From Sulfuricurvum sp. (lineage in GTDB: Bacteria; Campylobacterota; Campylobacteria; Campylobacterales; Sulfurimonadaceae): a stretch of DNA of 64,000 nt. The first letter of the stretch is position 1. The number at the start of each line of letters is the position of its first letter. The stretch spans positions 1 through 64,000 of the forward strand of contig JAGXFL010000003.1 of NCBI GenBank assembly GCA_024637295.1, read 5' to 3'. The notes under the pieces are model-generated. The model was not told the origin of the DNA, made no database searches, and worked only from the letters and a program-made list of their open reading frames with translations. A program made the position numbers and the translations under genes. Positions 1 through 64,000 of this stretch are shown piece after piece.

Positions 1-102
1 GTCAACGTTTTGAGATTGTCTCAAACCGTTTGACCTACTTAGTTTTCAATGATCGCAAACTCAAACTCAATGCCTTAACTCAAGGCGTCTCATCGTTTGT
101 GG
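1..102 (-). other. Structured transcribed leader, probably of an rRNA operon leaving the window
   Basis: On the minus strand this stretch lies directly downstream of a consensus promoter and has no open reading frame. At 9-25 there is a perfect 7-bp hairpin (TTTGAGA, loop TTG, TCTCAAA). It extends outward through GTCAACG at 1-7 pairing with CGTTTGAC at 27-34, with one bulge. The minus strand also reads ATTGAAAACTAA, a type of sequence I associate with bacterial rRNA operon leaders and spacers. No rRNA sequence itself is visible, so the rRNA assignment is inference; a long leader of another highly expressed gene is the alternative. Confidence 0.45.
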
Positions 103-137
103 ACGGGAATTATAGGGGAAAACTTCTTTATTGTCAA
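103..137 (-). promoter_or_regulatory. Consensus sigma70 promoter (TTGACA-17-TATAAT) pointing left
   Basis: Read on the minus strand, a perfect -35 TTGACA (132-137) is separated by exactly 17 bases from a perfect -10 TATAAT (109-114). Initiation is expected near 102-103. An exact match to both hexamers is exceptional in Campylobacterota, where -35 boxes are usually weak. It implies a very strong transcript running off the left edge, most simply an rRNA operon. The pilin gene at 187-810 is also on the minus strand and ends just upstream. Confidence 0.75.
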
Positions 138-186
138 TAGTATTTAGAGGGAATTTATAAAAAAGTAAAAAGAATTTACTTTCTAC

Positions 187-810
187 TTAATAAGCAACCG
201 AAACGTAGCCTGTTTCTTCTGCAATAGTAATCGTAGCATTACCATCCGTAGCATGTTGTAAAACAATTGTACAACCACCTGCTGGTACAGGATTAGCATA
301 AACATCAGTATAAACATCCATATAAGGACGTCCTAAATTGTCAAAAGCTATTGTAGGAAAAGCACCTCCAATTACACAGGTACCACCTACTGTTGCTATT
401 CCATACCTTTTCGTTAAATTAACCAATGCCTTATCAGGTATTGCTGCTACTGCATTCAACCCATCTCCAATAGTTTGATGAGTTAATGGATCTACTGCTT
501 CTTCATTTATATTTGAATTTCCCGCCTTATTCTCATCCCGAAATACTTCATAATAATAAACAACTACCCCATTTATAGTTGTATGTGGAAATCGTATCTG
601 CCATCTTTTTTCATACCATGACGCATCATTGGGATCAAATTTATCCTCAACCATTGCAAGATGCTGTGCGTATCGAATATGGCCTGCAACTTGTTCAGCC
701 GCATTTTGCAGAGGGTGCCCTCTGAAGTTTGGCATGGCTAATACCGCTAATATTCCTATGACAATCAAAACAAAAACAAGTTCTAATAAAGTAAATGCAG
801 AACGTTTCAT
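187..810 (-). CDS. Type IV pilin-like / pseudopilin protein
   Basis: A 207-residue protein starting MKRSAFTLLELVFVLIVIGI. This is a class III prepilin leader: short basic stretch, then F-T-L-L-E-L with the conserved Glu at position +5 and a hydrophobic helix to about residue 25. Such proteins are cut by a prepilin peptidase and assembled into type IV pili, type II secretion pseudopili or competence pili. The reading frame can be extended to a GTG at 819, but that GTG sits inside AGGTGA, which has ideal Shine-Dalgarno spacing to the ATG at 810, so 810 is preferred. The C-terminal part is a low-charge soluble domain with two Cys near its end. No other pilus gene is nearby, so it appears to be an orphan. 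The exact system is not determinable. Confidence 0.85.
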   Translation of the reverse strand: MKRSAFTLLELVFVLIVIGILAVLAMPNFRGHPLQNAAEQVAGHIRYAQHLAMVEDKFDPNDASWYEKRWQIRFPHTTINGVVVYYYEVFRDENKAGNSNINEEAVDPLTHQTIGDGLNAVAAIPDKALVNLTKRYGIATVGGTCVIGGAFPTIAFDNLGRPYMDVYTDVYANPVPAGGCTIVLQHATDGNATITIAEETGYVSVAY

Positions 811-891
811 AACAATCACCTATTTAAAAATCAATTAACAGTGATTATAACAAAAGATTGAAAAAAGAAGAGGAAGAATATATATGAGGGG

Positions 892-915
892 TTTCACCCG
901 CAAATGCGGGAGAAA
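892..915. repeat. Short palindrome (CCCGC-N4-GCGGG) downstream of aclA
   Basis: Arms CCCGC (897-901) and GCGGG (906-910) flank an AAAT loop. Outer TTTC/GAAA arms can extend the stem with one A-A mismatch. It starts immediately after the aclA stop codon on the minus strand. No U-run follows on either strand, so a classical terminator is doubtful. A very similar palindrome follows the minus-strand gene ending at 40060. Confidence 0.5.
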
Positions 916-916
916 A

Positions 917-2734
917 TTAAATCTCGTCTGCGAGTTCGACGTTATAAAGAATATCATCTGTCGGATGACGATACATAGGCATACCAAGACGTTTTTCATC
1001 TAAGATATGACCAATAAATCCGATTGAGCGACCCACAACGAAGAATGCATTTAATGCACCTGCCTCAATAAAGCCGTCAATATCTAACTCAGAATAACCA
1101 AGAGCACGCCACATATCGACCATCAAGATACCAATAGTACCGTCAACGTTCAAGATAAGGTTATCTTTTTTAGACGTTGTTAATTTTTCGACTTCAAGAG
1201 CAAAATCAAGCAATGGTGTGCTTGGAAAGTGCTCAGCAGCGTATTTTTTCAAACCTGATACACGAAGGTCAGGGTTACGAACGGATTTGATACGGTGACC
1301 GATACCAGAAATCGTTTTACCCTCTTTCTTCATATAATCAATAAACTCAGCCGGGCTCATACCACGATCATTTGCGTATTTGAAATATTTAGCAGCGTCA
1401 TCAATCGCGCCACCAAAACGTGGTCCGATAGTCAAAAGACCAGTTACCAATGAACTGATAACATCTTTACCCGCACGTGCAGTTACTTTTGCATTATGCG
1501 CACCCGATACAGCTGGACCGTGATCGGCAACTGTTTTGATAACAGTCTCAAGATAATCAGTAGCCCATTTCGGGTAACGTTTTTTGAACCAAAGCAATGA
1601 GATAACATCACCGATTCCAAAACCAGTTTCTGGAGTCGCAACCGAACTGATTGGGTAACCCGCATAGGTCGCTTCATCACCGCGATCATCAGAAATCGTA
1701 CAAATAAATTCTTTCTTACGACGTACTTTAGGTACTGCACGTAATTCTGGTTCAACGATTTCTTTGATAGTACCTTCCATAGTAAGTTTTGCATAAACTT
1801 CAGCGATTGTTTTTGGAAGATCATTGAAACTTGCAGGAACAAACATGCCCGCTTCTGCCATTGCAATGTTTTTAGCTGCAGCTGTTTCAGCATCAGCATT
1901 TGCACTAGCACCTGCATGACCGAATTGTACACCTGAACTGAAGTGCTTAGCAATCGTACCGATACACCATGCAATGATAGGTTTTTTGATCAAGCCAGAT
2001 TTAACTGCTTCGATAACTTTATACTCTTCAGTACCGCCTACTTCACCAAGAAGAACCATATATTTAACTTCAGGATTACTTTCCATACGGATAAGATTGT
2101 CGATAAATACTGAACCAACAAAACGGTCACCACCGATTGCAACACCCTCTGCAATACCATCAGCATTGATTGAGATGATGTTAGAAAGTTCATTGAATAA
2201 ACCACCTGAACGAGTCACAAGTCCACAAGAACCTGCACGGTGAAGTTTTGAATTAATGATATTTTCGATAGTACCACCAACGTTTGCGATCTTAAATGCG
2301 CCAGGAGCAATACCCCCAACCGTTGCCGGTCCGATTACGATAACACCAGCATCACGAGCTGCTTGGTTCATCTTACGTGCCAAACGCTCAGGAATTCCTT
2401 CAGCTGTAACCATGATCGATTTAAACTGCCCTTTGATTTCGATAGCTTCCATCGTAACATCATACGCTGTACGAAACGATGCAAAGTTCAAAAGAACATC
2501 CGCTTTTGGGAACGCTATTGCTGCTTCTGCAGTATTACGGAAAACTGGAACCATGATCTCATCTGGACCATAGAAAAATTTTTCAAATTTATTACCCGAT
2601 GTTGGTGCAACGATGGCAGCAACAGAAGGCTTTTCACGGTTAATTACATAGTCATAGTCCAACATACGCTGAATAGCGCTTGCGTTGTTGTTCCAAAAAA
2701 TCGCTTGTGTATCTTTGGTAAATAAAGCACCCAT
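917..2734 (-). CDS. aclA: ATP-citrate lyase, large subunit (citryl-CoA synthetase/lyase type)
   Basis: ATP-citrate lyase cleaves citrate with ATP and CoA to acetyl-CoA and oxaloacetate, the signature step of the reductive TCA cycle. The 605-residue length fits the bacterial large subunit. The N-terminal half is succinyl-CoA-synthetase-alpha-like, with the phosphohistidine loop FGHAGA (His273). The C-terminal third is citrate-synthase-like, with HGPAVSGAHN (405-414) and GIGHRIKS (477-484). It lies 9 bp downstream of aclB and is surely co-transcribed. Both halves look intact. Carbon fixation by this route is typical of Sulfurimonas, Sulfuricurvum and hydrothermal Campylobacterota. Organisms named differently sometimes swap the A and B labels; here A means the large subunit. 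Confidence 0.97.
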   Translation of the reverse strand: MGALFTKDTQAIFWNNNASAIQRMLDYDYVINREKPSVAAIVAPTSGNKFEKFFYGPDEIMVPVFRNTAEAAIAFPKADVLLNFASFRTAYDVTMEAIEIKGQFKSIMVTAEGIPERLARKMNQAARDAGVIVIGPATVGGIAPGAFKIANVGGTIENIINSKLHRAGSCGLVTRSGGLFNELSNIISINADGIAEGVAIGGDRFVGSVFIDNLIRMESNPEVKYMVLLGEVGGTEEYKVIEAVKSGLIKKPIIAWCIGTIAKHFSSGVQFGHAGASANADAETAAAKNIAMAEAGMFVPASFNDLPKTIAEVYAKLTMEGTIKEIVEPELRAVPKVRRKKEFICTISDDRGDEATYAGYPISSVATPETGFGIGDVISLLWFKKRYPKWATDYLETVIKTVADHGPAVSGAHNAKVTARAGKDVISSLVTGLLTIGPRFGGAIDDAAKYFKYANDRGMSPAEFIDYMKKEGKTISGIGHRIKSVRNPDLRVSGLKKYAAEHFPSTPLLDFALEVEKLTTSKKDNLILNVDGTIGILMVDMWRALGYSELDIDGFIEAGALNAFFVVGRSIGFIGHILDEKRLGMPMYRHPTDDILYNVELADEI

Positions 2735-2743
2735 ATTTTCTCC

Positions 2744-4060
2744 TTATTTCTCAAGCGCCATGCGCACGATATCAGTAACGTGTGTCTCTGGCCCATAAAC
2801 TTCGATATAAAGACCTAAACGATCCGCTGCTTCTTTAATGTCTTTGAGACCTTTTTCATAGTTTGGTCCACCACGACGTACATAGATACGTGTATTGTGT
2901 GCTTTCATACGATCTGCATACACTTCAAATGCTTGAATGATACCTGTAAATGTTTTCGCAACATCGGTAAAGTTAGCAATTGCCCCACCAATGATCAAGA
3001 TTTTATCTTGACCTTTTGGATCTTTATGACGTGTCATCAAATCAAGAACCGTTTCTGCATAAAATTTGGTTTCACCTGTAGTCGGTCCACCTGAATACTC
3101 ACCATAGTTTGCAAGGTCAGCTACGTTACCTGAGAGGTCAGCAATCGTATCGGCATAAACAACCGATGCCCCACCACCTGCAACCATAGTCCAAATGCGC
3201 CCCATTGGATTAAGAATAGTAAGTTTCAATGAAGCACCTGATTTTGAATCTGCTTCAGCAATCGCTTTTTCTTCCGGAGATTGATCTTCCATACCAAATG
3301 CAGTAGGAAATTCAGCGCCGCACCACGCTTCACCCATCATGAAACCTGCTGTATCGTCAAGACGAGCAACAAGGTCAAGGATGTGCATATCATTACCAAC
3401 CATAACGATTGGATTGATCTCTAGGTATGCGAAGTTTTGATCACGGTAAAACTTATAGAATTGCTCTGCAAACGCGATAAAACGCTCTTTATTTTCAGCT
3501 GGAATACCTGCAGGAACATTAGCACGGATCAAATGCTCGATATTGGCATCATCCATAGTGATCGGGATAGTTACTTCGTTAACTTTTTCTTCCCAACCCT
3601 CTTCTACTTCCATACCACCCTCTGCTGATAGATAAAGGACATCGTCTTCACCGACCGTTGTTGCAGAGATATAGTACTCTTGATCTTGAGCGTGTGGTGT
3701 AAATGGCTCAACGATGAAATGAGTCAAAGTACCTTTTTGTCCCGTAAGGAGAATGGTTTCATGAGCGATTTTTTCATCAATCCACTTTGCAGCTTCTTCT
3801 AGCGTAACGTCACCAGGTTTATTGGTTCTGAATAATACGAGATCGTTTTTCCCGCGCTTACCAAACAACATGTCCGGTTTTGCTACCAAAGCTTCTTGCT
3901 TCAGCCATTCAAAGCCGTGTTTTTGTGCGCATGCACGTAGTTCATCACCACTGGTAACCAATACCGATTTAAATCCATAATGAAAACCGCTGAAGTATTT
4001 TTCCCAATGTTTTGAGAAAATTGCTTTACCGTCGTATTCACGAATCGCTCTTTGAGCCAT
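2744..4060 (-). CDS. aclB: ATP-citrate lyase, small subunit (ATP-grasp)
   Basis: A 438-residue protein of the succinyl-CoA-synthetase-beta / ATP-grasp type, the partner of the downstream large subunit. The N-terminal ATP-grasp region carries Lys-rich nucleotide-binding stretches. The C-terminal CoA-ligase flavodoxin-like part has the glycine-rich GGGASVVYAD loop and the GGPTTGET and IIGGAIANFTD stretches expected for binding the substrate phosphate. A GAAGGAG Shine-Dalgarno sits 6 bases before the ATG. It is the first gene of the aclBA pair and has its own promoter upstream. The gene is complete, and length and motifs fit the bacterial AclB family. Confidence 0.96.
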   Translation of the reverse strand: MAQRAIREYDGKAIFSKHWEKYFSGFHYGFKSVLVTSGDELRACAQKHGFEWLKQEALVAKPDMLFGKRGKNDLVLFRTNKPGDVTLEEAAKWIDEKIAHETILLTGQKGTLTHFIVEPFTPHAQDQEYYISATTVGEDDVLYLSAEGGMEVEEGWEEKVNEVTIPITMDDANIEHLIRANVPAGIPAENKERFIAFAEQFYKFYRDQNFAYLEINPIVMVGNDMHILDLVARLDDTAGFMMGEAWCGAEFPTAFGMEDQSPEEKAIAEADSKSGASLKLTILNPMGRIWTMVAGGGASVVYADTIADLSGNVADLANYGEYSGGPTTGETKFYAETVLDLMTRHKDPKGQDKILIIGGAIANFTDVAKTFTGIIQAFEVYADRMKAHNTRIYVRRGGPNYEKGLKDIKEAADRLGLYIEVYGPETHVTDIVRMALEK

Positions 4061-4091
4061 TGCAACTCCTTCGAAAAATCTTTTGGCGGTA

Positions 4092-4104
4092 ATTATATCA
4101 AACA
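4092..4104 (-). promoter_or_regulatory. Putative extended -10 promoter for aclBA
   Basis: Reading leftward, TTTGATATAATT holds an extended -10 (TG-A-TATAAT, hexamer at 4092-4097) about 30 bases before the aclB start. The -35 region (GTAAAT at 4115-4120) is weak, as is usual for Campylobacterota vegetative promoters. Confidence 0.5.
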
Positions 4105-4151
4105 GGAGCTATAGATTTACTCATTGTTATCGTTTCCAATAAACTAGAAGC

Positions 4152-5336
4152 TTAATTGTGTATTTTAGTAACATATGTCGAATATATTGGGATATGATTG
4201 TAACGTATTGTAACTTTATGTGACGTACCAATCGGATAATTACTCAATTTAACACGTCTACACTCTCCTATGTCATAAAAACGAAGTCTAAGCTGTAGAT
4301 TTTCATCATGCGCATCCACACATGATATATTTTTTTTATGCAATGCATGAGCTAATTCCTTTACAACATGCATTGGATACGAAAAATGACGGGTCGGATC
4401 TTTAATTAGTCGGTATATATGTTGGTTAAAAAAGACTGCCAATGTATTTAAAACCAATATTGCTAATGCCGCATAAAATAACATTTGATACCGTCGGCGA
4501 AAAACGCGTAAACGAATACGATAGGTATGAAAAAAAGTTTGTGCCGCCAATGGCAATATCAACATCAAAAAGGGGGCAAACGACTGAATTTCAACCCGCT
4601 GGCGAAATGATAACAACACCGATATAATAAATGCAACCGATCCGATTATCCATAATAGATCACGTTCACTAGTAATGAAACGACGATACATGACATAAAA
4701 CAGATATAAAAAAACAATCGGTGAAAAAATGGCAGCGTAAATACCTAAAGCATCTAAAAAATGCCCGTGTGGAAAACCACCGATATCAAGCCCTGATCGA
4801 GCATAGGCAATTAAACTTAGCACTATTCCTAATACGGCAACCGGATATTTTTTAATCATGAATCCATATACCATGACTGCAACAAATAATGGAAAAAAAG
4901 AAGCATCTATCCATAGATAAAATGGTAATAAAGCGTATGCATATGTTCCATATCGTAAAAAAACATACCCGAATAGAAAAGTGAGTGCTATTTTTAAACC
5001 TGCAGGGTCTACTACCAAAGCTGCGCTGGTTATCCCCGGCAAGAGAACATAAATAAGCATTAACCAAAGGCGATCTGAGTCTCTGAATAAATAAAATCGA
5101 CTTATACCGTAGAGCAAGAAGAAGGACAATACATGCAATGCAATCATTGGTAAGCGTAATGCTAAATCATTATGCGGAAAGTAGTTGACAAAGAACCGGA
5201 TATACTCATGTAAAAAACCACTACGGTGGTAAAGTATAGTAGCCTCGTTATAACCGATGGATAGACCATCGATCTGAGCTATAAGAAGTATGCTATGGAG
5301 TAATATTAAACAAAGAAGAAGGATTTTTTGTTTCAT
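4152..5336 (-). CDS. Multi-pass membrane protein, possible GT-C (ArnT/PMT-like) glycosyltransferase
   Basis: A 394-residue protein dominated by hydrophobic helices (roughly 9-10), with an N-terminal membrane anchor followed by a short periplasmic loop containing DGLSIGYNEA. Acidic residues in the first extracytoplasmic loop and a soluble C-terminal tail fit the GT-C fold of polyprenyl-phosphate-sugar-dependent transferases such as ArnT. No decisive signature is visible, so the activity is inference. Its start overlaps the end of the preceding amidotransferase gene by 4 bp (ATGA), indicating translational coupling in the mqnE-pabA operon, although the functional link is unclear. The C-terminal ~90 residues contain several Cys and His. 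Confidence 0.6.
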   Translation of the reverse strand: MKQKILLLCLILLHSILLIAQIDGLSIGYNEATILYHRSGFLHEYIRFFVNYFPHNDLALRLPMIALHVLSFFLLYGISRFYLFRDSDRLWLMLIYVLLPGITSAALVVDPAGLKIALTFLFGYVFLRYGTYAYALLPFYLWIDASFFPLFVAVMVYGFMIKKYPVAVLGIVLSLIAYARSGLDIGGFPHGHFLDALGIYAAIFSPIVFLYLFYVMYRRFITSERDLLWIIGSVAFIISVLLSFRQRVEIQSFAPFLMLILPLAAQTFFHTYRIRLRVFRRRYQMLFYAALAILVLNTLAVFFNQHIYRLIKDPTRHFSYPMHVVKELAHALHKKNISCVDAHDENLQLRLRFYDIGECRRVKLSNYPIGTSHKVTIRYNHIPIYSTYVTKIHN

Positions 5337-5902
5337 AACTTTAAAAAATTATTGAGAATCTCATGCCCGTATTCACTCATGATCGATTCAGGATGAAACT
5401 GAACACCGTAAATCGGCTTACCTTTTATTTCAAGAGCCATAATTTCATGATCATCTTCACTGTATGCTGTTGGGATGATAGCTTCTGGAAGATTGTTTTG
5501 TTCCACAATCAATGAATGATATCGGGTTGCCGTAAACATCTCAGGTAATTTATTAAAAATAGGGGTATCGCCCTGACGTACCATTTTTGACGTTTTACCA
5601 TGCATCATCTTGTTTGCGCGGACAACATGCCCGCCAAAAACTTGAGCAATACTTTGATGTCCCAAACAAATCCCTAAAATAGGTATCTTATCTGAGAAAT
5701 ATTGAATTGCCTCAAGCGTTATCCCTGCATCATCAGGTGTTGCTGGTCCTGGAGAGATAATAAGCTTTTCTGGTTTTAATGCTTCAATCTCTTGTACGGT
5801 CATTTCATCATTACGAATAATCTTCAGATCTGCGCCTAATTCAAGGCAGTACTGAACAATGTTATAAGTAAAACTGTCATAATTATCAATCATTACTATC
5901 AT
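5333..5902 (-). CDS. pabA: Anthranilate / aminodeoxychorismate synthase glutamine amidotransferase subunit
   Basis: A class I glutamine amidotransferase of 189 residues, which releases ammonia from glutamine for a chorismate-using partner (PabB in folate or TrpE in tryptophan synthesis). It starts with the family-typical MIDNYDSFTYN. The nucleophile Cys79 sits in GICLGHQ, and the His-Glu pair is in VQFHPES. No trpE or pabB lies alongside, so it may serve both pathways; the symbol pabA rather than trpG is a guess. It overlaps the downstream membrane protein by 4 bp and follows mqnE by 12 bp. AGAGGAAC gives a good ribosome binding site for the first Met. Confidence 0.88.
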   Translation of the reverse strand: MIVMIDNYDSFTYNIVQYCLELGADLKIIRNDEMTVQEIEALKPEKLIISPGPATPDDAGITLEAIQYFSDKIPILGICLGHQSIAQVFGGHVVRANKMMHGKTSKMVRQGDTPIFNKLPEMFTATRYHSLIVEQNNLPEAIIPTAYSEDDHEIMALEIKGKPIYGVQFHPESIMSEYGHEILNNFLKL

Positions 5903-5914
5903 ACTCTGTTCCTC

Positions 5915-6976
5915 TTACCATGCTTTTATAACATTATACAAACTATCACGCTCAATAGGTTCAAATCCGCTGTTCTTTATTAAAGCAACATACTCATCGA
6001 GCTGCACTCCATGTGCACTCTTAGCCCCTGCAGCAGAGTTGATAGACTCTTTTTCAATCGTTCCGTCAAGATCGTTCGCTCCAAACTCTTGTGCCACTAG
6101 TGCCAAATTGACCGTAGAAGTAACCCAATACGCTTTTAGATTAGGGACATTATCCAAAACGATTCGGCTGATCGCCATTGTCTTCAAAATCTCATGTGCT
6201 GTAATAAATTCTTTAACGTTTAAAAAATTGTTTTCACTTTGATATACCAGTGGGATAAAACAGTTAAATCCACCCGTACTATCTTGCAAATCACGTATAC
6301 GCATCATGTGATCTACTCTATGATGACGCTCTTCAACATGACCAAAAAGCATCGTGACATTGGATTTCATCCCTTTTTCGTGCCATTTTCGATGTATTTC
6401 CAACCACTGTTGTGAATTGACTTTCCCTTTGCAAATATAGTCACGAACGGTTTCATCAAAGATCTCAGCACCGCCGCCCGGCATGGAATCTACCCCATTT
6501 GCAATCATCAGATCCAATATCTCATCGTAGCTTTTACCATACTCTTGGGCTAAAAAATGTACTTCGGCAGCAGTAAGTGCTTTAATATGCAGCTGTGGAT
6601 GGCGTGCTTTGATTTTTGAAAAAACTTCTAGGTACCATTCTAAACCTGTCTCCGGATTATGAGCAGACACAATATGAACTTCTGAAATACCGCGTGAAGC
6701 GATATCATCGGTAATGGCTAAAATCTCTTCATGACTCATCGTATACGGTTTTGGATTTTTACGGCTTGCGCTGTAGGCACAAAATTTACAGACATCTTTA
6801 CAGATATTCGTCGGATTGATATGGCGGTTGATATTGAAAAATGTTTGCTTGCCATGCAATGCTTTACGTCTATTATCTGCAAGTTCTCCCAGCGTAAATA
6901 GATCTAAATCAAATAATGATGTAGCTTCTTCTTGCGTTAAACGTTCGTTACGTTTCACTTTTTCAATAATATCCAT
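5915..6976 (-). CDS. mqnE: Aminofutalosine synthase (radical SAM), menaquinone biosynthesis
   Basis: A 353-residue radical SAM enzyme. The [4Fe-4S]/SAM motif is C59-x3-C63-x2-C66 (ICKDVCKFC), preceded by the NRHINPTN stretch typical of MqnE rather than MqnC. MqnE joins 3-[(1-carboxyvinyl)oxy]benzoate and SAM-derived adenosyl to give aminofutalosine in the futalosine pathway, the menaquinone route of Campylobacterota. A glycine-rich MPGGGAEIF stretch and the C-terminal region are intact. Its upstream gap of 83 bp may hold the promoter; no strong hexamer is obvious. MqnC is the closest alternative assignment. Confidence 0.9.
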   Translation of the reverse strand: MDIIEKVKRNERLTQEEATSLFDLDLFTLGELADNRRKALHGKQTFFNINRHINPTNICKDVCKFCAYSASRKNPKPYTMSHEEILAITDDIASRGISEVHIVSAHNPETGLEWYLEVFSKIKARHPQLHIKALTAAEVHFLAQEYGKSYDEILDLMIANGVDSMPGGGAEIFDETVRDYICKGKVNSQQWLEIHRKWHEKGMKSNVTMLFGHVEERHHRVDHMMRIRDLQDSTGGFNCFIPLVYQSENNFLNVKEFITAHEILKTMAISRIVLDNVPNLKAYWVTSTVNLALVAQEFGANDLDGTIEKESINSAAGAKSAHGVQLDEYVALIKNSGFEPIERDSLYNVIKAW

Positions 6977-7059
6977 TTAAAAATCTTTATCACTTATTTT
7001 TTGGCGCATTATAGCGAAAGAAATGTTGATGTTCTTTAGTAAAATCATCTTTTATACGA

Positions 7060-7995
7060 TCAACAATCCAACAAAACCGTGCAGTTTTTATTGGATTTTT
7101 TGGCGCAGAAAAGGGCTTTGTCCGCGCGACCTAAAAGCGTATCAAATGTATCACCCAATTGATGTATGGTAACTCCTACACTAATGGTCATATAAACGCT
7201 TTGCCCCGAATACAAGAGATTGCTTTGCTCTATTTTTGCTCTGATCTTATCCGCAATTGCATAAGCTTGTGTCTCATCACAGCGACTTAATACCACGGCA
7301 AACTCCTCCCCTCCGTAACGATACACTTTATCGGCGGTTCGAATCATCGTCTTGACCGTTTGTGCCAGGAAGTAAAGAATCTTATCACCGGCCAAATGGC
7401 CATGTTCCTCATTAAGATATTTAAAGTTATCGACATCAATCATGATCAACACCATCGAAAGCTTTTTGCTCTGCCCTGCTTCGATTGCTGATTCCAAATC
7501 ATCCATAAAGCCTTTTCGATTAGTTATTTTCGTTAGAGGATCTATTGTTAGTGCTGAAAGCGCTTCTTGTAAATCAATCGTAAGATCATTTATTTTCAAT
7601 TGAGCTTTGTTCAACTCATCTGTTAAACTTTTATTCAGTACGCTCAAACCCTCATTAAAAGCAGTGTAGTTTTCAACTGTATTCACAGAAGAATCTATAT
7701 ATTCTTGCTGTTCAAGCGCCACTGAGGCAATATCTGCATGAGACTCAGTAAAAGACATTACAGACCGCTTCGCGATATCAAGATACTTCGTTACATCATC
7801 TTTTGAGTTTCCGAGTACTTTTTGCTCAGAGTCCAATTGATCTTTACGTAGTTCTGCATCCGCTATTTCCAAAAACAGTTTGTCAAAAAATTTCTTATAG
7901 TGTGAAGGGTACGGGGGAACTTTCATAGAACGAATAATGCCCATCACCTGATCATGGATCTCAAAAACTTTTTGATAGACACTTGTATTATTCAT
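7060..7995 (-). CDS. Soluble GGDEF diguanylate cyclase
   Basis: A 311-residue cytoplasmic protein with no membrane segment. Residues 1-~135 form a helical, partly coiled-coil N-terminal domain of unknown ligand. The C-terminal GGDEF domain has the metal-binding DVDNFK stretch, the active-site GGEEF and an RTAD inhibitory I-site five residues before it. It should therefore make cyclic di-GMP from GTP and be product-inhibited. An AGGAGG Shine-Dalgarno, unusually strong for this window, precedes the ATG. It is transcribed divergently from the GlnD-family gene across 125 bp. The input signal is unknown. Confidence 0.9.
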   Translation of the reverse strand: MNNTSVYQKVFEIHDQVMGIIRSMKVPPYPSHYKKFFDKLFLEIADAELRKDQLDSEQKVLGNSKDDVTKYLDIAKRSVMSFTESHADIASVALEQQEYIDSSVNTVENYTAFNEGLSVLNKSLTDELNKAQLKINDLTIDLQEALSALTIDPLTKITNRKGFMDDLESAIEAGQSKKLSMVLIMIDVDNFKYLNEEHGHLAGDKILYFLAQTVKTMIRTADKVYRYGGEEFAVVLSRCDETQAYAIADKIRAKIEQSNLLYSGQSVYMTISVGVTIHQLGDTFDTLLGRADKALFCAKKSNKNCTVLLDC

Positions 7996-8120
7996 TGCGG
8001 CCTATCCTCCTGCTTTTTTTGATTATTGTATCATGATTACAGTAACTGCTTATTTTTTCGCTCCATTATCCTCTTCAAAAAAATCATTTTTCGCTACAAT
8101 TAACTAAAAAAGCAGTCCCC

Positions 8121-10628
8121 ATGAACATAACTGAAAATATTGAAGACCTCATCGAATCCAATGCCAGTGATTTTGAGATTTCAAAACTCTTTAAGACATT
8201 TATCAATGACTATAAAAGTTCATTAACCGATGTATTTGAGCGTAATCAAGGCAAAGACTTCTTGGTAACCCATACTCGGACACTGGACACCATTATCGTT
8301 CTTATGTACAAAACCGTATTACGTCGTATGTTTGGTAATTATCTCCCGATGCGTAGTAATATCCCTATCGCACTTATTGCACTTGGAAGCTATGGGAGAG
8401 AGCAATTATGCGTTCACAGTGATATCGACCTTATGATCGTCTATGAAAACGTTTCAGGCTATAACAGTTCAGCGATTATTGAGAAGTTTCTCTATCTTGC
8501 TTGGGACTCTGGACTAAAACTCGGGCACCGTGTTCATGAATCAAGTGATTTACTCAAAGCATCACGAGAAGACATCACGATAAAAACAGCTTTAATGGAG
8601 TCCCGTTTAATCATAGGTTCCCCATTTACATGGAATTCCGTCCAAAATCGCCTTACTCAAATTCGTCATGATGATCCAAAAACCTATGTATTGGCAAAAA
8701 TCGAAGAAGCAAATATACGCCGTACTAAATACCCGTTTTCGATGCAGCCTAATATCAAAGAAGGAATTGGTGGCTTGCGTGATTCTCAACTGCTCTATTG
8801 GATTGCCAAAACACTACACGGCGTGGGTACGCTCAAAGAACTAATCGGTGTTTTATTCGATGAAGAACAATACAGAGAATACCGCATAGCATTAGAACTG
8901 CTCTTCCGTGTTCGCAGCGCATTACACCTTCTAACCGGAAAACAGCAGGATCAATTGGTACTTGACTATATGCCAAGAATCGCCAAGATGCTTGGATTTA
9001 CCGATGAACGCCGTTTGATCACCAAACTTCTCGAATCGCAATGGCGCATCAATAATTTCACTCAAATTTACGTTAAAAAAATGGCGAGGGTCTATTTAAT
9101 CGATGGATCACAAATGACAAAACTGCGTACTGCCCGTATTCGTAAAGGCTTTTATGCCATGAATAATACACTCTATGCATCCTATAATCTGGTAACTCCA
9201 ACGATTGATTCCTTATTGGAAATACTCATCGCATTAGAGGATAAAGAATGGGAATTTGATTCAAGCGTACTGGCTCATTTTACTTATTGTGCTATTACCC
9301 ACCCGCTCAAAGCAAAAACACATGCCCTCCTACGCAAGCTTTTCGAACGCGATCATCTCTATATCATTCTTAAACTTTTTTACGATGCCGGAATACTTCA
9401 CCATCTTATCGGTGCTTTCAAAAAAGTTCTTCATCTGCCACAGTTTGACGGTTATCACCATTACCCGGTTGATTTTCACTCCATCAAATGCATTCAAGCA
9501 CTTGAATCCATCAATGATCCCCATGTCGAAAGCTTATATAAACCGTTGAGTCTTTCTGACAAACTTCTTCTAAAAGCAGTAATCTTACTGCATGATACAG
9601 GTAAAGGACGTAAACAAGATCACAGTGAAGTAGGGACAAAACTTATCATTCCTTTTGTAAAAAGCCTAAAACTACCACCGGCTCAATATGAGCGCGCGGC
9701 ACTTCTGGTACGCCATCATGTCACAATGAGCAATGTCGCCTATCGTGAGAATATCTATAATGAAAAAACACTCTATCAATTCATGTCCAAAATAAAAACA
9801 CCCGAAAACCTCAAGCTACTGTACATCCTTACCTATGCAGACATTAATGGTGTAGGACCTGGAACCTATACCAGTTTCGGTGCGAATTTATTGCATGAGC
9901 TTTATGAAGCATCCGTAGAGATATCATCACAAAATGCCCGGCTAACCGATGCTGTCAAACGGCAACATAAAGAGCGCAGACTAATGCAAGATCCTGAGTT
10001 TGGCCTTCTCTCTAAAACAGAACAAAAAAAATTGCTCTCTATTGAATCCAATTTTTTCTTTTTTAAACATACCCCAAGTGAAATTATCAATATTTCCAAA
10101 GAAGCCTTCGAATGTCAAACCTTTACCTATCAATTGAACATTGATGGAGGTCTAATAGTCCATATTTTTAGAAAAATTCCTCTCAACTTGGGATATCTCT
10201 TAGGTAAACTTAGCTATCTCGATGTTGCTTCTATGGATATATTTACCCTTTTTGATGGTATTAAATATTTCAAAATCGAGTTTTTACAACGTCCGAAAGA
10301 TGGAACCATGCAACAAATCGAGCTCATCGTAGAAGATGCGTTCGATATGTCTAAGAAGCTTGAACTGCCTAAGCCCATCATCAAACCAAAAGAGATTACT
10401 TTGGATTGCGAACATTCGATCAACTATGCGCAGCTCAATCTCAATACGGCTAATCAACGTGGATTACTGGCTTATTTTGTACAACTCTTTGACGAAGCGG
10501 ACATCAATATCGCTACTGCCAAGATTCACACCAATAAAAACATGGCACGAGACCATTTCTTAATCGAAAAACAAAACAGAATGTGCGATAATGCACGTCA
10601 AATTATTGCCAAATTGGTAGGAGAATAA
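8121..10628 (+). CDS. glnD: GlnD-family protein: [protein-PII] uridylyltransferase / uridylyl-removing enzyme
   Basis: An 835-residue protein with the full GlnD layout. The nucleotidyltransferase domain has GSYGRE (89-94) and SDIDL (100-104), supplying the two metal-binding Asp. An HD phosphohydrolase domain follows, with HDTGKGRKQDHS near residues 491-502. Two ACT-like domains lie at the C terminus (about 670-730 and 765-835). GlnD senses glutamine and modifies PII to set nitrogen assimilation. The length is slightly below the enterobacterial 890. Only 3 bp separate its stop from glmS, whose ribosome binding site lies inside the glnD 3' end, so the two are probably coupled. No PII gene is in the window; a broader GlnD-like sensor role cannot be excluded. 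Confidence 0.85.
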   Translation: MNITENIEDLIESNASDFEISKLFKTFINDYKSSLTDVFERNQGKDFLVTHTRTLDTIIVLMYKTVLRRMFGNYLPMRSNIPIALIALGSYGREQLCVHSDIDLMIVYENVSGYNSSAIIEKFLYLAWDSGLKLGHRVHESSDLLKASREDITIKTALMESRLIIGSPFTWNSVQNRLTQIRHDDPKTYVLAKIEEANIRRTKYPFSMQPNIKEGIGGLRDSQLLYWIAKTLHGVGTLKELIGVLFDEEQYREYRIALELLFRVRSALHLLTGKQQDQLVLDYMPRIAKMLGFTDERRLITKLLESQWRINNFTQIYVKKMARVYLIDGSQMTKLRTARIRKGFYAMNNTLYASYNLVTPTIDSLLEILIALEDKEWEFDSSVLAHFTYCAITHPLKAKTHALLRKLFERDHLYIILKLFYDAGILHHLIGAFKKVLHLPQFDGYHHYPVDFHSIKCIQALESINDPHVESLYKPLSLSDKLLLKAVILLHDTGKGRKQDHSEVGTKLIIPFVKSLKLPPAQYERAALLVRHHVTMSNVAYRENIYNEKTLYQFMSKIKTPENLKLLYILTYADINGVGPGTYTSFGANLLHELYEASVEISSQNARLTDAVKRQHKERRLMQDPEFGLLSKTEQKKLLSIESNFFFFKHTPSEIINISKEAFECQTFTYQLNIDGGLIVHIFRKIPLNLGYLLGKLSYLDVASMDIFTLFDGIKYFKIEFLQRPKDGTMQQIELIVEDAFDMSKKLELPKPIIKPKEITLDCEHSINYAQLNLNTANQRGLLAYFVQLFDEADINIATAKIHTNKNMARDHFLIEKQNRMCDNARQIIAKLVGE

Positions 10629-10631
10629 AAT

Positions 10632-12446
10632 ATGTGCGGAATCGTAGGATATGTTGGAAAAAAGCCTGTTAAACAAATCTTGATTGACGGGCTTCGCGAG
10701 TTAGAATATCGCGGCTACGATTCTGCCGGTATTGCCGTATTACAAAACCACCAATTTTCCCTTTTTAAAGCCGTTGGAAAGTTAATCAATCTCGAAGAAA
10801 AAGCTCATGCTTTTGAAACGAACGGTTTCTCGATAGGTATCGGGCATACACGTTGGGCCACCCACGGAAAACCAACAGAACTCAATGCTCATCCACATCT
10901 GGGTGAAAACTCGTATGTCGTCCATAACGGTATCATCGAAAACTATCAAGAGCTCAAGACCATGCTCTCAAACCACGGTGTTCAATTTTTAAGCCAAACC
11001 GATACCGAAGTCATCGTTCATCTATTTGAATATCATCTCAAGAGTGCTGCTACCCCTTTTGACGCATTTACACAAACACTGGCACAACTCTCAGGTGCTT
11101 ATGCCATCTTACTGGTCAACGCCTCAGTGAATGACACCATCTTTTTTGCAAAACACGGTTCACCTATGATCGTAGGCAGAAATGCAGAGGGTGAGACCCT
11201 TTTTGGTTCTTCGGATGCAGCCCTTATCGGTAAATGCCACGAAGTCATCTATCTTGAAGACGGGCACTACGGCTATGCGTCAAGTGATGGAATTTCACTC
11301 TTCGATGAAAAGCATGCATCTGTGAAACTTCATTTTGCCCCCTTAAGTGAAAACAAACTTTCTGCTCAAAAAGAGGGTTACCGCTTTTTTATGGAAAAAG
11401 AGATCTACGAGCAAAGTACTGTTTTATCTGATACCTTGCTTGGAAGATTGAGAGATGACAGTATCAATTTTGAGGAATTAAACCCCAAACTTTTTGAAGG
11501 GATCAATGAAATCAAGCTGTGTGCCTGTGGGACAAGCTACCATGCAGCCCTTAGTGCCAGCTATTTATTAGAACGTCATGCAAAAATCCGCACTTCCGTT
11601 GAGATCGCCAGTGAGTTTCGATACAGAGAGCCATTTTTAACCCCGGATACCCTTTTTATTGTCATCAGCCAAAGTGGAGAAACTGCCGACACTTTGGAAA
11701 GTCTCAAAATGGCTAAAAAATTCGGCCTTAAGACCATGGTCATCTGTAACGTAGACAACTCATCTATGGTCCGTTTAGCAGATGCCAGTATCCTCACGCG
11801 TGCCGGTATTGAAAAAGGGGTAGCTTCAACCAAAGCTTTTGCGACTCAAGTATGCGTACTGTGGATGCTCAGTCTTTTTCTAGCCACTGCACGTAAAACG
11901 CTTGAAGGCACAGAGATAAAACGCCAGATCCATCTTCTACGTGCCCTTCCCTCAACTGTAGCAGTCGATCCTGCATTGCACGAACAATTGCGTCGTCTTA
12001 GCAAACGCTACTTACATGGGCACGGATTTTTCTTTATTGGACGTGATGTATTTTTCCCTCTAGCCCTCGAGGGAGCTCTTAAACTCAAAGAGATCAGTTA
12101 CCTTCATGCAGAAGGTTATCCAAGCGGTGAGATGAAACATGGTCCTATTGCACTTGCCGATCCTGAACTTTTTACCATTGCCCTGCTCCCACAGCATAAA
12201 CTGTACGAAAAGACCAAAAGCAATATCGAAGAACTCAGTGCACGTGACTCAACCATTTGCTCTATCAGCCCCTTGGATTTTGATAAAGCTGATGATCATA
12301 TCCGTACGAAGATGAGTGAAGATTACATGCTCGAATTTTTTGAGATGATGGTTGTCTTGCAGCTTCTGTCGATGGAAATCGCTATCCGTTTAGGCAACGA
12401 TGTTGATATGCCACGAAATCTTGCTAAAAGTGTTACTGTAGAGTAA
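10632..12446 (+). CDS. glmS: Glutamine-fructose-6-phosphate aminotransferase (isomerizing)
   Basis: Makes glucosamine-6-phosphate from fructose-6-phosphate and glutamine, the first step to UDP-GlcNAc for peptidoglycan and LPS. At 604 residues it has the family length. The N-terminal class II amidotransferase begins MCGIVGY, so Cys2 becomes the catalytic N-terminal residue; RGYDSAG and GHTRWATHG follow. Two SIS sugar-isomerase domains start near residues 290 and 455 (CGTSYHA, SQSGETADT, EGYPSGEMKHGP). The C terminus ends KSVTVE with the conserved Lys. It lies 3 bp after glnD. No glmS ribozyme or sRNA target is recognisable. Confidence 0.97.
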   Translation: MCGIVGYVGKKPVKQILIDGLRELEYRGYDSAGIAVLQNHQFSLFKAVGKLINLEEKAHAFETNGFSIGIGHTRWATHGKPTELNAHPHLGENSYVVHNGIIENYQELKTMLSNHGVQFLSQTDTEVIVHLFEYHLKSAATPFDAFTQTLAQLSGAYAILLVNASVNDTIFFAKHGSPMIVGRNAEGETLFGSSDAALIGKCHEVIYLEDGHYGYASSDGISLFDEKHASVKLHFAPLSENKLSAQKEGYRFFMEKEIYEQSTVLSDTLLGRLRDDSINFEELNPKLFEGINEIKLCACGTSYHAALSASYLLERHAKIRTSVEIASEFRYREPFLTPDTLFIVISQSGETADTLESLKMAKKFGLKTMVICNVDNSSMVRLADASILTRAGIEKGVASTKAFATQVCVLWMLSLFLATARKTLEGTEIKRQIHLLRALPSTVAVDPALHEQLRRLSKRYLHGHGFFFIGRDVFFPLALEGALKLKEISYLHAEGYPSGEMKHGPIALADPELFTIALLPQHKLYEKTKSNIEELSARDSTICSISPLDFDKADDHIRTKMSEDYMLEFFEMMVVLQLLSMEIAIRLGNDVDMPRNLAKSVTVE

Positions 12447-12556
12447 CATTTTTATAAACGATCTCTTCTTTTAAATAATTTTAACCTTCATTTGGATAAC
12501 CTAATCTTTCTATTTTATATTATTTATATTTATGACAAACAAGGAACTCTTCACGC

Positions 12557-14398
12557 ATGAAAACCAATCACAAAATTCTTTTTATTGTTGCACTGATGCT
12601 TATTGGACTTGCAATAGCTACCATTACAAACGTCGCACTTAATTTTCGTGAATACGGCTATAGCAATGCAATAGAAAAGTCAAAAATGACTGCTGAAATT
12701 GTTCGAGACGGATTGACCGCACACATGGTAAATGGCGTTATGGATAAACGTCAATTTTTCCTTTCTAACATCGAGCAGTTGCAAGATGTCCAATCACTTT
12801 GGATAGTTCGCTCTGAAAACGTGATTGCGCAACATGGAATGGGGATAGCTAATGAGCGTCCTAGAGATGCGATAGATGCAAAAGTACTCAAAGAGGGTAT
12901 ATCAGCCCAAAAAATAACGGAAGACTCTCAAAAAGCAATACTACGTGTCACGATACCTTATGTAGCATCTGCAAATGACAGCCCTAACTGTCTAAGTTGT
13001 CATAACGCTAAAGAAGGAGAAGTCCTAGGTGCTATTAGTATGGAATTTAACATCAATGATGTACGTCAGACAGGGGCAATGACCATTGCAAAAATCTTTG
13101 GTATCAACCTCCTCTTTTTGATTGTTGCACTGTGGGTCACGAATCATTATTTCAAACCCTATATTCATCTCTTGGAAAATTTACAACAGGGGATAAAGCG
13201 CGCCCGTACAGGAGACTTTTCTTACCGTTTTCAAACAACTCTCAAAGATGCCGGTAGTGAAGTAGCCGAGCAAATGAATACCCTTTTTGAGAGAATGGAA
13301 AAAACTTTTGTAGGGATAAAACAAGATCTCAGTACTTTTATGTCTCGTTCCAATATCTCCTGCTCCGATCCTCTCGATACTACTGGAATCATTATCAAAG
13401 AACTTTCAGATGTCTACAAATTTAAAAAAACCATTGAACTGGACAACAGTAAAGAGGCGATCTATGATCGATTTATCTATGTCCTTAAAGAGCGATTTAA
13501 TTTCACCCATTTTGCCTTGTATGAAGTAGAAAAAAGAAGCAAAGAACGTAAGCTAATCTACATTACAGATCATAAAAGCTTCTGTCTCCCAACAGTGGAC
13601 CAAGATGCCAATGAGTGTCGTGCATATCGTACCAACAGCGATATTTATTCAACCGATTTTCCTAATGTATGCCAAAGTTGTTCCGCTGTTGAAGAAGAAT
13701 ATACTTGTATTCCTTTTAATATCAATGATGATCTTGCCCTCATCCTCTCATACTCGTCTCAAGATACTGCCGAGATTGAAGCACTTAACCACGCCCTTCC
13801 TAGTATCAAAAATTATTTTGAAGCAGCAAAAGCGGTGATAGAAAGTCGAACCCTTATGGATAAACTTCGAGATTCTTCACTACGCGATGGAGCAACACAC
13901 CTCTATAATCGCCGATTTCTAGAAGAGTTTATTGATAAAACAGCCCAACAAGCATTACGATCACATATCAATTACTCTATATTGATGATTGATATTGATT
14001 ATTTTAAAATGGTCAATGATACCTATGGGCACGATTCAGGGGACATTGTCATTAAAACATTGGCTGAAATCCTACAGCAAAGTGTCCGTAAAGCAGATCT
14101 TCCAATACGCTATGGCGGGGAAGAGTTTTTAGTTTTACTGCATCATACAGCACCTGAAGGCGCCCTTCAAGTGGCCGAAAAAATACGCACCACTTTTGCT
14201 GCTAAAAAATATCAGTTTGGAAACGATACCATTGAGAAAACTTTGAGTATAGGAATTTCCCATTTCCCTGGCGATGCTGATTCAATTTGGAAAGTGATTA
14301 AATTTGCTGATCTTGCGCTCTATGAGGCCAAACATACAGGGCGTAATCGCGTCGTAGAATTTGAACCAAGACTCTTTACTGGCGGAGATGCGTTCTAA
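12557..14398 (+). CDS. Membrane diguanylate cyclase with periplasmic haem-type (CxxCH) sensor domain
   Basis: A 613-residue sensor. TM1 spans about 7-28. The periplasmic domain (30-175) contains a c-type haem motif C145-L-S-C148-H149 followed by a G-x-(I/V)-L-G-x-I-S strand, resembling the Tll0287/DUF3365 haem-sensor family. TM2 is about 177-197, then a HAMP-like linker, a GAF-like domain (300-420) with Cys343, 354, 372, 375 and 384, and a GGDEF domain with DIDYFK, GGEEF and an RKAD I-site. It should make cyclic di-GMP in response to a redox or gas cue. The next gene, on the opposite strand, is a paralogue. Haem attachment and ligand are inferred. Confidence 0.88.
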   Translation: MKTNHKILFIVALMLIGLAIATITNVALNFREYGYSNAIEKSKMTAEIVRDGLTAHMVNGVMDKRQFFLSNIEQLQDVQSLWIVRSENVIAQHGMGIANERPRDAIDAKVLKEGISAQKITEDSQKAILRVTIPYVASANDSPNCLSCHNAKEGEVLGAISMEFNINDVRQTGAMTIAKIFGINLLFLIVALWVTNHYFKPYIHLLENLQQGIKRARTGDFSYRFQTTLKDAGSEVAEQMNTLFERMEKTFVGIKQDLSTFMSRSNISCSDPLDTTGIIIKELSDVYKFKKTIELDNSKEAIYDRFIYVLKERFNFTHFALYEVEKRSKERKLIYITDHKSFCLPTVDQDANECRAYRTNSDIYSTDFPNVCQSCSAVEEEYTCIPFNINDDLALILSYSSQDTAEIEALNHALPSIKNYFEAAKAVIESRTLMDKLRDSSLRDGATHLYNRRFLEEFIDKTAQQALRSHINYSILMIDIDYFKMVNDTYGHDSGDIVIKTLAEILQQSVRKADLPIRYGGEEFLVLLHHTAPEGALQVAEKIRTTFAAKKYQFGNDTIEKTLSIGISHFPGDADSIWKVIKFADLALYEAKHTGRNRVVEFEPRLFTGGDAF

Positions 14399-14415
14399 GC
14401 TTTAATACACTCCTA

Positions 14416-14433
14416 TGCGCTTCTTACAGCGCA
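14416..14433. terminator. Possible terminator hairpin between convergent cyclase genes
   Basis: A 6-bp stem TGCGCT / AGCGCA with a 6-base loop lies 18 bp after the plus-strand cyclase stop. It is followed 12 bases later by CTTTTTTTAT rather than by an immediate U-run. It could end the plus-strand transcript; support is modest. Confidence 0.4.
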
Positions 14434-14551
14434 CAATATTCCCACTTTTTTTATCTCTTATATTTATGTTTATTTCACTGTGTTTTTACCATGATTAAAA
14501 GACAAGGAGAAGAGTAACGAGGAGAAGATTCTAATCCCCCTCTGTAAATAC

Positions 14552-16357
14552 TTAATTAGATTCAAGCAGTCTTGTATGAAATTTAACGCTCAGGTTTCCA
14601 CCCTCACTTTTTGCCTCATTCATGGCCAAGCGAGCATATGCAACACACTGTGCTATGTCTTTATGTTGCTGAGGGAATATTGCTGTACCGATACGTACCG
14701 TTTTAATAAAGCCGCTTTCATTTGCTTTTAGTTTTTTATTTGCAAAAAGTGAGCGAATCTTTTCTCCGACATTATTGACATGCATAGGATCACAATCGTA
14801 GAGTAATACTACAAATTCATCCCCAGAGAGGCGAACAATCGTATCACTTTCCCGCAAGGAGTCCAAAAGTGTCTGCCCAATAATGCGTATTGTTTCATCC
14901 CCTACCTTTTCTCCAAATACCGTATTGATAGTTGTAAAATCATCTACGTTTATCATCATTACACCATAAGGAATTGCAGTACGCTTAGATTCTTTGACAA
15001 TCCTATACATCCGTTCAATTAAAAAATTCTTTGTATACAGTCCACTTAACGGATCAATACGCTGTAATTTTTGATTTTCTTCACTCAACTGATGATGTGC
15101 TATTTCTCCTCTTATGGCATGGAGCGTTTCATCCACAATGTGGGTATTTGCACGCACACTGTTAAGAGCGTTCTTTTTGTCACTTACCATCGATACTACA
15201 AATGTAGACCCGCTGTTGATTGAATAAGGGACACAAACGTATTGTTCATTAGGGATGATCATTTTAGGGCATATACCGTCAGGCTTAGAAGAATCGACGA
15301 TCTCCCCCGTACGTGCCGCTCTACACCCGCTTTGGGCATCGCATAAAATCGCCCTTTTTTCATACACGATCTTCGTTTCTTGCGATAATGGATTACAACT
15401 AATTAAATTGATGTCATCTATCTTAAATTGATCCGAAAAATGATAGGCAATATGCTCATACGCTTCATCGGTATTTGTATCACGACGAAGCGTCTGAGTA
15501 AAGAGATTCATATCATTAAGACGTCCACTCCCATCACGTAACGCTTGAAGCGGATCATCGGTAGTGTCAAGCTGAATGATCCCTGATAAATTGTCTTCGA
15601 TCGTTTTCACAGACGTTTGAAACTTATCCATCAGTGCATTCAAAGCTCTTGCATCGTGATCTTTACTCAATTCATCGGGTATACGGGCATTCAGATCCCC
15701 ATTATGGACATCACGTGCACATTTTCCCATTGCATCAAAACGATCAAAGTAAATCAATATTTGTTTATGAAGAAAATAAACCATTGCACCAAAAAGGATC
15801 AACAGTAAAACCGTACCAACAATAATGTTGCGATAACTCAATGCCTTCAAGTCATTGGTCTGCATCTCTATGGAAATAACCCCTAATGTATCGCCAGCTT
15901 TAACATCATGGCAGCTTAAGCAGTCAAGCTTCGTATTAGAGATAGCTTTATACGGAACAGAAACACGTACAGTTGCATCTTCAAAAATAGCCCCCTTGCT
16001 TTCAATAACCGATTCACCGCTTTCCAACACTGATTTATCAATACCGTCACGGGCATCTTCCGCAAAAGGACCTTTTCCGTATTGATGCGACACTTTTGAA
16101 GAACGTACCAACCATAATTGTTTCATATTTTGTAAAGAAGTGACCTGATTCATAAACGTGTCACGCTGATCCATGGTCCCTGATATCATATGGGCGGTAA
16201 GTCCTGCCTCAACAACTTTTGCAGTTGCCAGTGCTTGCGATTCGGCACTTTTCGCTGATGCATTACGTAGATCAACAAGAGTGTTGTAAAAAATTGCGGC
16301 AAATAAAAGTAATAAAGAAGAATAGAGTAGGAGAGAAATTTTAGTTTTTAACTTCAT
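14552..16357 (-). CDS. Membrane diguanylate cyclase with periplasmic haem-type (CxxCH) sensor domain, paralogue
   Basis: A 601-residue paralogue of the facing gene, convergent with it. TM1 is about 7-27. The periplasmic domain has C146-L-S-C149-H150 and the same G-D-T-L-G-V-I-S strand; TM2 is about 177-197. The cytoplasmic GAF-like domain keeps Cys345, 363 and 375 with exactly the spacing of Cys354, 372 and 384 in the paralogue. The GGDEF domain has NVDDFT, SGDEF (Ser for the first Gly) and an RESD I-site. The Ser variant occurs in some active cyclases, so activity is plausible but less certain. A hairpin at 16366-16384 overlaps the region that should hold its ribosome binding site. Confidence 0.87.
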   Translation of the reverse strand: MKLKTKISLLLYSSLLLLFAAIFYNTLVDLRNASAKSAESQALATAKVVEAGLTAHMISGTMDQRDTFMNQVTSLQNMKQLWLVRSSKVSHQYGKGPFAEDARDGIDKSVLESGESVIESKGAIFEDATVRVSVPYKAISNTKLDCLSCHDVKAGDTLGVISIEMQTNDLKALSYRNIIVGTVLLLILFGAMVYFLHKQILIYFDRFDAMGKCARDVHNGDLNARIPDELSKDHDARALNALMDKFQTSVKTIEDNLSGIIQLDTTDDPLQALRDGSGRLNDMNLFTQTLRRDTNTDEAYEHIAYHFSDQFKIDDINLISCNPLSQETKIVYEKRAILCDAQSGCRAARTGEIVDSSKPDGICPKMIIPNEQYVCVPYSINSGSTFVVSMVSDKKNALNSVRANTHIVDETLHAIRGEIAHHQLSEENQKLQRIDPLSGLYTKNFLIERMYRIVKESKRTAIPYGVMMINVDDFTTINTVFGEKVGDETIRIIGQTLLDSLRESDTIVRLSGDEFVVLLYDCDPMHVNNVGEKIRSLFANKKLKANESGFIKTVRIGTAIFPQQHKDIAQCVAYARLAMNEAKSEGGNLSVKFHTRLLESN

Positions 16358-16365
16358 AGATAATC

Positions 16366-16384
16366 ACCCTTCATAAAGAAGGGT
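16366..16384. other. Hairpin 9 bp upstream of the haem-type cyclase start
   Basis: A perfect 7-bp inverted repeat ACCCTTC / GAAGGGT with a 5-base loop sits between mrp and the downstream minus-strand cyclase. The GAAGGGTGA arm is the only Shine-Dalgarno-like sequence before the cyclase ATG, so the stem could mask it. It could equally be a weak mrp terminator, but no U-run follows. A TATAAT on the minus strand lies at 16387-16392, so a local start could trim the hairpin from the RNA. Confidence 0.5.
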
Positions 16385-16422
16385 AGATTATAAACGTTTT
16401 AAAATAAATTTTGGGTAAAAGC

Positions 16423-17598
16423 TTAGTGACAACCACAGCCCGTACCACAGCTGCCACCGCTTGAAGCCGGAGCTTCTTGTTTTGGAGCGGCAGCTGTTGA
16501 ACATGCAGATACGCCCGGTGGGGTATTTGGCTGAATCGCTTGATTATCAACGCCACCCTCTGCATTGATTTTTTCAATCGCTGCCCAAACATCTTCTGCC
16601 GCTTTCATGTAGCGTTTTGCTGTCTCAGATGTTGGTACACAATACGTCACCGGCTTACCTTCATCCCCACCTGTACGGATAGATGGCTCAATCGGGATTT
16701 GTGCCAAAATAGTGGTATCAAACTCCTTGGCCATCGCTTCGGATGTCCCTTTTCCGAAAATGTCATATTCAACACCCGTATCCGGAGCAATAAATCCAGA
16801 CATATTTTCAACAACACCCGCGATTGGAATGTGCAATTTTTTGAACATATCCAAACTTCGGCGTGAATCGTCAAGCGATACTTTTTGCGGTGTGGTTACC
16901 GTAATACCCACCGTAACCGGAACACCTTGTGCCAGTGTCAACTGCGCATCACCGGTGCCCGGAGGCATATCGATAACGAGACAATCCAAATCAGACCACA
17001 TAATATCGCGCAAGAACTGCTCGATGGCTTTCATGATCATCGCACCGCGCCAAATAAGAGATTGTCCCTCTTCCATCAATGAGCCCATAGACATCATCTC
17101 AATGCCATACGCCTTAATAGGAAGCACTTTGTTCCCGACAACCTCAGGTTTCATCCCCTCAACACCCAACATTCTTGGAATATTTGGTCCATAGATGTCC
17201 GCATCCAAAAGACCAACTTTTTTACCCTGCATAGCAAGTGCTACTGCAAGATTAACGGATGTAGTCGATTTGCCGACTCCACCCTTACCTGAACTTACCA
17301 TGATAAAGTTTTTCACTTGCGGTGCAAGATTTTTACCCTTCGAAGAGCTCTCTCTTGGCATTTTTGGTGCTTGAACATTTATAACAACACTTGAAGCTCC
17401 CGCGAGCTTAAGCTCATCCGTTGCTTCCGTCGTGATTTGATGAGCCACTTCCGGCGCACTTGAGGTAATATCAACCGTAACACTGACATTTTTTCCCTCG
17501 ATTTTGATCTCTTTTACAAATCCAAATGCAACGATATCTTTTGTAAACCCTGGATAGGTTACTTTTGATAAGGCTGATTTTACAATTTCTTCTGTCAT
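16423..17598 (-). CDS. mrp: Mrp/NBP35-family iron-sulfur cluster carrier ATPase
   Basis: A 391-residue protein with an N-terminal MIP18/DUF59 domain (about 1-85) and a ParA-like P-loop domain. The deviant Walker A is GKGGVGKSTTS, followed by DADIYGPNIPRM and DMPPGTGDAQLT. The family loads and transfers [4Fe-4S] clusters. The usual CxxC after ENMS is absent here (ENMSGFIAPDTG). Instead the protein ends in a Cys-rich tail, CGTGCGCH. AAGGAAAAAAAC provides its ribosome binding site. It lies 19 bp downstream of thiC, whose product is itself a [4Fe-4S] enzyme, which suits co-expression. Confidence 0.92.
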   Translation of the reverse strand: MTEEIVKSALSKVTYPGFTKDIVAFGFVKEIKIEGKNVSVTVDITSSAPEVAHQITTEATDELKLAGASSVVINVQAPKMPRESSSKGKNLAPQVKNFIMVSSGKGGVGKSTTSVNLAVALAMQGKKVGLLDADIYGPNIPRMLGVEGMKPEVVGNKVLPIKAYGIEMMSMGSLMEEGQSLIWRGAMIMKAIEQFLRDIMWSDLDCLVIDMPPGTGDAQLTLAQGVPVTVGITVTTPQKVSLDDSRRSLDMFKKLHIPIAGVVENMSGFIAPDTGVEYDIFGKGTSEAMAKEFDTTILAQIPIEPSIRTGGDEGKPVTYCVPTSETAKRYMKAAEDVWAAIEKINAEGGVDNQAIQPNTPPGVSACSTAAAPKQEAPASSGGSCGTGCGCH

Positions 17599-17617
17599 GT
17601 TTTTTTCCTTAAATATT

Positions 17618-18997
17618 TTAATTTACTACAGCAGCAGTTAGCTCTTCAGCCGCAATCCAAGCCATTGATTCTGGATTATCCATAATTTGCTGTGTTATCT
17701 TGTAACTACAAAACTTCGGTCCGCACATGGAACAAAACTCCGCATCTTTGAAAACGTCTTGAGGCAATGTCTCATCATGATACTCACGGGCACGTTCAGA
17801 GTCCAAAGACAACTCAAATTGCTTGTTCCAATCAAATGCATAACGAGCATCACTCATCTCATCATCAATATCACGTGCACCCTTACGTCCACGAGCGATA
17901 TCTGCAGCATGTGCTGCTATCTTATACGCGATGATACCGTTACGTACATCTTCCGCATTCGGAAGACCTAAATGCTCTTTTGGAGTCACGTAGCACAGCA
18001 TGGAAGCACCATGCCATCCACCCACAGCTGCACCAATGGCTGAACTAATATGATCATATCCTGCCGCGATATCGGTAACAAGAGGACCGAGAATGTAAAA
18101 CGGCGCTTCATGACAATATTCACGTTGAATCTTCATATTACGCTCGATTTGATTGAGAGGAACGTGTCCCGGACCTTCGATCATGACCTGAACATTTTTC
18201 TCCCATGCGCGCAATGTCAGTTCACCCAATACTTTGAGCTCACCCAATTGTGCCTCATCCGATGCATCTGCCAAACAACCCGGGCGAAGAGAATCTCCTA
18301 AAGAGAGAGAAACATCATAACGCGCACAGATATCCAAAATATCATCAAAAGCGGTATAAAATGGATTTTCACGATGATAATGCATCATCCAAGCAGCCAT
18401 TAGTGATCCGCCGCGGCTGACAATCCCCATTTTACGTTTTGCTACTTTTGGCATTGTTGATAGTAAGAATCCAGCATGAATGGTGAAATAACTCACACCC
18501 TGCTGTGCTTGACGTTCTAATACTTCAAGCATTTTTTCAATACTCATATCTTCAATCTTGTTATTAACATCATGCAAAATTTGATAAATCGGAACGGTAC
18601 CGATAGGAATCTTTGAGTTGCCGATAACTGCACGGCGAATCTCGTCCAAATCTCCGCCCGTTGAAAGATCCATCGCCGTATCGGCTTTGTAGTGTTGTGA
18701 AACTTGAATTTTTTCAATTTCCCCTTGAACATCTGACGCAATCGCCGATGAACCAATATTGGCATTGATCTTACAGCGAGCTGCAATTCCGATGGCCATA
18801 GGCTCAAGGTTTGCATGGTTAACATTTGCCGGAATAATCAATCGTCCGCGTGCTACTTCGCTGCGGATCAGTTCAGGGTCCAGGTCTTCTATTTTTGCCA
18901 CGTATTGCATCTCTTCCGTAATAATGCCTTGCTTGGCATAATACATCTGAGTACGAACAGCGTCATTTTCTCGTTTAGCGACCCATGCGGTTCTCAT
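17618..18997 (-). CDS. thiC: Phosphomethylpyrimidine synthase (HMP-P synthase)
   Basis: Converts aminoimidazole ribotide to 4-amino-5-hydroxymethyl-2-methylpyrimidine phosphate for thiamine, using a radical SAM-type [4Fe-4S] cluster held by the C-terminal C-x2-C-x4-C (CSMCGPKFC). At 459 residues it is the short form without the ~100-residue N-terminal extension of enterobacterial ThiC. Family stretches such as [25 protein letters not shown] and [11 protein letters not shown] are intact. AAGGAGAG gives a strong ribosome binding site. The leader (19000-19096) has a small hairpin but none of the conserved TPP-riboswitch segments. Confidence 0.97.
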
Positions 18998-19096
18998 ATT
19001 CTCTCCTTGGTCTTACATAAAGCTATAGTGCACTTATAAATAATACCCCCTAAAAGGGTCGTATCAGTTTCAATGTATGTTAAAAATTTCAAGAAC

Positions 19097-19102
19097 ATTA
19101 TA
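19097..19102 (-). promoter_or_regulatory. Putative -10 element for thiC-mrp
   Basis: TATAAT on the minus strand, about 100 bases upstream of the thiC start. The -35 region is not conserved. The resulting leader contains a CCCT-AAA-AGGG hairpin near 19050 of unknown role. Confidence 0.4.
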
Positions 19103-19181
19103 GGAAAACAATTTGCTTCATTATGCATTCATGATTTCTTTAAATTTATCATAAACAAGATAAAAAAAAGCTTTTCGAGTG

Positions 19182-19187
19182 TATAAT
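19182..19187 (+). promoter_or_regulatory. Putative -10 element for ispDF
   Basis: TATAAT placed 34 bases before the TTG proposed as the ispDF start. It helps fix that start, because an in-frame GTG at 19179 lies upstream of the expected transcription start and cannot be used. No good -35 box is visible. Confidence 0.5.
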
Positions 19188-19220
19188 TTCGTAACAGTAT
19201 GTAAAAAAATAGGATATAAA

Positions 19221-20342
19221 TTGTCTGATTTGACACTTATTCTTCTCGCAGCAGGTAACTCTAGCCGTTTTAAAGTTCCAGTCAAAAAACAATGGCTTCG
19301 AATCGGGCATGATCCGCTTTGGTTGTTTGTTACTAATCGTATCATGAAAATGGTCCCGTTTGCAAAAGTAATCGTAGTTGCCCATCCCCAAGAACAATCC
19401 TTTATGCAGCAGATGTGTGACGCCACTATTGTTGCCGGCGGTGAAACACGTCAGCACTCTTTACGTAATGCGCTTACACATGTGGAAACTTCCTACGTAC
19501 TTGTCAGTGATATTGCCAGAGCATGCATTGATCCAGACCTCATCTCTCGACTTGTTGCTGCAAAAGAGTATGCAGACTGTATTGTACCGACTCTAGGAGT
19601 CAACGATACCATTATTTTTGAAGATGAAACCATTGCGCGCGAGTCCATTAAACGTGTTCAGACTCCACAGCTTTCTCGTACGGATGTATTGCGTTTAGCT
19701 CTTGATACGTCACACGAGTATACGGATGAAAGCAGTGCCATTGTGGCGCATGGAGGAACTCGTTATTATATAGAGGGTGATATTCGTGCCGATAAAATCA
19801 CCCGAATCGATGATCTAGCCGCACTGAAGTGTTTAGGCGTCCCTTCAACGATGAGCTTTACCGGAAACGGATTTGACGTCCATGCGTTTGAAGAAGGAAA
19901 ACCTATGGTCTTGGGCGGAGTAGAAATTGAAAGTCCGTTTGGCTTCAAAGCGCATAGTGATGGTGATGTTGCTATCCATGCATTGATAGATGCCCTGTTG
20001 GGAGCTGCATGTATGGGAGATATCGGTATGCTCTTCCCCGATACGGATAAGAGCTATAAAAACATCGATTCAAAACTTCTTTTAAAACGTTGTGTTGAAA
20101 AAATTCACCATTTTGGTTTTGTCATTGCCCATGCAGACATCACCATCATCGCGCAAGTACCAAAAATCAGCCCCTATAAAGAGCAAATGCGTAAAATTCT
20201 AGCTCCACTGATGAATCTAAGCCCGGCACGGTTAAATATAAAAGCGACCACTACAGAACATTTAGGATTCATTGGACGCAAAGAAGGAGTGGGAGTCATT
20301 GCTACTGCTTCGTTACACTATTATGATTGGATAAACGGATGA
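19221..20342 (+). CDS. ispDF: Bifunctional IspD/IspF (MEP isoprenoid pathway)
   Basis: A fusion of two MEP-pathway enzymes, a common Campylobacterota arrangement. Residues 1-~210 are the IspD cytidylyltransferase (LLAAGNSSRF nucleotide-binding loop, VKKQW). Residues ~215-373 are the IspF cyclase (FDVHAF and HSDGDV metal sites, DIGMLFPDTD). They make CDP-methylerythritol and the methylerythritol cyclodiphosphate. The start is taken as TTG at 19221, preceded by AGGA at 19211-19214 and giving LSDLTLILLAAG. A GTG at 19179 overlaps the promoter. IspE is not in the window. The stop overlaps the regulator's ATG by 4 bp. Confidence 0.94.
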   Translation: MSDLTLILLAAGNSSRFKVPVKKQWLRIGHDPLWLFVTNRIMKMVPFAKVIVVAHPQEQSFMQQMCDATIVAGGETRQHSLRNALTHVETSYVLVSDIARACIDPDLISRLVAAKEYADCIVPTLGVNDTIIFEDETIARESIKRVQTPQLSRTDVLRLALDTSHEYTDESSAIVAHGGTRYYIEGDIRADKITRIDDLAALKCLGVPSTMSFTGNGFDVHAFEEGKPMVLGGVEIESPFGFKAHSDGDVAIHALIDALLGAACMGDIGMLFPDTDKSYKNIDSKLLLKRCVEKIHHFGFVIAHADITIIAQVPKISPYKEQMRKILAPLMNLSPARLNIKATTTEHLGFIGRKEGVGVIATASLHYYDWING

Positions 20343-21226
20343 ATATATTAATAGTTGAAAACGAGATTTATCTCGCGCAGAGTATCGCTTCCAAACTCAG
20401 CGATTTAAGTCATAATTGCGATATTAGCAGTTCAACCAAAGAAGCACTCAAGGGTATCCCCTACGATGTCGTTCTTCTCTCTACAAACATCAATGGACAT
20501 GATATTTATCCCGTCATCGAAGCCTATAAAGATGCCGTTGTTATCTTGATGGTCTCTTATGTAAGTAATGACACCGTTTCCAAGCCTTTGGCTGCAGGGG
20601 CAAAGGATTATATTCTTAAACCGTTTATGATCGAGGAACTCATCCGTAAAATTCAGCACTTTCAAAATCATGAACGCCTACGCCACCAAAATCAAACACA
20701 TGAACGTTACTTAACCCATATGTTTAACGGTATCAAAATCGATGAAGATTTCGACAAGACAGAACTTCCTGTCATGATATGCAGCGGATACCAAAAATAT
20801 GCCGATGCTTTTGCATTCCGATACGCCCAACACAAAGACCAAACACTTCAGTTTATCTCTCTTGGTTCCAGTAAAGCGCTTCAAGATATCGCTTTATTAC
20901 CCGTGCATAATATCCTCTATCTTACTGATTTTCAAAACTTCAAAAAAAGTGATTACAAGGCATTGTTTGAACTGTTAGAAAAACGTCAATGTATCATTTC
21001 CAGCACCGATTACATCGATCACGCCCCATTTCGTATGATTGAGGTCAAGAGTGAAAATCATTTGTTTGATCAAGGCGAGATATTACCAATTGAAGAATAC
21101 GTTAAATACATCATGATCAATTTTCAAAACCGTTTTCCAGACACAGAATTATCCAAAAAACTAGGTATTTCACGAAAAAGCTTGTGGGAGAAAAGAAAAA
21201 AGTATGGCATCGTCAAGAAAAAATAG
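20339..21226 (+). CDS. Atypical orphan response regulator, HP1021/Cj1608 type
   Basis: A 295-residue protein. Residues 1-~120 form a receiver fold that keeps the ILKPF lysine region but has Ser48 where the phospho-accepting Asp should be (DVVLLSTN). The middle part (~140-250) looks like a shrunken NtrC-type AAA+ remnant with no Walker A. The C terminus (~265-292) is a Fis-type helix-turn-helix. Size, architecture and position directly after ispDF match the Helicobacter HP1021 / Campylobacter Cj1608 family, regulators described as phosphorylation-independent and linked to redox, metabolism and the replication origin. The start is the ATG at 20339, overlapping the ispDF stop as ATGA; an upstream in-frame TTG is less likely. 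Confidence 0.87.
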   Translation: MNILIVENEIYLAQSIASKLSDLSHNCDISSSTKEALKGIPYDVVLLSTNINGHDIYPVIEAYKDAVVILMVSYVSNDTVSKPLAAGAKDYILKPFMIEELIRKIQHFQNHERLRHQNQTHERYLTHMFNGIKIDEDFDKTELPVMICSGYQKYADAFAFRYAQHKDQTLQFISLGSSKALQDIALLPVHNILYLTDFQNFKKSDYKALFELLEKRQCIISSTDYIDHAPFRMIEVKSENHLFDQGEILPIEEYVKYIMINFQNRFPDTELSKKLGISRKSLWEKRKKYGIVKKK

Positions 21227-22394
21227 AGCTCTTCATATTGACAGAGAGGCTCTTTCTGCCCTCTCATTACTTAAGTCGGGTATCCTTTCCCCCGTACAAG
21301 AACTCATGAATGAGCAGCAATGTTCACAAGTGCTTCAAAGCGGTATGTTTAATGGAAGTACATTTCCCTTTCCTCTTATTCTTTCTCCCAGCGGCAAGAC
21401 CAATGAAAGTGTCTTGTTAAGTGCACAACAAGGAGAGATACTTAATCTTATCTGTGAGCAAGAGATCGTCGGTGAAATTTGTGTCGATGAAGTCTTTGCG
21501 ATTGATCCCGCAAAACGTTTACAGCAAATATACGGGACCGAAGATCTCTCACATCCAGGAGTAAATGCCACTTTCAAACGCCTTGGCAAATATGCTATTT
21601 GTGGTCACTACTCCATAGATGTCAGCCCAATTACTTCTATACGCCAAACCATTAAAGACGCACAAGACCAAATTGGGGCAAAACATACAACGGCTATTTT
21701 CATGGCAGCAAATCCCCTTCATCGCGCCCATGAACGTCTCATTCGACAAAGTCTAGAACGTACCGATTTAATTGTTATCTTTTTACTCAAACCTTACAAT
21801 AATACCGATTTAAACTATGAGCTTCGGCATGAAGTCCTTCAGTTTTTCATTAAAAACTATCTCCCTTTTAGTCGAGTCATTGTCGTTCCACTTGAAAACA
21901 GTTATATTTTTGCGGGCAGTAATGAAGTCATATTAGATGCTATTGTCGCTAAAAATTATGGCTGTGATCGTCTGATGATAGGACAAAACCATGCCGGTAT
22001 CGGAATGTATTATGACCGAAACGCTAATAAATCAGTAATCGATCGTATGAGAGGGATCAACATTGAAGTCTCTATGTCCAGCGAATACGTTTACTGTAAT
22101 ATGTGTAAAACACTTGTAAGTATTCAAACCTGCCCCCATGGACACCATCACCACATCTCTTACCACTCTGAATCAATCCTTGAACTCATGAAACAAGGTC
22201 TCCTTCCCCCTGCCGTACTCGTACGTAAAGAGATCTCATCACTGATCGTTTCCTCTTTATATCCGGATCGATTTAAAAACTTGGCAAAACTTTACTATGA
22301 CATCATGCCCGTTAATGGACTGCTTGAAGAGCACAGTGAAACAGACTTTTATGTCGAACTCATGAAACTATATCAGACTACCTCACTTACCTAA
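21204..22394 (+). CDS. ATP-sulfurylase-family protein with altered active site
   Basis: A 396-residue protein of the ATP sulfurylase fold: PUA-like N-terminal part, then a nucleotidyltransferase core with NPLHRAHE (170-177) and a zinc site like that of some prokaryotic ATP sulfurylases (C298-x2-C301, C310-P-H312). However, the sulfate/ATP-binding QxRN is MAAN (167-170), and the GRDHAG loop is GQNHAG (260-265). These changes remove the Gln and Arg of the QxRN motif, so ordinary sulfate adenylyltransferase activity is doubtful. The gene overlaps the upstream regulator by 23 bp and is followed by pgpA, an order I recall in Campylobacter jejuni (Cj1607-Cj1610). Function unknown. Confidence 0.8.
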   Translation: MASSRKNRALHIDREALSALSLLKSGILSPVQELMNEQQCSQVLQSGMFNGSTFPFPLILSPSGKTNESVLLSAQQGEILNLICEQEIVGEICVDEVFAIDPAKRLQQIYGTEDLSHPGVNATFKRLGKYAICGHYSIDVSPITSIRQTIKDAQDQIGAKHTTAIFMAANPLHRAHERLIRQSLERTDLIVIFLLKPYNNTDLNYELRHEVLQFFIKNYLPFSRVIVVPLENSYIFAGSNEVILDAIVAKNYGCDRLMIGQNHAGIGMYYDRNANKSVIDRMRGINIEVSMSSEYVYCNMCKTLVSIQTCPHGHHHHISYHSESILELMKQGLLPPAVLVRKEISSLIVSSLYPDRFKNLAKLYYDIMPVNGLLEEHSETDFYVELMKLYQTTSLT

Positions 22395-22403
22395 GGCGTA
22401 TCT

Positions 22404-22913
22404 ATGAAACTCAACTGGTTCTTTCTTACCCTCTTTTACAGCGGACTCTCTCCCAAAGCTCCTGGAACTATAGGAACACTTGTTTCCCTACCAATCGGAG
22501 TAGCTATTTTAATTTTTTTGGGACCGCAAACACTTTTTTTGCTTACTTTACTCATCACACTCATCGCCATCAAAAGCATTGATCGCTATGAAGCACACAG
22601 CGGTATACATGATAATCAAAAAATTGTGATTGATGAACTCGCAGGTATGTGGTTTGCCCTCAGCATCGCTCCTGGTGTTATGTTTTCTCTGAATGATTTA
22701 TCAGTATGGGGAAATGGTATCGCCGTTCAAATTCTGCTTAGCTTTATCTTCTTCCGTATTTATGATATCAAAAAACCCTCTATCATCGGACGTATCGACC
22801 GTAATACAAAAGGGGGATGGGGAGTGATGGGTGACGATATTATTGCAGGATTTGCAGCAGGAATTTCTTCTGCTTTAGTATGGCAACTGATTCTTAAACT
22901 ATCAGCTTTTTAA
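22404..22913 (+). CDS. pgpA: Phosphatidylglycerophosphatase A
   Basis: A 169-residue integral membrane phosphatase that dephosphorylates phosphatidylglycerol phosphate to phosphatidylglycerol. It shows the PgpA signatures SPKAPGTIGTL near the N terminus and IVIDELAGMW in the middle, plus DDIIAGFAAG near the C terminus, with about four membrane helices. It follows the ATP-sulfurylase-like gene by 9 bp and ends the ispDF operon. Its last 4 bp overlap the 3' end of the convergent diguanylate cyclase gene, leaving no room for a separate terminator. Confidence 0.93.
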   Translation: MKLNWFFLTLFYSGLSPKAPGTIGTLVSLPIGVAILIFLGPQTLFLLTLLITLIAIKSIDRYEAHSGIHDNQKIVIDELAGMWFALSIAPGVMFSLNDLSVWGNGIAVQILLSFIFFRIYDIKKPSIIGRIDRNTKGGWGVMGDDIIAGFAAGISSALVWQLILKLSAF

Positions 22914-24718
22914 GCCATAATCCGGTTTCGCCCTCCGTTTTTAGCAGCATAAAGTTTCTCATCGGCTCGATGGAATAGATCGTCCGCTTCTTCTACAGGA
23001 TTAAACTCCGCAACGCCAATAGAACAGGTTAAATTATGAATCGTATCAAAATTTTGTACCTCTATCCTTTGACGTAAAGCTTCCGCCATCTTAATGGCTG
23101 AAGGTAATGGAGTATCCGGTAGTAAAATCATAAACTCTTCCCCTCCCCATCTCGCAACAACATCGCTTTCACGAATTTGCGTACGTAATAGCATACTTAA
23201 TGCTTTGAGGACATCATCCCCGATCAAATGCCCAAATCGGTCATTGATCTGTTTAAAATGGTCAATATCCAATAAAAGAATAGAAATAGGTCTCTTGTAT
23301 CTACGTGATACCGAAAGTGAATGCTCTAATATTTTATCAAACTCAAAACGATTCGCCACTTGAGTCAATCTATCCAATGTTGCTAACTCATTAAGTTGAG
23401 TAATATCACTAAAAACGACAACATAACGAAGTTGTTCATCATACTCCATCATCTGAGCATCAACTGTAAATATCGATGTTTTGCCATTCACAGTCAATCT
23501 GGCTTTATGCTCCATCTCTTTGTGGGCTACGATATACTCAGTCCATCGCATTCCATTCATTTCAGGCTGTAGATAGTTGTCGGTCTCCGTAGTTTCAAAG
23601 AGATAGCAAATGCATTCATAATCTTTACGAAAATCTTCTAAAGTTTTATAATGCAAAAAATCAAAAAAAGCATTATTGACATAAATAATCTTTTTTCCAT
23701 CTGTTACAACAATAATATTTTTTTGTGAATTCAAGATTGTAGCAACGTATTCATCCTGAAAATTCATCTTCTTCATAATACGTTCAAAAACAATCTCTAG
23801 TGTCACTACCAATATAACAACGATCAATAAGGTAAGTAATATACTCCCCAGAATTATTTGTATTATTTCCTTATTCTTACCGCTTACATCATTAAAACAT
23901 AGCAACATGCCCACTGGCTTATGCTCACTATTTTCAAGATGTACATGAAAAACATCATAATTTTTATTTTCCAAACTTATAGAACGCTCATTGAAACCAG
24001 GGTTGTCTTTTACATAAGCATCAACCAATGGAACTTGACTCGGGCTTAGATGACTAAAACGATATCCGTGGTATGAGATCGGGTATTTTAAAGCATCCGC
24101 TGCAGCCATATGTGTCTCATGCAGCATAAAAAGGGTCTCAATTTTATTTGCTTTGAATAGTTTGCCCATAATATAATCAGGGTCAACTCCAAACTCTACT
24201 GCCCCGATATATCTATTATGCTCAACAAAAGGGACTACAACACGATAAGCAATCCCTTCAATACCTCCTTCAAAGCCTTGTTGCGTTTCACGCAACTTAT
24301 GAACTTTTCGCAGCATTGGACGTCGTGACGCGATATCATCTCCAAATTTCTCTTTACGGTGCATTCGTAGAATAGATTTTCCATCGGGGGCATGAAACTG
24401 CATCAACATGAGATAAGGGTTTTCTTCTCTAAGGGTTTTGTAACGCGGAAGTGTAAGATTATAAAGTTTTTCGGTATCTTTATTGGTTATTGCTTCTTCT
24501 ACACCTTGGGAACGGACATTCGAATAAGCTCGATACGTATAAAAATATTTCAGATCCTCAGTGACAAGATCGTATCTGTTCTTAACGTCTTCAACTGCGA
24601 CACGCTTATTTTCATCTGAACGTTGATTTTCATGATGAATATAATAACTTGTAAATATTATTGATAAGAAGATCACAAAAAGTGAAATAAAAACTTGTAC
24701 TTTTCGCTTAAAATTCAT
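22910..24718 (-). CDS. Membrane diguanylate cyclase with dCache-like, PAS and GGDEF domains
   Basis: A 602-residue sensor. TM1 is about 9-27. The periplasmic domain (~30-285) has a dCache_3-like pattern (HAPDGKSILRMH, FGDDIASRRPM, GFEGGIEGIAYRVVVP), the type that binds small molecules. TM2 is about 288-312. A PAS domain (~325-440) and a GGDEF domain follow, with DIDHFK, GGEEF and an RESD I-site. It should synthesise cyclic di-GMP and be product-controlled. Unlike the other two membrane cyclases here it has no CxxCH. It lies just downstream of the molybdoenzyme accessory genes on the same strand (20 bp gap), so it may belong to that transcript. Confidence 0.88.
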   Translation of the reverse strand: MNFKRKVQVFISLFVIFLSIIFTSYYIHHENQRSDENKRVAVEDVKNRYDLVTEDLKYFYTYRAYSNVRSQGVEEAITNKDTEKLYNLTLPRYKTLREENPYLMLMQFHAPDGKSILRMHRKEKFGDDIASRRPMLRKVHKLRETQQGFEGGIEGIAYRVVVPFVEHNRYIGAVEFGVDPDYIMGKLFKANKIETLFMLHETHMAAADALKYPISYHGYRFSHLSPSQVPLVDAYVKDNPGFNERSISLENKNYDVFHVHLENSEHKPVGMLLCFNDVSGKNKEIIQIILGSILLTLLIVVILVVTLEIVFERIMKKMNFQDEYVATILNSQKNIIVVTDGKKIIYVNNAFFDFLHYKTLEDFRKDYECICYLFETTETDNYLQPEMNGMRWTEYIVAHKEMEHKARLTVNGKTSIFTVDAQMMEYDEQLRYVVVFSDITQLNELATLDRLTQVANRFEFDKILEHSLSVSRRYKRPISILLLDIDHFKQINDRFGHLIGDDVLKALSMLLRTQIRESDVVARWGGEEFMILLPDTPLPSAIKMAEALRQRIEVQNFDTIHNLTCSIGVAEFNPVEEADDLFHRADEKLYAAKNGGRNRIMA

Positions 24719-24738
24719 TCTTACCCCTTAATAAAAAA

Positions 24739-25230
24739 CTAGATCATCATCGGCTCATCAGTAGGCTCAATCTCTTCATAATCTTCAGCGATTTGATCTA
24801 ACAATTTCTGTGTCTTTTTGATTTTAGCGATATTTTCTTCAAAAATAGATTTTGAGGCTGGAAATGCCTGTGCAAGTTCTGTATAGATCAAAATACGTCC
24901 GCCAAAGTGACGATTAAACTCATCAAATGCTCCGCGAAGATATGCTTTACGGGTTGTATGTCTAAAAAGGGCTTGAATCATTCGCTTACGTTCTTTAATC
25001 GGAATCGATTCATCGATAGCTTCTGCAACACGTTTGATATCCAAGCGCGATAAATAAACACCACTGTGATACGGTGCTAGAAGTTTATCCGTTAATTCAT
25101 CTACAAATCCTGGGACTGGCTCATTATCAGGGTTATTGTCACTACTTGTATCACAGTCTGCCGTATCGCATTTATCACGGACAAATTGGTCAAATTCTGC
25201 TCTTAAATCACTAAAATCACTTTTATTCAT
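24739..25230 (-). CDS. Unknown acidic protein at the end of the molybdoenzyme operon
   Basis: A 163-residue soluble protein that I do not recognise. It has an acidic, low-complexity stretch with two Cys at about 21-42 (DKCDTADC then Ser/Asp/Asn), a mostly helical basic middle (IKERKRMIQALFRHTTRKAYLRG) and an acidic C terminus (EDYEEIEPTDEP). There is no signal peptide or membrane segment. Its start overlaps the previous gene's end by 8 bp, tying it to the operon encoding the TorD-like chaperone and poly-ferredoxin. A role in assembly or regulation of the molybdoenzyme is inference from position only. Confidence 0.7.
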   Translation of the reverse strand: MNKSDFSDLRAEFDQFVRDKCDTADCDTSSDNNPDNEPVPGFVDELTDKLLAPYHSGVYLSRLDIKRVAEAIDESIPIKERKRMIQALFRHTTRKAYLRGAFDEFNRHFGGRILIYTELAQAFPASKSIFEENIAKIKKTQKLLDQIAEDYEEIEPTDEPMMI

Positions 25231-25669
25231 AGTACTCTCCTGTAGTTAGTTCATAAAAATAGCGTGTCATTGAATTGAGTGCTATGTCATCTTGGAAATC
25301 GTCACTTTGCGCAAACTTTTCCAATGCCGAAGGCATAATGAGTTCCCCGATAAGCTTTCCATCCACGATACGGATAAAATCACAATATCCCGAGGCTTGA
25401 GCTGTACTGGAAGCATCATCCAGCAGTCCAAATACCTCTTCTTGATACTCCATTCCTATCACAGCACCACTTAGCTTAGAACTGCGCATTTGAGAAATCG
25501 TAAACGTAACATCATCGGGGCGTATATTCATCGGAATGATCATAGCATTGACATCATTACCTTTAAACAGCTTGTTAACTATCGCCGAGAAACGGTTGCT
25601 GTGCGCTTCTTCTGCTATGTATCCATAAAGTGCTGTTTCCACTGTTATGGAATTATCATTATTCATCAT
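25223..25669 (-). CDS. Stand-alone AroE-like substrate-binding domain, catalytic residues missing
   Basis: A 148-residue cytoplasmic protein. By eye its pattern follows the N-terminal substrate-binding half of shikimate dehydrogenase: AHSNRF where AroE has AHSKSP, then a strand like that before the conserved VPFK, LLDDASSTAQASG like DELTERAALAG, and DGKLIGE where AroE has DGRLLGDNTD. The catalytic Lys (VPFKEE in AroE; GMEYQEE here) and Asp (NTDG) are missing, and there is no NADP-binding domain. It cannot be a dehydrogenase, so a binding or scaffold role is likely. TAATG couples it to the poly-ferredoxin gene; a second ATG at 25666 is also possible. Confidence 0.6.
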   Translation of the reverse strand: MMNNDNSITVETALYGYIAEEAHSNRFSAIVNKLFKGNDVNAMIIPMNIRPDDVTFTISQMRSSKLSGAVIGMEYQEEVFGLLDDASSTAQASGYCDFIRIVDGKLIGELIMPSALEKFAQSDDFQDDIALNSMTRYFYELTTGEYYE

Positions 25670-26763
25670 TATAACCCCCAAAGTTCACGAGCTTCTTCCT
25701 CTTCGAGGCGACAGCGGCGACAAATTTTTTCTCCACCGATTGAACTGAACAAACCATCACACTCATCACATCGACGCACCAAATACGTAGCCAGATTTTG
25801 AACTTTTGGAGCATACCACTCTTTCAAATTATACGATGATGAAAGTGTAATAGCATCCGGTTCACATACATCATGACACAAATGGCATTTAACACATAAA
25901 AAAGGATCAAAATCAACTTTCGAATTACGCATATCCGAAGTCAGCGCACCTGTAGGACAAATTCGATAACACATTTCACATGCCGTACAAAGTGACTCAT
26001 CTAATAACTTTTGTGACGTAAAGACAATTTTATCACTTTGGACAACATGAAACTCAGACGGTACATCAAAACGTTTCAGTGCGGTAAAAAAGAGTTTGCG
26101 TCGATCCGTTATTTTTTTAGTTCGCAATGCTTTGGTATGTGAACTATCCGTCGTATATTCTATAAATTCATCCGTAGTGCGTTGTATCTCTTTTTCAAAA
26201 TCACCGCGTGCTTTGCCAATACCTCGTAAATGAAAGTTCTTAAAAAAATCGCGTCGATCCGGTTTTTGATCCGCATCGTCGCAGTTTACATAAGCAATAT
26301 TTTCACATTGAACTGTGTATTTTGACTCTATAGCTTCCAGTAAATAATTACTGTTATCAACCGTAGCCGATATACTGGTTAGTATACTCTCTCCAATATC
26401 ACATCCGCCGCAATGTCCGGTATCAAGAACAACACCTTGCTTCATTTGAACAAATGAGATCAACTGCTCACTGCTTAACGCTGCGATACAAGGAATATTT
26501 TTTTGACAGGAAAGAATATTTTGCTCATCCGATGCAAATGAAAAGAAAAATTCAGTAGCACTAAAGTCATCAAGTTTTAATGCCTCCGCAGGGCATACAG
26601 CAACGCATCCTGCACATCCGACACATTGAGCTTGATTGATCGATGGAAGGCGTTCCGTGATGCTTATAGCTCCCGTAGGACATACATCACTGCAATGGGT
26701 GCAAATCGAATTGACACTCAGCGCTCGGACACATGAACTAGGAGACAGAATTAATAGACTCAT
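25669..26763 (-). CDS. Multi-cluster ferredoxin-like protein with C-terminal zinc ribbon
   Basis: A 364-residue cytoplasmic iron-sulfur protein. The N-terminal part holds two ferredoxin-like motifs (CTHCSDVCP, CVGCAGCVAVCP). A middle domain has a GHCGGC motif and scattered Cys. A second ferredoxin pair follows (CTACEMCYRICP, CVKCHLCHDVCE), and the C terminus has CDEC...CRRC, likely a zinc ribbon. There is no Tat signal or membrane helix. It could pass electrons to or from the operon's molybdoenzyme or help insert its clusters; the reaction is unknown. It overlaps the TorD-like gene by 4 bp (ATGA) and is coupled to the AroE-like gene by TAATG. Confidence 0.82.
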   Translation of the reverse strand: MSLLILSPSSCVRALSVNSICTHCSDVCPTGAISITERLPSINQAQCVGCAGCVAVCPAEALKLDDFSATEFFFSFASDEQNILSCQKNIPCIAALSSEQLISFVQMKQGVVLDTGHCGGCDIGESILTSISATVDNSNYLLEAIESKYTVQCENIAYVNCDDADQKPDRRDFFKNFHLRGIGKARGDFEKEIQRTTDEFIEYTTDSSHTKALRTKKITDRRKLFFTALKRFDVPSEFHVVQSDKIVFTSQKLLDESLCTACEMCYRICPTGALTSDMRNSKVDFDPFLCVKCHLCHDVCEPDAITLSSSYNLKEWYAPKVQNLATYLVRRCDECDGLFSSIGGEKICRRCRLEEEEARELWGL

Positions 26764-27383
26764 GGAGCTTTAGCTATATCCGTAGTCAAAGTTTCATTAT
26801 CGGATAAAATAAACTCCAATGCCATCTCAGCCGCATCATAATACAAAGGAGTACGGGACTCATATTTCATATTAATAAGATACATCGGTGCCCATTGAAG
26901 CAGATGGGTATTTAAAAAACGGTGCTGTACTGCTTGCAGTTCTGTAGCAGCATCAGTATCACCCTCTTGTGTCGCTTTCATTTGTGCTTGACACAAGTGA
27001 TGCATAAACTCAAGCTCAACCCCAATATGATCAGCAGATACAACACGTGCAACGGCATAATCTACAATAAAATCATAGGCACTGTATATATCGGTAACCG
27101 GGTTTGCTCCCCCTGTCTCAACCATTTGATCAGCACGGGTATAAAATGTCTCATAGGGGACTAAATGTAACAATGAAAGATTTGTGAAATCAGGATTCAA
27201 ATATTCTTCTAAAAGCTTTTGTGGGGCAACTGAAGTACGCTGTTCCCATTCGTTCCAATGGGGCAAAAACTCTAAAACGGTTTTATCATTCATAAGTGTA
27301 TTTAAAATTTCAACGTCAAGCTCCTGGAGCATTATCCGAGAAAGAAGTCCATAAATATTACTGCGTGCGGTGAGTTCATCCAT
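26760..27383 (-). CDS. TorD/DmsD-family chaperone for a Tat-exported molybdoenzyme
   Basis: A 207-residue, all-helical cytoplasmic protein with TorD-family features: an N-terminal RSNIYGLLSRI helix, Tyr- and Pro-containing loops in the middle, and DHIGVELEFMHHL, which matches the conserved D-H-(I/L)-x-x-E-L-x-F-M signature. Such chaperones bind the Tat signal and the apoprotein of the molybdoenzyme until cofactor insertion. It follows the 1130-residue catalytic subunit by 87 bp, which is its obvious client. AAAGGT serves as ribosome binding site. The specific subgroup cannot be told from sequence alone. Confidence 0.88.
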   Translation of the reverse strand: MDELTARSNIYGLLSRIMLQELDVEILNTLMNDKTVLEFLPHWNEWEQRTSVAPQKLLEEYLNPDFTNLSLLHLVPYETFYTRADQMVETGGANPVTDIYSAYDFIVDYAVARVVSADHIGVELEFMHHLCQAQMKATQEGDTDAATELQAVQHRFLNTHLLQWAPMYLINMKYESRTPLYYDAAEMALEFILSDNETLTTDIAKAP

Positions 27384-27470
27384 TAATCAGACCTTTAAAT
27401 AGTGATGGGATTGTAGCTACTTCGACTGAAAAGTACATGAGAGAAGAAGATTAAGAAAAGGTATCAAGTC

Positions 27471-30400
27471 CTAAGACTTGATATGTACATCGTATGCAGA
27501 TGGGTCAAGAGATACCCATGGGCGCTTGATATGACGAGGGCGACGAATCGTAGAATTTGAATCCAATCCACGAGACAGCTGATCTCTCCATGCTTGATAA
27601 ACTTTTAGGTTGTTATCATAGTTGACAAAAATATCACCAATCTTATCACCTGGCTGAGCAGGTTCTAAGATAACTTTATGGTGCCAACAGTGCATACCTG
27701 AAATTGGATCCGGATGTGGAGCTGCTACGGCATTTTGCCATGAACCACTCAAGCCGTCCCACCAGATATTTTCAGAGTCACGATTATACTGAGCAAAACG
27801 TTCAGCCTTAAATCCTTTGATCCCCTCAACGTATTTGAGCTTACCGACTTTTCCATCCATTTGTAGCTCAGCCACAGGTACACCGAAACTATTGATACCT
27901 GATGTACCGCTATAGTCATCAATCTTTGTTTGTGCTCCTGCTTTACCGATATTTGCCGGTGATTCGTTAAGGAACTCTTTGTTACTCAAATCACGTGGTG
28001 CAGTAGACGGATCAATTTTTCCATCACTTACACCGTTTGGAATTGTCACGTGGTTTGTCAACTTCCAACGTCCACCATGATGTGAACACGCTAATGTTCC
28101 TGGCATAACACCTTCAGTTGGAACTGCCATAGCTACAAAATAACCGCTATCAAGACCAGAAACAGTATCCACAATCTTAACACGCATAGCATCACCACGT
28201 TTGAATCCAAGACGCTGTGCATCTTTGGTATAGATCCAAATAGGGTCATGGTTTTGCGAAATCTCCATCAAATGTTTTGAGTTCGCAGAACGTGTATGAA
28301 TGTTGTACGGTAAACGGAATACCGTGTTAAGAGCAAATGAGTTTTCCTCTTTCATGTACATGTGATTAACATGCGATACAAGATGAACCATCTCTGTTTT
28401 CTCTTTGTCATTACGCGGATAGAACGGCATTGCGTACTCTCTCCAATGCCAATCCGTAGCCCACTGTGTAAAGAACTCAAGCTTACGAGTAAGCGTTTCA
28501 AACCCTTCCATCTTTTTGCCGTCGATTTCAATACCGATTTTCTTCTCTTTGCCTTCATGGTCTTTTGCAGAAATAACACCTGCAGCACCAATGCTCATAG
28601 AGCCGGCATCAAACTTGTGCCCATGAGAGATGACTTCGCCATCTTCAAACTTAAGTTCGCGCTCCATTGCATTATAGATTTTATCTTCTTCCATCCATGC
28701 ACCGTGATCACGCAAATAGGCATAAACCGGGAATTCTTCTTTACTGTAACGTTCATCATTGATGGCAGTTTCTTTGAGTTTTGGCAAGTTGTCACCAAAT
28801 GCAGCATCATACCACTCAGCAATTGTTACCGGTTTACCTGGATGACGTTTGGACTCCCACATTTTTTTGATACCGAGACTACCGTCTGGATCGATGTAGT
28901 TTACACACATATCAAACCAGAACTCATTTTCTTCCCAAACCTCACCAAGACCTGCTTTGACGTGTGCTTCGAGAGTTGCTCGGTTAGGATTTTTCGCTTT
29001 CCAACCCGACTTTTCTAGTGCTACGCGCAATACCGGCTGACGGAAAGAGGTCCATCGTGCCGGGAATGTTGCCTCAGAGTGCTGGTCATGACGCTCACCT
29101 GCAAGTCCAACCGGAAGTACATAGTCCATATACCAGTTTGTCTCTGACCATACCGGAGAGAGATTCATAGTGAGTTCCATTTTTGTTTCGTCTTTAAGCA
29201 CTTCGATCCAACGGAAACCGTCCGGATTAATCCATACAGGGTTGTACATACGTGGGATATAAACTGCAAGTTTACTTGGAACTTTCAGTCCACGATCATT
29301 CCATTTTTTCTGCCATGCGGTATCCGTAAGAAGATGCGGTAACAAATACGACATTTCATAGGTTGACAATGGCCACTCAGGAGGCCAAGTAAGCTCATTC
29401 CATACTTTAATTTTTGGAACATCTGCTCCACCGGCACCCTGACCTACTGTTGAGCTTCCGCCCTTACCCGAAACAGAGATAACATGCCAATGGTGGAAGA
29501 ATGTACCACCCTCAGTACCGATAGCACCACGTAGACCAATACAAAAATAGGCCGCACGTCCACCCATCCAAGCACCACGGTTACCCGCAGCAGCTGCACG
29601 CCAAATATACGTAGAGATCGCATCCCCAGCCCATATAAACATCTCATACAATTTTTCAAGCTTGTAAGCAGGTACATGAGTCTCTTTGACCGCATACTCT
29701 AACGTATACGGAGCATACATATCTTTGAGAAGGTCCATATAATCATCAAAACCATTACCTGTTGGAGCTTTAGTGATTTGACCTTTTTGAAGCATAAAGT
29801 TCAAATGCTCTTGATCGTTCATCAAGGTTTCCCAGTTGAACCATTTTTTAACAAATTTTTTGTCTGTCATGTTTTCGTTCAAAATGCGGTTAGCCAAATA
29901 GAGATAGATAGCCGCTTCCGTACCAGGCCAAGCAGCGATCCATAGATCGGACATACCCGCAGAGTTGGACATACGAGGGTCCATTACGACCATCTTCGCA
30001 CCTTTTTTACGCGCATCTGCAATAAAACCGGCTGATTGTTGGAAATAGTGTCCAGCATCTGCTGCATGAGATGAATTCAAGAAAATCAATTTAGCATTTG
30101 CCCAATCCGGGCTCGTACGGTCATCATTTGCTGTCCAAATCGTTGGTGTACGACCATTTGATGAACAGATGTTTGTGTGAGAGTTATAAGAGTCAAGACC
30201 CAATGTTTCCCATACCTGTGGTACGAAACCGTTTTCATTCGGTCGTCCAACGTGAAACATTACTGATTTTTTCGAAAGGTCATCGCCTTTGCGAATCGTA
30301 TCCCCCATCTTTTTACCGATGGTAGTCATCGCTTCATCCCATGTAGTACGGATCCACTTACCCTCACCACGTTTAGAACCAGGTGCACGTTTAAGCGGGA

Positions 30401-30863
30401 ACGGGATACGATCCGGATCGTACATCTGCGATTGAACCGCATACCCTTTTGCACAGTTACGTCCACGAGAGCCTGGGTGTAATGGATTACCCATGTATTT
30501 TTTAACCGTAAATGTCTTTTTGTCGACCCATGCAGTCAAACCACATGAAGCTTCACAGTTTGAACATGCCGTTGGTACGATCATAAAATCGTTAACTAAA
30601 ATACCATCTGGATTTTCTTCACTCTGAACACCATGACGATCGATACCGCCACGTTTCCAATCCGTACCATCAAGCTCTTGGAAGCTATTCCATTGATCCA
30701 ACGGTGGATAAAATGAGAGGCTGTCAGGTGTATTGGTAAATTTGCTGTTCTCTACAGACTCTGCAGCAGCATCAGTTGAGAATACGCCCTTTACAATGGC
30801 AGCACCGGCAACCGTAAACGCGGCACCTTTTAAAAATGTTCTTCTACTTTCTAAATACATCAT
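27471..30863 (-). CDS. Periplasmic molybdopterin oxidoreductase catalytic subunit (Psr/Phs/Ttr/Soe-like)
   Basis: A 1130-residue member of the complex iron-sulfur molybdoenzyme family. The N terminus carries a Tat signal (SRRTFLKG, then a hydrophobic stretch). A [4Fe-4S] site is formed by C100-x2-C103-x3-C107 and C137. Cys233 (NICSSNGRT) is placed to ligate molybdenum, as in polysulfide, thiosulfate and tetrathionate reductases and sulfite dehydrogenases. The C-terminal molybdopterin-dinucleotide domain (~860-1130) is present. With the NrfD-type anchor and ferredoxin subunit upstream it forms a quinone-linked sulfur or related oxyanion enzyme; substrate and direction are not clear. Two ATGs begin the frame; the second (30860) has better spacing to AGAGG. 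Confidence 0.9.
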   Translation of the reverse strand: MMYLESRRTFLKGAAFTVAGAAIVKGVFSTDAAAESVENSKFTNTPDSLSFYPPLDQWNSFQELDGTDWKRGGIDRHGVQSEENPDGILVNDFMIVPTACSNCEASCGLTAWVDKKTFTVKKYMGNPLHPGSRGRNCAKGYAVQSQMYDPDRIPFPLKRAPGSKRGEGKWIRTTWDEAMTTIGKKMGDTIRKGDDLSKKSVMFHVGRPNENGFVPQVWETLGLDSYNSHTNICSSNGRTPTIWTANDDRTSPDWANAKLIFLNSSHAADAGHYFQQSAGFIADARKKGAKMVVMDPRMSNSAGMSDLWIAAWPGTEAAIYLYLANRILNENMTDKKFVKKWFNWETLMNDQEHLNFMLQKGQITKAPTGNGFDDYMDLLKDMYAPYTLEYAVKETHVPAYKLEKLYEMFIWAGDAISTYIWRAAAAGNRGAWMGGRAAYFCIGLRGAIGTEGGTFFHHWHVISVSGKGGSSTVGQGAGGADVPKIKVWNELTWPPEWPLSTYEMSYLLPHLLTDTAWQKKWNDRGLKVPSKLAVYIPRMYNPVWINPDGFRWIEVLKDETKMELTMNLSPVWSETNWYMDYVLPVGLAGERHDQHSEATFPARWTSFRQPVLRVALEKSGWKAKNPNRATLEAHVKAGLGEVWEENEFWFDMCVNYIDPDGSLGIKKMWESKRHPGKPVTIAEWYDAAFGDNLPKLKETAINDERYSKEEFPVYAYLRDHGAWMEEDKIYNAMERELKFEDGEVISHGHKFDAGSMSIGAAGVISAKDHEGKEKKIGIEIDGKKMEGFETLTRKLEFFTQWATDWHWREYAMPFYPRNDKEKTEMVHLVSHVNHMYMKEENSFALNTVFRLPYNIHTRSANSKHLMEISQNHDPIWIYTKDAQRLGFKRGDAMRVKIVDTVSGLDSGYFVAMAVPTEGVMPGTLACSHHGGRWKLTNHVTIPNGVSDGKIDPSTAPRDLSNKEFLNESPANIGKAGAQTKIDDYSGTSGINSFGVPVAELQMDGKVGKLKYVEGIKGFKAERFAQYNRDSENIWWDGLSGSWQNAVAAPHPDPISGMHCWHHKVILEPAQPGDKIGDIFVNYDNNLKVYQAWRDQLSRGLDSNSTIRRPRHIKRPWVSLDPSAYDVHIKS

Positions 30864-30871
30864 CTACCTCT

Positions 30872-31771
30872 TTAGCTCATGTTTAACAATTGTGGGATAA
30901 CTAACCATACGTGTTTGGTAATCCACAATCCGACCAACGCTGACACTGCAGCGATTTTCAACAAATAATACGATTTATCTTTGATACTTTTGCATACCAA
31001 TGCCATAGGGATCAAAAAGGCTACGATCTGTCCAAGCCAGAACATAAACGTATACTCACCGCCCTTTACAAATTCCAAAGTAGCGATCACTTCTTCTGCT
31101 TTCATCGGACCAAAAAACAGCTCTAACATGTACATAATAAACGCTGTACCGGCACTAAAGCCTAGGATTAGTGCTAGATCTTTTTTAATCGTGTCTGAAA
31201 ACTTGTTTCCGCCAACCAAAAGCATTGTTGCAGATCCTGCAAGGAAAGCGGCCAACATCATTTGAATTGACTCTGTAGGCATTTGCCACAATTCACGTGC
31301 CGTTGATTGTGCCATCAAACCAGCGGTGTACAAAGTAACCGGAACGGCTAAAACAACGCCATACACTAGTAATTTATCATACATAGCTTCGTCTTTTTTC
31401 ATATAGAGGAAATAGGCCATAGCCAAGATGATACCCACAAAGCCTGTTGCCAACCATGCACCGATCGTGATCATTGATGTCATGTGAGGGTAGAAAAAGA
31501 TATGCCAAAATCGAAACATCTGATGCAAATCAATAACGGTAAAAAATAAAAACAGGTGAATAAATACAATTGATATCACTACCGAAGGCAAACGGATAAA
31601 TCCGGTTTGTTCAGGATATTTTTTCAACAAATAAAAGGCGATGAAGATGATACCCGTACCGATACTTTTTGCCCACATGTTCATGGTGATAATCCAACCC
31701 CATACAATACCTGGAAGAGCTACGTCAAGCGTAACAACAGCATTGGTTGCTGCAATAATCTCGTGTGCCAT
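30872..31771 (-). CDS. NrfD/PsrC-family membrane anchor and quinone-reactive subunit
   Basis: A 299-residue integral membrane protein with about eight helices. It follows the NrfD/PsrC pattern, including the WGW segment after the first periplasmic turn and Glu/Asp-bearing helices in the membrane. It binds menaquinone and exchanges electrons with the ferredoxin subunit of the complex. It starts within the stop of the upstream ferredoxin gene (TAATG) and precedes the catalytic subunit by 8 bp, so B, C and A are made together. The order B-C-A is that of ttr-type operons rather than psrABC. Confidence 0.9.
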   Translation of the reverse strand: MAHEIIAATNAVVTLDVALPGIVWGWIITMNMWAKSIGTGIIFIAFYLLKKYPEQTGFIRLPSVVISIVFIHLFLFFTVIDLHQMFRFWHIFFYPHMTSMITIGAWLATGFVGIILAMAYFLYMKKDEAMYDKLLVYGVVLAVPVTLYTAGLMAQSTARELWQMPTESIQMMLAAFLAGSATMLLVGGNKFSDTIKKDLALILGFSAGTAFIMYMLELFFGPMKAEEVIATLEFVKGGEYTFMFWLGQIVAFLIPMALVCKSIKDKSYYLLKIAAVSALVGLWITKHVWLVIPQLLNMS

Positions 31772-32409
31772 TAGTGGTGTCCTCCTACAGGTAAATGAGT
31801 CAGGTTATTGAAAAGGTTGTGACCTTCACCACGGAATGATGCCAATGGGTTAAGAGTAACGTTACCGCCACCAACATAAAAGTGATGTGGATCTGTCCCT
31901 TTTTCAGGCTTGCGTACTTGAACGTTACCTTGGTGCTCTTGGATATACTTACTGATGTTAGACATTGGATCGTCCAAATCACCAAAGATATTAGCCTCTA
32001 CCGGACAAGCAACAACACACGACGGCATCATCGCACTGGCGATACGGTGTGCACAATACGTACATTTATCTGCCGTTTGTGTTTGAGGATCGATATAGAT
32101 AGCTCCGTACGGACATGCCATAACACATCCCGCACATCCGATACAACGATCTTTGTCAATATTCACGATACCGTTTTCAATGTAGTGCAATGCACTGACC
32201 GGACAAATACGCTCACAAGGCGCATTCGCACAGTGATTACAACGAAGAGGAGTAAATGTTCGTTTTGTTTCCGGAAAACTTCCTACATCCACATATTTTA
32301 CGCGAAGACGCCATGTACTAAGAGGAACTTCATTCTCTACTTTACATGCGATCTCACAGCCCTTACAACCCATACAAAGGCGAAGGTCTACCAAGAACCC
32401 TAATTGCAT
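31771..32409 (-). CDS. Four-cluster [4Fe-4S] electron-transfer subunit of the molybdoenzyme
   Basis: A 212-residue ferredoxin-type subunit with four Cys-rich motifs for [4Fe-4S] clusters: CMGCKGCEIAC, CNHC...CERICP, CIGCAGCVMACP and CTYC...CVVACP. It has no Tat signal, so it probably rides out with the Tat-bearing catalytic subunit, as described for related enzymes. It relays electrons between the molybdenum subunit and the membrane quinone subunit. AAGGAG precedes the ATG at good spacing. It is the first gene of an operon running to at least 24739, with a 228-bp intergenic region in front. Confidence 0.92.
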   Translation of the reverse strand: MQLGFLVDLRLCMGCKGCEIACKVENEVPLSTWRLRVKYVDVGSFPETKRTFTPLRCNHCANAPCERICPVSALHYIENGIVNIDKDRCIGCAGCVMACPYGAIYIDPQTQTADKCTYCAHRIASAMMPSCVVACPVEANIFGDLDDPMSNISKYIQEHQGNVQVRKPEKGTDPHHFYVGGGNVTLNPLASFRGEGHNLFNNLTHLPVGGHH

Positions 32410-32637
32410 TTATTCTCCTTGAATTCCTATTGCATAACACAATAATAATTGTTTGACGTACTTATAGTAAACCACAAATGGCGTTACTTCTGGCAGTGAT
32501 GGTAACTAATTATTGATTAATAGATTCTAAATAAAAACAATATTTACGTCAATTGTTACGTTATGGAACTATTTTGTTTTATTAAGAAACACATGATGAA
32601 GAAAGAAATATTTTAGACATCACATACCGCATGGGTA
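32410..32637. promoter_or_regulatory. Leader region of the molybdoenzyme operon with inverted repeats
   Basis: A gene-free 228-bp stretch. It holds an 8-bp inverted repeat with distant arms, TTGACGTA (32453-32460) and TACGTCAA (32545-32552), and a short hairpin ACAAT-AATA-ATTGT (32439-32452) close to the operon start. No convincing sigma70 or sigma54 pair is apparent; TACTATAAG on the minus strand near 32465 is the best -10 candidate. Regulator binding is inference. The hisD 3' end borders the other side. Confidence 0.4.
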
Positions 32638-33930
32638 TTATGATTCTAGACGGCAGCGTACAGAAGCTTCATGGGCTCCCAATCCTTCAGTATTTGCAAT
32701 CAACGCACACGCTTCACCAATCTCGTTGATCGCTTGACGTGAAAAGGCAATAATAGACGATTTTTTCATAAAATTTTCAACCCCAAGAGGTGAGTAAAAA
32801 CGTGCCGTTCCCCCCGTCGGTAATGTATGGTTGGGACCTGCGACATAATCACCGATCGCTTCAGGAGTGTTGTGCCCCAAGAAGATCGCTCCTGCGTGTT
32901 TAATAGAAGCTAAAAGTTCAAAAGGATTATTCGTTGCGACTTCTAAGTGTTCAGGGGCAATTTGATTCATTAACCCCACGGCTTCTTCCATCGATCCGGT
33001 GACGATGATTGCCGCACGCTCTTCAATCGATTTGCGCGCTATTTCTTCACGCGGAAGCTTTTTCAACCACAGTTCAATCTCAACCGCACAGGCATCTGCA
33101 AACTTTTGCGAAGGGGTGATTAAAATCGAGCTTGCCATCTCATCATGTTCTGCTTGAGAGAGTAAATCAATCGCGATATGTTCAGGATTGGCACTATCAT
33201 CCGCCAATACCCCGATTTCACTGGGGCCTGCGATCATATCGATGTTCACTTCACCAAAGACCATTTTTTTAGCTGTAGCCACAAAAATATTACCAGGACC
33301 GGTAATCACATCTACTTTGGGAATCGTTTGTGTACCGTACGCCATTGCCGCGATTGCGCTGGCACCGCCTACTTTAAACACTTCGCTCACGCCGCACAAA
33401 TGGCATGCTGCCAGCAACAGGGCATTGGGTTCATTATCAGGGGTCGGAGTACAGACGATGATCTGCTCTACTCCCGCTACTTGTGCCGGAATGACATTCA
33501 TCAGCAAAGAACTGGGATACGCGGCTTTTCCTCCTGGAATATAAAGCCCTGCACGATCAACCGGCGTTACTTTTTGTCCTAGTATTGTCCCGTTGGCTTC
33601 GGTATCAAACCAACTGCGAGGGAGCTGTTTCTCATGATACGCACGGATACGATCATATGCCAAATGCAGTGCTGATTTTAGCTTCGGTTCAAGTGCCTCA
33701 TACGCAGCTTTCATATCACTGGTTTGGATACGTAAATCGGTACCGCCCTTAGGCGACCAGCGGTCAAATTTTTCGATATGCTTAATCAATGCCTCGTCTT
33801 TTGCTACACGAATATCGTCAATGATATCTTTGACAATCACCGATACATGCTCCATGTCCATTTTCCCACGATTCAATAAATCACTGAAAACCGTTTGAAA
33901 ATTTGCATCATTGCTTTGGATAATAGTCAT
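32638..33930 (-). CDS. hisD: Histidinol dehydrogenase
   Basis: Oxidises L-histidinol to L-histidine in two NAD-dependent steps, the end of histidine synthesis. The 430-residue length is normal. Signatures include YIPGGKAAYPSS, DVITGPGNIFVATAKK, DMIAGPSEIGVLAD, SQAEHDE and NHTLPTGGTARF, which carry the zinc-binding and catalytic His and Glu residues. GGGAG lies 4 bases before the ATG. It is the last gene of an aroK - thioredoxin-like - hisD run (12 bp gap). No other his genes are in the window. Confidence 0.97.
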   Translation of the reverse strand: MTIIQSNDANFQTVFSDLLNRGKMDMEHVSVIVKDIIDDIRVAKDEALIKHIEKFDRWSPKGGTDLRIQTSDMKAAYEALEPKLKSALHLAYDRIRAYHEKQLPRSWFDTEANGTILGQKVTPVDRAGLYIPGGKAAYPSSLLMNVIPAQVAGVEQIIVCTPTPDNEPNALLLAACHLCGVSEVFKVGGASAIAAMAYGTQTIPKVDVITGPGNIFVATAKKMVFGEVNIDMIAGPSEIGVLADDSANPEHIAIDLLSQAEHDEMASSILITPSQKFADACAVEIELWLKKLPREEIARKSIEERAAIIVTGSMEEAVGLMNQIAPEHLEVATNNPFELLASIKHAGAIFLGHNTPEAIGDYVAGPNHTLPTGGTARFYSPLGVENFMKKSSIIAFSRQAINEIGEACALIANTEGLGAHEASVRCRLES

Positions 33931-33942
33931 GATCTCCCTTTC

Positions 33943-34362
33943 TTACTTTTTCGTTGACTGTTTTTTATACTCAGCAGTCACAATATCAAGTCCCTTTAAA
34001 AAACTAGTGGTATCAATAGCACCCATCAATGGTTCAAACAAAGGCTCTCCATCACTTTTCAAAAACCAAGTTGCAGGGGTTCCTCCTACATAAAGCTCAT
34101 TTGGAAAGACAGGGTTTTCATCCACATATGCCGTAACAGCGACATAGTCGCTATTTAACTTTTGGACTACTTTTGGAGAACTTAGTGTGGTCTTTTCAAA
34201 CTGAACACAAAAGTGACAATTATGGTTTGATACAATAAACATGATTGGTCTGTTCAATGCTTTAGCCTGTTTAAGTGCTGTTGCATAATCTTTTTCCCAT
34301 TTAATTCCATTACCAAATAGTGCAGATAAAGCAACCAACAGCAGGAATACAATTCTCATCAT
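33943..34362 (-). CDS. Exported thioredoxin-fold protein (CxxC)
   Basis: A 139-residue protein with an N-terminal signal peptide (hydrophobic 3-16, likely cleaved near GNG). It has a thioredoxin-like fold with active-site C49-H-F-C52 and a cis-Pro loop, GGTPATW. It resembles the SoxW / thioredoxin_7 group of periplasmic thiol reductants. The partner is unknown; in sulfur oxidisers such proteins often keep other periplasmic proteins reduced. Its start overlaps the end of aroK by 4 bp (ATGA). Confidence 0.85.
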   Translation of the reverse strand: MMRIVFLLLVALSALFGNGIKWEKDYATALKQAKALNRPIMFIVSNHNCHFCVQFEKTTLSSPKVVQKLNSDYVAVTAYVDENPVFPNELYVGGTPATWFLKSDGEPLFEPLMGAIDTTSFLKGLDIVTAEYKKQSTKK

Positions 34363-34868
34363 TTCTTTACCTTTTTTAAAATTTCTTTTGCAATCTTTTT
34401 CACATCTTTATTACTCACATCTATGACGATATCCGCAACTTCCAGATACTTAGGAAGCCTCTCTTCATACAACATACGCGCTTTATCAATATCTTGAAAC
34501 AAAGGACGTTTTTTAAGTTTTTTATCCGCATCCGGATGGGTCAATATTCGCTCATAAATCGTCTCAAACGGGGCATTAAGCAAAACTACCGTACCCACTT
34601 TTTTCAGAGCCGGGACTTTAAAAAATCCACCACCTGTAGAGATGATCGTCCCCTCGACTTTTTTCTTAAGCCATCGTGCTGTTTTGCGTTCTAGATTGCG
34701 AAAGTATTCTTCACCCTCTTTTGCAAATATCTCTTTGACAGAACGATTTTCCATACTCTCGATAACATCATCAGTATCCAAAGCCATCATAGCCGTTTGT
34801 TGAACCATTGCACGGGCGACAGAACCCTTGCCTACTCCCATAAAACCGATAAGTACAATATTTTTCAT
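34359..34868 (-). CDS. aroK: Shikimate kinase
   Basis: Phosphorylates shikimate at the 3-position with ATP in the chorismate pathway. The 169-residue length is typical. The P-loop is GFMGVGKGS (8-16). The shikimate-binding Asp lies in LDTDDVIE, and the STGGG loop, a KRPLF-type Arg region and the lid are present. It is the first gene of the aroK-thioredoxin-hisD run. A palindromic ATTATAAT at 34886-34893 supplies a TATAAT on both strands in the 62-bp gap to the divergent cupin gene. Confidence 0.95.
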   Translation of the reverse strand: MKNIVLIGFMGVGKGSVARAMVQQTAMMALDTDDVIESMENRSVKEIFAKEGEEYFRNLERKTARWLKKKVEGTIISTGGGFFKVPALKKVGTVVLLNAPFETIYERILTHPDADKKLKKRPLFQDIDKARMLYEERLPKYLEVADIVIDVSNKDVKKIAKEILKKVKK

Positions 34869-34885
34869 GATTTAGGACACTTTAA

Positions 34886-34893
34886 ATTATAAT
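34886..34893. promoter_or_regulatory. Overlapping divergent -10 elements (aroK / cupin)
   Basis: ATTATAAT reads TATAAT on the plus strand (34888-34893) toward the cupin gene and on the minus strand (34886-34891) toward aroK. If both are used, the two polymerases compete for one site. The -35 regions are poor on both sides. Confidence 0.45.
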
Positions 34894-34930
34894 GGTGCAA
34901 TCATAACACGCATAAACTTAGGAGTGACTC

Positions 34931-35227
34931 GTGAATATCTATACCCTCAAAAACCCTAAGGCCGATACCGAAGAGTTTGTAACCCTTCACCAAAACAATG
35001 GTATCAAAATTGAAGCCATACGGTCTCATCTCCTCCATCCAGGAGAAGTTTATAGTCAAAATGAAGATGAGTGGGTCATTTTAATTCGTGGAAGTGCACA
35101 ATTAGAAGTTGAAAATAAGATTCTCAATCTTAAAGAAGGAGACTCCCTCTTTCTCCCAAAGCACACGATACATCAAGTATTAAGCACCTCTGAGGATGCT
35201 CTTTGGTTGGGTGTGTTTAACTCTTAA
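34931..35227 (+). CDS. Small cupin-domain protein
   Basis: A 98-residue single-domain cupin (beta-barrel) with [15 protein letters not shown] and [14 protein letters not shown] corresponding to the two cupin motifs. The usual H-x-H of motif 1 is not present, so metal binding, if any, differs from classical cupins. The start is GTG at 34931 with AGGAG six bases before it. It stands alone on its strand and its 3' end overlaps the chemoreceptor gene by 11 bp. The ligand and pathway are unknown. Confidence 0.8.
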
Positions 35228-36803
35228 ACTCGTTAATATGGTCTTGAAGCAGTTGTGCAACACGCAACAACTGTCCTGAGTCCTCTTCGATTTTTTCGAC
35301 ACTTTTTTGATTTGATCCGGATACATCATTGATTTGCGATATTTTTTCAATAATCCACTCTACATGACCTACCATTTCAACCGAATCTCCATGAGAACGT
35401 TTTGCTACAATAACTGAATTTTCCATCTCTACAGAGGTCCTTGAAATTTTTTCTTCTACTTCTCTTGAAATATCTGTCAATCCATTCATACTGATCGCAT
35501 TTTGCCCTATTTTATCGCTAACATCATTAATCGATTGGACGATTGTCCCTACACTAATCTCGATTTCCGTTAGACTTTTCTGTGTTCGTTCTGCAAGTTT
35601 GCGTACTTCATCTGCAACCACCGCAAATCCGCGTCCATGTTCTCCTGCACGTGCGGCCTCAATAGCTGCATTAAGTGCCAAAAGATTTGTTTGATCAGCA
35701 ATGTCTTTAATAACCCCTAATACATTTTTGACCTGTTCCGCATCGTTACGTAGCCCTACTAATTGCGATGACATTTCATGTTCAGCTTCAATATATCCTT
35801 CAACTTCACTTACCAAACGATCCAGTGCATCTTTTGCCGTTACTAATTCTGCATTTGCATTAGTGATATTGCTTTGAGTTTGTTCTGATATTGTAATTGC
35901 GGTAGAAAGGGTCGCTTTAATTGAATGACTTTTTTCCGTGGTAGCCTGAACGATCAATCGCTCTTGCTCAACCCCTTGTGATATGTTTTGAGTGGCTTGA
36001 GTGATGGTAGTGGCAATCGCATTATTTTGTTGCCCAAGGGATTTGACTTCATTGACTGTCTCTTGAATCATCTCTACAAAATTATTAACAGCACGTGCTG
36101 CTTGAGAAAATTCATCTTTTTTAACCACTTCAAGCCGTTTGGTTAAGTCTTTGTCTCCACTTACCAATGCTGATATACGATTGCGTAATTCATTCAACGG
36201 AGCTAAAACTTCCTTACCGAAGAATAGATTTAATATAATCACAAATGCAATAACAATGATTCCAAGAGCAATCAACAATACATCTTGTGTTTTATCAATA
36301 GCTTGATCATTTTGTTCCATCGATACGACTAAATCCATAACCCCTAAGACATCACCTGACTTAACATTCGTATGACATGCAAGACATTTATCCTCAGCGA
36401 CTAAAGGTTGAAGTAAACGTATATTATGCCCTTTTTCACTGTTCTCGATAACCGCAGGTTGTCTAGTCTCAAAAACCTTTTTGATCATAATATCATCGCT
36501 TATTCGCTTATGATTGCCAAACGATTCATTGACTGCTGAAGAGCGTTGTACCTGAACCTCTACGATACCGTCAATCTCTTTTGCTTTTTCGATAGTCTGA
36601 GCAACAACATTTGGATCTCCAGCAAGCATACTTTGGGATAAAGTTTGAAAAATTGACTGACTTAGCATCGTCAAAGAACGCTTTGAGGTCTCATTGGAAA
36701 AGTCATGAAATGTCATATTTAAGTAGCTGTAAACAGCCCCAAGTCCTAAAACACCAAATATTAATGTTGAAAAAATAATTTTAGATTTAACCGTATCAAA
36801 CAT
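35217..36803 (-). CDS. Methyl-accepting chemoreceptor with periplasmic haem-type (CxxCH) domain
   Basis: A 528-residue chemoreceptor. TM1 is about 9-28. The periplasmic domain carries C140-L-A-C143-H144, a c-type haem motif followed by a G-D-V-L-G-V strand like that in the two haem-type cyclases of this window. TM2 is about 175-195 with a HAMP domain after it. The signalling helices contain the invariant tip ([21 protein letters not shown]). It should link a redox or gas cue to CheA and the flagellar motor; motAB are in this window. GAGGGAG supplies the ribosome binding site. Haem binding is inferred from the motif. Confidence 0.92.
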
Positions 36804-36830
36804 GTAAAATGCTCCCTCTTATTTCAACGC

Positions 36831-38201
36831 TTATTGTACCGTATAATAATCCCCACATCTAGGACAAGTAACAATTCCTGCCATTGTTTGTATTTTTACT
36901 GGCAAGTTCATGGGTCGGCGCATCGAAACAGGGTCAACTTTGCTGACGCTGAAATGAAGATGAGGAGCTGTCGTATAACCGGTATTTCCAGAATACGCGA
37001 TCAATTGACCCTTAACAACTTTATCCCCAATGGCAACAACCGTTCCCCCTTGTTTTAAGTGATAATAATTACCCATTGTCCCATCATTATGTTCAATAAT
37101 GACATAATTTGCATAGAGACGATACTGCGGACTTGGACCGCCAAAAGTATTGGAAACTTCAACCCCCACAACTATGCCATCTCGAGCAGCAAATATAGGA
37201 GTTCCTATAGGAAGTGGAAAATCGACGGCATACGCAGAGAGACCTATATGAGACGTGTTCCCATTATACCCTTGTGAAACACGCACAGTTGAGCCTTTAG
37301 CAAAAGGCAATGCGTAAACAAACTCGTCATTGTGTTTTACAAACGGTGATCCCCGCACCCATCCATATGATGAGCGATAATCCACTGCTTTTCTTTTGTC
37401 AGTAGGATGTAATACTAAAACTTTCTTTTTACTGTAGCCGACAAGCTCTATACTCAAAGGGAGACGAATCGTTGTTGTAAGATTAGACATATTTTCAATA
37501 TCAAGGGTCAATGTGACTCGATAGGGATTCATATTTTCTGCTTGAAACTCTACATCCCCATTTGAAGCCGTTTCTGCTGTCATAATGACACTGTTACGAG
37601 AGCCAACTTTTGTCTTTTTACGTAATTTCTGTGCTTCTGAGCGTTTTAAAATACGCAAATGTTCTTCATATGCCTGCTCTTGTTCCATCATAAATCGGAT
37701 ACTTTTTTTCTCTAAGATCTCTTCATCGCACAAAAGATCAAGATTTTCAATTGAATGGCGTGGAAAGTTCTTTTGATAATAAGCAATCGCCTCTGCCCGC
37801 ACACGAGGTTGATGCAAAGGCTCTAGCTCAATAGAAGTCAAATGTCTAAATCTTTTGTTGTCTTGGGTATGTATCGCATCCATCAAAGAGCTGCGATATA
37901 GCTGATTAATTGATTCTTTTTGGGAAGCCAACACCCTTAATTTATTGAGATATTCTGCTAAAAGTTCCGGTTGTATTTTAGAGGATTTGGACAACTCTTC
38001 ACCCTTGGATAACGTCTCTTGTACCCCACTGTAAAAATGCTCAATTATTTCTTTTTCAGAAGTGTTTAATGCCTCTACATCAATTTTTTGTATCTTCTGC
38101 GCATGAGAAGCAAGAGGATCGGCAAGCGTGCAATAGGGTAATGGTTGTTGCCCATACAACAACCAAGGCAGACATATAATAGACGCTAGAGCTTTTAACA
38201 A
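36831..38201 (-). CDS. Exported M23-family peptidoglycan metallopeptidase
   Basis: A secreted LytM-type endopeptidase. The N terminus is a signal peptide. The long middle region (~25-270) is charged, helical and of unknown role. The C-terminal M23 domain has the first zinc motif in GLSAYAVDFPLPIGTP (the His lies a few residues before) and the second in HLHFS. A TTG at 38201, with AAGGAG seven bases before it, is the likely start; a GTG at 38219 is in frame but has no good binding site. The enzyme cuts peptide cross-links for growth or cell shape. It is divergent from fba. Confidence 0.85.
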   Translation of the reverse strand: MLKALASIICLPWLLYGQQPLPYCTLADPLASHAQKIQKIDVEALNTSEKEIIEHFYSGVQETLSKGEELSKSSKIQPELLAEYLNKLRVLASQKESINQLYRSSLMDAIHTQDNKRFRHLTSIELEPLHQPRVRAEAIAYYQKNFPRHSIENLDLLCDEEILEKKSIRFMMEQEQAYEEHLRILKRSEAQKLRKKTKVGSRNSVIMTAETASNGDVEFQAENMNPYRVTLTLDIENMSNLTTTIRLPLSIELVGYSKKKVLVLHPTDKRKAVDYRSSYGWVRGSPFVKHNDEFVYALPFAKGSTVRVSQGYNGNTSHIGLSAYAVDFPLPIGTPIFAARDGIVVGVEVSNTFGGPSPQYRLYANYVIIEHNDGTMGNYYHLKQGGTVVAIGDKVVKGQLIAYSGNTGYTTAPHLHFSVSKVDPVSMRRPMNLPVKIQTMAGIVTCPRCGDYYTVQ

Positions 38202-38263
38202 TGTCGTACTCCTTGCCACTTCTACTGTTCACATTATATCTAATATGGAAATATGGGGGCAAA

Positions 38264-38272
38264 TGCTATAAT
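38264..38272 (+). promoter_or_regulatory. Extended -10 promoter of fba
   Basis: TGCTATAAT, a perfect extended -10 (TG-n-TATAAT), lies 28 bases before the fba ATG. A minus-strand TATAAT at 38233-38238 serves the divergent peptidase gene. GGGG at 38290-38293 is the fba ribosome binding site. Confidence 0.65.
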
Positions 38273-38299
38273 ATCCCATATTTTTTTTTGGGGTAATTC

Positions 38300-39379
38300 A
38301 TGTCCAAACGTATATTAGAAGTGATTAAACCTGGGGTTGTGTTTGGTAAAGACCTTAACACCTTATTTGCTATTGCAAAAGAGGAAGGCTACGCACTGCC
38401 AGCTGTTAATGTCGTGGGAACCGACTCTATCAATGCAGTTCTTGAAGCAGCTAAAATAGTCAATTCGCCCGTTATTATCCAATTTTCAAATGGCGGAGCG
38501 AGTTATTATGCGGGTAAAGGTCTCAGTAATGAGCATGAAAAAGCCGCTATTGCAGGTGCTATCAGTGGTGCTATCCATGTTCATATGATGGCAGAGGCTT
38601 ATGGTCTTCCTGTCGTACTGCATACCGATCATGCTGCACGTAACTTTTTACCGTGGATCGATGCTCTTCTGGATGCGGGAGAGAAGCATTTTAAAGAACA
38701 TGGAAAACCATTGTACAGTTCGCATATGCTAGACCTCTCGGAAGAGAGTCTTGAAGAGAATGTTGAAACATGTGTCCAGTATCTCAAACGTATGTCTAAA
38801 ATCGGCATGACGCTGGAAATAGAACTTGGAGTAACAGGCGGGGAAGAAGACGGTGTTGATAATACCAATATTGACAACTCACTGCTTTATACACAGCCTG
38901 AAGACGTTGCTTATGCCTATCAAAAACTTATGGAGGTGAGTGAAAACTTCACCATAGCGGCTTCTTTTGGTAATGTCCATGGGGTCTATAAGCCGGGTAA
39001 TGTCGTATTGACACCTATAATCTTGGACAACTCCCAACGCTATATTCAAGAAAAATTTCATACTGCACCAAAACCTGTCAACTTTGTATTTCACGGCGGT
39101 TCAGGCTCAAGTCTCGAAGAGATCCGTGAAGCCATCAGCTATGGTGTTATCAAGATGAACATTGATACCGACACCCAATGGGCAACATGGGAAGGGGTCA
39201 AAGATTATTATGAAAAATACAAAGATTATTTGCAAGGTCAAATCGGAAATCCTGAGGGTGAAGAGAAGCCGAATAAAAAATATTACGACCCTAGAAAATG
39301 GTTACGTGATGGACAAAAAACATTAGTTGATCGTGTAAAAGTAGCGTTTAATGATCTCAATGCAATAGATAGAAACTAA
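38300..39379 (+). CDS. fba: Class II fructose-bisphosphate aldolase
   Basis: Reversible condensation of dihydroxyacetone phosphate and glyceraldehyde-3-phosphate, used here mainly in the gluconeogenic direction by an autotroph. At 359 residues it matches the class IIA FbaA length. The zinc-binding His lies in VLHTDHAAR, with further metal and substrate residues in ELGVTGGEEDGV, NVHGVYKPGNV and FHGGSGSS. The gene is complete with its own promoter. It is followed by a REP-like palindrome and then the minus-strand toxin-antitoxin genes. Confidence 0.97.
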   Translation: MSKRILEVIKPGVVFGKDLNTLFAIAKEEGYALPAVNVVGTDSINAVLEAAKIVNSPVIIQFSNGGASYYAGKGLSNEHEKAAIAGAISGAIHVHMMAEAYGLPVVLHTDHAARNFLPWIDALLDAGEKHFKEHGKPLYSSHMLDLSEESLEENVETCVQYLKRMSKIGMTLEIELGVTGGEEDGVDNTNIDNSLLYTQPEDVAYAYQKLMEVSENFTIAASFGNVHGVYKPGNVVLTPIILDNSQRYIQEKFHTAPKPVNFVFHGGSGSSLEEIREAISYGVIKMNIDTDTQWATWEGVKDYYEKYKDYLQGQIGNPEGEEKPNKKYYDPRKWLRDGQKTLVDRVKVAFNDLNAIDRN

Positions 39380-39393
39380 CCCTTCTCCTCGTC

Positions 39394-39414
39394 ATCCCGT
39401 ACTTGATACGAGAT
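39394..39414. repeat. REP-like palindrome after fba
   Basis: ATCCCGTA / TACGAGAT arms (7 of 8 pairs) around a CTTGA loop, 15 bp after the fba stop and 17 bp before the toxin 3' end. The consensus-like GTCATCCCGTACTTGATACG resembles dispersed palindromic repeats of many genomes. No U-run, so a terminator role is doubtful. Confidence 0.5.
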
Positions 39415-39430
39415 CCAGCTTTTGTACTCA

Positions 39431-39691
39431 TTAATAAATCTCTTTACGATGTCCGATACGGATGATCGTAATGAGAATTTTTTCTTCTGTAATCCGGAAA
39501 ATCACCCGATAATCTCGTACCCGCAAGCGAAATTTTCCACTATATTCCCCTTTGAGTGCTTTGATATTGTTTTTGAGCTTATCGGGATCGGTTGCGAGTA
39601 AAATGATTTTTTCTTTGAGTTGTTTTTGAATGACACGATCCAACTGCGAAAGCTCTTTTTTTGCAGAAGGCAAAAACTCAATCGCATACAT
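39431..39691 (-). CDS. RelE/ParE-family toxin
   Basis: An 86-residue protein with the RelE fold: MYAIEFLPSAKKELSQLD start, LKGEYSGKFRLRVRDYRVIF core, and a C-terminal I-R-I-G-H-R-K-E-I-Y. The Arg, His and Tyr residues are those associated with ribosome-dependent mRNA cleavage in the RelE branch, so RelE-type activity is more likely than gyrase inhibition, but this is not proven. It starts 3 bp after the antitoxin stop, the standard antitoxin-first order. The pair sits between the 3' ends of fba and the ppiC-type gene. Confidence 0.92.
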   Translation of the reverse strand: MYAIEFLPSAKKELSQLDRVIQKQLKEKIILLATDPDKLKNNIKALKGEYSGKFRLRVRDYRVIFRITEEKILITIIRIGHRKEIY

Positions 39692-39694
39692 CGT

Positions 39695-39934
39695 TTACAG
39701 TCCCAACTCTTTCCATACCTCTTCAGCACTGATCGGCGTGACCGAGCCTTCTGCTACCTCACGTAAACGTTTATCAGAGAGTTTCTCGTCCAACATATCA
39801 AAATACAACATAAGAGCATTCTCTATCAAATGACTTTTCTTCTCATTTAGCTCTTTCGCCATCGCATTCAACTCATCCGCAACGCTGTTATCGAGGGTAA
39901 TACTCATCTTGGTTACATTAACATATTTATTCAT
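39695..39934 (-). CDS. Ribbon-helix-helix antitoxin
   Basis: A 79-residue protein with an N-terminal ribbon-helix-helix DNA-binding pattern (VTKMSITLDNSVADELNAMAKE) and a C-terminal acidic, helical toxin-binding tail. It should neutralise the RelE-like protein and repress the operon. AAGGGG lies 7 bases before the ATG. Immediately upstream, two TATAAT boxes are embedded in a TTGTCC / GGACAA inverted repeat, a likely autoregulatory operator. Confidence 0.9.
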   Translation of the reverse strand: MNKYVNVTKMSITLDNSVADELNAMAKELNEKKSHLIENALMLYFDMLDEKLSDKRLREVAEGSVTPISAEEVWKELGL

Positions 39935-39943
39935 TACGACCCC

Positions 39944-39971
39944 TTGTCCGATAATTATATGGACAATTATA
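39944..39971 (-). promoter_or_regulatory. Promoter/operator of the toxin-antitoxin pair
   Basis: Inverted repeat TTGTCC (39944-39949) and GGACAA (39961-39966) with 11-base spacing. Two minus-strand TATAAT boxes (39954-39959, 39966-39971) overlap it. Binding of the ribbon-helix-helix antitoxin here would block initiation; this is inference from layout. Confidence 0.6.
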
Positions 39972-40015
39972 CTGCTAATTATATTTTAAAGTCAATAAGA
40001 TATTTACAAGTAACA

Positions 40016-40039
40016 ATTTCCCGCATAACGCGGGAGAAA
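40016..40039. repeat. Short palindrome (CCCGC...GCGGGAGAAA) downstream of the ppiC-type gene
   Basis: Arms CCCGC (40020-40024) and GCGGG (40030-40034) with flanking TTT/AAA. It shares GCGGGAGAAA with the palindrome after aclA, and both follow minus-strand stop codons. It may be a 3'-end stabiliser or weak terminator. Confidence 0.5.
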
Positions 40040-40059
40040 TATAAAGAGATAAAGGAAGA

Positions 40060-40902
40060 TTATTTAGAATAGGTGATTTTTGCTTTTGCTTTTAGAGAGT
40101 TCATTTTTTTCTCCATAGCTGCTTTAAACTTATCCATTTTTAAACGTTGTTCAATAAAGTTTTTCACTTCCTCAAAGCCCATTTTTTGTGCAGGTTTTTT
40201 ATCTTCAAGATAGATAACATGGTATCCAAATTGACTTTGAACCGGCTCTGCTGAAATCGTTCCTTCTCTCATAGCAAATACAGCATCGTTAAACGAAGGT
40301 ACCATTTGTCCACGTGGAAAATAGCCTAAATCGCCACCTCTCGCAGCACTTGGTCCCGTTGACTTTGATTTAGCCTGAGCTATAAACTCTGTTTTTAGCT
40401 TATCACCCGTAAGCGCTTTCATACTTTGAATAACAGCTTCTGCATCCTCTTTTGTTTTCATCAAAATATGACGTGCACGGACCTTTTCTTTATCTACAAA
40501 TTCATCCGCATTAGACTCATAATACGATTTAACTTCTTTTGCATCTACATTGATTGAGTCAAATTGCTTTTGCTCCCAGACCTTGGCTGCGAGTTGCATC
40601 TTCATCCGTTCCAACAATAGTTGAAATTCTTGTTTGTACTCTTTTGAATCTAAAACACCCGTTTTCTTAGCATCTTCAAAGACGAGTTGTTGTGCAACCA
40701 TCCCTTCGATGATACGTTGACGTAATTCATTTTGTTTATCTACAGGAAGTGAATCAAATCGTCCTTGAGTCCCTTCCATCAGTACTTTAGTTACTTCATC
40801 CGAAGTGATTGCATCACCGTTGACTGTTGCCAGAACTGCTGCACTCGCAACTGAACTGCTTAATAATACGCCTAATACCCAAATAGAAAACTGCCGTTTC
40901 AT
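40060..40902 (-). CDS. Exported PpiC-type (parvulin) peptidyl-prolyl isomerase, PEB4/Cbf2-like
   Basis: A 280-residue periplasmic chaperone. It has a signal peptide (1-~21, cut near ASA), a SurA-N-like helical region with VNGDAITSDEV, and a parvulin domain (~140-240: RARHILMKTKEDAE, GGDLGYFPRGQMVPSF, VQSQFGYHVIYLE). Such proteins help fold outer-membrane and periplasmic proteins. In Campylobacter, peb4 is next to fba; here the toxin-antitoxin pair lies between the two, and the genes are convergent. The gene is complete. Confidence 0.92.
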   Translation of the reverse strand: MKRQFSIWVLGVLLSSSVASAAVLATVNGDAITSDEVTKVLMEGTQGRFDSLPVDKQNELRQRIIEGMVAQQLVFEDAKKTGVLDSKEYKQEFQLLLERMKMQLAAKVWEQKQFDSINVDAKEVKSYYESNADEFVDKEKVRARHILMKTKEDAEAVIQSMKALTGDKLKTEFIAQAKSKSTGPSAARGGDLGYFPRGQMVPSFNDAVFAMREGTISAEPVQSQFGYHVIYLEDKKPAQKMGFEEVKNFIEQRLKMDKFKAAMEKKMNSLKAKAKITYSK

Positions 40903-41006
40903 TGTTGTCCTTATTTTATTCTCTTGAACTCAAGATTTTTCATAGCCGAATTATAATACAAATAAGAGAATAACAGATACAAATTAATCAATAATAAACG
41001 CTTTCT

Positions 41007-42906
41007 TCAATTTTTACTTTTATGCACTATTTTTAGATAGCGTTCAATTGTCTGAAGCAAGAAGTTTTTATCAATTGGTTTCGCAAGGTGGGCATCCAAT
41101 CCAGCCCCTATAATTCTCTCTCTATCTCCGATAAGTGCGTGAGCCGTCAATGCAATCACCGGTATAGATCCTCGATTGTCACGTTTATCAATCTCTTTGA
41201 TAAGACGATTTGCTGTCAATCCATCCATGATCGGCATATCAATATCCATAAGAACCAAATCATATGGCTCTTTTAAATAGGCATCAACTGCTTTTTGACC
41301 ATTATCAACTGCCGTAACTTTAAACCCTTGCTGCAATAAAATCGTCTCTAATAACCGTAAATTAATCAAGTTGTCTTCAGCTACCAATATTTTGGTTTCT
41401 TTTTCTCTAGGGGCGAATGTTACATTGTCACTTACTCTAATGTATTCTTTTGGCATGGTATTCCACACCACCGAAAGTGTTTTATGCAACGACCGTGGAA
41501 GCAATGGCAATGTGATGACTGCTTTTACAGCTTCTAGTAAAAGGTGTATCATTTCCATACTCACTTTCGACAATAGGGACAACTTCTAATTCCGGATAGG
41601 TCATTTTGAGCGATTCAATTTGTGATTTTGAGATATGAGGGGTGTCCATAAAGAGTACATTTGACTCAAAAAGAACTCTATTAACCAATGTTGTTATCGG
41701 AGTTACTTCCACATTGAACAATTCAAGATACCTCGTGAGCAAGGCTGTTTGTGCGGAACTTTGCTCCTGTGAATAAATAGTTGCCCTTGTCCCTTTTAAA
41801 AATTCAAAACTTCCTAACTCATTAATTTTATGACTAATTCGAAATGAAAAACGTGAGCCCATCCCTTTTTGGGAAGCCAACATCAAATGGGAATTCATCA
41901 TATCAATGTATTTATGACTTAGACTCAGTCCAATTCCTAATCCGTCTTTTCCTCTTCGCTGATTTTCCCATGCTGATGCAAACGGTCGCAGCAGTGTTTT
42001 CATATGCTCACTGTCAATACCGATGCCCGTATCACTGACTGCATACTCTACTTCAATACTGCCCGTATCCATTTTCAAAATAATTATTTCTACTAAAACT
42101 TGTCCATTATCATTGGTGAATTTAAGGGCATTTTGTATTAGATTTCGTAAAATTCCCAATATTTTGTCCTGATCGCCCAAAATAGTCTTTGGTAATCTAG
42201 GGTCAACCAAAAGCATCAACGTGATATCTTTGCTTAATGCTGAGGCTTTGAACTGTGTTAAAAATGTTTCATAGACTTCTAAAGGGGCAAAAGGTTGTAT
42301 CGCCGCGTGTATATTTCCACTTTCCACCTGCATCAATTCAAGCAGATTCTCAATATTTCGCATCATAGAAGATGCACTTCTACTGACCATATCTACATAT
42401 TCTTGTTGCCATGAGCTCAAAGGGCTTCCCTTGAGTAAATCCGTAAACCCGATAATGGCATTCATAGGAGTTCTAAACTCATGCGACATATTCATCAAAA
42501 ATTTCTTTTTGAATTGATCAAAATAACGTTCAGCCGCACGTGCACGCTCTATCACAGAGGTATCGCGCAAAACAATTGCTACGATAGGCTCATTATCTAC
42601 AAGAATTACTTCTGAACGTATCCCTATATCGTATTCTTTTTCTTGTGCAATTATTTTTCCACGATACTCACCCGATTGTGATAAAAGAAAAGATAATTCT
42701 ACCCCTTGTAAAATCAACCATTTCTCTATAGCGACTATGTCGATAACACGCTCTTTTCCAAAAAGTGACAATAACGCTTTATTCACACCCAGGATCTCTC
42801 CGGAAAGATACGTATATAAAAAAGGATCACTGTGTAAATTAGCACAGGAGGTCAACATTCCAACCGAAGCAAGAAATTTTTCTCTAAATAAATCCGTATA
42901 GTCCAT
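41007..42906 (-). pseudogene. Hybrid sensor histidine kinase, interrupted by a frameshift
   Basis: Two overlapping frames encode one kinase. The first (from 42906, stop at 41482) has a PAS-like N terminus, the H-box MSHEFRTPMN, and an ATPase domain with N-box and G-boxes (DTGIGI, GLGIGLSLS). It breaks in a degenerate receiver. The second frame (to 41007) continues that domain (LLEAVKAVITLPLLP) and carries a full receiver (VAEDNLINLRLL, MDIDMPIMDG). The switch fits one extra base in the TTTT run at 41539-41542; three Ts would restore a ~631-residue protein matching the upstream paralogue. It may be a true mutation, a phase-variable tract or a sequencing error. It follows the paralogue by 11 bp. 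Confidence 0.82.
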
Positions 42907-42917
42907 TGGGTTCTATC

Positions 42918-44864
42918 CTATGCTGTAACTTGCAAATATTTATGTAAGATGTATTCAAGCTTTTCTCGGGTCAAAGGTTTAGAAATATAATCATCAAGCC
43001 CTTTGGCAAGAATATATTCTCGATCACCTTCCATAGCCAATGCGGTCAATGCGATGATAGGCATTTTTCCACTGCGACCAACCCCCTCTTGTGCTTTGAT
43101 CTCTTGGGTTGCTAAAATACCGTCTTTAATCGGCATATCGATATCCATAAAGACAATATCAAATTTTTGATTTCGACACGCTTCAACACCTTCATCACCA
43201 TCCGATGCGGTTATCACATTAAGTCCATATTCCTTGAGCAAAAGTTTGATCAATCGTTGATTAATCAAATTATCTTCAACTACCAATGCATTTATGCCAC
43301 GTTGCAAATGAGGTACTACGGCAACATCTTGTTTTTCCAAATTTAAAATATCGATTAAATGTGTCAACAAATTGGTTGGTAAAACTGGCTTTGAAAGACC
43401 AACGTCAATAACATGCATAGTGCGAGCGAGAAGCTGTTCATTTGAATCTAATAACAAAATCGTTTTGCACGTACGCTTCATTGTTGATAATTTCAAAATC
43501 CAATCGCTTTTTTGTTGTGATGCGATAAAATAGACCATATCCGTTGCATCAAAAAGGGTGTCGTCAATGAGATGCGTTTTAGTGACATTGACCCCAAAAC
43601 TTCGAAGATAGTTAGTAAGGTGATTTGCATCGTCCAACCTTTTTTCATCCAGCAAGACAACTTTGGCCGCATGCGCATTGATCATTCGCATTGCCTGATC
43701 GGATGAGCCCTCTAGCGTAAACGCAAAACCAAAAGAAGAACCTTTTCCTTCTTCGCTCGTGATTTTTAACTCTCCGCCCATCAAATTGATCAATCCATGC
43801 GACAGACTCAAACCTACACCCAATCGATTATCAGCATGATCCCCTGATACAAATGGTCTTGTGATATAGCTAAGTTCACTTTTACTAATACCCTTACCCG
43901 TATCTTTGACGCTGAATCCGATATTACAGGTTCCTGCAGTATTTCGTTTCAAAAGCTTTACTTCTATGGTTATACGCCCTTGCGGTGCCGTGAACTTCAG
44001 CGCATTATTATACAGATTACTCAAAACTTGCTTGATTTTACGACTGTCTCCAATTAAATGGGTAGGAAGCTTAGGATCAATAAAGAAGTGAACAAATATC
44101 TCTTTTTCATCTCCTAAAGAGACAAATCCACGTGCCAATTCTTCCATTTCTGTAATAATATTAAAATCTGATTTACTGATTGTCAAACGTCCTGTTTGCA
44201 TTTGAGCCAAATCAAGTAAGTTTTCAATATTGGACATCAAATTAAGGGCTGATCCCTGCACGGAATGGATGTATTCAAGCTGTGTTTCAGTAGGAGTCGT
44301 TTTGGCAAGAAGGTCAATAAATCCTAATATACCGTTCATCGGCGTACGAAACTCATGTCCGATATTGGCTAGAAATTTTGTCTTCATCGTCTCAACTTGC
44401 ACTACTTCATCCTGTAATGCCACTACGTTACTGCGATCTTCCAATCGAAGTAAATACATCTCATTTGAACCTTGATTCAACAAGGTTGATGTTGCCATCA
44501 TTGAATGGCGATTACCTTTTGTGTCCATGATACCCAGACCGTATCCATTAGGGCAATGAGTGCGAATATAATCAAGCCAACTCTTATCGTATTCGGTAAA
44601 AACTTCTTCGTCTTCATCACTAAATAACTCACGAATACTTTCATACTTTGTACGTAATTCTTCGATTGTATTCACTTGTACTAAAGTAAAAAAAGCTTTA
44701 TTAGCGCCGATCCATCCACTTTCTTTGGTAAAAAATAAAATTGCGCACGGATCCGTGTCCAAAATTTTATAAAAAAGATCTTTATCTATATTATACTCAG
44801 CGGCTTCCATCGTGCCAGTGGATTTTCCACCTATGAGACTCATAACCCATTTTTTGAACTCCAA
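42918..44864 (-). CDS. Soluble hybrid sensor histidine kinase
   Basis: A ~648-residue hybrid kinase without membrane segments. It has a PAS-like N-terminal domain (~20-150), a HisKA H-box (IGHEFRTPMN), a HATPase domain (NNALKFT, DTGKGI, VGLSLSHGL), a degenerate receiver and a C-terminal receiver (VVEDNLINQRLI, phospho-Asp in MDIDMPIKDG). It should sense a cytoplasmic signal and pass phosphate His to Asp. A TTG at 44864 has GGGAG seven bases before it; ATG at 44843 is an alternative, and the frame stays open to 44939 through promoter-like sequence. It is followed by a frameshifted tandem paralogue. Confidence 0.85.
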   Translation of the reverse strand: MEFKKWVMSLIGGKSTGTMEAAEYNIDKDLFYKILDTDPCAILFFTKESGWIGANKAFFTLVQVNTIEELRTKYESIRELFSDEDEEVFTEYDKSWLDYIRTHCPNGYGLGIMDTKGNRHSMMATSTLLNQGSNEMYLLRLEDRSNVVALQDEVVQVETMKTKFLANIGHEFRTPMNGILGFIDLLAKTTPTETQLEYIHSVQGSALNLMSNIENLLDLAQMQTGRLTISKSDFNIITEMEELARGFVSLGDEKEIFVHFFIDPKLPTHLIGDSRKIKQVLSNLYNNALKFTAPQGRITIEVKLLKRNTAGTCNIGFSVKDTGKGISKSELSYITRPFVSGDHADNRLGVGLSLSHGLINLMGGELKITSEEGKGSSFGFAFTLEGSSDQAMRMINAHAAKVVLLDEKRLDDANHLTNYLRSFGVNVTKTHLIDDTLFDATDMVYFIASQQKSDWILKLSTMKRTCKTILLLDSNEQLLARTMHVIDVGLSKPVLPTNLLTHLIDILNLEKQDVAVVPHLQRGINALVVEDNLINQRLIKLLLKEYGLNVITASDGDEGVEACRNQKFDIVFMDIDMPIKDGILATQEIKAQEGVGRSGKMPIIALTALAMEGDREYILAKGLDDYISKPLTREKLEYILHKYLQVTA

Positions 44865-44961
44865 ACCTACGCTCCCAAACCTAAGATAACACTTATAAAC
44901 ATAAGTTATACTCATATTATTGTAACACAAGTATACCATGTGAGTGTTTATCCCTTAATGC

Positions 44962-44967
44962 TATAAT
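44962..44967 (+). promoter_or_regulatory. -10 element of nth, almost leaderless
   Basis: TATAAT ends 8 bases before the first possible ATG (44976) of nth. Transcription should begin at about 44974-44975, giving a leaderless or nearly leaderless mRNA unless the second ATG (44988) is used. Confidence 0.45.
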
Positions 44968-44975
44968 CTGCAAAA

Positions 44976-45635
44976 ATGAGTTGTTCCATGAAAAAAGCCA
45001 CCAAACAAGAAATTGAAGCTATAAAGTCTCTCCTTGTGGCACGTTACGATGATGCCGTCACTGAGCTGACTTACAAGAATGTCTATGAGCTTGTTATTGC
45101 GGTAGCGCTCTCTGCTCAATGTACCGACAAACGTGTTAATTTAATCACTCCTGCCTTATTTGAGATGTATCCTACCCCTCACGCATTGGCACAAGCTGAC
45201 TTATCGGACATTAAGACACTGATCCAAAGCTGCTCTTTTTTTAATAATAAAGCCGTTAATCTCATCGAGATGGCAAAACGTGTCGTAGAAGTTTACAATG
45301 GAGAAATCCCTCTGGATGAAAAAGAACTCATAACACTCGCAGGAGTGGGGCAAAAAACGGCACATGTCGTCTTGATCGAATACACCGGAGCGAATTTGAT
45401 GGCCGTTGATACCCATGTCTTTCGTGTCAGCCATCGGCTAGGTTTAAGTGATGATCTCACCCCTGCAACGACAGAAGCGACTTTGGTCAAAAAGTTTAAA
45501 AACAATCTTCATCAGCTCCATCAGGGGATGGTACTTTTTGGACGCTATATCTGTACAGCACGAAATCCAAAATGCGATGATGGGTGCTTTTTAAAAGAGT
45601 ACTGTAAAACCAAGGAAAGTTTTAAACCCAGATAA
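44976..45635 (+). CDS. nth: Endonuclease III (DNA glycosylase/AP lyase)
   Basis: Base-excision repair enzyme removing oxidised pyrimidines. It has 219 residues. The helix-hairpin-helix LAGVGQKTAHVVL contains the catalytic Lys, and VDTHVFRV contains the catalytic Asp. The iron-sulfur motif is C-x6-C-x3-C-x5-C (CTARNPKCDDGCFLKEYC), one residue longer in the middle than the usual C-x6-C-x2-C-x5-C. The start may be ATG 44976 or 44988. A small lipoprotein gene follows by 13 bp. Confidence 0.94.
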   Translation: MSCSMKKATKQEIEAIKSLLVARYDDAVTELTYKNVYELVIAVALSAQCTDKRVNLITPALFEMYPTPHALAQADLSDIKTLIQSCSFFNNKAVNLIEMAKRVVEVYNGEIPLDEKELITLAGVGQKTAHVVLIEYTGANLMAVDTHVFRVSHRLGLSDDLTPATTEATLVKKFKNNLHQLHQGMVLFGRYICTARNPKCDDGCFLKEYCKTKESFKPR

Positions 45636-45648
45636 GGTAAAATCGTCC

Positions 45649-45864
45649 ATGATGAAACAATTACTACTCTTTTTAGCAGTGCTAGTGTTTACGGGTTGTG
45701 TCAATGAACGTGGGATTAGCTTGCGCTACTATAACGACTGTGAAGAATACTACGATATGCAAGGATACTATCATAAAAAATGCGATGAAAATATCGTTGA
45801 TTACAGTGATGTCAAGCAAGCGCTGACTCCGCCTGCCAAAGTTGCTGATCCAAAAGTATGGTGA
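45649..45864 (+). CDS. Small lipoprotein
   Basis: A 71-residue protein with a lipoprotein signal peptide: basic MMKQ, hydrophobic core, and a lipobox FTGC. The mature part (~54 residues) is rich in Tyr, Asp and Lys and contains two further Cys (NDCEEYYDMQ, KKCDEN), which could form a disulfide. It follows nth by 13 bp, and its 3' end is 5 bp from the convergent cmoA. Function unknown. Confidence 0.82.
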   Translation: MMKQLLLFLAVLVFTGCVNERGISLRYYNDCEEYYDMQGYYHKKCDENIVDYSDVKQALTPPAKVADPKVW

Positions 45865-45869
45865 TTTAA

Positions 45870-46586
45870 CTACTTAGAGGCAATAAAGGTTGCGAAGTTG
45901 GCCCATCGAAATAAAACGTCGCAGCTTGAAAAACCGCTTTTTTTAGCCATTTCGATATTCTCAATCATCGTATAAGGTATCAGTACGTTTTCAAGTGCCT
46001 CACGTTTCTGCATAATCTCATATTCGCTGTAACCTTGTTCTTTTTTAAAACTGTAATAACAGTCGATCAGCTGTTTGTTCAGCGTTGCATCCTCACTGAT
46101 CACTTTCTCACTGAAGATAAAGACACCACCCTCTTCCAAAGAATCATGGATTTTACGCAACAATGTTTCTCGTACCATGGGACGTATAAACTGCAATGTA
46201 TAGTTACAAACAATCACTTTGGTACGTCCAAAAGGATATTCTAAAATATCTCCCTCAACCAAAGAAATATTAGACCCATATGCTTCGATTTTTTTGTGTG
46301 CATGTTCAATCATAGCACTTGAGTTATCAATACCGATTAATTCAATTCCTTCGGTAGATTTCAAAGCACGTTCAATCTCCAAAAGCAAAGATGCCGTGGA
46401 GCATCCAAGATCAATAACACGTCCGCCATTGTACAGCGCATTGATCGAAAATTGTCGAGTCAGCTGCAATGATTCTTTATAAAAAGGGACCGAACGGTTG
46501 AGCATATCATCAAATACTGCTGCAACATCAGCATCAAATTCAAATTGTTTGGAAATTGGTTTGGTAAATACAGTATCAGTTTTCAT
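45870..46586 (-). CDS. cmoA: Carboxy-S-adenosyl-L-methionine synthase
   Basis: A 238-residue SAM-dependent enzyme that makes carboxy-SAM from SAM and prephenate, used by CmoB to modify uridine-34 of tRNAs. The SAM-binding motif I is [12 protein letters not shown], followed by [13 protein letters not shown] and [10 protein letters not shown]-type strands. Family stretches [20 protein letters not shown] and GGVFIFSEK are present. ATG at 46586 starts [11 protein letters not shown]; the frame extends to 46604 without a better start. No cmoB is in the window. Confidence 0.9.
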
Positions 46587-46617
46587 AAGCAGCATTGTAG
46601 CCAAAAGAGTTGTTTTA

Positions 46618-46657
46618 AGAAAAGGTGGCGTGACGAAACACCATTTGCCCCTTTTCT
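46618..46657 (-). terminator. Probable terminator after pyk
   Basis: On the minus strand, AGAAAAGG-GGC pairs with GCC-(A)-CCTTTTCT, an 11-bp stem with one bulge and a long loop. It lies about 36 bases after the pyk stop and before cmoA. The U-rich right arm is followed by TAAAAC. A moderate rho-independent terminator candidate. Confidence 0.5.
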
Positions 46658-46692
46658 AAAACGTTAAATATCTAGCAAAATATGGTCCATAT

Positions 46693-48189
46693 TTAAAAAA
46701 GAGTAGGTACTGTTTCAACCGTTTTTTTCGTTTTTACGACGCTTGACTTACTTTCTCCAAAAAACTCAATTTCGTGCTCCCGCAATATACGGATTGTATT
46801 CGTCGTACCCTTCACTCCTACAGGATCCCCCGCAGTGAAAATATAGGTCTGTGTTTTATCGATTATTTTACGAGCTAATCCACGCGTTATGATGTCACGC
46901 ATCATATCTTCCAACTTTCCTTTTTTGGTCAAATAGGCAGGGACAACACCCCAAACCATAGTCAATATTCGGGCCACCCTTTCATCATGGGTAGCAGCAT
47001 AAATCGTCATCTCTGGGCGATAGCGTGCGAGCTTAATTGCAGACTGACCTGATGTAGTCATCGCAATAATTCCTATCGCGTGCAAAGCATCTCCCAAACG
47101 TACCGCAGACTCATGAACAGTATCCATAGGATCATGATGCTTAAACTCTAAAAATTTATCAAACGGGTAAATCTCTTCAATCGATTGAATCGTATTTACC
47201 ATTGTTTCGACAACCAAAACCGGGTTATGTCCAACAGCTGATTCCTCAGATAGCATCACTGCATCCGTTCCGTCCAAAACAGCATTAGCGACATCACTGA
47301 TTTCTGCACGCGTTGCCGTCTCTTTTTCTGTCATGGACAAAAGCATCTGTGTCGCCGTTATAACAGGCTTTGAAGCCTCATTTGCTTTACGTATCAACAT
47401 TTTTTGGATGGTCGGAACACGATGATACGGTACCTCAATACCAAGGTCTCCACGTGCCACCATCAGGCCATCCGAATATTCTAAAATCTCATCAATATTC
47501 TCCACTGCATCAAATTTTTCAATTTTTGCGAATAATTGAACTTCTCCATTAAGTGCGCGGATAATCTCTCGTGCTTCTATCATATCTGCTGCATTTTGAA
47601 CAAAAGAGATCGCCATGAAGTCAACGCTATTAGCAACACCCCATGCCATATCCAATCGATCTTTTGGGGTTAATACATCAATACCTAATCGTGTATTAGG
47701 AAAATTGACCCCTTTTTTTGATCCTAGCTTTCCTTGGTTCTCGATGCTGATACGTACATATTTTGCTTCGCATGCAATGACACTGGCACGGATGTTGCCA
47801 TCATACAGATAAATCGCATCTCCAACATTAAGCATTTTTAAAATCTCACCTTGATTTAAACACGTTTGAAAGTGATGTTCCCCTATTCTCTCCCCTTCAA
47901 TCTCTTCATAATATAAATCCAAAATATCCCTAGGATGTAAATCGAATTCCTCTTTTAAAATACCTATACGAATTTTTGGACCGCTTATATCTTGCAATAC
48001 ACCTACAATAAGACCTGTCTCACGCATTGCTTGACGGATGTTATTCAATACTCCAAGATGATATTCATGCGTTCCGTGTGAAAAATTGAGACGAAAAACA
48101 TTGACTCCGGCGCGAATCATTCCCGATAATATCTCTACGCTCTCTGACGCCGGTCCGACCGTTGCCAAAATTTTGGTTCGTTTTTGCAT
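46693..48189 (-). CDS. pyk: Pyruvate kinase
   Basis: Converts phosphoenolpyruvate and ADP to pyruvate and ATP. The 498-residue protein starts MQKRTKILATVGPAS with AGAGGAAATGGT in front; the frame runs on to 48237 through upstream sequence with no binding site. Signature stretches include RLNFSHGTHEYH, the active-site KIEKFDAVENI, MVARGDLGIEVP and TDAVMLSEESA. The C-terminal domain is complete. In an organism fixing carbon by the reductive TCA cycle it would be a control point against PEP synthase. A likely terminator follows. Confidence 0.96.
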   Translation of the reverse strand: MQKRTKILATVGPASESVEILSGMIRAGVNVFRLNFSHGTHEYHLGVLNNIRQAMRETGLIVGVLQDISGPKIRIGILKEEFDLHPRDILDLYYEEIEGERIGEHHFQTCLNQGEILKMLNVGDAIYLYDGNIRASVIACEAKYVRISIENQGKLGSKKGVNFPNTRLGIDVLTPKDRLDMAWGVANSVDFMAISFVQNAADMIEAREIIRALNGEVQLFAKIEKFDAVENIDEILEYSDGLMVARGDLGIEVPYHRVPTIQKMLIRKANEASKPVITATQMLLSMTEKETATRAEISDVANAVLDGTDAVMLSEESAVGHNPVLVVETMVNTIQSIEEIYPFDKFLEFKHHDPMDTVHESAVRLGDALHAIGIIAMTTSGQSAIKLARYRPEMTIYAATHDERVARILTMVWGVVPAYLTKKGKLEDMMRDIITRGLARKIIDKTQTYIFTAGDPVGVKGTTNTIRILREHEIEFFGESKSSVVKTKKTVETVPTLF

Positions 48190-48352
48190 ACCATTTCCTC
48201 TAGCTATATATACTATTATATTGATGCATAGTAACACACTTTAATTACAATTTTATTATTTTTGCCGATATTACAACGGGCATCTCAGTGATTATAGAGG
48301 TGAATTTAACTACAATAAATAACCTATACACTAATTGGAAACTACCTAATTT

Positions 48353-49015
48353 ATGCAAAAACGAGCCATTGAAACCGATATCGTTTTGATTGATATTATT
48401 GACTTTTCACGTCTTGAAATGTCTAAACAACTTGAACTCATTACCTTTCTTTCTCAAAGTTACAAAAAAATGATCCGAAAAATGTTGGAAAACTCAGACA
48501 TACCTCTAGAAAAAATGCTACAAGGCATCATCCCTACAGGGGATGGCTTTTATTGTATCTTGCACCCTGACCTTAAAGGTTTCGGCCCGCTTCTTGGTTT
48601 GTCATTTATCCATTTTTCCGATTTTATTTCAAAAGAATATCCCTATTTTAAGGGTATTAGAGTAGCGGTACATACTGGAAAAATACATCGTTTTGAAGAC
48701 ATATTAGGACAAAATAATTTTGTAGGAGACGGATTAAACGAGTGCGCACGTTACGTAGAGATTAAAAATATGGTTGCCAATACGGTTTTTATCTCTGAAT
48801 CTGCTTTTAACTCACTACAAACCTTTTTAAATAATCACAATGACTTTTCTGAACTATTAAAAAAATGTGAGTTTCGGCATAGTACTTTGCATACTTTTCA
48901 TGACAAACATGAGATCCAGCGCAATGGTTATTTGATCTGGATGCGCCAAGGTGGGATAATCCCTCCTCCCAAACAAGACTGGCTAAGCAAAAAAAGGAGA
49001 ACCCATGCGATTTAG
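48353..49015 (+). CDS. Class III nucleotidyl cyclase-like protein
   Basis: A 220-residue soluble protein resembling a lone class III adenylate/guanylate cyclase domain. The metal-binding Asp appears as Asp14 (VLIDIIDFSRLE, like FADIVGFT) and Asp64 (PTGDGFYCIL). RVAVHTG and VGDGLNECARYVE follow, with Asn119 and Arg123 as the transition-state pair. The substrate-selecting Lys is not evident, so activity is uncertain, and such domains can also be inactive binders. Its end overlaps the next gene's start by 11 bp, so the two are translated together. It is divergent from pyk across 163 bp. Confidence 0.75.
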   Translation: MQKRAIETDIVLIDIIDFSRLEMSKQLELITFLSQSYKKMIRKMLENSDIPLEKMLQGIIPTGDGFYCILHPDLKGFGPLLGLSFIHFSDFISKEYPYFKGIRVAVHTGKIHRFEDILGQNNFVGDGLNECARYVEIKNMVANTVFISESAFNSLQTFLNNHNDFSELLKKCEFRHSTLHTFHDKHEIQRNGYLIWMRQGGIIPPPKQDWLSKKRRTHAI

Positions 49016-49673
49016 TATTGATGAATACGCAAAAACATTTAAAATGTCCAAAGAGATGATACAAAACAAAATTCGAACCAAAAGACTCAATTACATTATT
49101 GAAGCGGGAGTAACCTATATCATTGTTCCCCGCAGTTCTCTAAATGAAGAAAAACATCGCGAGATCCAAGAATCCTCAAAACAAACAGTCACTGCTAATA
49201 CTGTGGCAACATCCTCTCCTAAAACAAGCGTTGGAATGGTTATTTCTCTTTATCAAAAGGAAAATCACCATCTCAAGCTAAAAGTCAAAGAACTTGAAGC
49301 CAAGATTGATCGACTGACAAACGATAAAGAGACGATGCTCATAGCAGAACGAAAACGTATAGAAGAGATCTATACCACCAAAGACGAACAGCTCAAAAGT
49401 ATTTTAGAAGTACTCAGTACTAAACTCATGCTCTCTAGCAATTCCAATACCGTACATGACGTTGATGTGACCCAACCTAGCACGATTACCATTGAACCAA
49501 AAGGGATTATTGAATTAAAACGCTATTTAAAATTCATCGGTATTGGAAGTGAGCAGCGAAAACTGATACGTCGCCGTTTTACCGAACGTTTTGGAAGTGA
49601 TGTCCGTATCATTCAACGTGAAGGGGAGTTTTACGTCGATTTATCCAAATACGACTATACCGATCTTCTCTAG
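49005..49673 (+). CDS. Putative DNA-binding coiled-coil protein coupled to the cyclase-like gene
   Basis: A 222-residue protein. Residues 1-45 look like a small excisionase/MerR-type helix-turn-helix (FSIDEYAKTFKMSKEMIQNKIRT, then a beta strand ending YIIVP). Residues ~80-130 form a charged coiled coil. The last ~60 (IELKRYLKFIGIGSEQRKLIRRR to the C terminus) form a conserved-looking basic domain. I do not recognise it with certainty; DUF3972-like proteins of Campylobacterota are a possible match. It overlaps the cyclase-like gene by 11 bp. A membrane or secretion signal is absent. Confidence 0.65.
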   Translation: MRFSIDEYAKTFKMSKEMIQNKIRTKRLNYIIEAGVTYIIVPRSSLNEEKHREIQESSKQTVTANTVATSSPKTSVGMVISLYQKENHHLKLKVKELEAKIDRLTNDKETMLIAERKRIEEIYTTKDEQLKSILEVLSTKLMLSSNSNTVHDVDVTQPSTITIEPKGIIELKRYLKFIGIGSEQRKLIRRRFTERFGSDVRIIQREGEFYVDLSKYDYTDLL

Positions 49674-49758
49674 GACGCTTATCTATATTTTATACGATTT
49701 AATGTATAAAATATCCGCTTTAATGTTTACTTTATAAACTTCCCATTACAATTGAGTA

Positions 49759-50004
49759 ATGGAAATCAATGATATTTTTAACCTTCTTCATAATGCCGTT
49801 GAGGCACAACACAATGGTAAAAAGATTTCCCAAAAAACAATGTCCGAAAAATTGGATATTTCGATGCGAACCTATCAAGATTGGAGATTAGGAAATGCAA
49901 AACCTCAAGCTGCCAAAGCAGTTTTGGAAATGCTCGCAATGCTCGAAGACGATGAGATCATCAGAGTTATCCGAAAAATCAATAAAATAGGAAAATTAGC
50001 ATGA
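49759..50004 (+). CDS. Small helix-turn-helix (XRE-like) protein
   Basis: An 81-residue protein with a Cro/XRE-type helix-turn-helix: KKISQKTMSEKLDISMRTYQDWRLGNAKPQ. The rest is helical (two short C-terminal helices). It is probably a transcriptional regulator of nearby genes. A 4-bp ATGA overlap joins it to the next small gene. The 85-bp gap upstream is AT-rich with two TTTAATGT repeats and TATAAA-like boxes. Confidence 0.75.
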   Translation: MEINDIFNLLHNAVEAQHNGKKISQKTMSEKLDISMRTYQDWRLGNAKPQAAKAVLEMLAMLEDDEIIRVIRKINKIGKLA

Positions 50005-50240
50005 GTATTTTAAGTGAGCAAGAACGCGATGGCTTAGAAGATGTTTTTTTATCCATCTCATCACAGCGATTTTCACCCCTGAAATGGTCATTGTCTCAAT
50101 ACTATTGCTATAGAGTACTTCACCTAAAAGAATCACTTCGTAACTTTTCAAATGACCTTTTGTTCCTAAAAAAGAATAAAAATAGTCTAAAATGGACAAT
50201 TTTTCAAAAGAATTACAAAAAAGCAGAAAAACACAGATAA
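50001..50240 (+). CDS. Small hypothetical protein coupled to the XRE-like gene
   Basis: A 79-residue basic protein beginning MSILSEQERDGLEDVFLSIS, with no recognisable domain, signal peptide or membrane helix. The ATGA overlap with the upstream helix-turn-helix gene suggests it is real and translated with it. The C terminus is Lys-rich (KNKNSLKWTIFQKNYKKAEKHR). It may be a partner or target of the regulator, but that is a guess from position. Confidence 0.55.
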   Translation: MSILSEQERDGLEDVFLSISSQRFSPLKWSLSQYYCYRVLHLKESLRNFSNDLLFLKKNKNSLKWTIFQKNYKKAEKHR

Positions 50241-50350
50241 ATTTAAGCTAAGAGATATTAAAGTATTCGCGTTTGAATTACTTTCCTCCGTGTTTCCCGT
50301 GAAGCAGGAGATTGAAGTGAATGTCATCTATCTAAACTTAAGGGTAATAA

Positions 50351-50635
50351 ATGAACAAAGCACAATTCGTAGAGTTGGTACAAAAAAACGGTGGTTACAA
50401 AACTAAAATTGAAGCAGAAACAGCTATCAAGGCTTTCACAGAAGCAGTAACAGAAGCACTTGTTTCTAAAGAAGAAGTTTCATTGGTAGGCTTTGGAAGT
50501 TTTGCAGCATCACTTCAAAAAGGTAAAAGTGGTACAGTACCAGGTACAACTAAAAAATATACGACTTCTGACAAAATGGTTCCTAAATTCAAGCCAGGCA
50601 AAAGTCTTAAAGACAGCGTTGCTGCAGCTAAGTAA
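50351..50635 (+). CDS. hup: DNA-binding protein HU
   Basis: A 94-residue histone-like protein with the HU/IHF pattern: MNKAQFVELVQ N-terminal helix, EVSLVGFGSFAASLQKGK beta-arm entry, and a C-terminal helix (FKPGKSLKDSVAAAK). It binds and bends DNA without strong sequence specificity. AAGGG precedes the ATG. It stands between the small regulator genes and the P-loop gene with its own intergenic region, and a hairpin follows the stop. Confidence 0.95.
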   Translation: MNKAQFVELVQKNGGYKTKIEAETAIKAFTEAVTEALVSKEEVSLVGFGSFAASLQKGKSGTVPGTTKKYTTSDKMVPKFKPGKSLKDSVAAAK

Positions 50636-50648
50636 TTTTTCCACACTG

Positions 50649-50671
50649 TTCCTAAGGTTCTTCCTTGGGAA
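50649..50671 (+). terminator. Probable hairpin terminator after hup
   Basis: TTCCTAAGG pairs with CCTTGGGAA (one G-U pair) around a 5-base loop, beginning 13 bases after the hup stop. The following sequence is pyrimidine-rich but not a pure U-run. Confidence 0.5.
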
Positions 50672-50712
50672 TGTTCAACTTCACTCTTCACTTTTCATTT
50701 AATCAAATAGGT

Positions 50713-50718
50713 TATAAT
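50713..50718 (+). promoter_or_regulatory. Putative -10 element of the P-loop protein gene
   Basis: TATAAT 28 bases before the TTG start at 50747. Its ribosome binding site is GAGGG at 50736-50740, six bases before the TTG. No good -35. Confidence 0.5.
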
Positions 50719-50746
50719 TACTCATTATTCAGTATGAGGGTTTATT

Positions 50747-52192
50747 TTGATTTTTGATTTTTTTTCCCGTTTTGGCTCATCAAAAACAGTATCTCAAGAG
50801 ATTCAAGATGACTCTATTACAACCTTTGATGATTTAATACTTCATGACCAAGCCGTATGTTTAACCGATGTTACACTTTTCCATCATGAAAACAATTGTA
50901 CTATTGACCTATTACTTTTTCTTCCCTATTATGGACTTTACTTAGGAGAAAAAATTCTTTGGAATGCACATGAACTTGCTAAAGGTAGCGTCAAACGTCA
51001 TGTACGCCAAAGCCATGCAGCATCTCTTATACAAATAGAATTCAAAGAAAAAATGATTTATCAAAAACTGCAAGACGTGCTCTCTTTTGATTCCACACCA
51101 CTGGAACGGATCTTTTGGATGAAAAATCTCACCGATGCCGAATTTGAGACCCTTCATCCCTCATTTCATCATTTATTGCCCAAAGAACGATTAATTTTTA
51201 AAAATGATACTGCAAGTGCTATTAAGCGCAAACTTCAGACACTATGTGAATATCAACCAGATCCATTCTCGCAACTAAAAGTCATCGGTTCACTTAAAGC
51301 CCATGCACTTTTACTACCGACTGTTACGGAAACGTTTGGTTCATTTCTATCATCACAACAAGAATCCTTCTTAGATATTCCCATAAAAAGTCGTTCTACA
51401 CTCCTCTTGTGTGCGCCTTACAGTAGTGGAAAAAGTACCGTATTAATTCGAAAAGTGATCGATTATATGCTCGCTAATACTCATCAATCCACCCTTATAA
51501 TGACACCAACACGATTAAGCGGTGAGTTGCTACGTAATGAGTTTATTTCCCTAATCGAATTTGCAGCAGTTAAATGTGACTTATCCCGCATCCATTTTTA
51601 TACCCCCTCACCAGAGAATCCATTTAACGAAATAGCCCGCATATTCCAAGAATGCAGTCTAATTGTTTGTGATGATGCCCATTTAATTTCTACCAAAAAT
51701 ATAGAGTGGATTCTAGAACATAAAGGTTCACGATCGCTTCTTCTTAGCAGTGTTACTAATCCACTTGACATCCAAGAACACACCTTGACTACCATTTATC
51801 GAAAACCCACTCTCAAGACCATCAATTTTTCCCATACTAAGGGAGCTCTTTTTACATTACTTACCGGTTTAAAAGAGCATTTAGAGACCATAAGCAGCAA
51901 TCTTATTATGATCATCTTGCCCAATCATAAAATGCTAATGCACTATAAACAAGCCATCGAGGAACATTTACAAGTACAATGCAGAGTTTTAAACGATACC
52001 TTCAGTCTGCAATACGATGATTTGGATGAAATCACCCTAACTACTCCTGAATATATTAGCGGCCTTAATGTGCCTCATAGCTATGTGATTAATATGGATA
52101 AGCATGATCCACTCTATTATCCTTTAGCATTAAGCCGTGCATCAGATACGGTCACTATAATCACCGAATCTAATTTAGAGGGACAAGTATGA
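50747..52192 (+). CDS. NERD-like / SF1-helicase-like P-loop protein
   Basis: A 481-residue protein. The N-terminal ~130 residues resemble a NERD (nuclease-related) domain: [18 protein letters not shown], although the usual E-x-K is disturbed. The C-terminal part has a Walker [10 protein letters not shown] near residue 225, a Walker B-like LIVCDDAH, and a final [12 protein letters not shown] like the last motif of UvrD-type helicases. Intermediate helicase motifs are weak, so an active helicase is uncertain. It starts at TTG with a good binding site. The end overlaps msrB by 4 bp (ATGA). A role in DNA repair or defence would be a guess. Confidence 0.65.
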
Positions 52193-52584
52193 CAAAAATT
52201 ATCAAGTCCGACAGCCAATGGCAACAACAATTATCGCCAGAAGCTTATTATGTTGCACGTCAACATGGAACGGAACCGGCATTCAGCGGTGAATATGCCA
52301 ACTACAAAGCCGATGGAATTTATACGTGTATCTGTTGTGGTACACCACTGTTTGATTCTCGTGCCAAATTTGACTCTGGAACCGGATGGCCTAGCTACTA
52401 TAGTCCTGTAAGTCCTGAGACCATCACAGAGAAGCGTGATACAGCTCATGGTATGATTCGTGTTGAAGTGCTGTGTGCAGCATGTGACGCTCATCTGGGA
52501 CATGTTTTTCCGGATGGCCCAAAGCCGACCGGTCTACGCTACTGCATCAATTCTGTCTGTTTAGATTTCAAACCACGATCATAG
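52189..52584 (+). CDS. msrB: Peptide methionine-(R)-S-oxide reductase
   Basis: Reduces methionine-R-sulfoxide in proteins. It has 131 residues with the two zinc-binding CxxC motifs (CICCG, CAACD), [14 protein letters not shown] and the catalytic Cys in RYCINS. It is a single-domain MsrB without an MsrA fusion. It is cytoplasmic, as no signal peptide is present. It overlaps the P-loop gene by 4 bp and precedes the cyclophilin by 10 bp. Confidence 0.96.
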
Positions 52585-52594
52585 GAGTTATTTA

Positions 52595-53113
52595 ATGCGT
52601 ATACTACTTTCTTTAGTCCTTGCCTCAAGCTTTCTCTTAGCTGCCCATCCGAAGGTTTCGCTACAAACTACCCAAGGTGAAGTCATTCTAGAACTGTATG
52701 AGGACGTAGCACCTCTTGCCGTTGAGAACTTCACAACATTGACAAAAAATGGCTATTACAATGGTCTCACTTTTCACCGTATCATTAAAAACTTTATGAT
52801 TCAAGGTGGCGATCCAACCGGTACAGGTGCGGGTGGAGAATCGATCTGGAAAAAACCGTTTAAAGATGAGTTCAAATCAGGAGTAGTATTTGATAAAGCC
52901 GGTATTCTTGCCATGGCAAATGCCGGTCCAAGAACCAACGGAAGCCAGTTTTTTATTACTACGGCACCCACACCATGGCTTAACGGCTATCATACGATCT
53001 TTGGGAAAGTTGTTGGAGGGATGGATGTTATCGGTAGACTCAATAATGTTCAAACCAGTAGCGATAAACCGATTCAAGCTCAAAAGATACTCAAAGCTAC
53101 CGTTCTACCGTAA
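52595..53113 (+). CDS. Exported cyclophilin-type peptidyl-prolyl isomerase
   Basis: A 172-residue cyclophilin with a signal peptide (1-~17, ending AAHP), so periplasmic. The catalytic core has FHRIIKNFMIQGGDPTGTG, GILAMANAGPRTNGSQFFITTAPTPWLNG and HTIFGKVVGGMDVI. It catalyses proline isomerisation during protein folding. It follows msrB by 10 bp. A strong bidirectional hairpin lies just after the stop, shared with motB. Confidence 0.95.
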   Translation: MRILLSLVLASSFLLAAHPKVSLQTTQGEVILELYEDVAPLAVENFTTLTKNGYYNGLTFHRIIKNFMIQGGDPTGTGAGGESIWKKPFKDEFKSGVVFDKAGILAMANAGPRTNGSQFFITTAPTPWLNGYHTIFGKVVGGMDVIGRLNNVQTSSDKPIQAQKILKATVLP

Positions 53114-53117
53114 AAGT

Positions 53118-53143
53118 AACTTCCTCATTTTTGAGGAAGTTTT
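53118..53143. terminator. Bidirectional terminator shared by the cyclophilin and motB
   Basis: A perfect 10-bp stem AACTTCCTCA / TGAGGAAGTT with a TTTT loop. On the plus strand it is followed by TTTT; on the minus strand the left arm is followed by AC-rich DNA after AAGTTACTTTTAC, so termination is stronger for the cyclophilin side. The motB stop codon and last codons lie inside the stem. Confidence 0.75.
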
Positions 53144-53973
53144 GCCAATGAATCCAAAACACTTTTTTGCTTTTGTTGATCCAGTTTTTTATCATTGGAA
53201 ACAAACATGTAAAACTCAACGCGTCTATTTTTAGCACGATTGGTCTCACTTGTATTTGCCGCTAACGGTTTTCCTGCTCCAAATCCTGCACTTGAGAGTC
53301 GTTCAGCCGCTACACCGTTTTGAATGAGTTCACGCACGACCGTTGCTGCTCTAGCACTTGATAGATCAAGATTGTCACGATACTGTGTCCCTTTTGGGAG
53401 AATCTGATTGTCTGTATAACCTCGTACCGATATATCAACCGTTGGAGGCAGTGTATTGATAATGTCTGCTACTCTCTTAATGAAAAGATGCATCTCTTGA
53501 TCATCAATATTTGCATTTGATCCTCGAAATGGAATTGTTGCCGGAAGTTTTAGCAATACCCCATCCATCGTTTGATCCAATGCACCTTCTCCGACAGAAA
53601 CATTTTGTCCCTCTTCATCTTCGTTCTCAGTACTGCTTGCTACTGTTGTCCCCTCACCTGAAGTAGGTGTAGTCTCCAATATAGCCCCACCGCTAGTGAC
53701 CGGCATTTTTCCGCTGCTTGATTTTTCAGACTTTTCCGTTGATTCCGGATTCATCGGCAAGACCGGACTGATCTCCTCAGGTGCAGGTGCATAATCGTAT
53801 ATTCTGACAAACTCTTCTTTGAGTGCGCGTACTTTTTCTTTATTAACCGACGCAAGGGCATAAAGGGCAATAAACAGTGCCAACAAAAGACTGAAAAAGT
53901 CAGCGGTCGGAACTGCCCATTTCTCTCCTGCAGGACATTCAGGACATTTTTTACACTTATGTTTTTTAGCCAT
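53125..53973 (-). CDS. motB: Flagellar motor stator protein MotB
   Basis: A 282-residue stator subunit anchoring the motor to peptidoglycan. A single TM (~25-45) starts with the proton-binding Asp25 (PTADFFSLLLALFIALYALA). A linker rich in Ser, Glu and Thr follows. The C-terminal OmpA/MotB domain (~150-270) has VRGYTDNQILPKG, LSSARAATVVREL and NRAKNRRVEF. The cytoplasmic tail has three closely spaced Cys (CKKCPEC, 7-13), unusual for MotB. Its final codons lie inside a terminator stem. It follows motA by 11 bp. Confidence 0.95.
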   Translation of the reverse strand: MAKKHKCKKCPECPAGEKWAVPTADFFSLLLALFIALYALASVNKEKVRALKEEFVRIYDYAPAPEEISPVLPMNPESTEKSEKSSSGKMPVTSGGAILETTPTSGEGTTVASSTENEDEEGQNVSVGEGALDQTMDGVLLKLPATIPFRGSNANIDDQEMHLFIKRVADIINTLPPTVDISVRGYTDNQILPKGTQYRDNLDLSSARAATVVRELIQNGVAAERLSSAGFGAGKPLAANTSETNRAKNRRVEFYMFVSNDKKLDQQKQKSVLDSLAKLPQK

Positions 53974-53984
53974 TTAAACGCTCA

Positions 53985-54755
53985 TCAATTAAACTGACTG
54001 TGCTTTTCTTCCGCAGGCGAAAGGAAATTTAATAATTTAGCTTCGAGTGTACGCGGATTGTCCCCGTGAACGATCCCGATAATCCCTTCAAGCATTACTT
54101 TTTGCTCTTTAATAATATGATGAGACTTAGCTTTCATTTTAGCCCCCATCGGACCAATCAAAACATATGCCCCGAAAATCCCTGTAACGGTCGCGGTAAA
54201 TGCACCTGCAATACCTTCCGCCATCTCTTTTGGATTATCCAATTTTTGAAGCGCCAAAATCAGACCCAAAACGGCTCCTACAAGCCCCATAACCGGTGAT
54301 GTTTCCCCAGCTAGAATCCAATAATGGGCACATCCATGCCAATAATGTTCGGTCTCTTCAATCACCGCTTCCAATGTTTCAGCAATGGTGTCAATTTCAT
54401 TCCCATCGACGGCCATACTAAGACCTTGTTTGAGAAACTCATTATCTAACTCTGAGACCTTTTTTTCAAGAGAAAGAAGCCCGTCACGGCGTGCCATAAG
54501 TGCCAATTCAACAATCTCTTTGATCCGTTCTTCGAGATTAACGGATGATTTCTTGAAATTCATTCCGACACCTTTCCAGGCACCTTTAATATGCTCAGGA
54601 TCAGTACTAACCATGGCTGCCATCAAAGTAGTTGGAATAATAATGATCAGAGAAGTAATGTGAACAACATGAACGGGATTTCCCCCCTCCATCAAGTCCC
54701 CAATGGAAATAGAAGCCATCGCCCCTAATATCCCTAAAATCGTTGTTAAGTCCAC
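53985..54755 (-). CDS. motA: Flagellar motor stator protein MotA
   Basis: A 256-residue stator subunit with four membrane helices, forming the proton channel with MotB. The TTLMAAMVSTDPEHIKGA region, the cytoplasmic loop (ERIKEIVELALMARRDGLLSLE, charged residues contacting FliG) and TM3-TM4 (SPVMGLVGAVLGLI, AFTATVTGIFGAYVLIGP) are all present. The start is GTG at 54755 with AAGGAG five bases before it. motA-motB are co-transcribed. Motility also requires genes outside the window. Confidence 0.95.
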   Translation of the reverse strand: MDLTTILGILGAMASISIGDLMEGGNPVHVVHITSLIIIIPTTLMAAMVSTDPEHIKGAWKGVGMNFKKSSVNLEERIKEIVELALMARRDGLLSLEKKVSELDNEFLKQGLSMAVDGNEIDTIAETLEAVIEETEHYWHGCAHYWILAGETSPVMGLVGAVLGLILALQKLDNPKEMAEGIAGAFTATVTGIFGAYVLIGPMGAKMKAKSHHIIKEQKVMLEGIIGIVHGDNPRTLEAKLLNFLSPAEEKHSQFN

Positions 54756-54845
54756 AAGAACTCCTTTTCTTTTAGCTTAGCGCAATCTTTGCATTTGAAA
54801 TTATCCATTAAATGCTCGATTGTACCTTTTTTTCACTGAAAAGCA

Positions 54846-56015
54846 TTATTCTTTTAATTCTTTAGGATAAAAATATGCATGCAGTATTTTAATAAGAATC
54901 ATTAAAAAAATACTACTTCCCATACTAGCAACGATAAATGTATAATATTCATCATGGGTAATTGCATCTGCTTCAAATCCAAGTGTTGCGATAGCTACCA
55001 TAAATGTTAATGGCATCGAATCACTCAATGCAAATAATATTGTATTTTTAAATCCTAAATATCCAGAATACGCAACCATCGAGCTAATCATACGTATCCC
55101 AATCATCACCCCTGAAAGAAAGAGTGCCATTTGCAATATACTATAATCGCTAAATGCATCTAAAGAAACGGTCGATCCAACATGAATAAAAAAGATAGGA
55201 ACCAAAAATCCAAATCCAAATGACGATAGTTTTTCAGGTAACTCCGTCTTGTGTTTAAAATATGTAGCAATAAATGTCCCTGCCAAAAATGCTCCAAGAA
55301 CAACATCTATTTTTAAATACAGCATCCCCGCTACTAAAATAAACATCAGAGCCATTGAAAAACGAATATCTTGATCCTTTCCATCATCATGTGGCATTAT
55401 CAGTGTTTTAAGCCCAGGATACCACCAAAATAAAATGCGAATTCCTCTGAAAAAGAGAATGAAACCTACTAGAAAGGCAAAGAGTCCTCCAAGCGTCATT
55501 GCAAATTCGCGATTGTAACCATACTCCAATCCACCACTGAGAATAGTCAATGCCATAATACTCATCAACTCACCAATAATCCCTATATTAAGTGCCAATG
55601 CAAGCCATGGCTCATTTTTTCCATATTCTTTAACTAATGCCATCAACATACCCAAAGAAAAAATTGGGAAAAGAACAAGATACACGGCACTTAAATCAAA
55701 ATATAAATATATAGTGAAAGAACAGCCATACAACATTGTAAAATAGATAATTGTTCGTCTTAGCAAAGATGACTTTGCAAATCCAAACTCTTTGAGATTC
55801 ACTTCCATCCCTGCCAAAAACATCAAATATAAAAATCCGACTTTTGCAATGATCGTAAAAAGCTCATTTTCAACCAAAAATCCAAAATAACCGGCGATAC
55901 TCCCCAGTAAAATCTCTACAACGACAACGGGGATTCTCGTCACTTTCGATAAAAAAGGGGAAAACATAATCAGCAACGACAACGTTACAATAACAACACT
56001 ATTACTCATCATCAT
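54846..56015 (-). CDS. CPA2-type sodium(potassium)/proton antiporter
   Basis: A ~389-residue membrane protein of about 12 helices with KefB/NapA-like features: IPVVVVEILLGSIAGYFG, FLAGMEVNL and a later VVLGAFLAGTFIATYF. It has no C-terminal TrkA-N domain, so it is a bare transporter. It probably exchanges Na+ or K+ for H+ across the inner membrane. The start is one of three consecutive ATGs; 56015 overlaps the folP stop (ATGA), while 56009 has better spacing to AAGAGG. It closes the nudH-lysC-hobA-holB-folP run. Confidence 0.85.
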   Translation of the reverse strand: MMMSNSVVIVTLSLLIMFSPFLSKVTRIPVVVVEILLGSIAGYFGFLVENELFTIIAKVGFLYLMFLAGMEVNLKEFGFAKSSLLRRTIIYFTMLYGCSFTIYLYFDLSAVYLVLFPIFSLGMLMALVKEYGKNEPWLALALNIGIIGELMSIMALTILSGGLEYGYNREFAMTLGGLFAFLVGFILFFRGIRILFWWYPGLKTLIMPHDDGKDQDIRFSMALMFILVAGMLYLKIDVVLGAFLAGTFIATYFKHKTELPEKLSSFGFGFLVPIFFIHVGSTVSLDAFSDYSILQMALFLSGVMIGIRMISSMVAYSGYLGFKNTILFALSDSMPLTFMVAIATLGFEADAITHDEYYTFIVASMGSSIFLMILIKILHAYFYPKELKE

Positions 56016-57151
56016 CCTCTTAATGCTTGCCACATTGTAATTGCTTGCATGTGTTCTTTGACATCATGCACTCTTACTATCGTAGCGCCTTCATCGATTG
56101 CTTTGAGATGAAGTGCCAATGTACCGCTAAGTCGCTCATCCGATTCGCTGTGGACAACTTGATCAATCATCGATTTACGACTCGCTCCCACCAGCAATGG
56201 TTTTCCAAAACGTAAAAAATGTTTTTGATGGGTTATTAGTGCCAAATTATCCTCTAATCGTTTTCCAAACCCGATACCGGTATCCAGAATTGTTTTTTTG
56301 ATGCCAAATTTTTCTGCTTTTTCCAGACGTTCTTCAAAAAACTGCCCTACTTCATGAAGGACAGAATCATAATGAGGATTGGTCTGCATTGTTTGAGGGT
56401 TCCCCTTCATATGCATGATCACTGCCGTTGCCTCATAAGAGGCACATAACCGCGCCACCTCATCATTTGCAAGCCCCGTAATATCATTGATAATACTAAA
56501 TCCTTTTTCAAGGGCATAGGCAATAACCAAAGGCTCATAACTGTCCAGACTTAAACGAACTTTATCATGCATACGCTGTGCATACAACATATCAATAATC
56601 GGACGGACTCTGGTCAACTCTTCTGCCGCACTTACCTTTAGGCTATTTGGACGGCTTGAAACACCTCCGATATCAATAATCGCTGCACCCTGAAGTATCA
56701 TCATCTCAATTTTTTCAACAGCCTGTGCTTCTTTAAATCGACTTTGAGCGTAAAAACTGTCGTCGTTAGCATTGATAATACCCATCACTTCAATTTCCAG
56801 ACTATTGTTTTGATGGCAATAACGTTCCAACTCACTGGCCAACAACTTCAAACCAAACGGCTGTGCTTTTTCTTTTTTTGCCAATAACTGAAGCTGTCTT
56901 TCGTTTGCAATCAAAATGGCATCAACTCTGGGTTCAAGAGCAGTTACCGTACCTCTGGGAACAGCAAGATCAGCTCCAACACTCAATGCATCTTGCTTGA
57001 GGATATTAGCCGCACCCACATGCAGATCAACAATTTTGATCAGATGTATTTGCCCCTTGTCATGTAAAATCGATACCCCGCCGACATCAACGTTTAATTT
57101 TTGAAGAGCCGTTTTAAGGTTTATCGTACAGGAGAGATGCTCAACGTACAC
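56012..57151 (-). CDS. folP: Dihydropteroate synthase, long Campylobacterota type
   Basis: Joins p-aminobenzoate to hydroxymethyl-dihydropterin diphosphate for folate. At 379 residues it is ~100 longer than most DHPS; the extra ~115 N-terminal residues have no obvious domain. The core begins with MGIINANDDSF (usual form MGILNVTPDSF) and continues DIGGVSSRPNS, LSLDSYEP, INDITGLA and VGASRKSMI. The long form and altered first motif appear typical of Campylobacterota. The start is GTG with AAGAGGT before it. It overlaps holB by 11 bp and the antiporter by 4 bp. Confidence 0.9.
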   Translation of the reverse strand: MYVEHLSCTINLKTALQKLNVDVGGVSILHDKGQIHLIKIVDLHVGAANILKQDALSVGADLAVPRGTVTALEPRVDAILIANERQLQLLAKKEKAQPFGLKLLASELERYCHQNNSLEIEVMGIINANDDSFYAQSRFKEAQAVEKIEMMILQGAAIIDIGGVSSRPNSLKVSAAEELTRVRPIIDMLYAQRMHDKVRLSLDSYEPLVIAYALEKGFSIINDITGLANDEVARLCASYEATAVIMHMKGNPQTMQTNPHYDSVLHEVGQFFEERLEKAEKFGIKKTILDTGIGFGKRLEDNLALITHQKHFLRFGKPLLVGASRKSMIDQVVHSESDERLSGTLALHLKAIDEGATIVRVHDVKEHMQAITMWQALRG

Positions 57152-57764
57152 GTTTTACCTCTTTGAGGAAATTCATCAATATCATCACAAGAACACTCTG
57201 CAACCGTCCATTCAGCTCGATGAGTCTGAATGCTTTATCAAACCCTTCTATTTGAATCGTTGTCAGGGCCAATCCCTCAACATGGACCGCATGATAAAAA
57301 AGATGCTCTATCAATGCTTTGGCTTCATGCTTTTTCAACTTTTCATGCTCTTTTACCCATGAAAACATCCCCGAAAGGTCTAATGTGCGTAAACTCAGAG
57401 CAATCGTCTCATGGTCTCTTGCATTATGCTCTTGCTTTAGCGATAAACGTGAACGCACCGTAGGTAAAAAAGTACTTTTATTGGGAGCGAGAAGGATAAA
57501 AACAATATTAGGAGGCGGTTCTTCCAAAATTTTCAGCAAAGCATTCTGTGCCGGAATCGTGAAACTTTTAGCACCTAAGATCAATGTCTTCGTTTGCGAT
57601 TCACTTTTATAGGCTTCACTAATGACCTCTTTGGCATCTTCTATCTTAAAATCTTCCCGTATAAAACGGACACAGCGCAAAGGCAAAACCTCGTGTTCTA
57701 TTTCTAGTGATTTCTCTTCAAAATGCTCTGTTATTAAAATAGAGCCTCCACTAGGCGTGAACAT
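57141..57764 (-). CDS. holB: DNA polymerase III delta' subunit, short form
   Basis: A ~207-residue clamp-loader delta'-like protein. It has IPAQNALLKILEEPPPN and a TVRSRLS-type SRC region, which define the DnaX/HolB family. It lacks the N-terminal Walker A region of full-length delta', as is the case for short Campylobacterota HolB. ATG 57764 is chosen over an upstream Met at 57803 because it follows GGGGAG, which is inside hobA. It overlaps hobA by 14 bp and folP by 11 bp. Loader function is inferred from family and neighbourhood. Confidence 0.8.
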   Translation of the reverse strand: MFTPSGGSILITEHFEEKSLEIEHEVLPLRCVRFIREDFKIEDAKEVISEAYKSESQTKTLILGAKSFTIPAQNALLKILEEPPPNIVFILLAPNKSTFLPTVRSRLSLKQEHNARDHETIALSLRTLDLSGMFSWVKEHEKLKKHEAKALIEHLFYHAVHVEGLALTTIQIEGFDKAFRLIELNGRLQSVLVMILMNFLKEVKRVR

Positions 57765-58302
57765 CGATCTCCCCAAATAAAACAGCAGAAAGAGTTTTAT
57801 CAAACATCCGATAGAGCTGTAGAAGTTTGATGTCGATCAAGGAATCATACGACTTCAATGCAAGAGCATTAGGGTAGTTTTCATCCATAATCCACATCAA
57901 TGCATTATCCGTACGCTTAACAATATCCGCACGGCGTTCATCACCGCCTTTACCGATATACCAAAAGAAATATTCCCCTTTATAGGAGAGGTCAAGCATA
58001 TCGCTAAGGGTTTCCATGGCCTCCGCATCCACCAACTGATCGATATGGGGATAAAGACCGTCCAAATAGACGATTGGGATCATCGGACGCTCTTTGAGTT
58101 TTTTATTGATTGTTTCAGTAATATAATGAGAGAACCAGCGACGCTGAGGATCGGTGACAAGGACGATAGTTCGCCCCTGCATGATCTGATCCATAGCACT
58201 GGCTATTTGAGGAATCCATTCATAACGCTGTTCTTCAAACCAACTCATCGATGCGCCCTCAGCTCTGATTGTGTCTAAGGTCCATCGATCAAATTGATGC
58301 AT
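57751..58302 (-). CDS. hobA: HobA-type orisome regulator (DnaA-binding)
   Basis: A 183-residue soluble protein. The SWFEEQRYEWIPQIASA N-terminal helix and overall length match HobA (HP1230 in H. pylori). So does its position between lysC and holB-folP, which is the H. pylori gene order. HobA binds domain I of DnaA and promotes its ordered assembly at oriC, as DiaA does in E. coli. It shares a SIS-like fold with DiaA but little sequence. Overlaps: TAATG with lysC, 14 bp with holB. The call depends on synteny plus weak sequence pattern. Confidence 0.82.
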   Translation of the reverse strand: MHQFDRWTLDTIRAEGASMSWFEEQRYEWIPQIASAMDQIMQGRTIVLVTDPQRRWFSHYITETINKKLKERPMIPIVYLDGLYPHIDQLVDAEAMETLSDMLDLSYKGEYFFWYIGKGGDERRADIVKRTDNALMWIMDENYPNALALKSYDSLIDIKLLQLYRMFDKTLSAVLFGEIDVHA

Positions 58303-59513
58303 TATTGATCCAACGAATACGCGCTGTGAAGTGAACGTACGGCCAATTCCGCATACTTTTCATCAACTACCATCGAGACTTTGATTTCAGAAGTGGAGAT
58401 CATCATGATATTGATGTTTTCACGTGCCATTGTTTGAAAAGCTTTTGCCGCTACTCCGGTATGGGATTTCATACCGACACCGACGATAGAGACTTTACAA
58501 ATACACTCATCGTAACTCGCAGTCCCTATCTCGCCTTCAGCGATAAACGTTTCTACCACACTTTTAGCATCCAACAACTCTGTTTTAGGAACCGTAAAAT
58601 CCAAATGGGTCTTACCGTCGTGTCCTTGTGTTTGAATAATCATGTCAATATTTACACTGTTGTCCGCCAAACGAGTAAAGATATCCGATGCGATTCCCGG
58701 ACGGTCGATGACTTCGAGTAAAGAGACACGTGCTTGATTTTTATCCAGTGCAATGCCGCTAACAAGTGGTTTTTCCATAATATTCTCTTCCTTTGTTATA
58801 AGTGTTCCCTCTGCTGTCGTAAAGCTAGAGCGGGTTACAAGATTTACATTTAATTTTTTAGCCAACTCTACTGAACGATTTTGAAGGACTTTTGCTCCCA
58901 ATGAAGCCAATTCCAACATCTCGTCATAGCTGATACGATCCATCTTGCGTGCTTTTGGCTCGATACGAGGATCCGTCGTATAGATCCCATCAACATCAGT
59001 ATATATCTCACATAGATCGGCTTTCAAAGCTCCTGCAAGAGCTACAGCTGAAAGATCTGATCCTCCGCGTCCCAATGTCGTTACTTGACCTTCTTCACTT
59101 ACGCCCTGAAAACCGGCCACAACGACCACTTTTCCCTGAGCAAGCTGGGCATGCATGGTTGAAGGATCAATACTCTCAATGCGTGCTTTCGTATGAACAC
59201 TGTCCGTCACGATACCAGCTCGACGACCGCTCATAGAAGCTGAGGGATGTCCCATCGCATTAAGGGCAATTGAAAGCAATGCAGCGGTAACCCGTTCACC
59301 TGAACTTAACAGCATATCCACTTCGCTACGCTCAGGGCTAGCGGTATAGTGTTCCGCATAGGCAATCAATTTATTGGTCTCACCGCTCATTGCGGAAACA
59401 ACGACCACAACTTGATGACCTTCTTTGATCGTTTGAGAGACACGGTTAGCGACATTTTGAATCCGCTCCAAATCTCCGACACTGGTTCCACCGAACTTTT
59501 GCACGATAAGCAT
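58302..59513 (-). CDS. lysC: Aspartate kinase
   Basis: Phosphorylates aspartate at the start of lysine, threonine and methionine (and diaminopimelate) synthesis. It has 403 residues. It begins VQKFGGTSVGD, followed by the amino-acid kinase domain (TTLGRGGSDLSAVALA, EIYTDVDGIYTTDPR). Two ACT domains at the C terminus (~265-400) provide amino-acid feedback control. It overlaps nudH (59513) and hobA (58302) by a single base each. Confidence 0.97.
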   Translation of the reverse strand: MLIVQKFGGTSVGDLERIQNVANRVSQTIKEGHQVVVVVSAMSGETNKLIAYAEHYTASPERSEVDMLLSSGERVTAALLSIALNAMGHPSASMSGRRAGIVTDSVHTKARIESIDPSTMHAQLAQGKVVVVAGFQGVSEEGQVTTLGRGGSDLSAVALAGALKADLCEIYTDVDGIYTTDPRIEPKARKMDRISYDEMLELASLGAKVLQNRSVELAKKLNVNLVTRSSFTTAEGTLITKEENIMEKPLVSGIALDKNQARVSLLEVIDRPGIASDIFTRLADNSVNIDMIIQTQGHDGKTHLDFTVPKTELLDAKSVVETFIAEGEIGTASYDECICKVSIVGVGMKSHTGVAAKAFQTMARENINIMMISTSEIKVSMVVDEKYAELAVRSLHSAYSLDQ

Positions 59514-59983
59514 TACAGATACCCCTTGGCTCTAAAATGTGAAATGACGACTTCATAAATCGGTTTTTTAAAATGGGCGATTTTTCCATTGAGTTCTTCT
59601 AATCCTACAAAACCATATTGCATAAATTCTGGATGTTTTGTGTCCAAATTGATTTTAGCATTGTCTTTGAGGCGAACCAAAAAATAGCGTTGTTTTTGTC
59701 CTGCAAACGGAGCCATCTTAGCCGCTACGTGTGCCGGAAAGTCATACGATATCCACTCGGGATACTCAGCGATCACTTCCACTTTATTCGTTCCTATTTC
59801 TTCTTTTAGTTCACGAAAAAGAGCCTCTGTAGGAGTTTCTCCCTCATCGATTCCCCCTTGCGGAAACTGCCAGACTCCTACTAGATCACTACGTTCAGCA
59901 ATGAAAATCTGCTTCTCTTGCGGATACGCATTAGAGACAATAATAGCAGCGACATTTGGACGATAAAACTTTTGTTGGCTCAT
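59513..59983 (-). CDS. nudH: RNA pyrophosphohydrolase / dinucleoside polyphosphate hydrolase (Nudix)
   Basis: A 156-residue Nudix hydrolase with the box [22 protein letters not shown] (GX5EX7REUXEEXGU) and [11 protein letters not shown] and WQFPQGG stretches typical of RppH/NudH. It removes pyrophosphate from RNA 5' ends and/or hydrolyses Ap4A-type dinucleotides. It is the first gene of the nudH-lysC-hobA-holB-folP-antiporter run, coupled to lysC by a one-base overlap. The symbol rppH is also used. Confidence 0.93.
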
Positions 59984-60042
59984 TCGCTATCTTTTTTCCT
60001 ATAATTGTAGGGTAATCACCATTAAAAAAAGTATAATTCGCC

Positions 60043-61104
60043 ATGCTTTTATACATTCATATCCCTTTTTGCGACAGCAAATGCTCTTATTGTGCTTTTA
60101 ATTCCTATGTTGACAAGTTTTCGCAGCGCGAACGCTACATGAACGCACTGAGTGTTCAACTCGAAACCGAGCTCAAACGTTTTAACGTCAACCCTTCAAA
60201 CCGCATCGAAACGGTTTTTATCGGTGGCGGGACCCCTTCAACCGTTGATCCAAAACTCTATGCTCCAATATTTGAGCGTATTACCCCCTTTTTACAAAAA
60301 GATGCTGAAATCACCTCCGAAGCCAACCCTAACAGTGCTACGTATGAATGGCTGGAGGGGATGAGAGCCTTGGGTGTTAACCGTATCAGTTTCGGGGTTC
60401 AAAGTTTCAACGATGAAAAACTCAAAACCCTCGGACGTGCGCACAATACAGACCATGCGATAGAAGCGATTAAAAATGCCTCACTCATAGGTTATGAACA
60501 CCTTTCATTAGACTTAATATACGGTGTTCAAGGCGATACCAAAGATCTGTTACTCAGTGATATAGACCAAGCCTTCCAACTGCCTATCGATCATATCAGC
60601 CTCTATTCTCTCACCATTGAGGAAGAGACCGCATTCGAGAAACTACCTGAAATGGCAAGTGAACAACTTGATCTCACCCAATGGCTTTTTGATGAAATAT
60701 CTATCAGAGGCTTTGAACAGTATGAAATTTCGAATTTTGGCAAATATAAATCACAGCATAATCTAGGCTATTGGAAACATAAACCCTACATCGGACTGGG
60801 TGCCGGAGCTGTCGGATTTTTAAACTCCATCCGCTTTTACCCAACCACCGACATCGAGGCATATATTGATGCACCACTAACTATCAAAGAAGAAATTTTG
60901 ACCGATTCAGAGCTATTCAATGAAAAACTTTTTTTAGGATTCAGAAGCTGTGTAGGTGTAGAGGAAATCCTCCTATCAAAAGCGCATCTCTCACAAATAA
61001 AGACACTTGTGGACGGTGGCTTTTTAGAGTCTCGAAATGGACGCTATTACAATCAAAACTTCTTACTGGCAGATGAAATCACCCTAAGAATTGAAGGGTA
61101 TTAG
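60043..61104 (+). CDS. hemW: Radical SAM haem chaperone HemW (HemN-like)
   Basis: A 353-residue radical SAM protein with C10-x3-C14-x2-C17 (FCDSKCSYCAF). The fourth Cys of true HemN (CxxxCxxCxC) is missing, which points to HemW, a haem-binding chaperone, rather than coproporphyrinogen dehydrogenase. Typical stretches are FIGGGTPS, SFGVQSFND and DLIYGVQGDT. It has its own upstream region, divergent from nudH across 59 bp. The tatB gene follows after 74 bp. Confidence 0.88.
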   Translation: MLLYIHIPFCDSKCSYCAFNSYVDKFSQRERYMNALSVQLETELKRFNVNPSNRIETVFIGGGTPSTVDPKLYAPIFERITPFLQKDAEITSEANPNSATYEWLEGMRALGVNRISFGVQSFNDEKLKTLGRAHNTDHAIEAIKNASLIGYEHLSLDLIYGVQGDTKDLLLSDIDQAFQLPIDHISLYSLTIEEETAFEKLPEMASEQLDLTQWLFDEISIRGFEQYEISNFGKYKSQHNLGYWKHKPYIGLGAGAVGFLNSIRFYPTTDIEAYIDAPLTIKEEILTDSELFNEKLFLGFRSCVGVEEILLSKAHLSQIKTLVDGGFLESRNGRYYNQNFLLADEITLRIEGY

Positions 61105-61178
61105 AATCCTCCTTTAAACATAATTTTGATAGAATCGCTCCAATTATTTAAAAATTAAACAATAAGCAGGCAAATACT

Positions 61179-61556
61179 ATGTTTGGAATGGGCATCACAG
61201 AAATTTTTCTTATCGCTATTGTCGCTATACTCTTTTTAGGACCCGACAAACTTCCTTCCACAATGGTCGAAATCGCCAAATTTTTCAGAAGCGTTAAGGG
61301 AACTATCAATTCTGCGAAGGCAACGATCGAAGATGAAATCAAACTGTCAGGTATCAAGGATAGTGTCCTAGATTACCAAAAAGAACTGACCAATGCAAGT
61401 ATGGAATTGACCAATATGACTGACTTCAGCAAAATCGGTGCCGATGTAACCGAAATAGGCAAAGATTTAACCCTTGAGCTACCTGCCTCTGCACCCGCCG
61501 CACCCAAAGAACCCGAAGTTGTAACCTTCGCTCCGAAAAATAAAGAGGAAGCTTAA
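61179..61556 (+). CDS. tatB: Twin-arginine translocase subunit TatB
   Basis: A 125-residue protein with the TatA/B N terminus (MFGMGITEIFLIAIVAILF, then LGPDKLP) and an amphipathic helix (STMVEIAKFFRSVKGTINSAKATIEDEI). The longer, Pro/Ala-rich C terminus and Glu8 favour TatB over TatA. With TatC it receives folded Tat substrates; two probable substrates are encoded in this window. The stop overlaps the tatC start by one base. tatA is not in the window. Confidence 0.92.
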   Translation: MFGMGITEIFLIAIVAILFLGPDKLPSTMVEIAKFFRSVKGTINSAKATIEDEIKLSGIKDSVLDYQKELTNASMELTNMTDFSKIGADVTEIGKDLTLELPASAPAAPKEPEVVTFAPKNKEEA

Positions 61557-62338
61557 TGTTTGATGATCTACGTCCTCACTTAGTAGAACTGCGTAAACGT
61601 CTTGGTATCAGCGTTGCGGCTGTTATTATTATGTCCATTGTCATGTGGAGTTTTCATGATGCTTTACTTACATGGATTACACAACCCCTTATCGATGCAC
61701 TAACTGCTACAGCTAAAGTCTCCCGTAAAGCCGCTCAAGGGATGATCGTCACACGAGAACTATCCGAAGCTTTTTTCGTTGCTATGAAAGTCTCTTTTTT
61801 TGCAGGACTTCTCGCGGCACTGCCGATCATACTCTCCCAGATATGGCTTTTTATAGCACCGGGCCTTTATGCCAATGAGAAAAAAATGATGATCCCAATC
61901 GTCGTAGGCGGAACAGCAATGTTTTTAATAGGAGCATCGTTTGCTTACTATTTTGTAACCCCTATGGGATTTGCGTTTTTTATCGAATTTGGAAGCGCTA
62001 CGTTTGTTCCAATGTATAACATCTCAGAGTATGTAGAGTTTTTCACCAAAATATTATTTGGTTTTGGACTTGCCTTTGAGCTTCCCGTTTTTTGTTACTT
62101 TTTGGCTTTGATGGGGCTTATTGATGATCGTATGATGAAAAGTTTCTTTCGCTATGCTATCGTCTTGATCTTTATTCTAGCGGCACTTTTGACCCCTCCG
62201 GATGTCCTTAGCCAAACGATGATGGCAATCCCCCTTATCATTCTTTACGGTATTTCCATCCTTATTGTTGCTGCTGTCAATCCAGCACCAAAAGAAGAGT
62301 TAGCAGCATTAGAAGATGAAGAAGAGACGATTGACTAA
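61556..62338 (+). CDS. tatC: Twin-arginine translocase subunit TatC
   Basis: A 260-residue membrane protein with six predicted helices. Signatures include DDLRPHLVELRKRL at the N terminus, FFAGLLAALPIILSQIWLFIAPGLYANEKK, FAYYFVTPMGFAFF and FGLAFELPVFCYFLALMG with the conserved Glu. TatC recognises the twin-arginine signal. It overlaps tatB by one base and queA by 23 bp. The C-terminal tail is acidic (LEDEEETID). Confidence 0.97.
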   Translation: MFDDLRPHLVELRKRLGISVAAVIIMSIVMWSFHDALLTWITQPLIDALTATAKVSRKAAQGMIVTRELSEAFFVAMKVSFFAGLLAALPIILSQIWLFIAPGLYANEKKMMIPIVVGGTAMFLIGASFAYYFVTPMGFAFFIEFGSATFVPMYNISEYVEFFTKILFGFGLAFELPVFCYFLALMGLIDDRMMKSFFRYAIVLIFILAALLTPPDVLSQTMMAIPLIILYGISILIVAAVNPAPKEELAALEDEEETID

Positions 62339-63356
62339 AGACCCGCTTCTGACTTCCAGTTATGAGTACCATCTTCCAGACGGTCTCATAGCGACCCACC
62401 CCGTTCACCCAAGAGACCATGCAAGACTTCTTGTCTACAACCGAAAAGACCGTTCCATTACCCATACACGCTTTGATAAATTGAATGATTTTTTACCCAA
62501 AGAGTGTGCTGTTATTTTCAATGACACCAAGGTAATAAAAGCCAGACTTTATGGAAAAAAAGAGAGCGGTGGTGCTATTGAGCTGCTCATCAACCGCCCC
62601 ATCGACGCTTACACCATCAATGTCTACATCAAGGGACGAGTCAAAAACGGTACGTTCCTGCACTTTGACCACAAAGTGTCGGCTACAGTTACAGCACTGC
62701 ACGATGACGGATCACGTGAGGTGGAATTTTCTCTAGAAAATATCCCTTTACGCTTCGAAGATCTGTTACCCCTGTTGGATAAAATAGGTCATATCCCTTT
62801 ACCACCTTATCTTGGACGTGAAGATAACTCTGAAGATGAACGGGAATACCAAAGTGTTTTTGCCGCTTATGAAGGGGCAGTTGCAGCTCCTACCGCGTCA
62901 TTGCATTTTACCGATGAACTTTTCAATGAGTTATGCGAACAACATCAACATGCCTTTGTAACCCTTCATGTAGGTTCAGGAACGTTTAAACCTGTTGAAT
63001 GTGCCACCATTACCGATCATCCGATGCACTCAGAGTATTTTGAGATAAGAGATAAAACACTTGACCTAATCCAAAGTCCAACACCCTTGTTATGCGTAGG
63101 GACAACATCCACACGCACCGTTGAATACCATGTCCGAACCGGTGAAGCACATGGAGAAGCCAACCTCTTTTTGCACCCCCATAATCCCCCCTTACGAGTT
63201 GATTATCTACTCACAAACTTCCATCTTCCCCAATCAACCCTTCTAATGCTGGTTGCCTCTTTTATGGGACTGGAAGAAACACATCGCCTCTACCAGTGCG
63301 CAATTGATGAAAAATACCGCTTTTTTTCCTATGGAGATGCGATGTTAATACTATGA
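62316..63356 (+). CDS. queA: tRNA preQ1(34) S-adenosylmethionine ribosyltransferase-isomerase
   Basis: Adds the ribosyl part of SAM to preQ1 in tRNA to give epoxyqueuosine. It has 346 residues. Conserved stretches include LPDGLIATHP, VIFNDTKVIKARLYG, PLPPYLGR, RTVEYHVRTG, TNFHLPQSTLLMLVASF and YRFFSYGDAMLI. The ATG lies inside tatC (23-bp overlap). A TTG at 62331 is an alternative giving LTKDPLL. This tatB-tatC-queA order also occurs in Helicobacter. Confidence 0.95.
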   Translation: MKKRRLTKDPLLTSSYEYHLPDGLIATHPVHPRDHARLLVYNRKDRSITHTRFDKLNDFLPKECAVIFNDTKVIKARLYGKKESGGAIELLINRPIDAYTINVYIKGRVKNGTFLHFDHKVSATVTALHDDGSREVEFSLENIPLRFEDLLPLLDKIGHIPLPPYLGREDNSEDEREYQSVFAAYEGAVAAPTASLHFTDELFNELCEQHQHAFVTLHVGSGTFKPVECATITDHPMHSEYFEIRDKTLDLIQSPTPLLCVGTTSTRTVEYHVRTGEAHGEANLFLHPHNPPLRVDYLLTNFHLPQSTLLMLVASFMGLEETHRLYQCAIDEKYRFFSYGDAMLIL

Positions 63357-63370
63357 TTTTGTCATAAATG

Positions 63371-63379
63371 TGATAAAAT
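63371..63379 (+). promoter_or_regulatory. Putative -10 region of the sulfite-oxidase-like gene
   Basis: TGATAAAAT resembles an extended -10 (TG-A-TAAAAT) 28 bases before the ATG at 63408. Spacing fits. AAAGGG at 63395-63400 is the ribosome binding site. Confidence 0.4.
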
Positions 63380-63407
63380 TACGTAATATTAATTAAAGGG
63401 ACTATTT

Positions 63408-64000
63408 ATGGACCAATCTTCACGAAGAAATTTTCTAGGTGCCAGCCTTATTCTAGGTGCCTCAACTCTTTTTGGTAAAGAAACCGCTAAATCTGTTGCA
63501 ACAGAACCTAAAGCATTCGTTCCGCCTATGATTGCTTTTCCAGAAAAAAAACCGATGAAAACGATCTCTGACCGTCCTCCACTCCTGGAATCCTCACGCG
63601 ACATCTTTACACAAGTAATTACTCCAAATGATCAATTTTTTGTCCGTTGGCACATGCCGGATATCCCAACGTATATTGATTTGAATACCTTTCGTCTTGA
63701 AGTAAAAGGAAGTGTCAAAAACACTCTATCCCTTAGTATCGATGATCTAAAATCTAAATTTGAACCTGTGGAAATCACTTCCGTTCTTCAATGTGGCGGT
63801 AATAGTCGAAAATTCTTTTCAGAGAAAACAGGTCAAGCAACTCACGGTGTACAATGGGGTCATGGTGCAATGGGCTGTGCTGTTTGGAAGGGTGCTCGTC
63901 TAAAAGACATCCTCAACATGGCTGGAGTCAATGCGACGGCTAAATATGTCGGTGTTAATGGACTCGAAAAACCTGCCATGGATGAAACACCTAAGTTTTT
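63408..64000 (+). CDS. Sulfite-oxidase-family molybdoenzyme, Tat-exported, cut by window end
   Basis: Only the first 197 residues are present; the frame runs off the window. The N terminus MDQSSRRNFLGASLILGAST is a Tat signal. The domain has the sulfite oxidase fold: Cys129 (VLQCGGNSRKF, usual form CAGNRR) is the expected molybdenum ligand. WGHGAMGCAVWKGARLKDIL matches the W-x-x-GA-x-G-x-A-x-W-x-G-x-x-L motif. It probably oxidises sulfite or a related sulfur compound in the periplasm (SorA/SorT/SoxC-like); the exact branch needs the missing half. It lies 51 bp after queA and close to tatBC. Confidence 0.88.
   Translation, partial: MDQSSRRNFLGASLILGASTLFGKETAKSVATEPKAFVPPMIAFPEKKPMKTISDRPPLLESSRDIFTQVITPNDQFFVRWHMPDIPTYIDLNTFRLEVKGSVKNTLSLSIDDLKSKFEPVEITSVLQCGGNSRKFFSEKTGQATHGVQWGHGAMGCAVWKGARLKDILNMAGVNATAKYVGVNGLEKPAMDETPKF

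Follow-up and report, generated by a model that had tools for sequence, protein, structure and literature searches.

Why does an operon for a Tat-exported molybdoenzyme encode half of a shikimate dehydrogenase? We interrogated the window, by which we mean the whole 64,000-nucleotide stretch of Sulfuricurvum sp. DNA, in order to understand the identity and role of a small ORF (P0001) that raises this question. The ORF was found as the initial annotation gave it, running from 25669 to 25223 on the minus strand and encoding 148 aa, and we refer to the family to which it belongs as AroE*. Its claimed likeness to the N-terminal half of shikimate dehydrogenase (AroE) is borne out by sequence and fold. 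Pfam PF08501 (Shikimate_dh_N) matches the ORF at E=3.7e-7 with 30.7 bits (curated cut-off 27), the same span is matched by 12 NCBIfam shikimate-dehydrogenase models, and Aquifex AroE is its PDB sequence match (8.5e-6). When modelled with AlphaFold2 without templates (pLDDT 84.8), the protein has the AroE N-domain as its best structural match, as the initial annotation had anticipated: Foldseek ranks 2hk9_B (AroE) best (E=5.8e-10, TM 0.72), VIA-align gives Z 16.0 to 4k28 over 128 residues, and the top-ranking folds are shikimate dehydrogenases throughout. The Pfam, PDB and fold matches together rule out a chance likeness. The ORF is thus a true AroE substrate-binding domain and belongs to the shikimate-dehydrogenase superfamily by fold and descent. 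One detail did not hold: the "AHS" pattern proposed as the counterpart of AroE HSxSP is off by one residue in the alignment, where AroE H-S-x-S-P falls on S24-N25-R26-F27-S28.

Although it descends from AroE, AroE* is not a fragment or pseudogene of the normal enzyme. In a maximum-likelihood tree, the sampled AroE* sequences form one clade, which a 100/100 branch separates from 19 true AroE proteins belonging to the order. A complete, normal AroE is encoded separately in the window's genome (G000:C2), so the AroE* gene is not needed for aromatic amino-acid synthesis. The truncated AroE* of the window's genus is also under strong purifying selection, with a median dN/dS of 0.083, next to 0.064 for TorD and 0.085 for next163, the gene that follows it.

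As a shikimate dehydrogenase enzyme, AroE* fails in its catalytic residues, its substrate residues and its cofactor domain. As the reference for the active site we took the same 19 true AroE, all of them identical at the compared positions. In the window protein, catalytic Lys65 is replaced by Gln76 and catalytic Asp102 by Met112, so that both residues are indeed missing as first proposed, and the shikimate-binding residues S14, S16, N59, T61 and N86 are replaced by N25, F27, V70, G72 and D97. Across the family, Lys65 is found in 0/158 members and Asp102 in 6/158, Pro63 has become Glu in 156 of the 158 and Asn86 has become Asp in 146, Ser16 is a hydrophobic residue in nearly all, and the Rossmann glycine motif GAGG(T/S)A is mostly gone. 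A different signature is conserved across groups, consisting of N48-I49, D53, S64, E74 with Y/F75, and D97. N48, I49 and D53 are near invariant across families; E74 differs in the single g17 member and the single f13 member, and D97 differs in f8. Cys96 is invariant in Sulfurimonadaceae AroE* and absent from the f8 members. Since E74 and D97 occupy positions that hold the substrate in AroE, the old cleft appears, from the homologous positions, to have been rebuilt.

The AroE* family is wider and older than the window's genus. Relatives are present in 176 of 200 genomes of the window's taxonomic family, and a profile search across the order recovered them in further families too. A scan of ~85,000 species, which required near-exact short motifs so that distant relatives could escape it, returned 144 loci; the 80 of them that were listed all carry titles of Campylobacterota or of unassigned MAGs. 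Most genera of the window's taxonomic family have an AroE* of 230-285 aa that contains both AroE domains. For a 252-aa member, the model (pLDDT 94.8) aligns with entire shikimate dehydrogenases at Z ~24, and the AroE C-terminal Pfam domain is recognised in one member at 1e-4, showing that the Rossmann domain is present in the long relatives, in degenerate form. The claim that there is no NADP domain is therefore correct for the 148-aa window protein and its genus but not for the family, most of which keeps the degenerate domain.

Using a tree of 65 loci built from TorD, the polyferredoxin and next163, we asked how often the second domain has been dropped. Plain parsimony gives six changes between long and short AroE*, well-supported branches force at least five changes to the short form, and reading the tree with no regain allowed gives seven losses. 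The nucleotide-binding domain has thus been lost at least five times and probably seven, indicating that its absence is a repeated later loss rather than a defining trait of AroE*. Every short form retains the N-domain. The short proteins of the window's genus also share a C-terminal helix (Table 1), which AlphaFold2 places at 135-141 in the window protein with low confidence; it is probably the last AroE helix, remaining after deletion of the Rossmann core.

Table 1 Features of the molybdoenzyme operon and of AroE* in the window
Feature	Position	Strand	Description	Basis or remark
next163	24739..25230	-	163 aa; constant partner downstream of AroE*	no Pfam family match
AroE* (P0001)	25223..25669	-	148 aa; degenerate shikimate-dehydrogenase substrate-binding domain	Pfam PF08501, AlphaFold2 fold
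AroE* residues 131-146	25232..25279	-	C-terminal helix conserved in genus	C-termini of 30 species
AroE* D97	25379..25381	-	replaces AroE substrate-binding Asn N86	
AroE* residues 74-76	25442..25450	-	E-Y-Q, replacing the AroE P-H-K loop with the catalytic Lys	
AroE* residues 48-53	25511..25528	-	NIRPDD, family hallmark; end of strand 2 / start of helix 2	
Polyferredoxin	25669..26763	-	364 aa; several 4Fe-4S motifs	
TorD	26760..27383	-	TorD/DmsD-type chaperone (Nitrate_red_del)	
Catalytic subunit	27471..30863	-	1130 aa; molybdopterin subunit, PsrA/PhsA-like	Tat signal SRRTFLKG
NrfD	30872..31771	-	NrfD-type membrane anchor	
Iron-sulfur subunit	31771..32409	-	4Fe-4S electron-transfer subunit, TtrB/ArrB-like	

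The genes of the operon are read on the minus strand in the order iron-sulfur subunit, NrfD, catalytic subunit, TorD, polyferredoxin, AroE* and next163. Adjacent genes overlap or lie at most 8 bases apart, except for 87 bases between the catalytic subunit and TorD. The proposed coupling of AroE* to the polyferredoxin corresponds to a 1-base overlap of stop and start (TAATG) with GGGGG upstream, and next163 begins within the AroE* gene, in an 8-base overlap with AGGAG ahead. No signal peptide was seen on the 364-aa polyferredoxin. Cys233 of the catalytic subunit aligns with Cys173 of Thermus PsrA, the Mo ligand of that enzyme, making Cys233 a probable Mo ligand as well; 16 loci spread over the group preserve both this Cys and the Tat motif. 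We considered whether next163 might be the split-off C-terminal half of AroE and rejected this, because the long, Rossmann-bearing AroE* likewise precede next163. next163 is found in nearly every cassette, including those without AroE*, and it may be the more central factor of the two.

The surroundings of the operon hold further genes. A diguanylate cyclase with dCache_3 and PAS domains (22910-24718, minus strand) lies 20 bases downstream of the cassette, and ATP sulfurylase (sat; 21204-22394, plus strand) lies just past the operon with pgpA, ispDF and a response regulator. Other families (L085, L102) also have the sat group close to the cassette, and this ancient gene order may be a clue to the sulfur substrate of the molybdoenzyme. 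Between the catalytic subunit and TorD, the operon of the f8 genomes (L102, L103, L104, L105, L106, L115) includes a small gene for a c-type cytochrome-like protein (CxxCH), encoded on the other strand.

We examined whether AroE* is linked to the enzyme beyond the window. The order TorD, polyferredoxin, AroE*, next163 is constant across families, and the occurrence of this cassette follows that of a single Tat-exported PsrA/PhsA-like molybdoenzyme among Campylobacterota of the sulfur type. Among 397 genomes of the phylum, the catalytic subunit was found in 84 and the polyferredoxin in 85, and the two lists are nearly identical. In 40 genomes picked across groups, every genome with AroE* also had the molybdoenzyme. 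G241 and G070 depart from the constant association, at contig ends. The cassette stands beside the enzyme genes in most genera. One large genus has it far from them (~170 kb in G099), and another has AroE*-next163, the polyferredoxin and the enzyme on three contigs; co-occurrence is kept in both. Conversely, the near-complete genomes G038, G050 and G138, from three genera, contain neither AroE* nor the molybdoenzyme. The neighbourhood predicted in the initial annotation is thus what we observe, with AroE* homologues adjoining TorD and the polyferredoxin and co-occurring with the molybdoenzyme throughout the group. At one locus with separated cassette and enzyme genes, the iron-sulfur subunit is directly preceded by a moeA-like gene (L224:3791-5029).

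The association has further exceptions. The f4 genomes G431, G432 and G328 contain the enzyme, TorD, the polyferredoxin and next163 and lack AroE*; in this clade of three genomes the polyferredoxin now adjoins next163, and no AroE* relocated elsewhere was found in them with an f4-specific model. In the incomplete MAG G166 (L221:5093-9584), TorD is followed by next163, and the polyferredoxin and AroE* are missing there, reflecting either a true joint loss or an assembly error. These genomes show that AroE* cannot be strictly required, and it is not essential to the molybdoenzyme system. In G180 (L219:7899-11313), the catalytic subunit is split between two reading frames and no cassette lies close by; with unread bases in the contig, this may be an error.

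What, then, does AroE* do? We consider it fairly likely that it is a cytoplasmic pseudoenzyme that helps to mature one Tat-exported molybdoenzyme. A cytoplasmic location is suggested by its lack of a signal peptide, and a role in maturation by the constant company that it keeps. A descendant of shikimate dehydrogenase that has lost catalysis, AroE* would serve as an accessory protein in maturation or assembly dedicated to this enzyme, alongside TorD, the polyferredoxin and next163. Its partner is most likely a protein: the substrate-binding domain would bind either a protein partner from the cassette or the apo-enzyme, and this binding would help or check cofactor loading ahead of Tat export. 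The earlier proposal that a metabolic fold was reused as a binding or assembly factor fits a protein that is conserved under selection without its active site, the role being a putative one that some genomes with the enzyme do without. Taken together, this suggests a metabolic enzyme turned by evolution into a dedicated assembly helper. It is about as likely as not that AroE* represents a new class of molybdoenzyme maturation factor made from a shikimate dehydrogenase, in which the cleft now serves to bind the apo-enzyme, a helper or the cofactor; the second domain would then have been shed independently in many lineages to leave a minimal adaptor.

The main rival to this maturation role is ligand sensing, in which the remodelled cleft would bind part of the cofactor or a sulfur metabolite and gate assembly or activity of the enzyme. 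The acidic residues conserved in the former cleft could just as well point to a small ligand, E74, Y/F75 and D97 are conserved at shikimate-binding positions of AroE, and the Sulfurimonadaceae add the invariant Cys96. However, f8 members do without both D97 and Cys96, and each loss of the second domain removes half of the AroE cleft, so we regard a sensor as rather unlikely. The same acidic residues, along with the Rossmann fold retained in long AroE*, could also speak for a novel enzymatic activity. Yet a domain dropped at least five times and a glycine motif mostly lost leave no family-wide dinucleotide chemistry, and we hold such an activity to be highly improbable.

It is also very unlikely that AroE* is a structural subunit leaving the cytoplasm with the folded enzyme. 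Signal-less electron-transfer subunits are exported by Tat in this hitch-hiking manner, and the AroE* gene adjoins the enzyme genes in most genera, but AroE* remains with TorD and the polyferredoxin where the enzyme genes have moved away, and those genes are intact in the clade that lost it. The repeated shedding of a domain, and the one case in which AroE* was lost altogether, might instead suggest a decaying, functionless relic carried along in the operon. This reading is largely refuted by the dN/dS of the truncated form, and the long conservation of the signature and the maintenance of AroE* after separation of cassette and enzyme also speak against it, leaving it barely tenable.

Most of what is understood about how complex iron-sulfur molybdoenzymes mature concerns chaperones of the TorD/NarJ type. 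An additional conserved factor, quite different in descent and tied to one enzyme of vent and sediment bacteria of the sulfur type, would point to an undescribed maturation step. AroE* also offers a natural series from enzyme to adaptor within one cassette, from the two-domain pseudoenzyme through the one-domain remnant to full loss. Its function can thus be tested in a comparison of lineages in which AroE* is long, short or absent.

We know of no described molybdoenzyme system with an AroE-like part, and our search of the open-access literature found no description of one, in agreement with the initial annotation. By fold, the closest relatives are AroE and its paralogues YdiB, Ael1 and HI0607, which have the substrate-binding fold in common with AroE* and, for long AroE*, the Rossmann domain as well. 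AroE* differs from AroE in its replaced catalytic Lys/Asp and shikimate-binding residues, its mostly lost glycine motif and its molybdoenzyme context, and in the window it also lacks the second domain. Like TorD, DmsD and NarJ, AroE* is a probable accessory of one Tat-exported molybdoenzyme, and it is encoded beside a TorD; however, the TorD family is all-helical and unrelated to the alpha/beta model of AroE*, and the window protein has no Pfam match to the Nitrate_red_del (TorD) domain. DUF3305 and DUF3306 are encoded by two small genes beside dmsD-fdh operons, with chaperone and ferredoxin neighbours, and are described as putative membrane proteins (PMC4464133). They are unrelated in sequence to AroE* and next163, and we rejected homology because neither gave a Pfam match to them, AroE* up to E=1 and next163 up to E=10. 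NapF and NapD/NapL of NapA are, like AroE*, accessory genes of a periplasmic molybdoenzyme, and some of them are optional (PMC10609526). AroE* has a different fold, serves a different enzyme and contains no iron-sulfur motif. Nevertheless NapF, a cytosolic polyferredoxin that is not always present and is implicated in NapA maturation before Tat export (PMC10609526), is the nearest precedent in role for AroE*.
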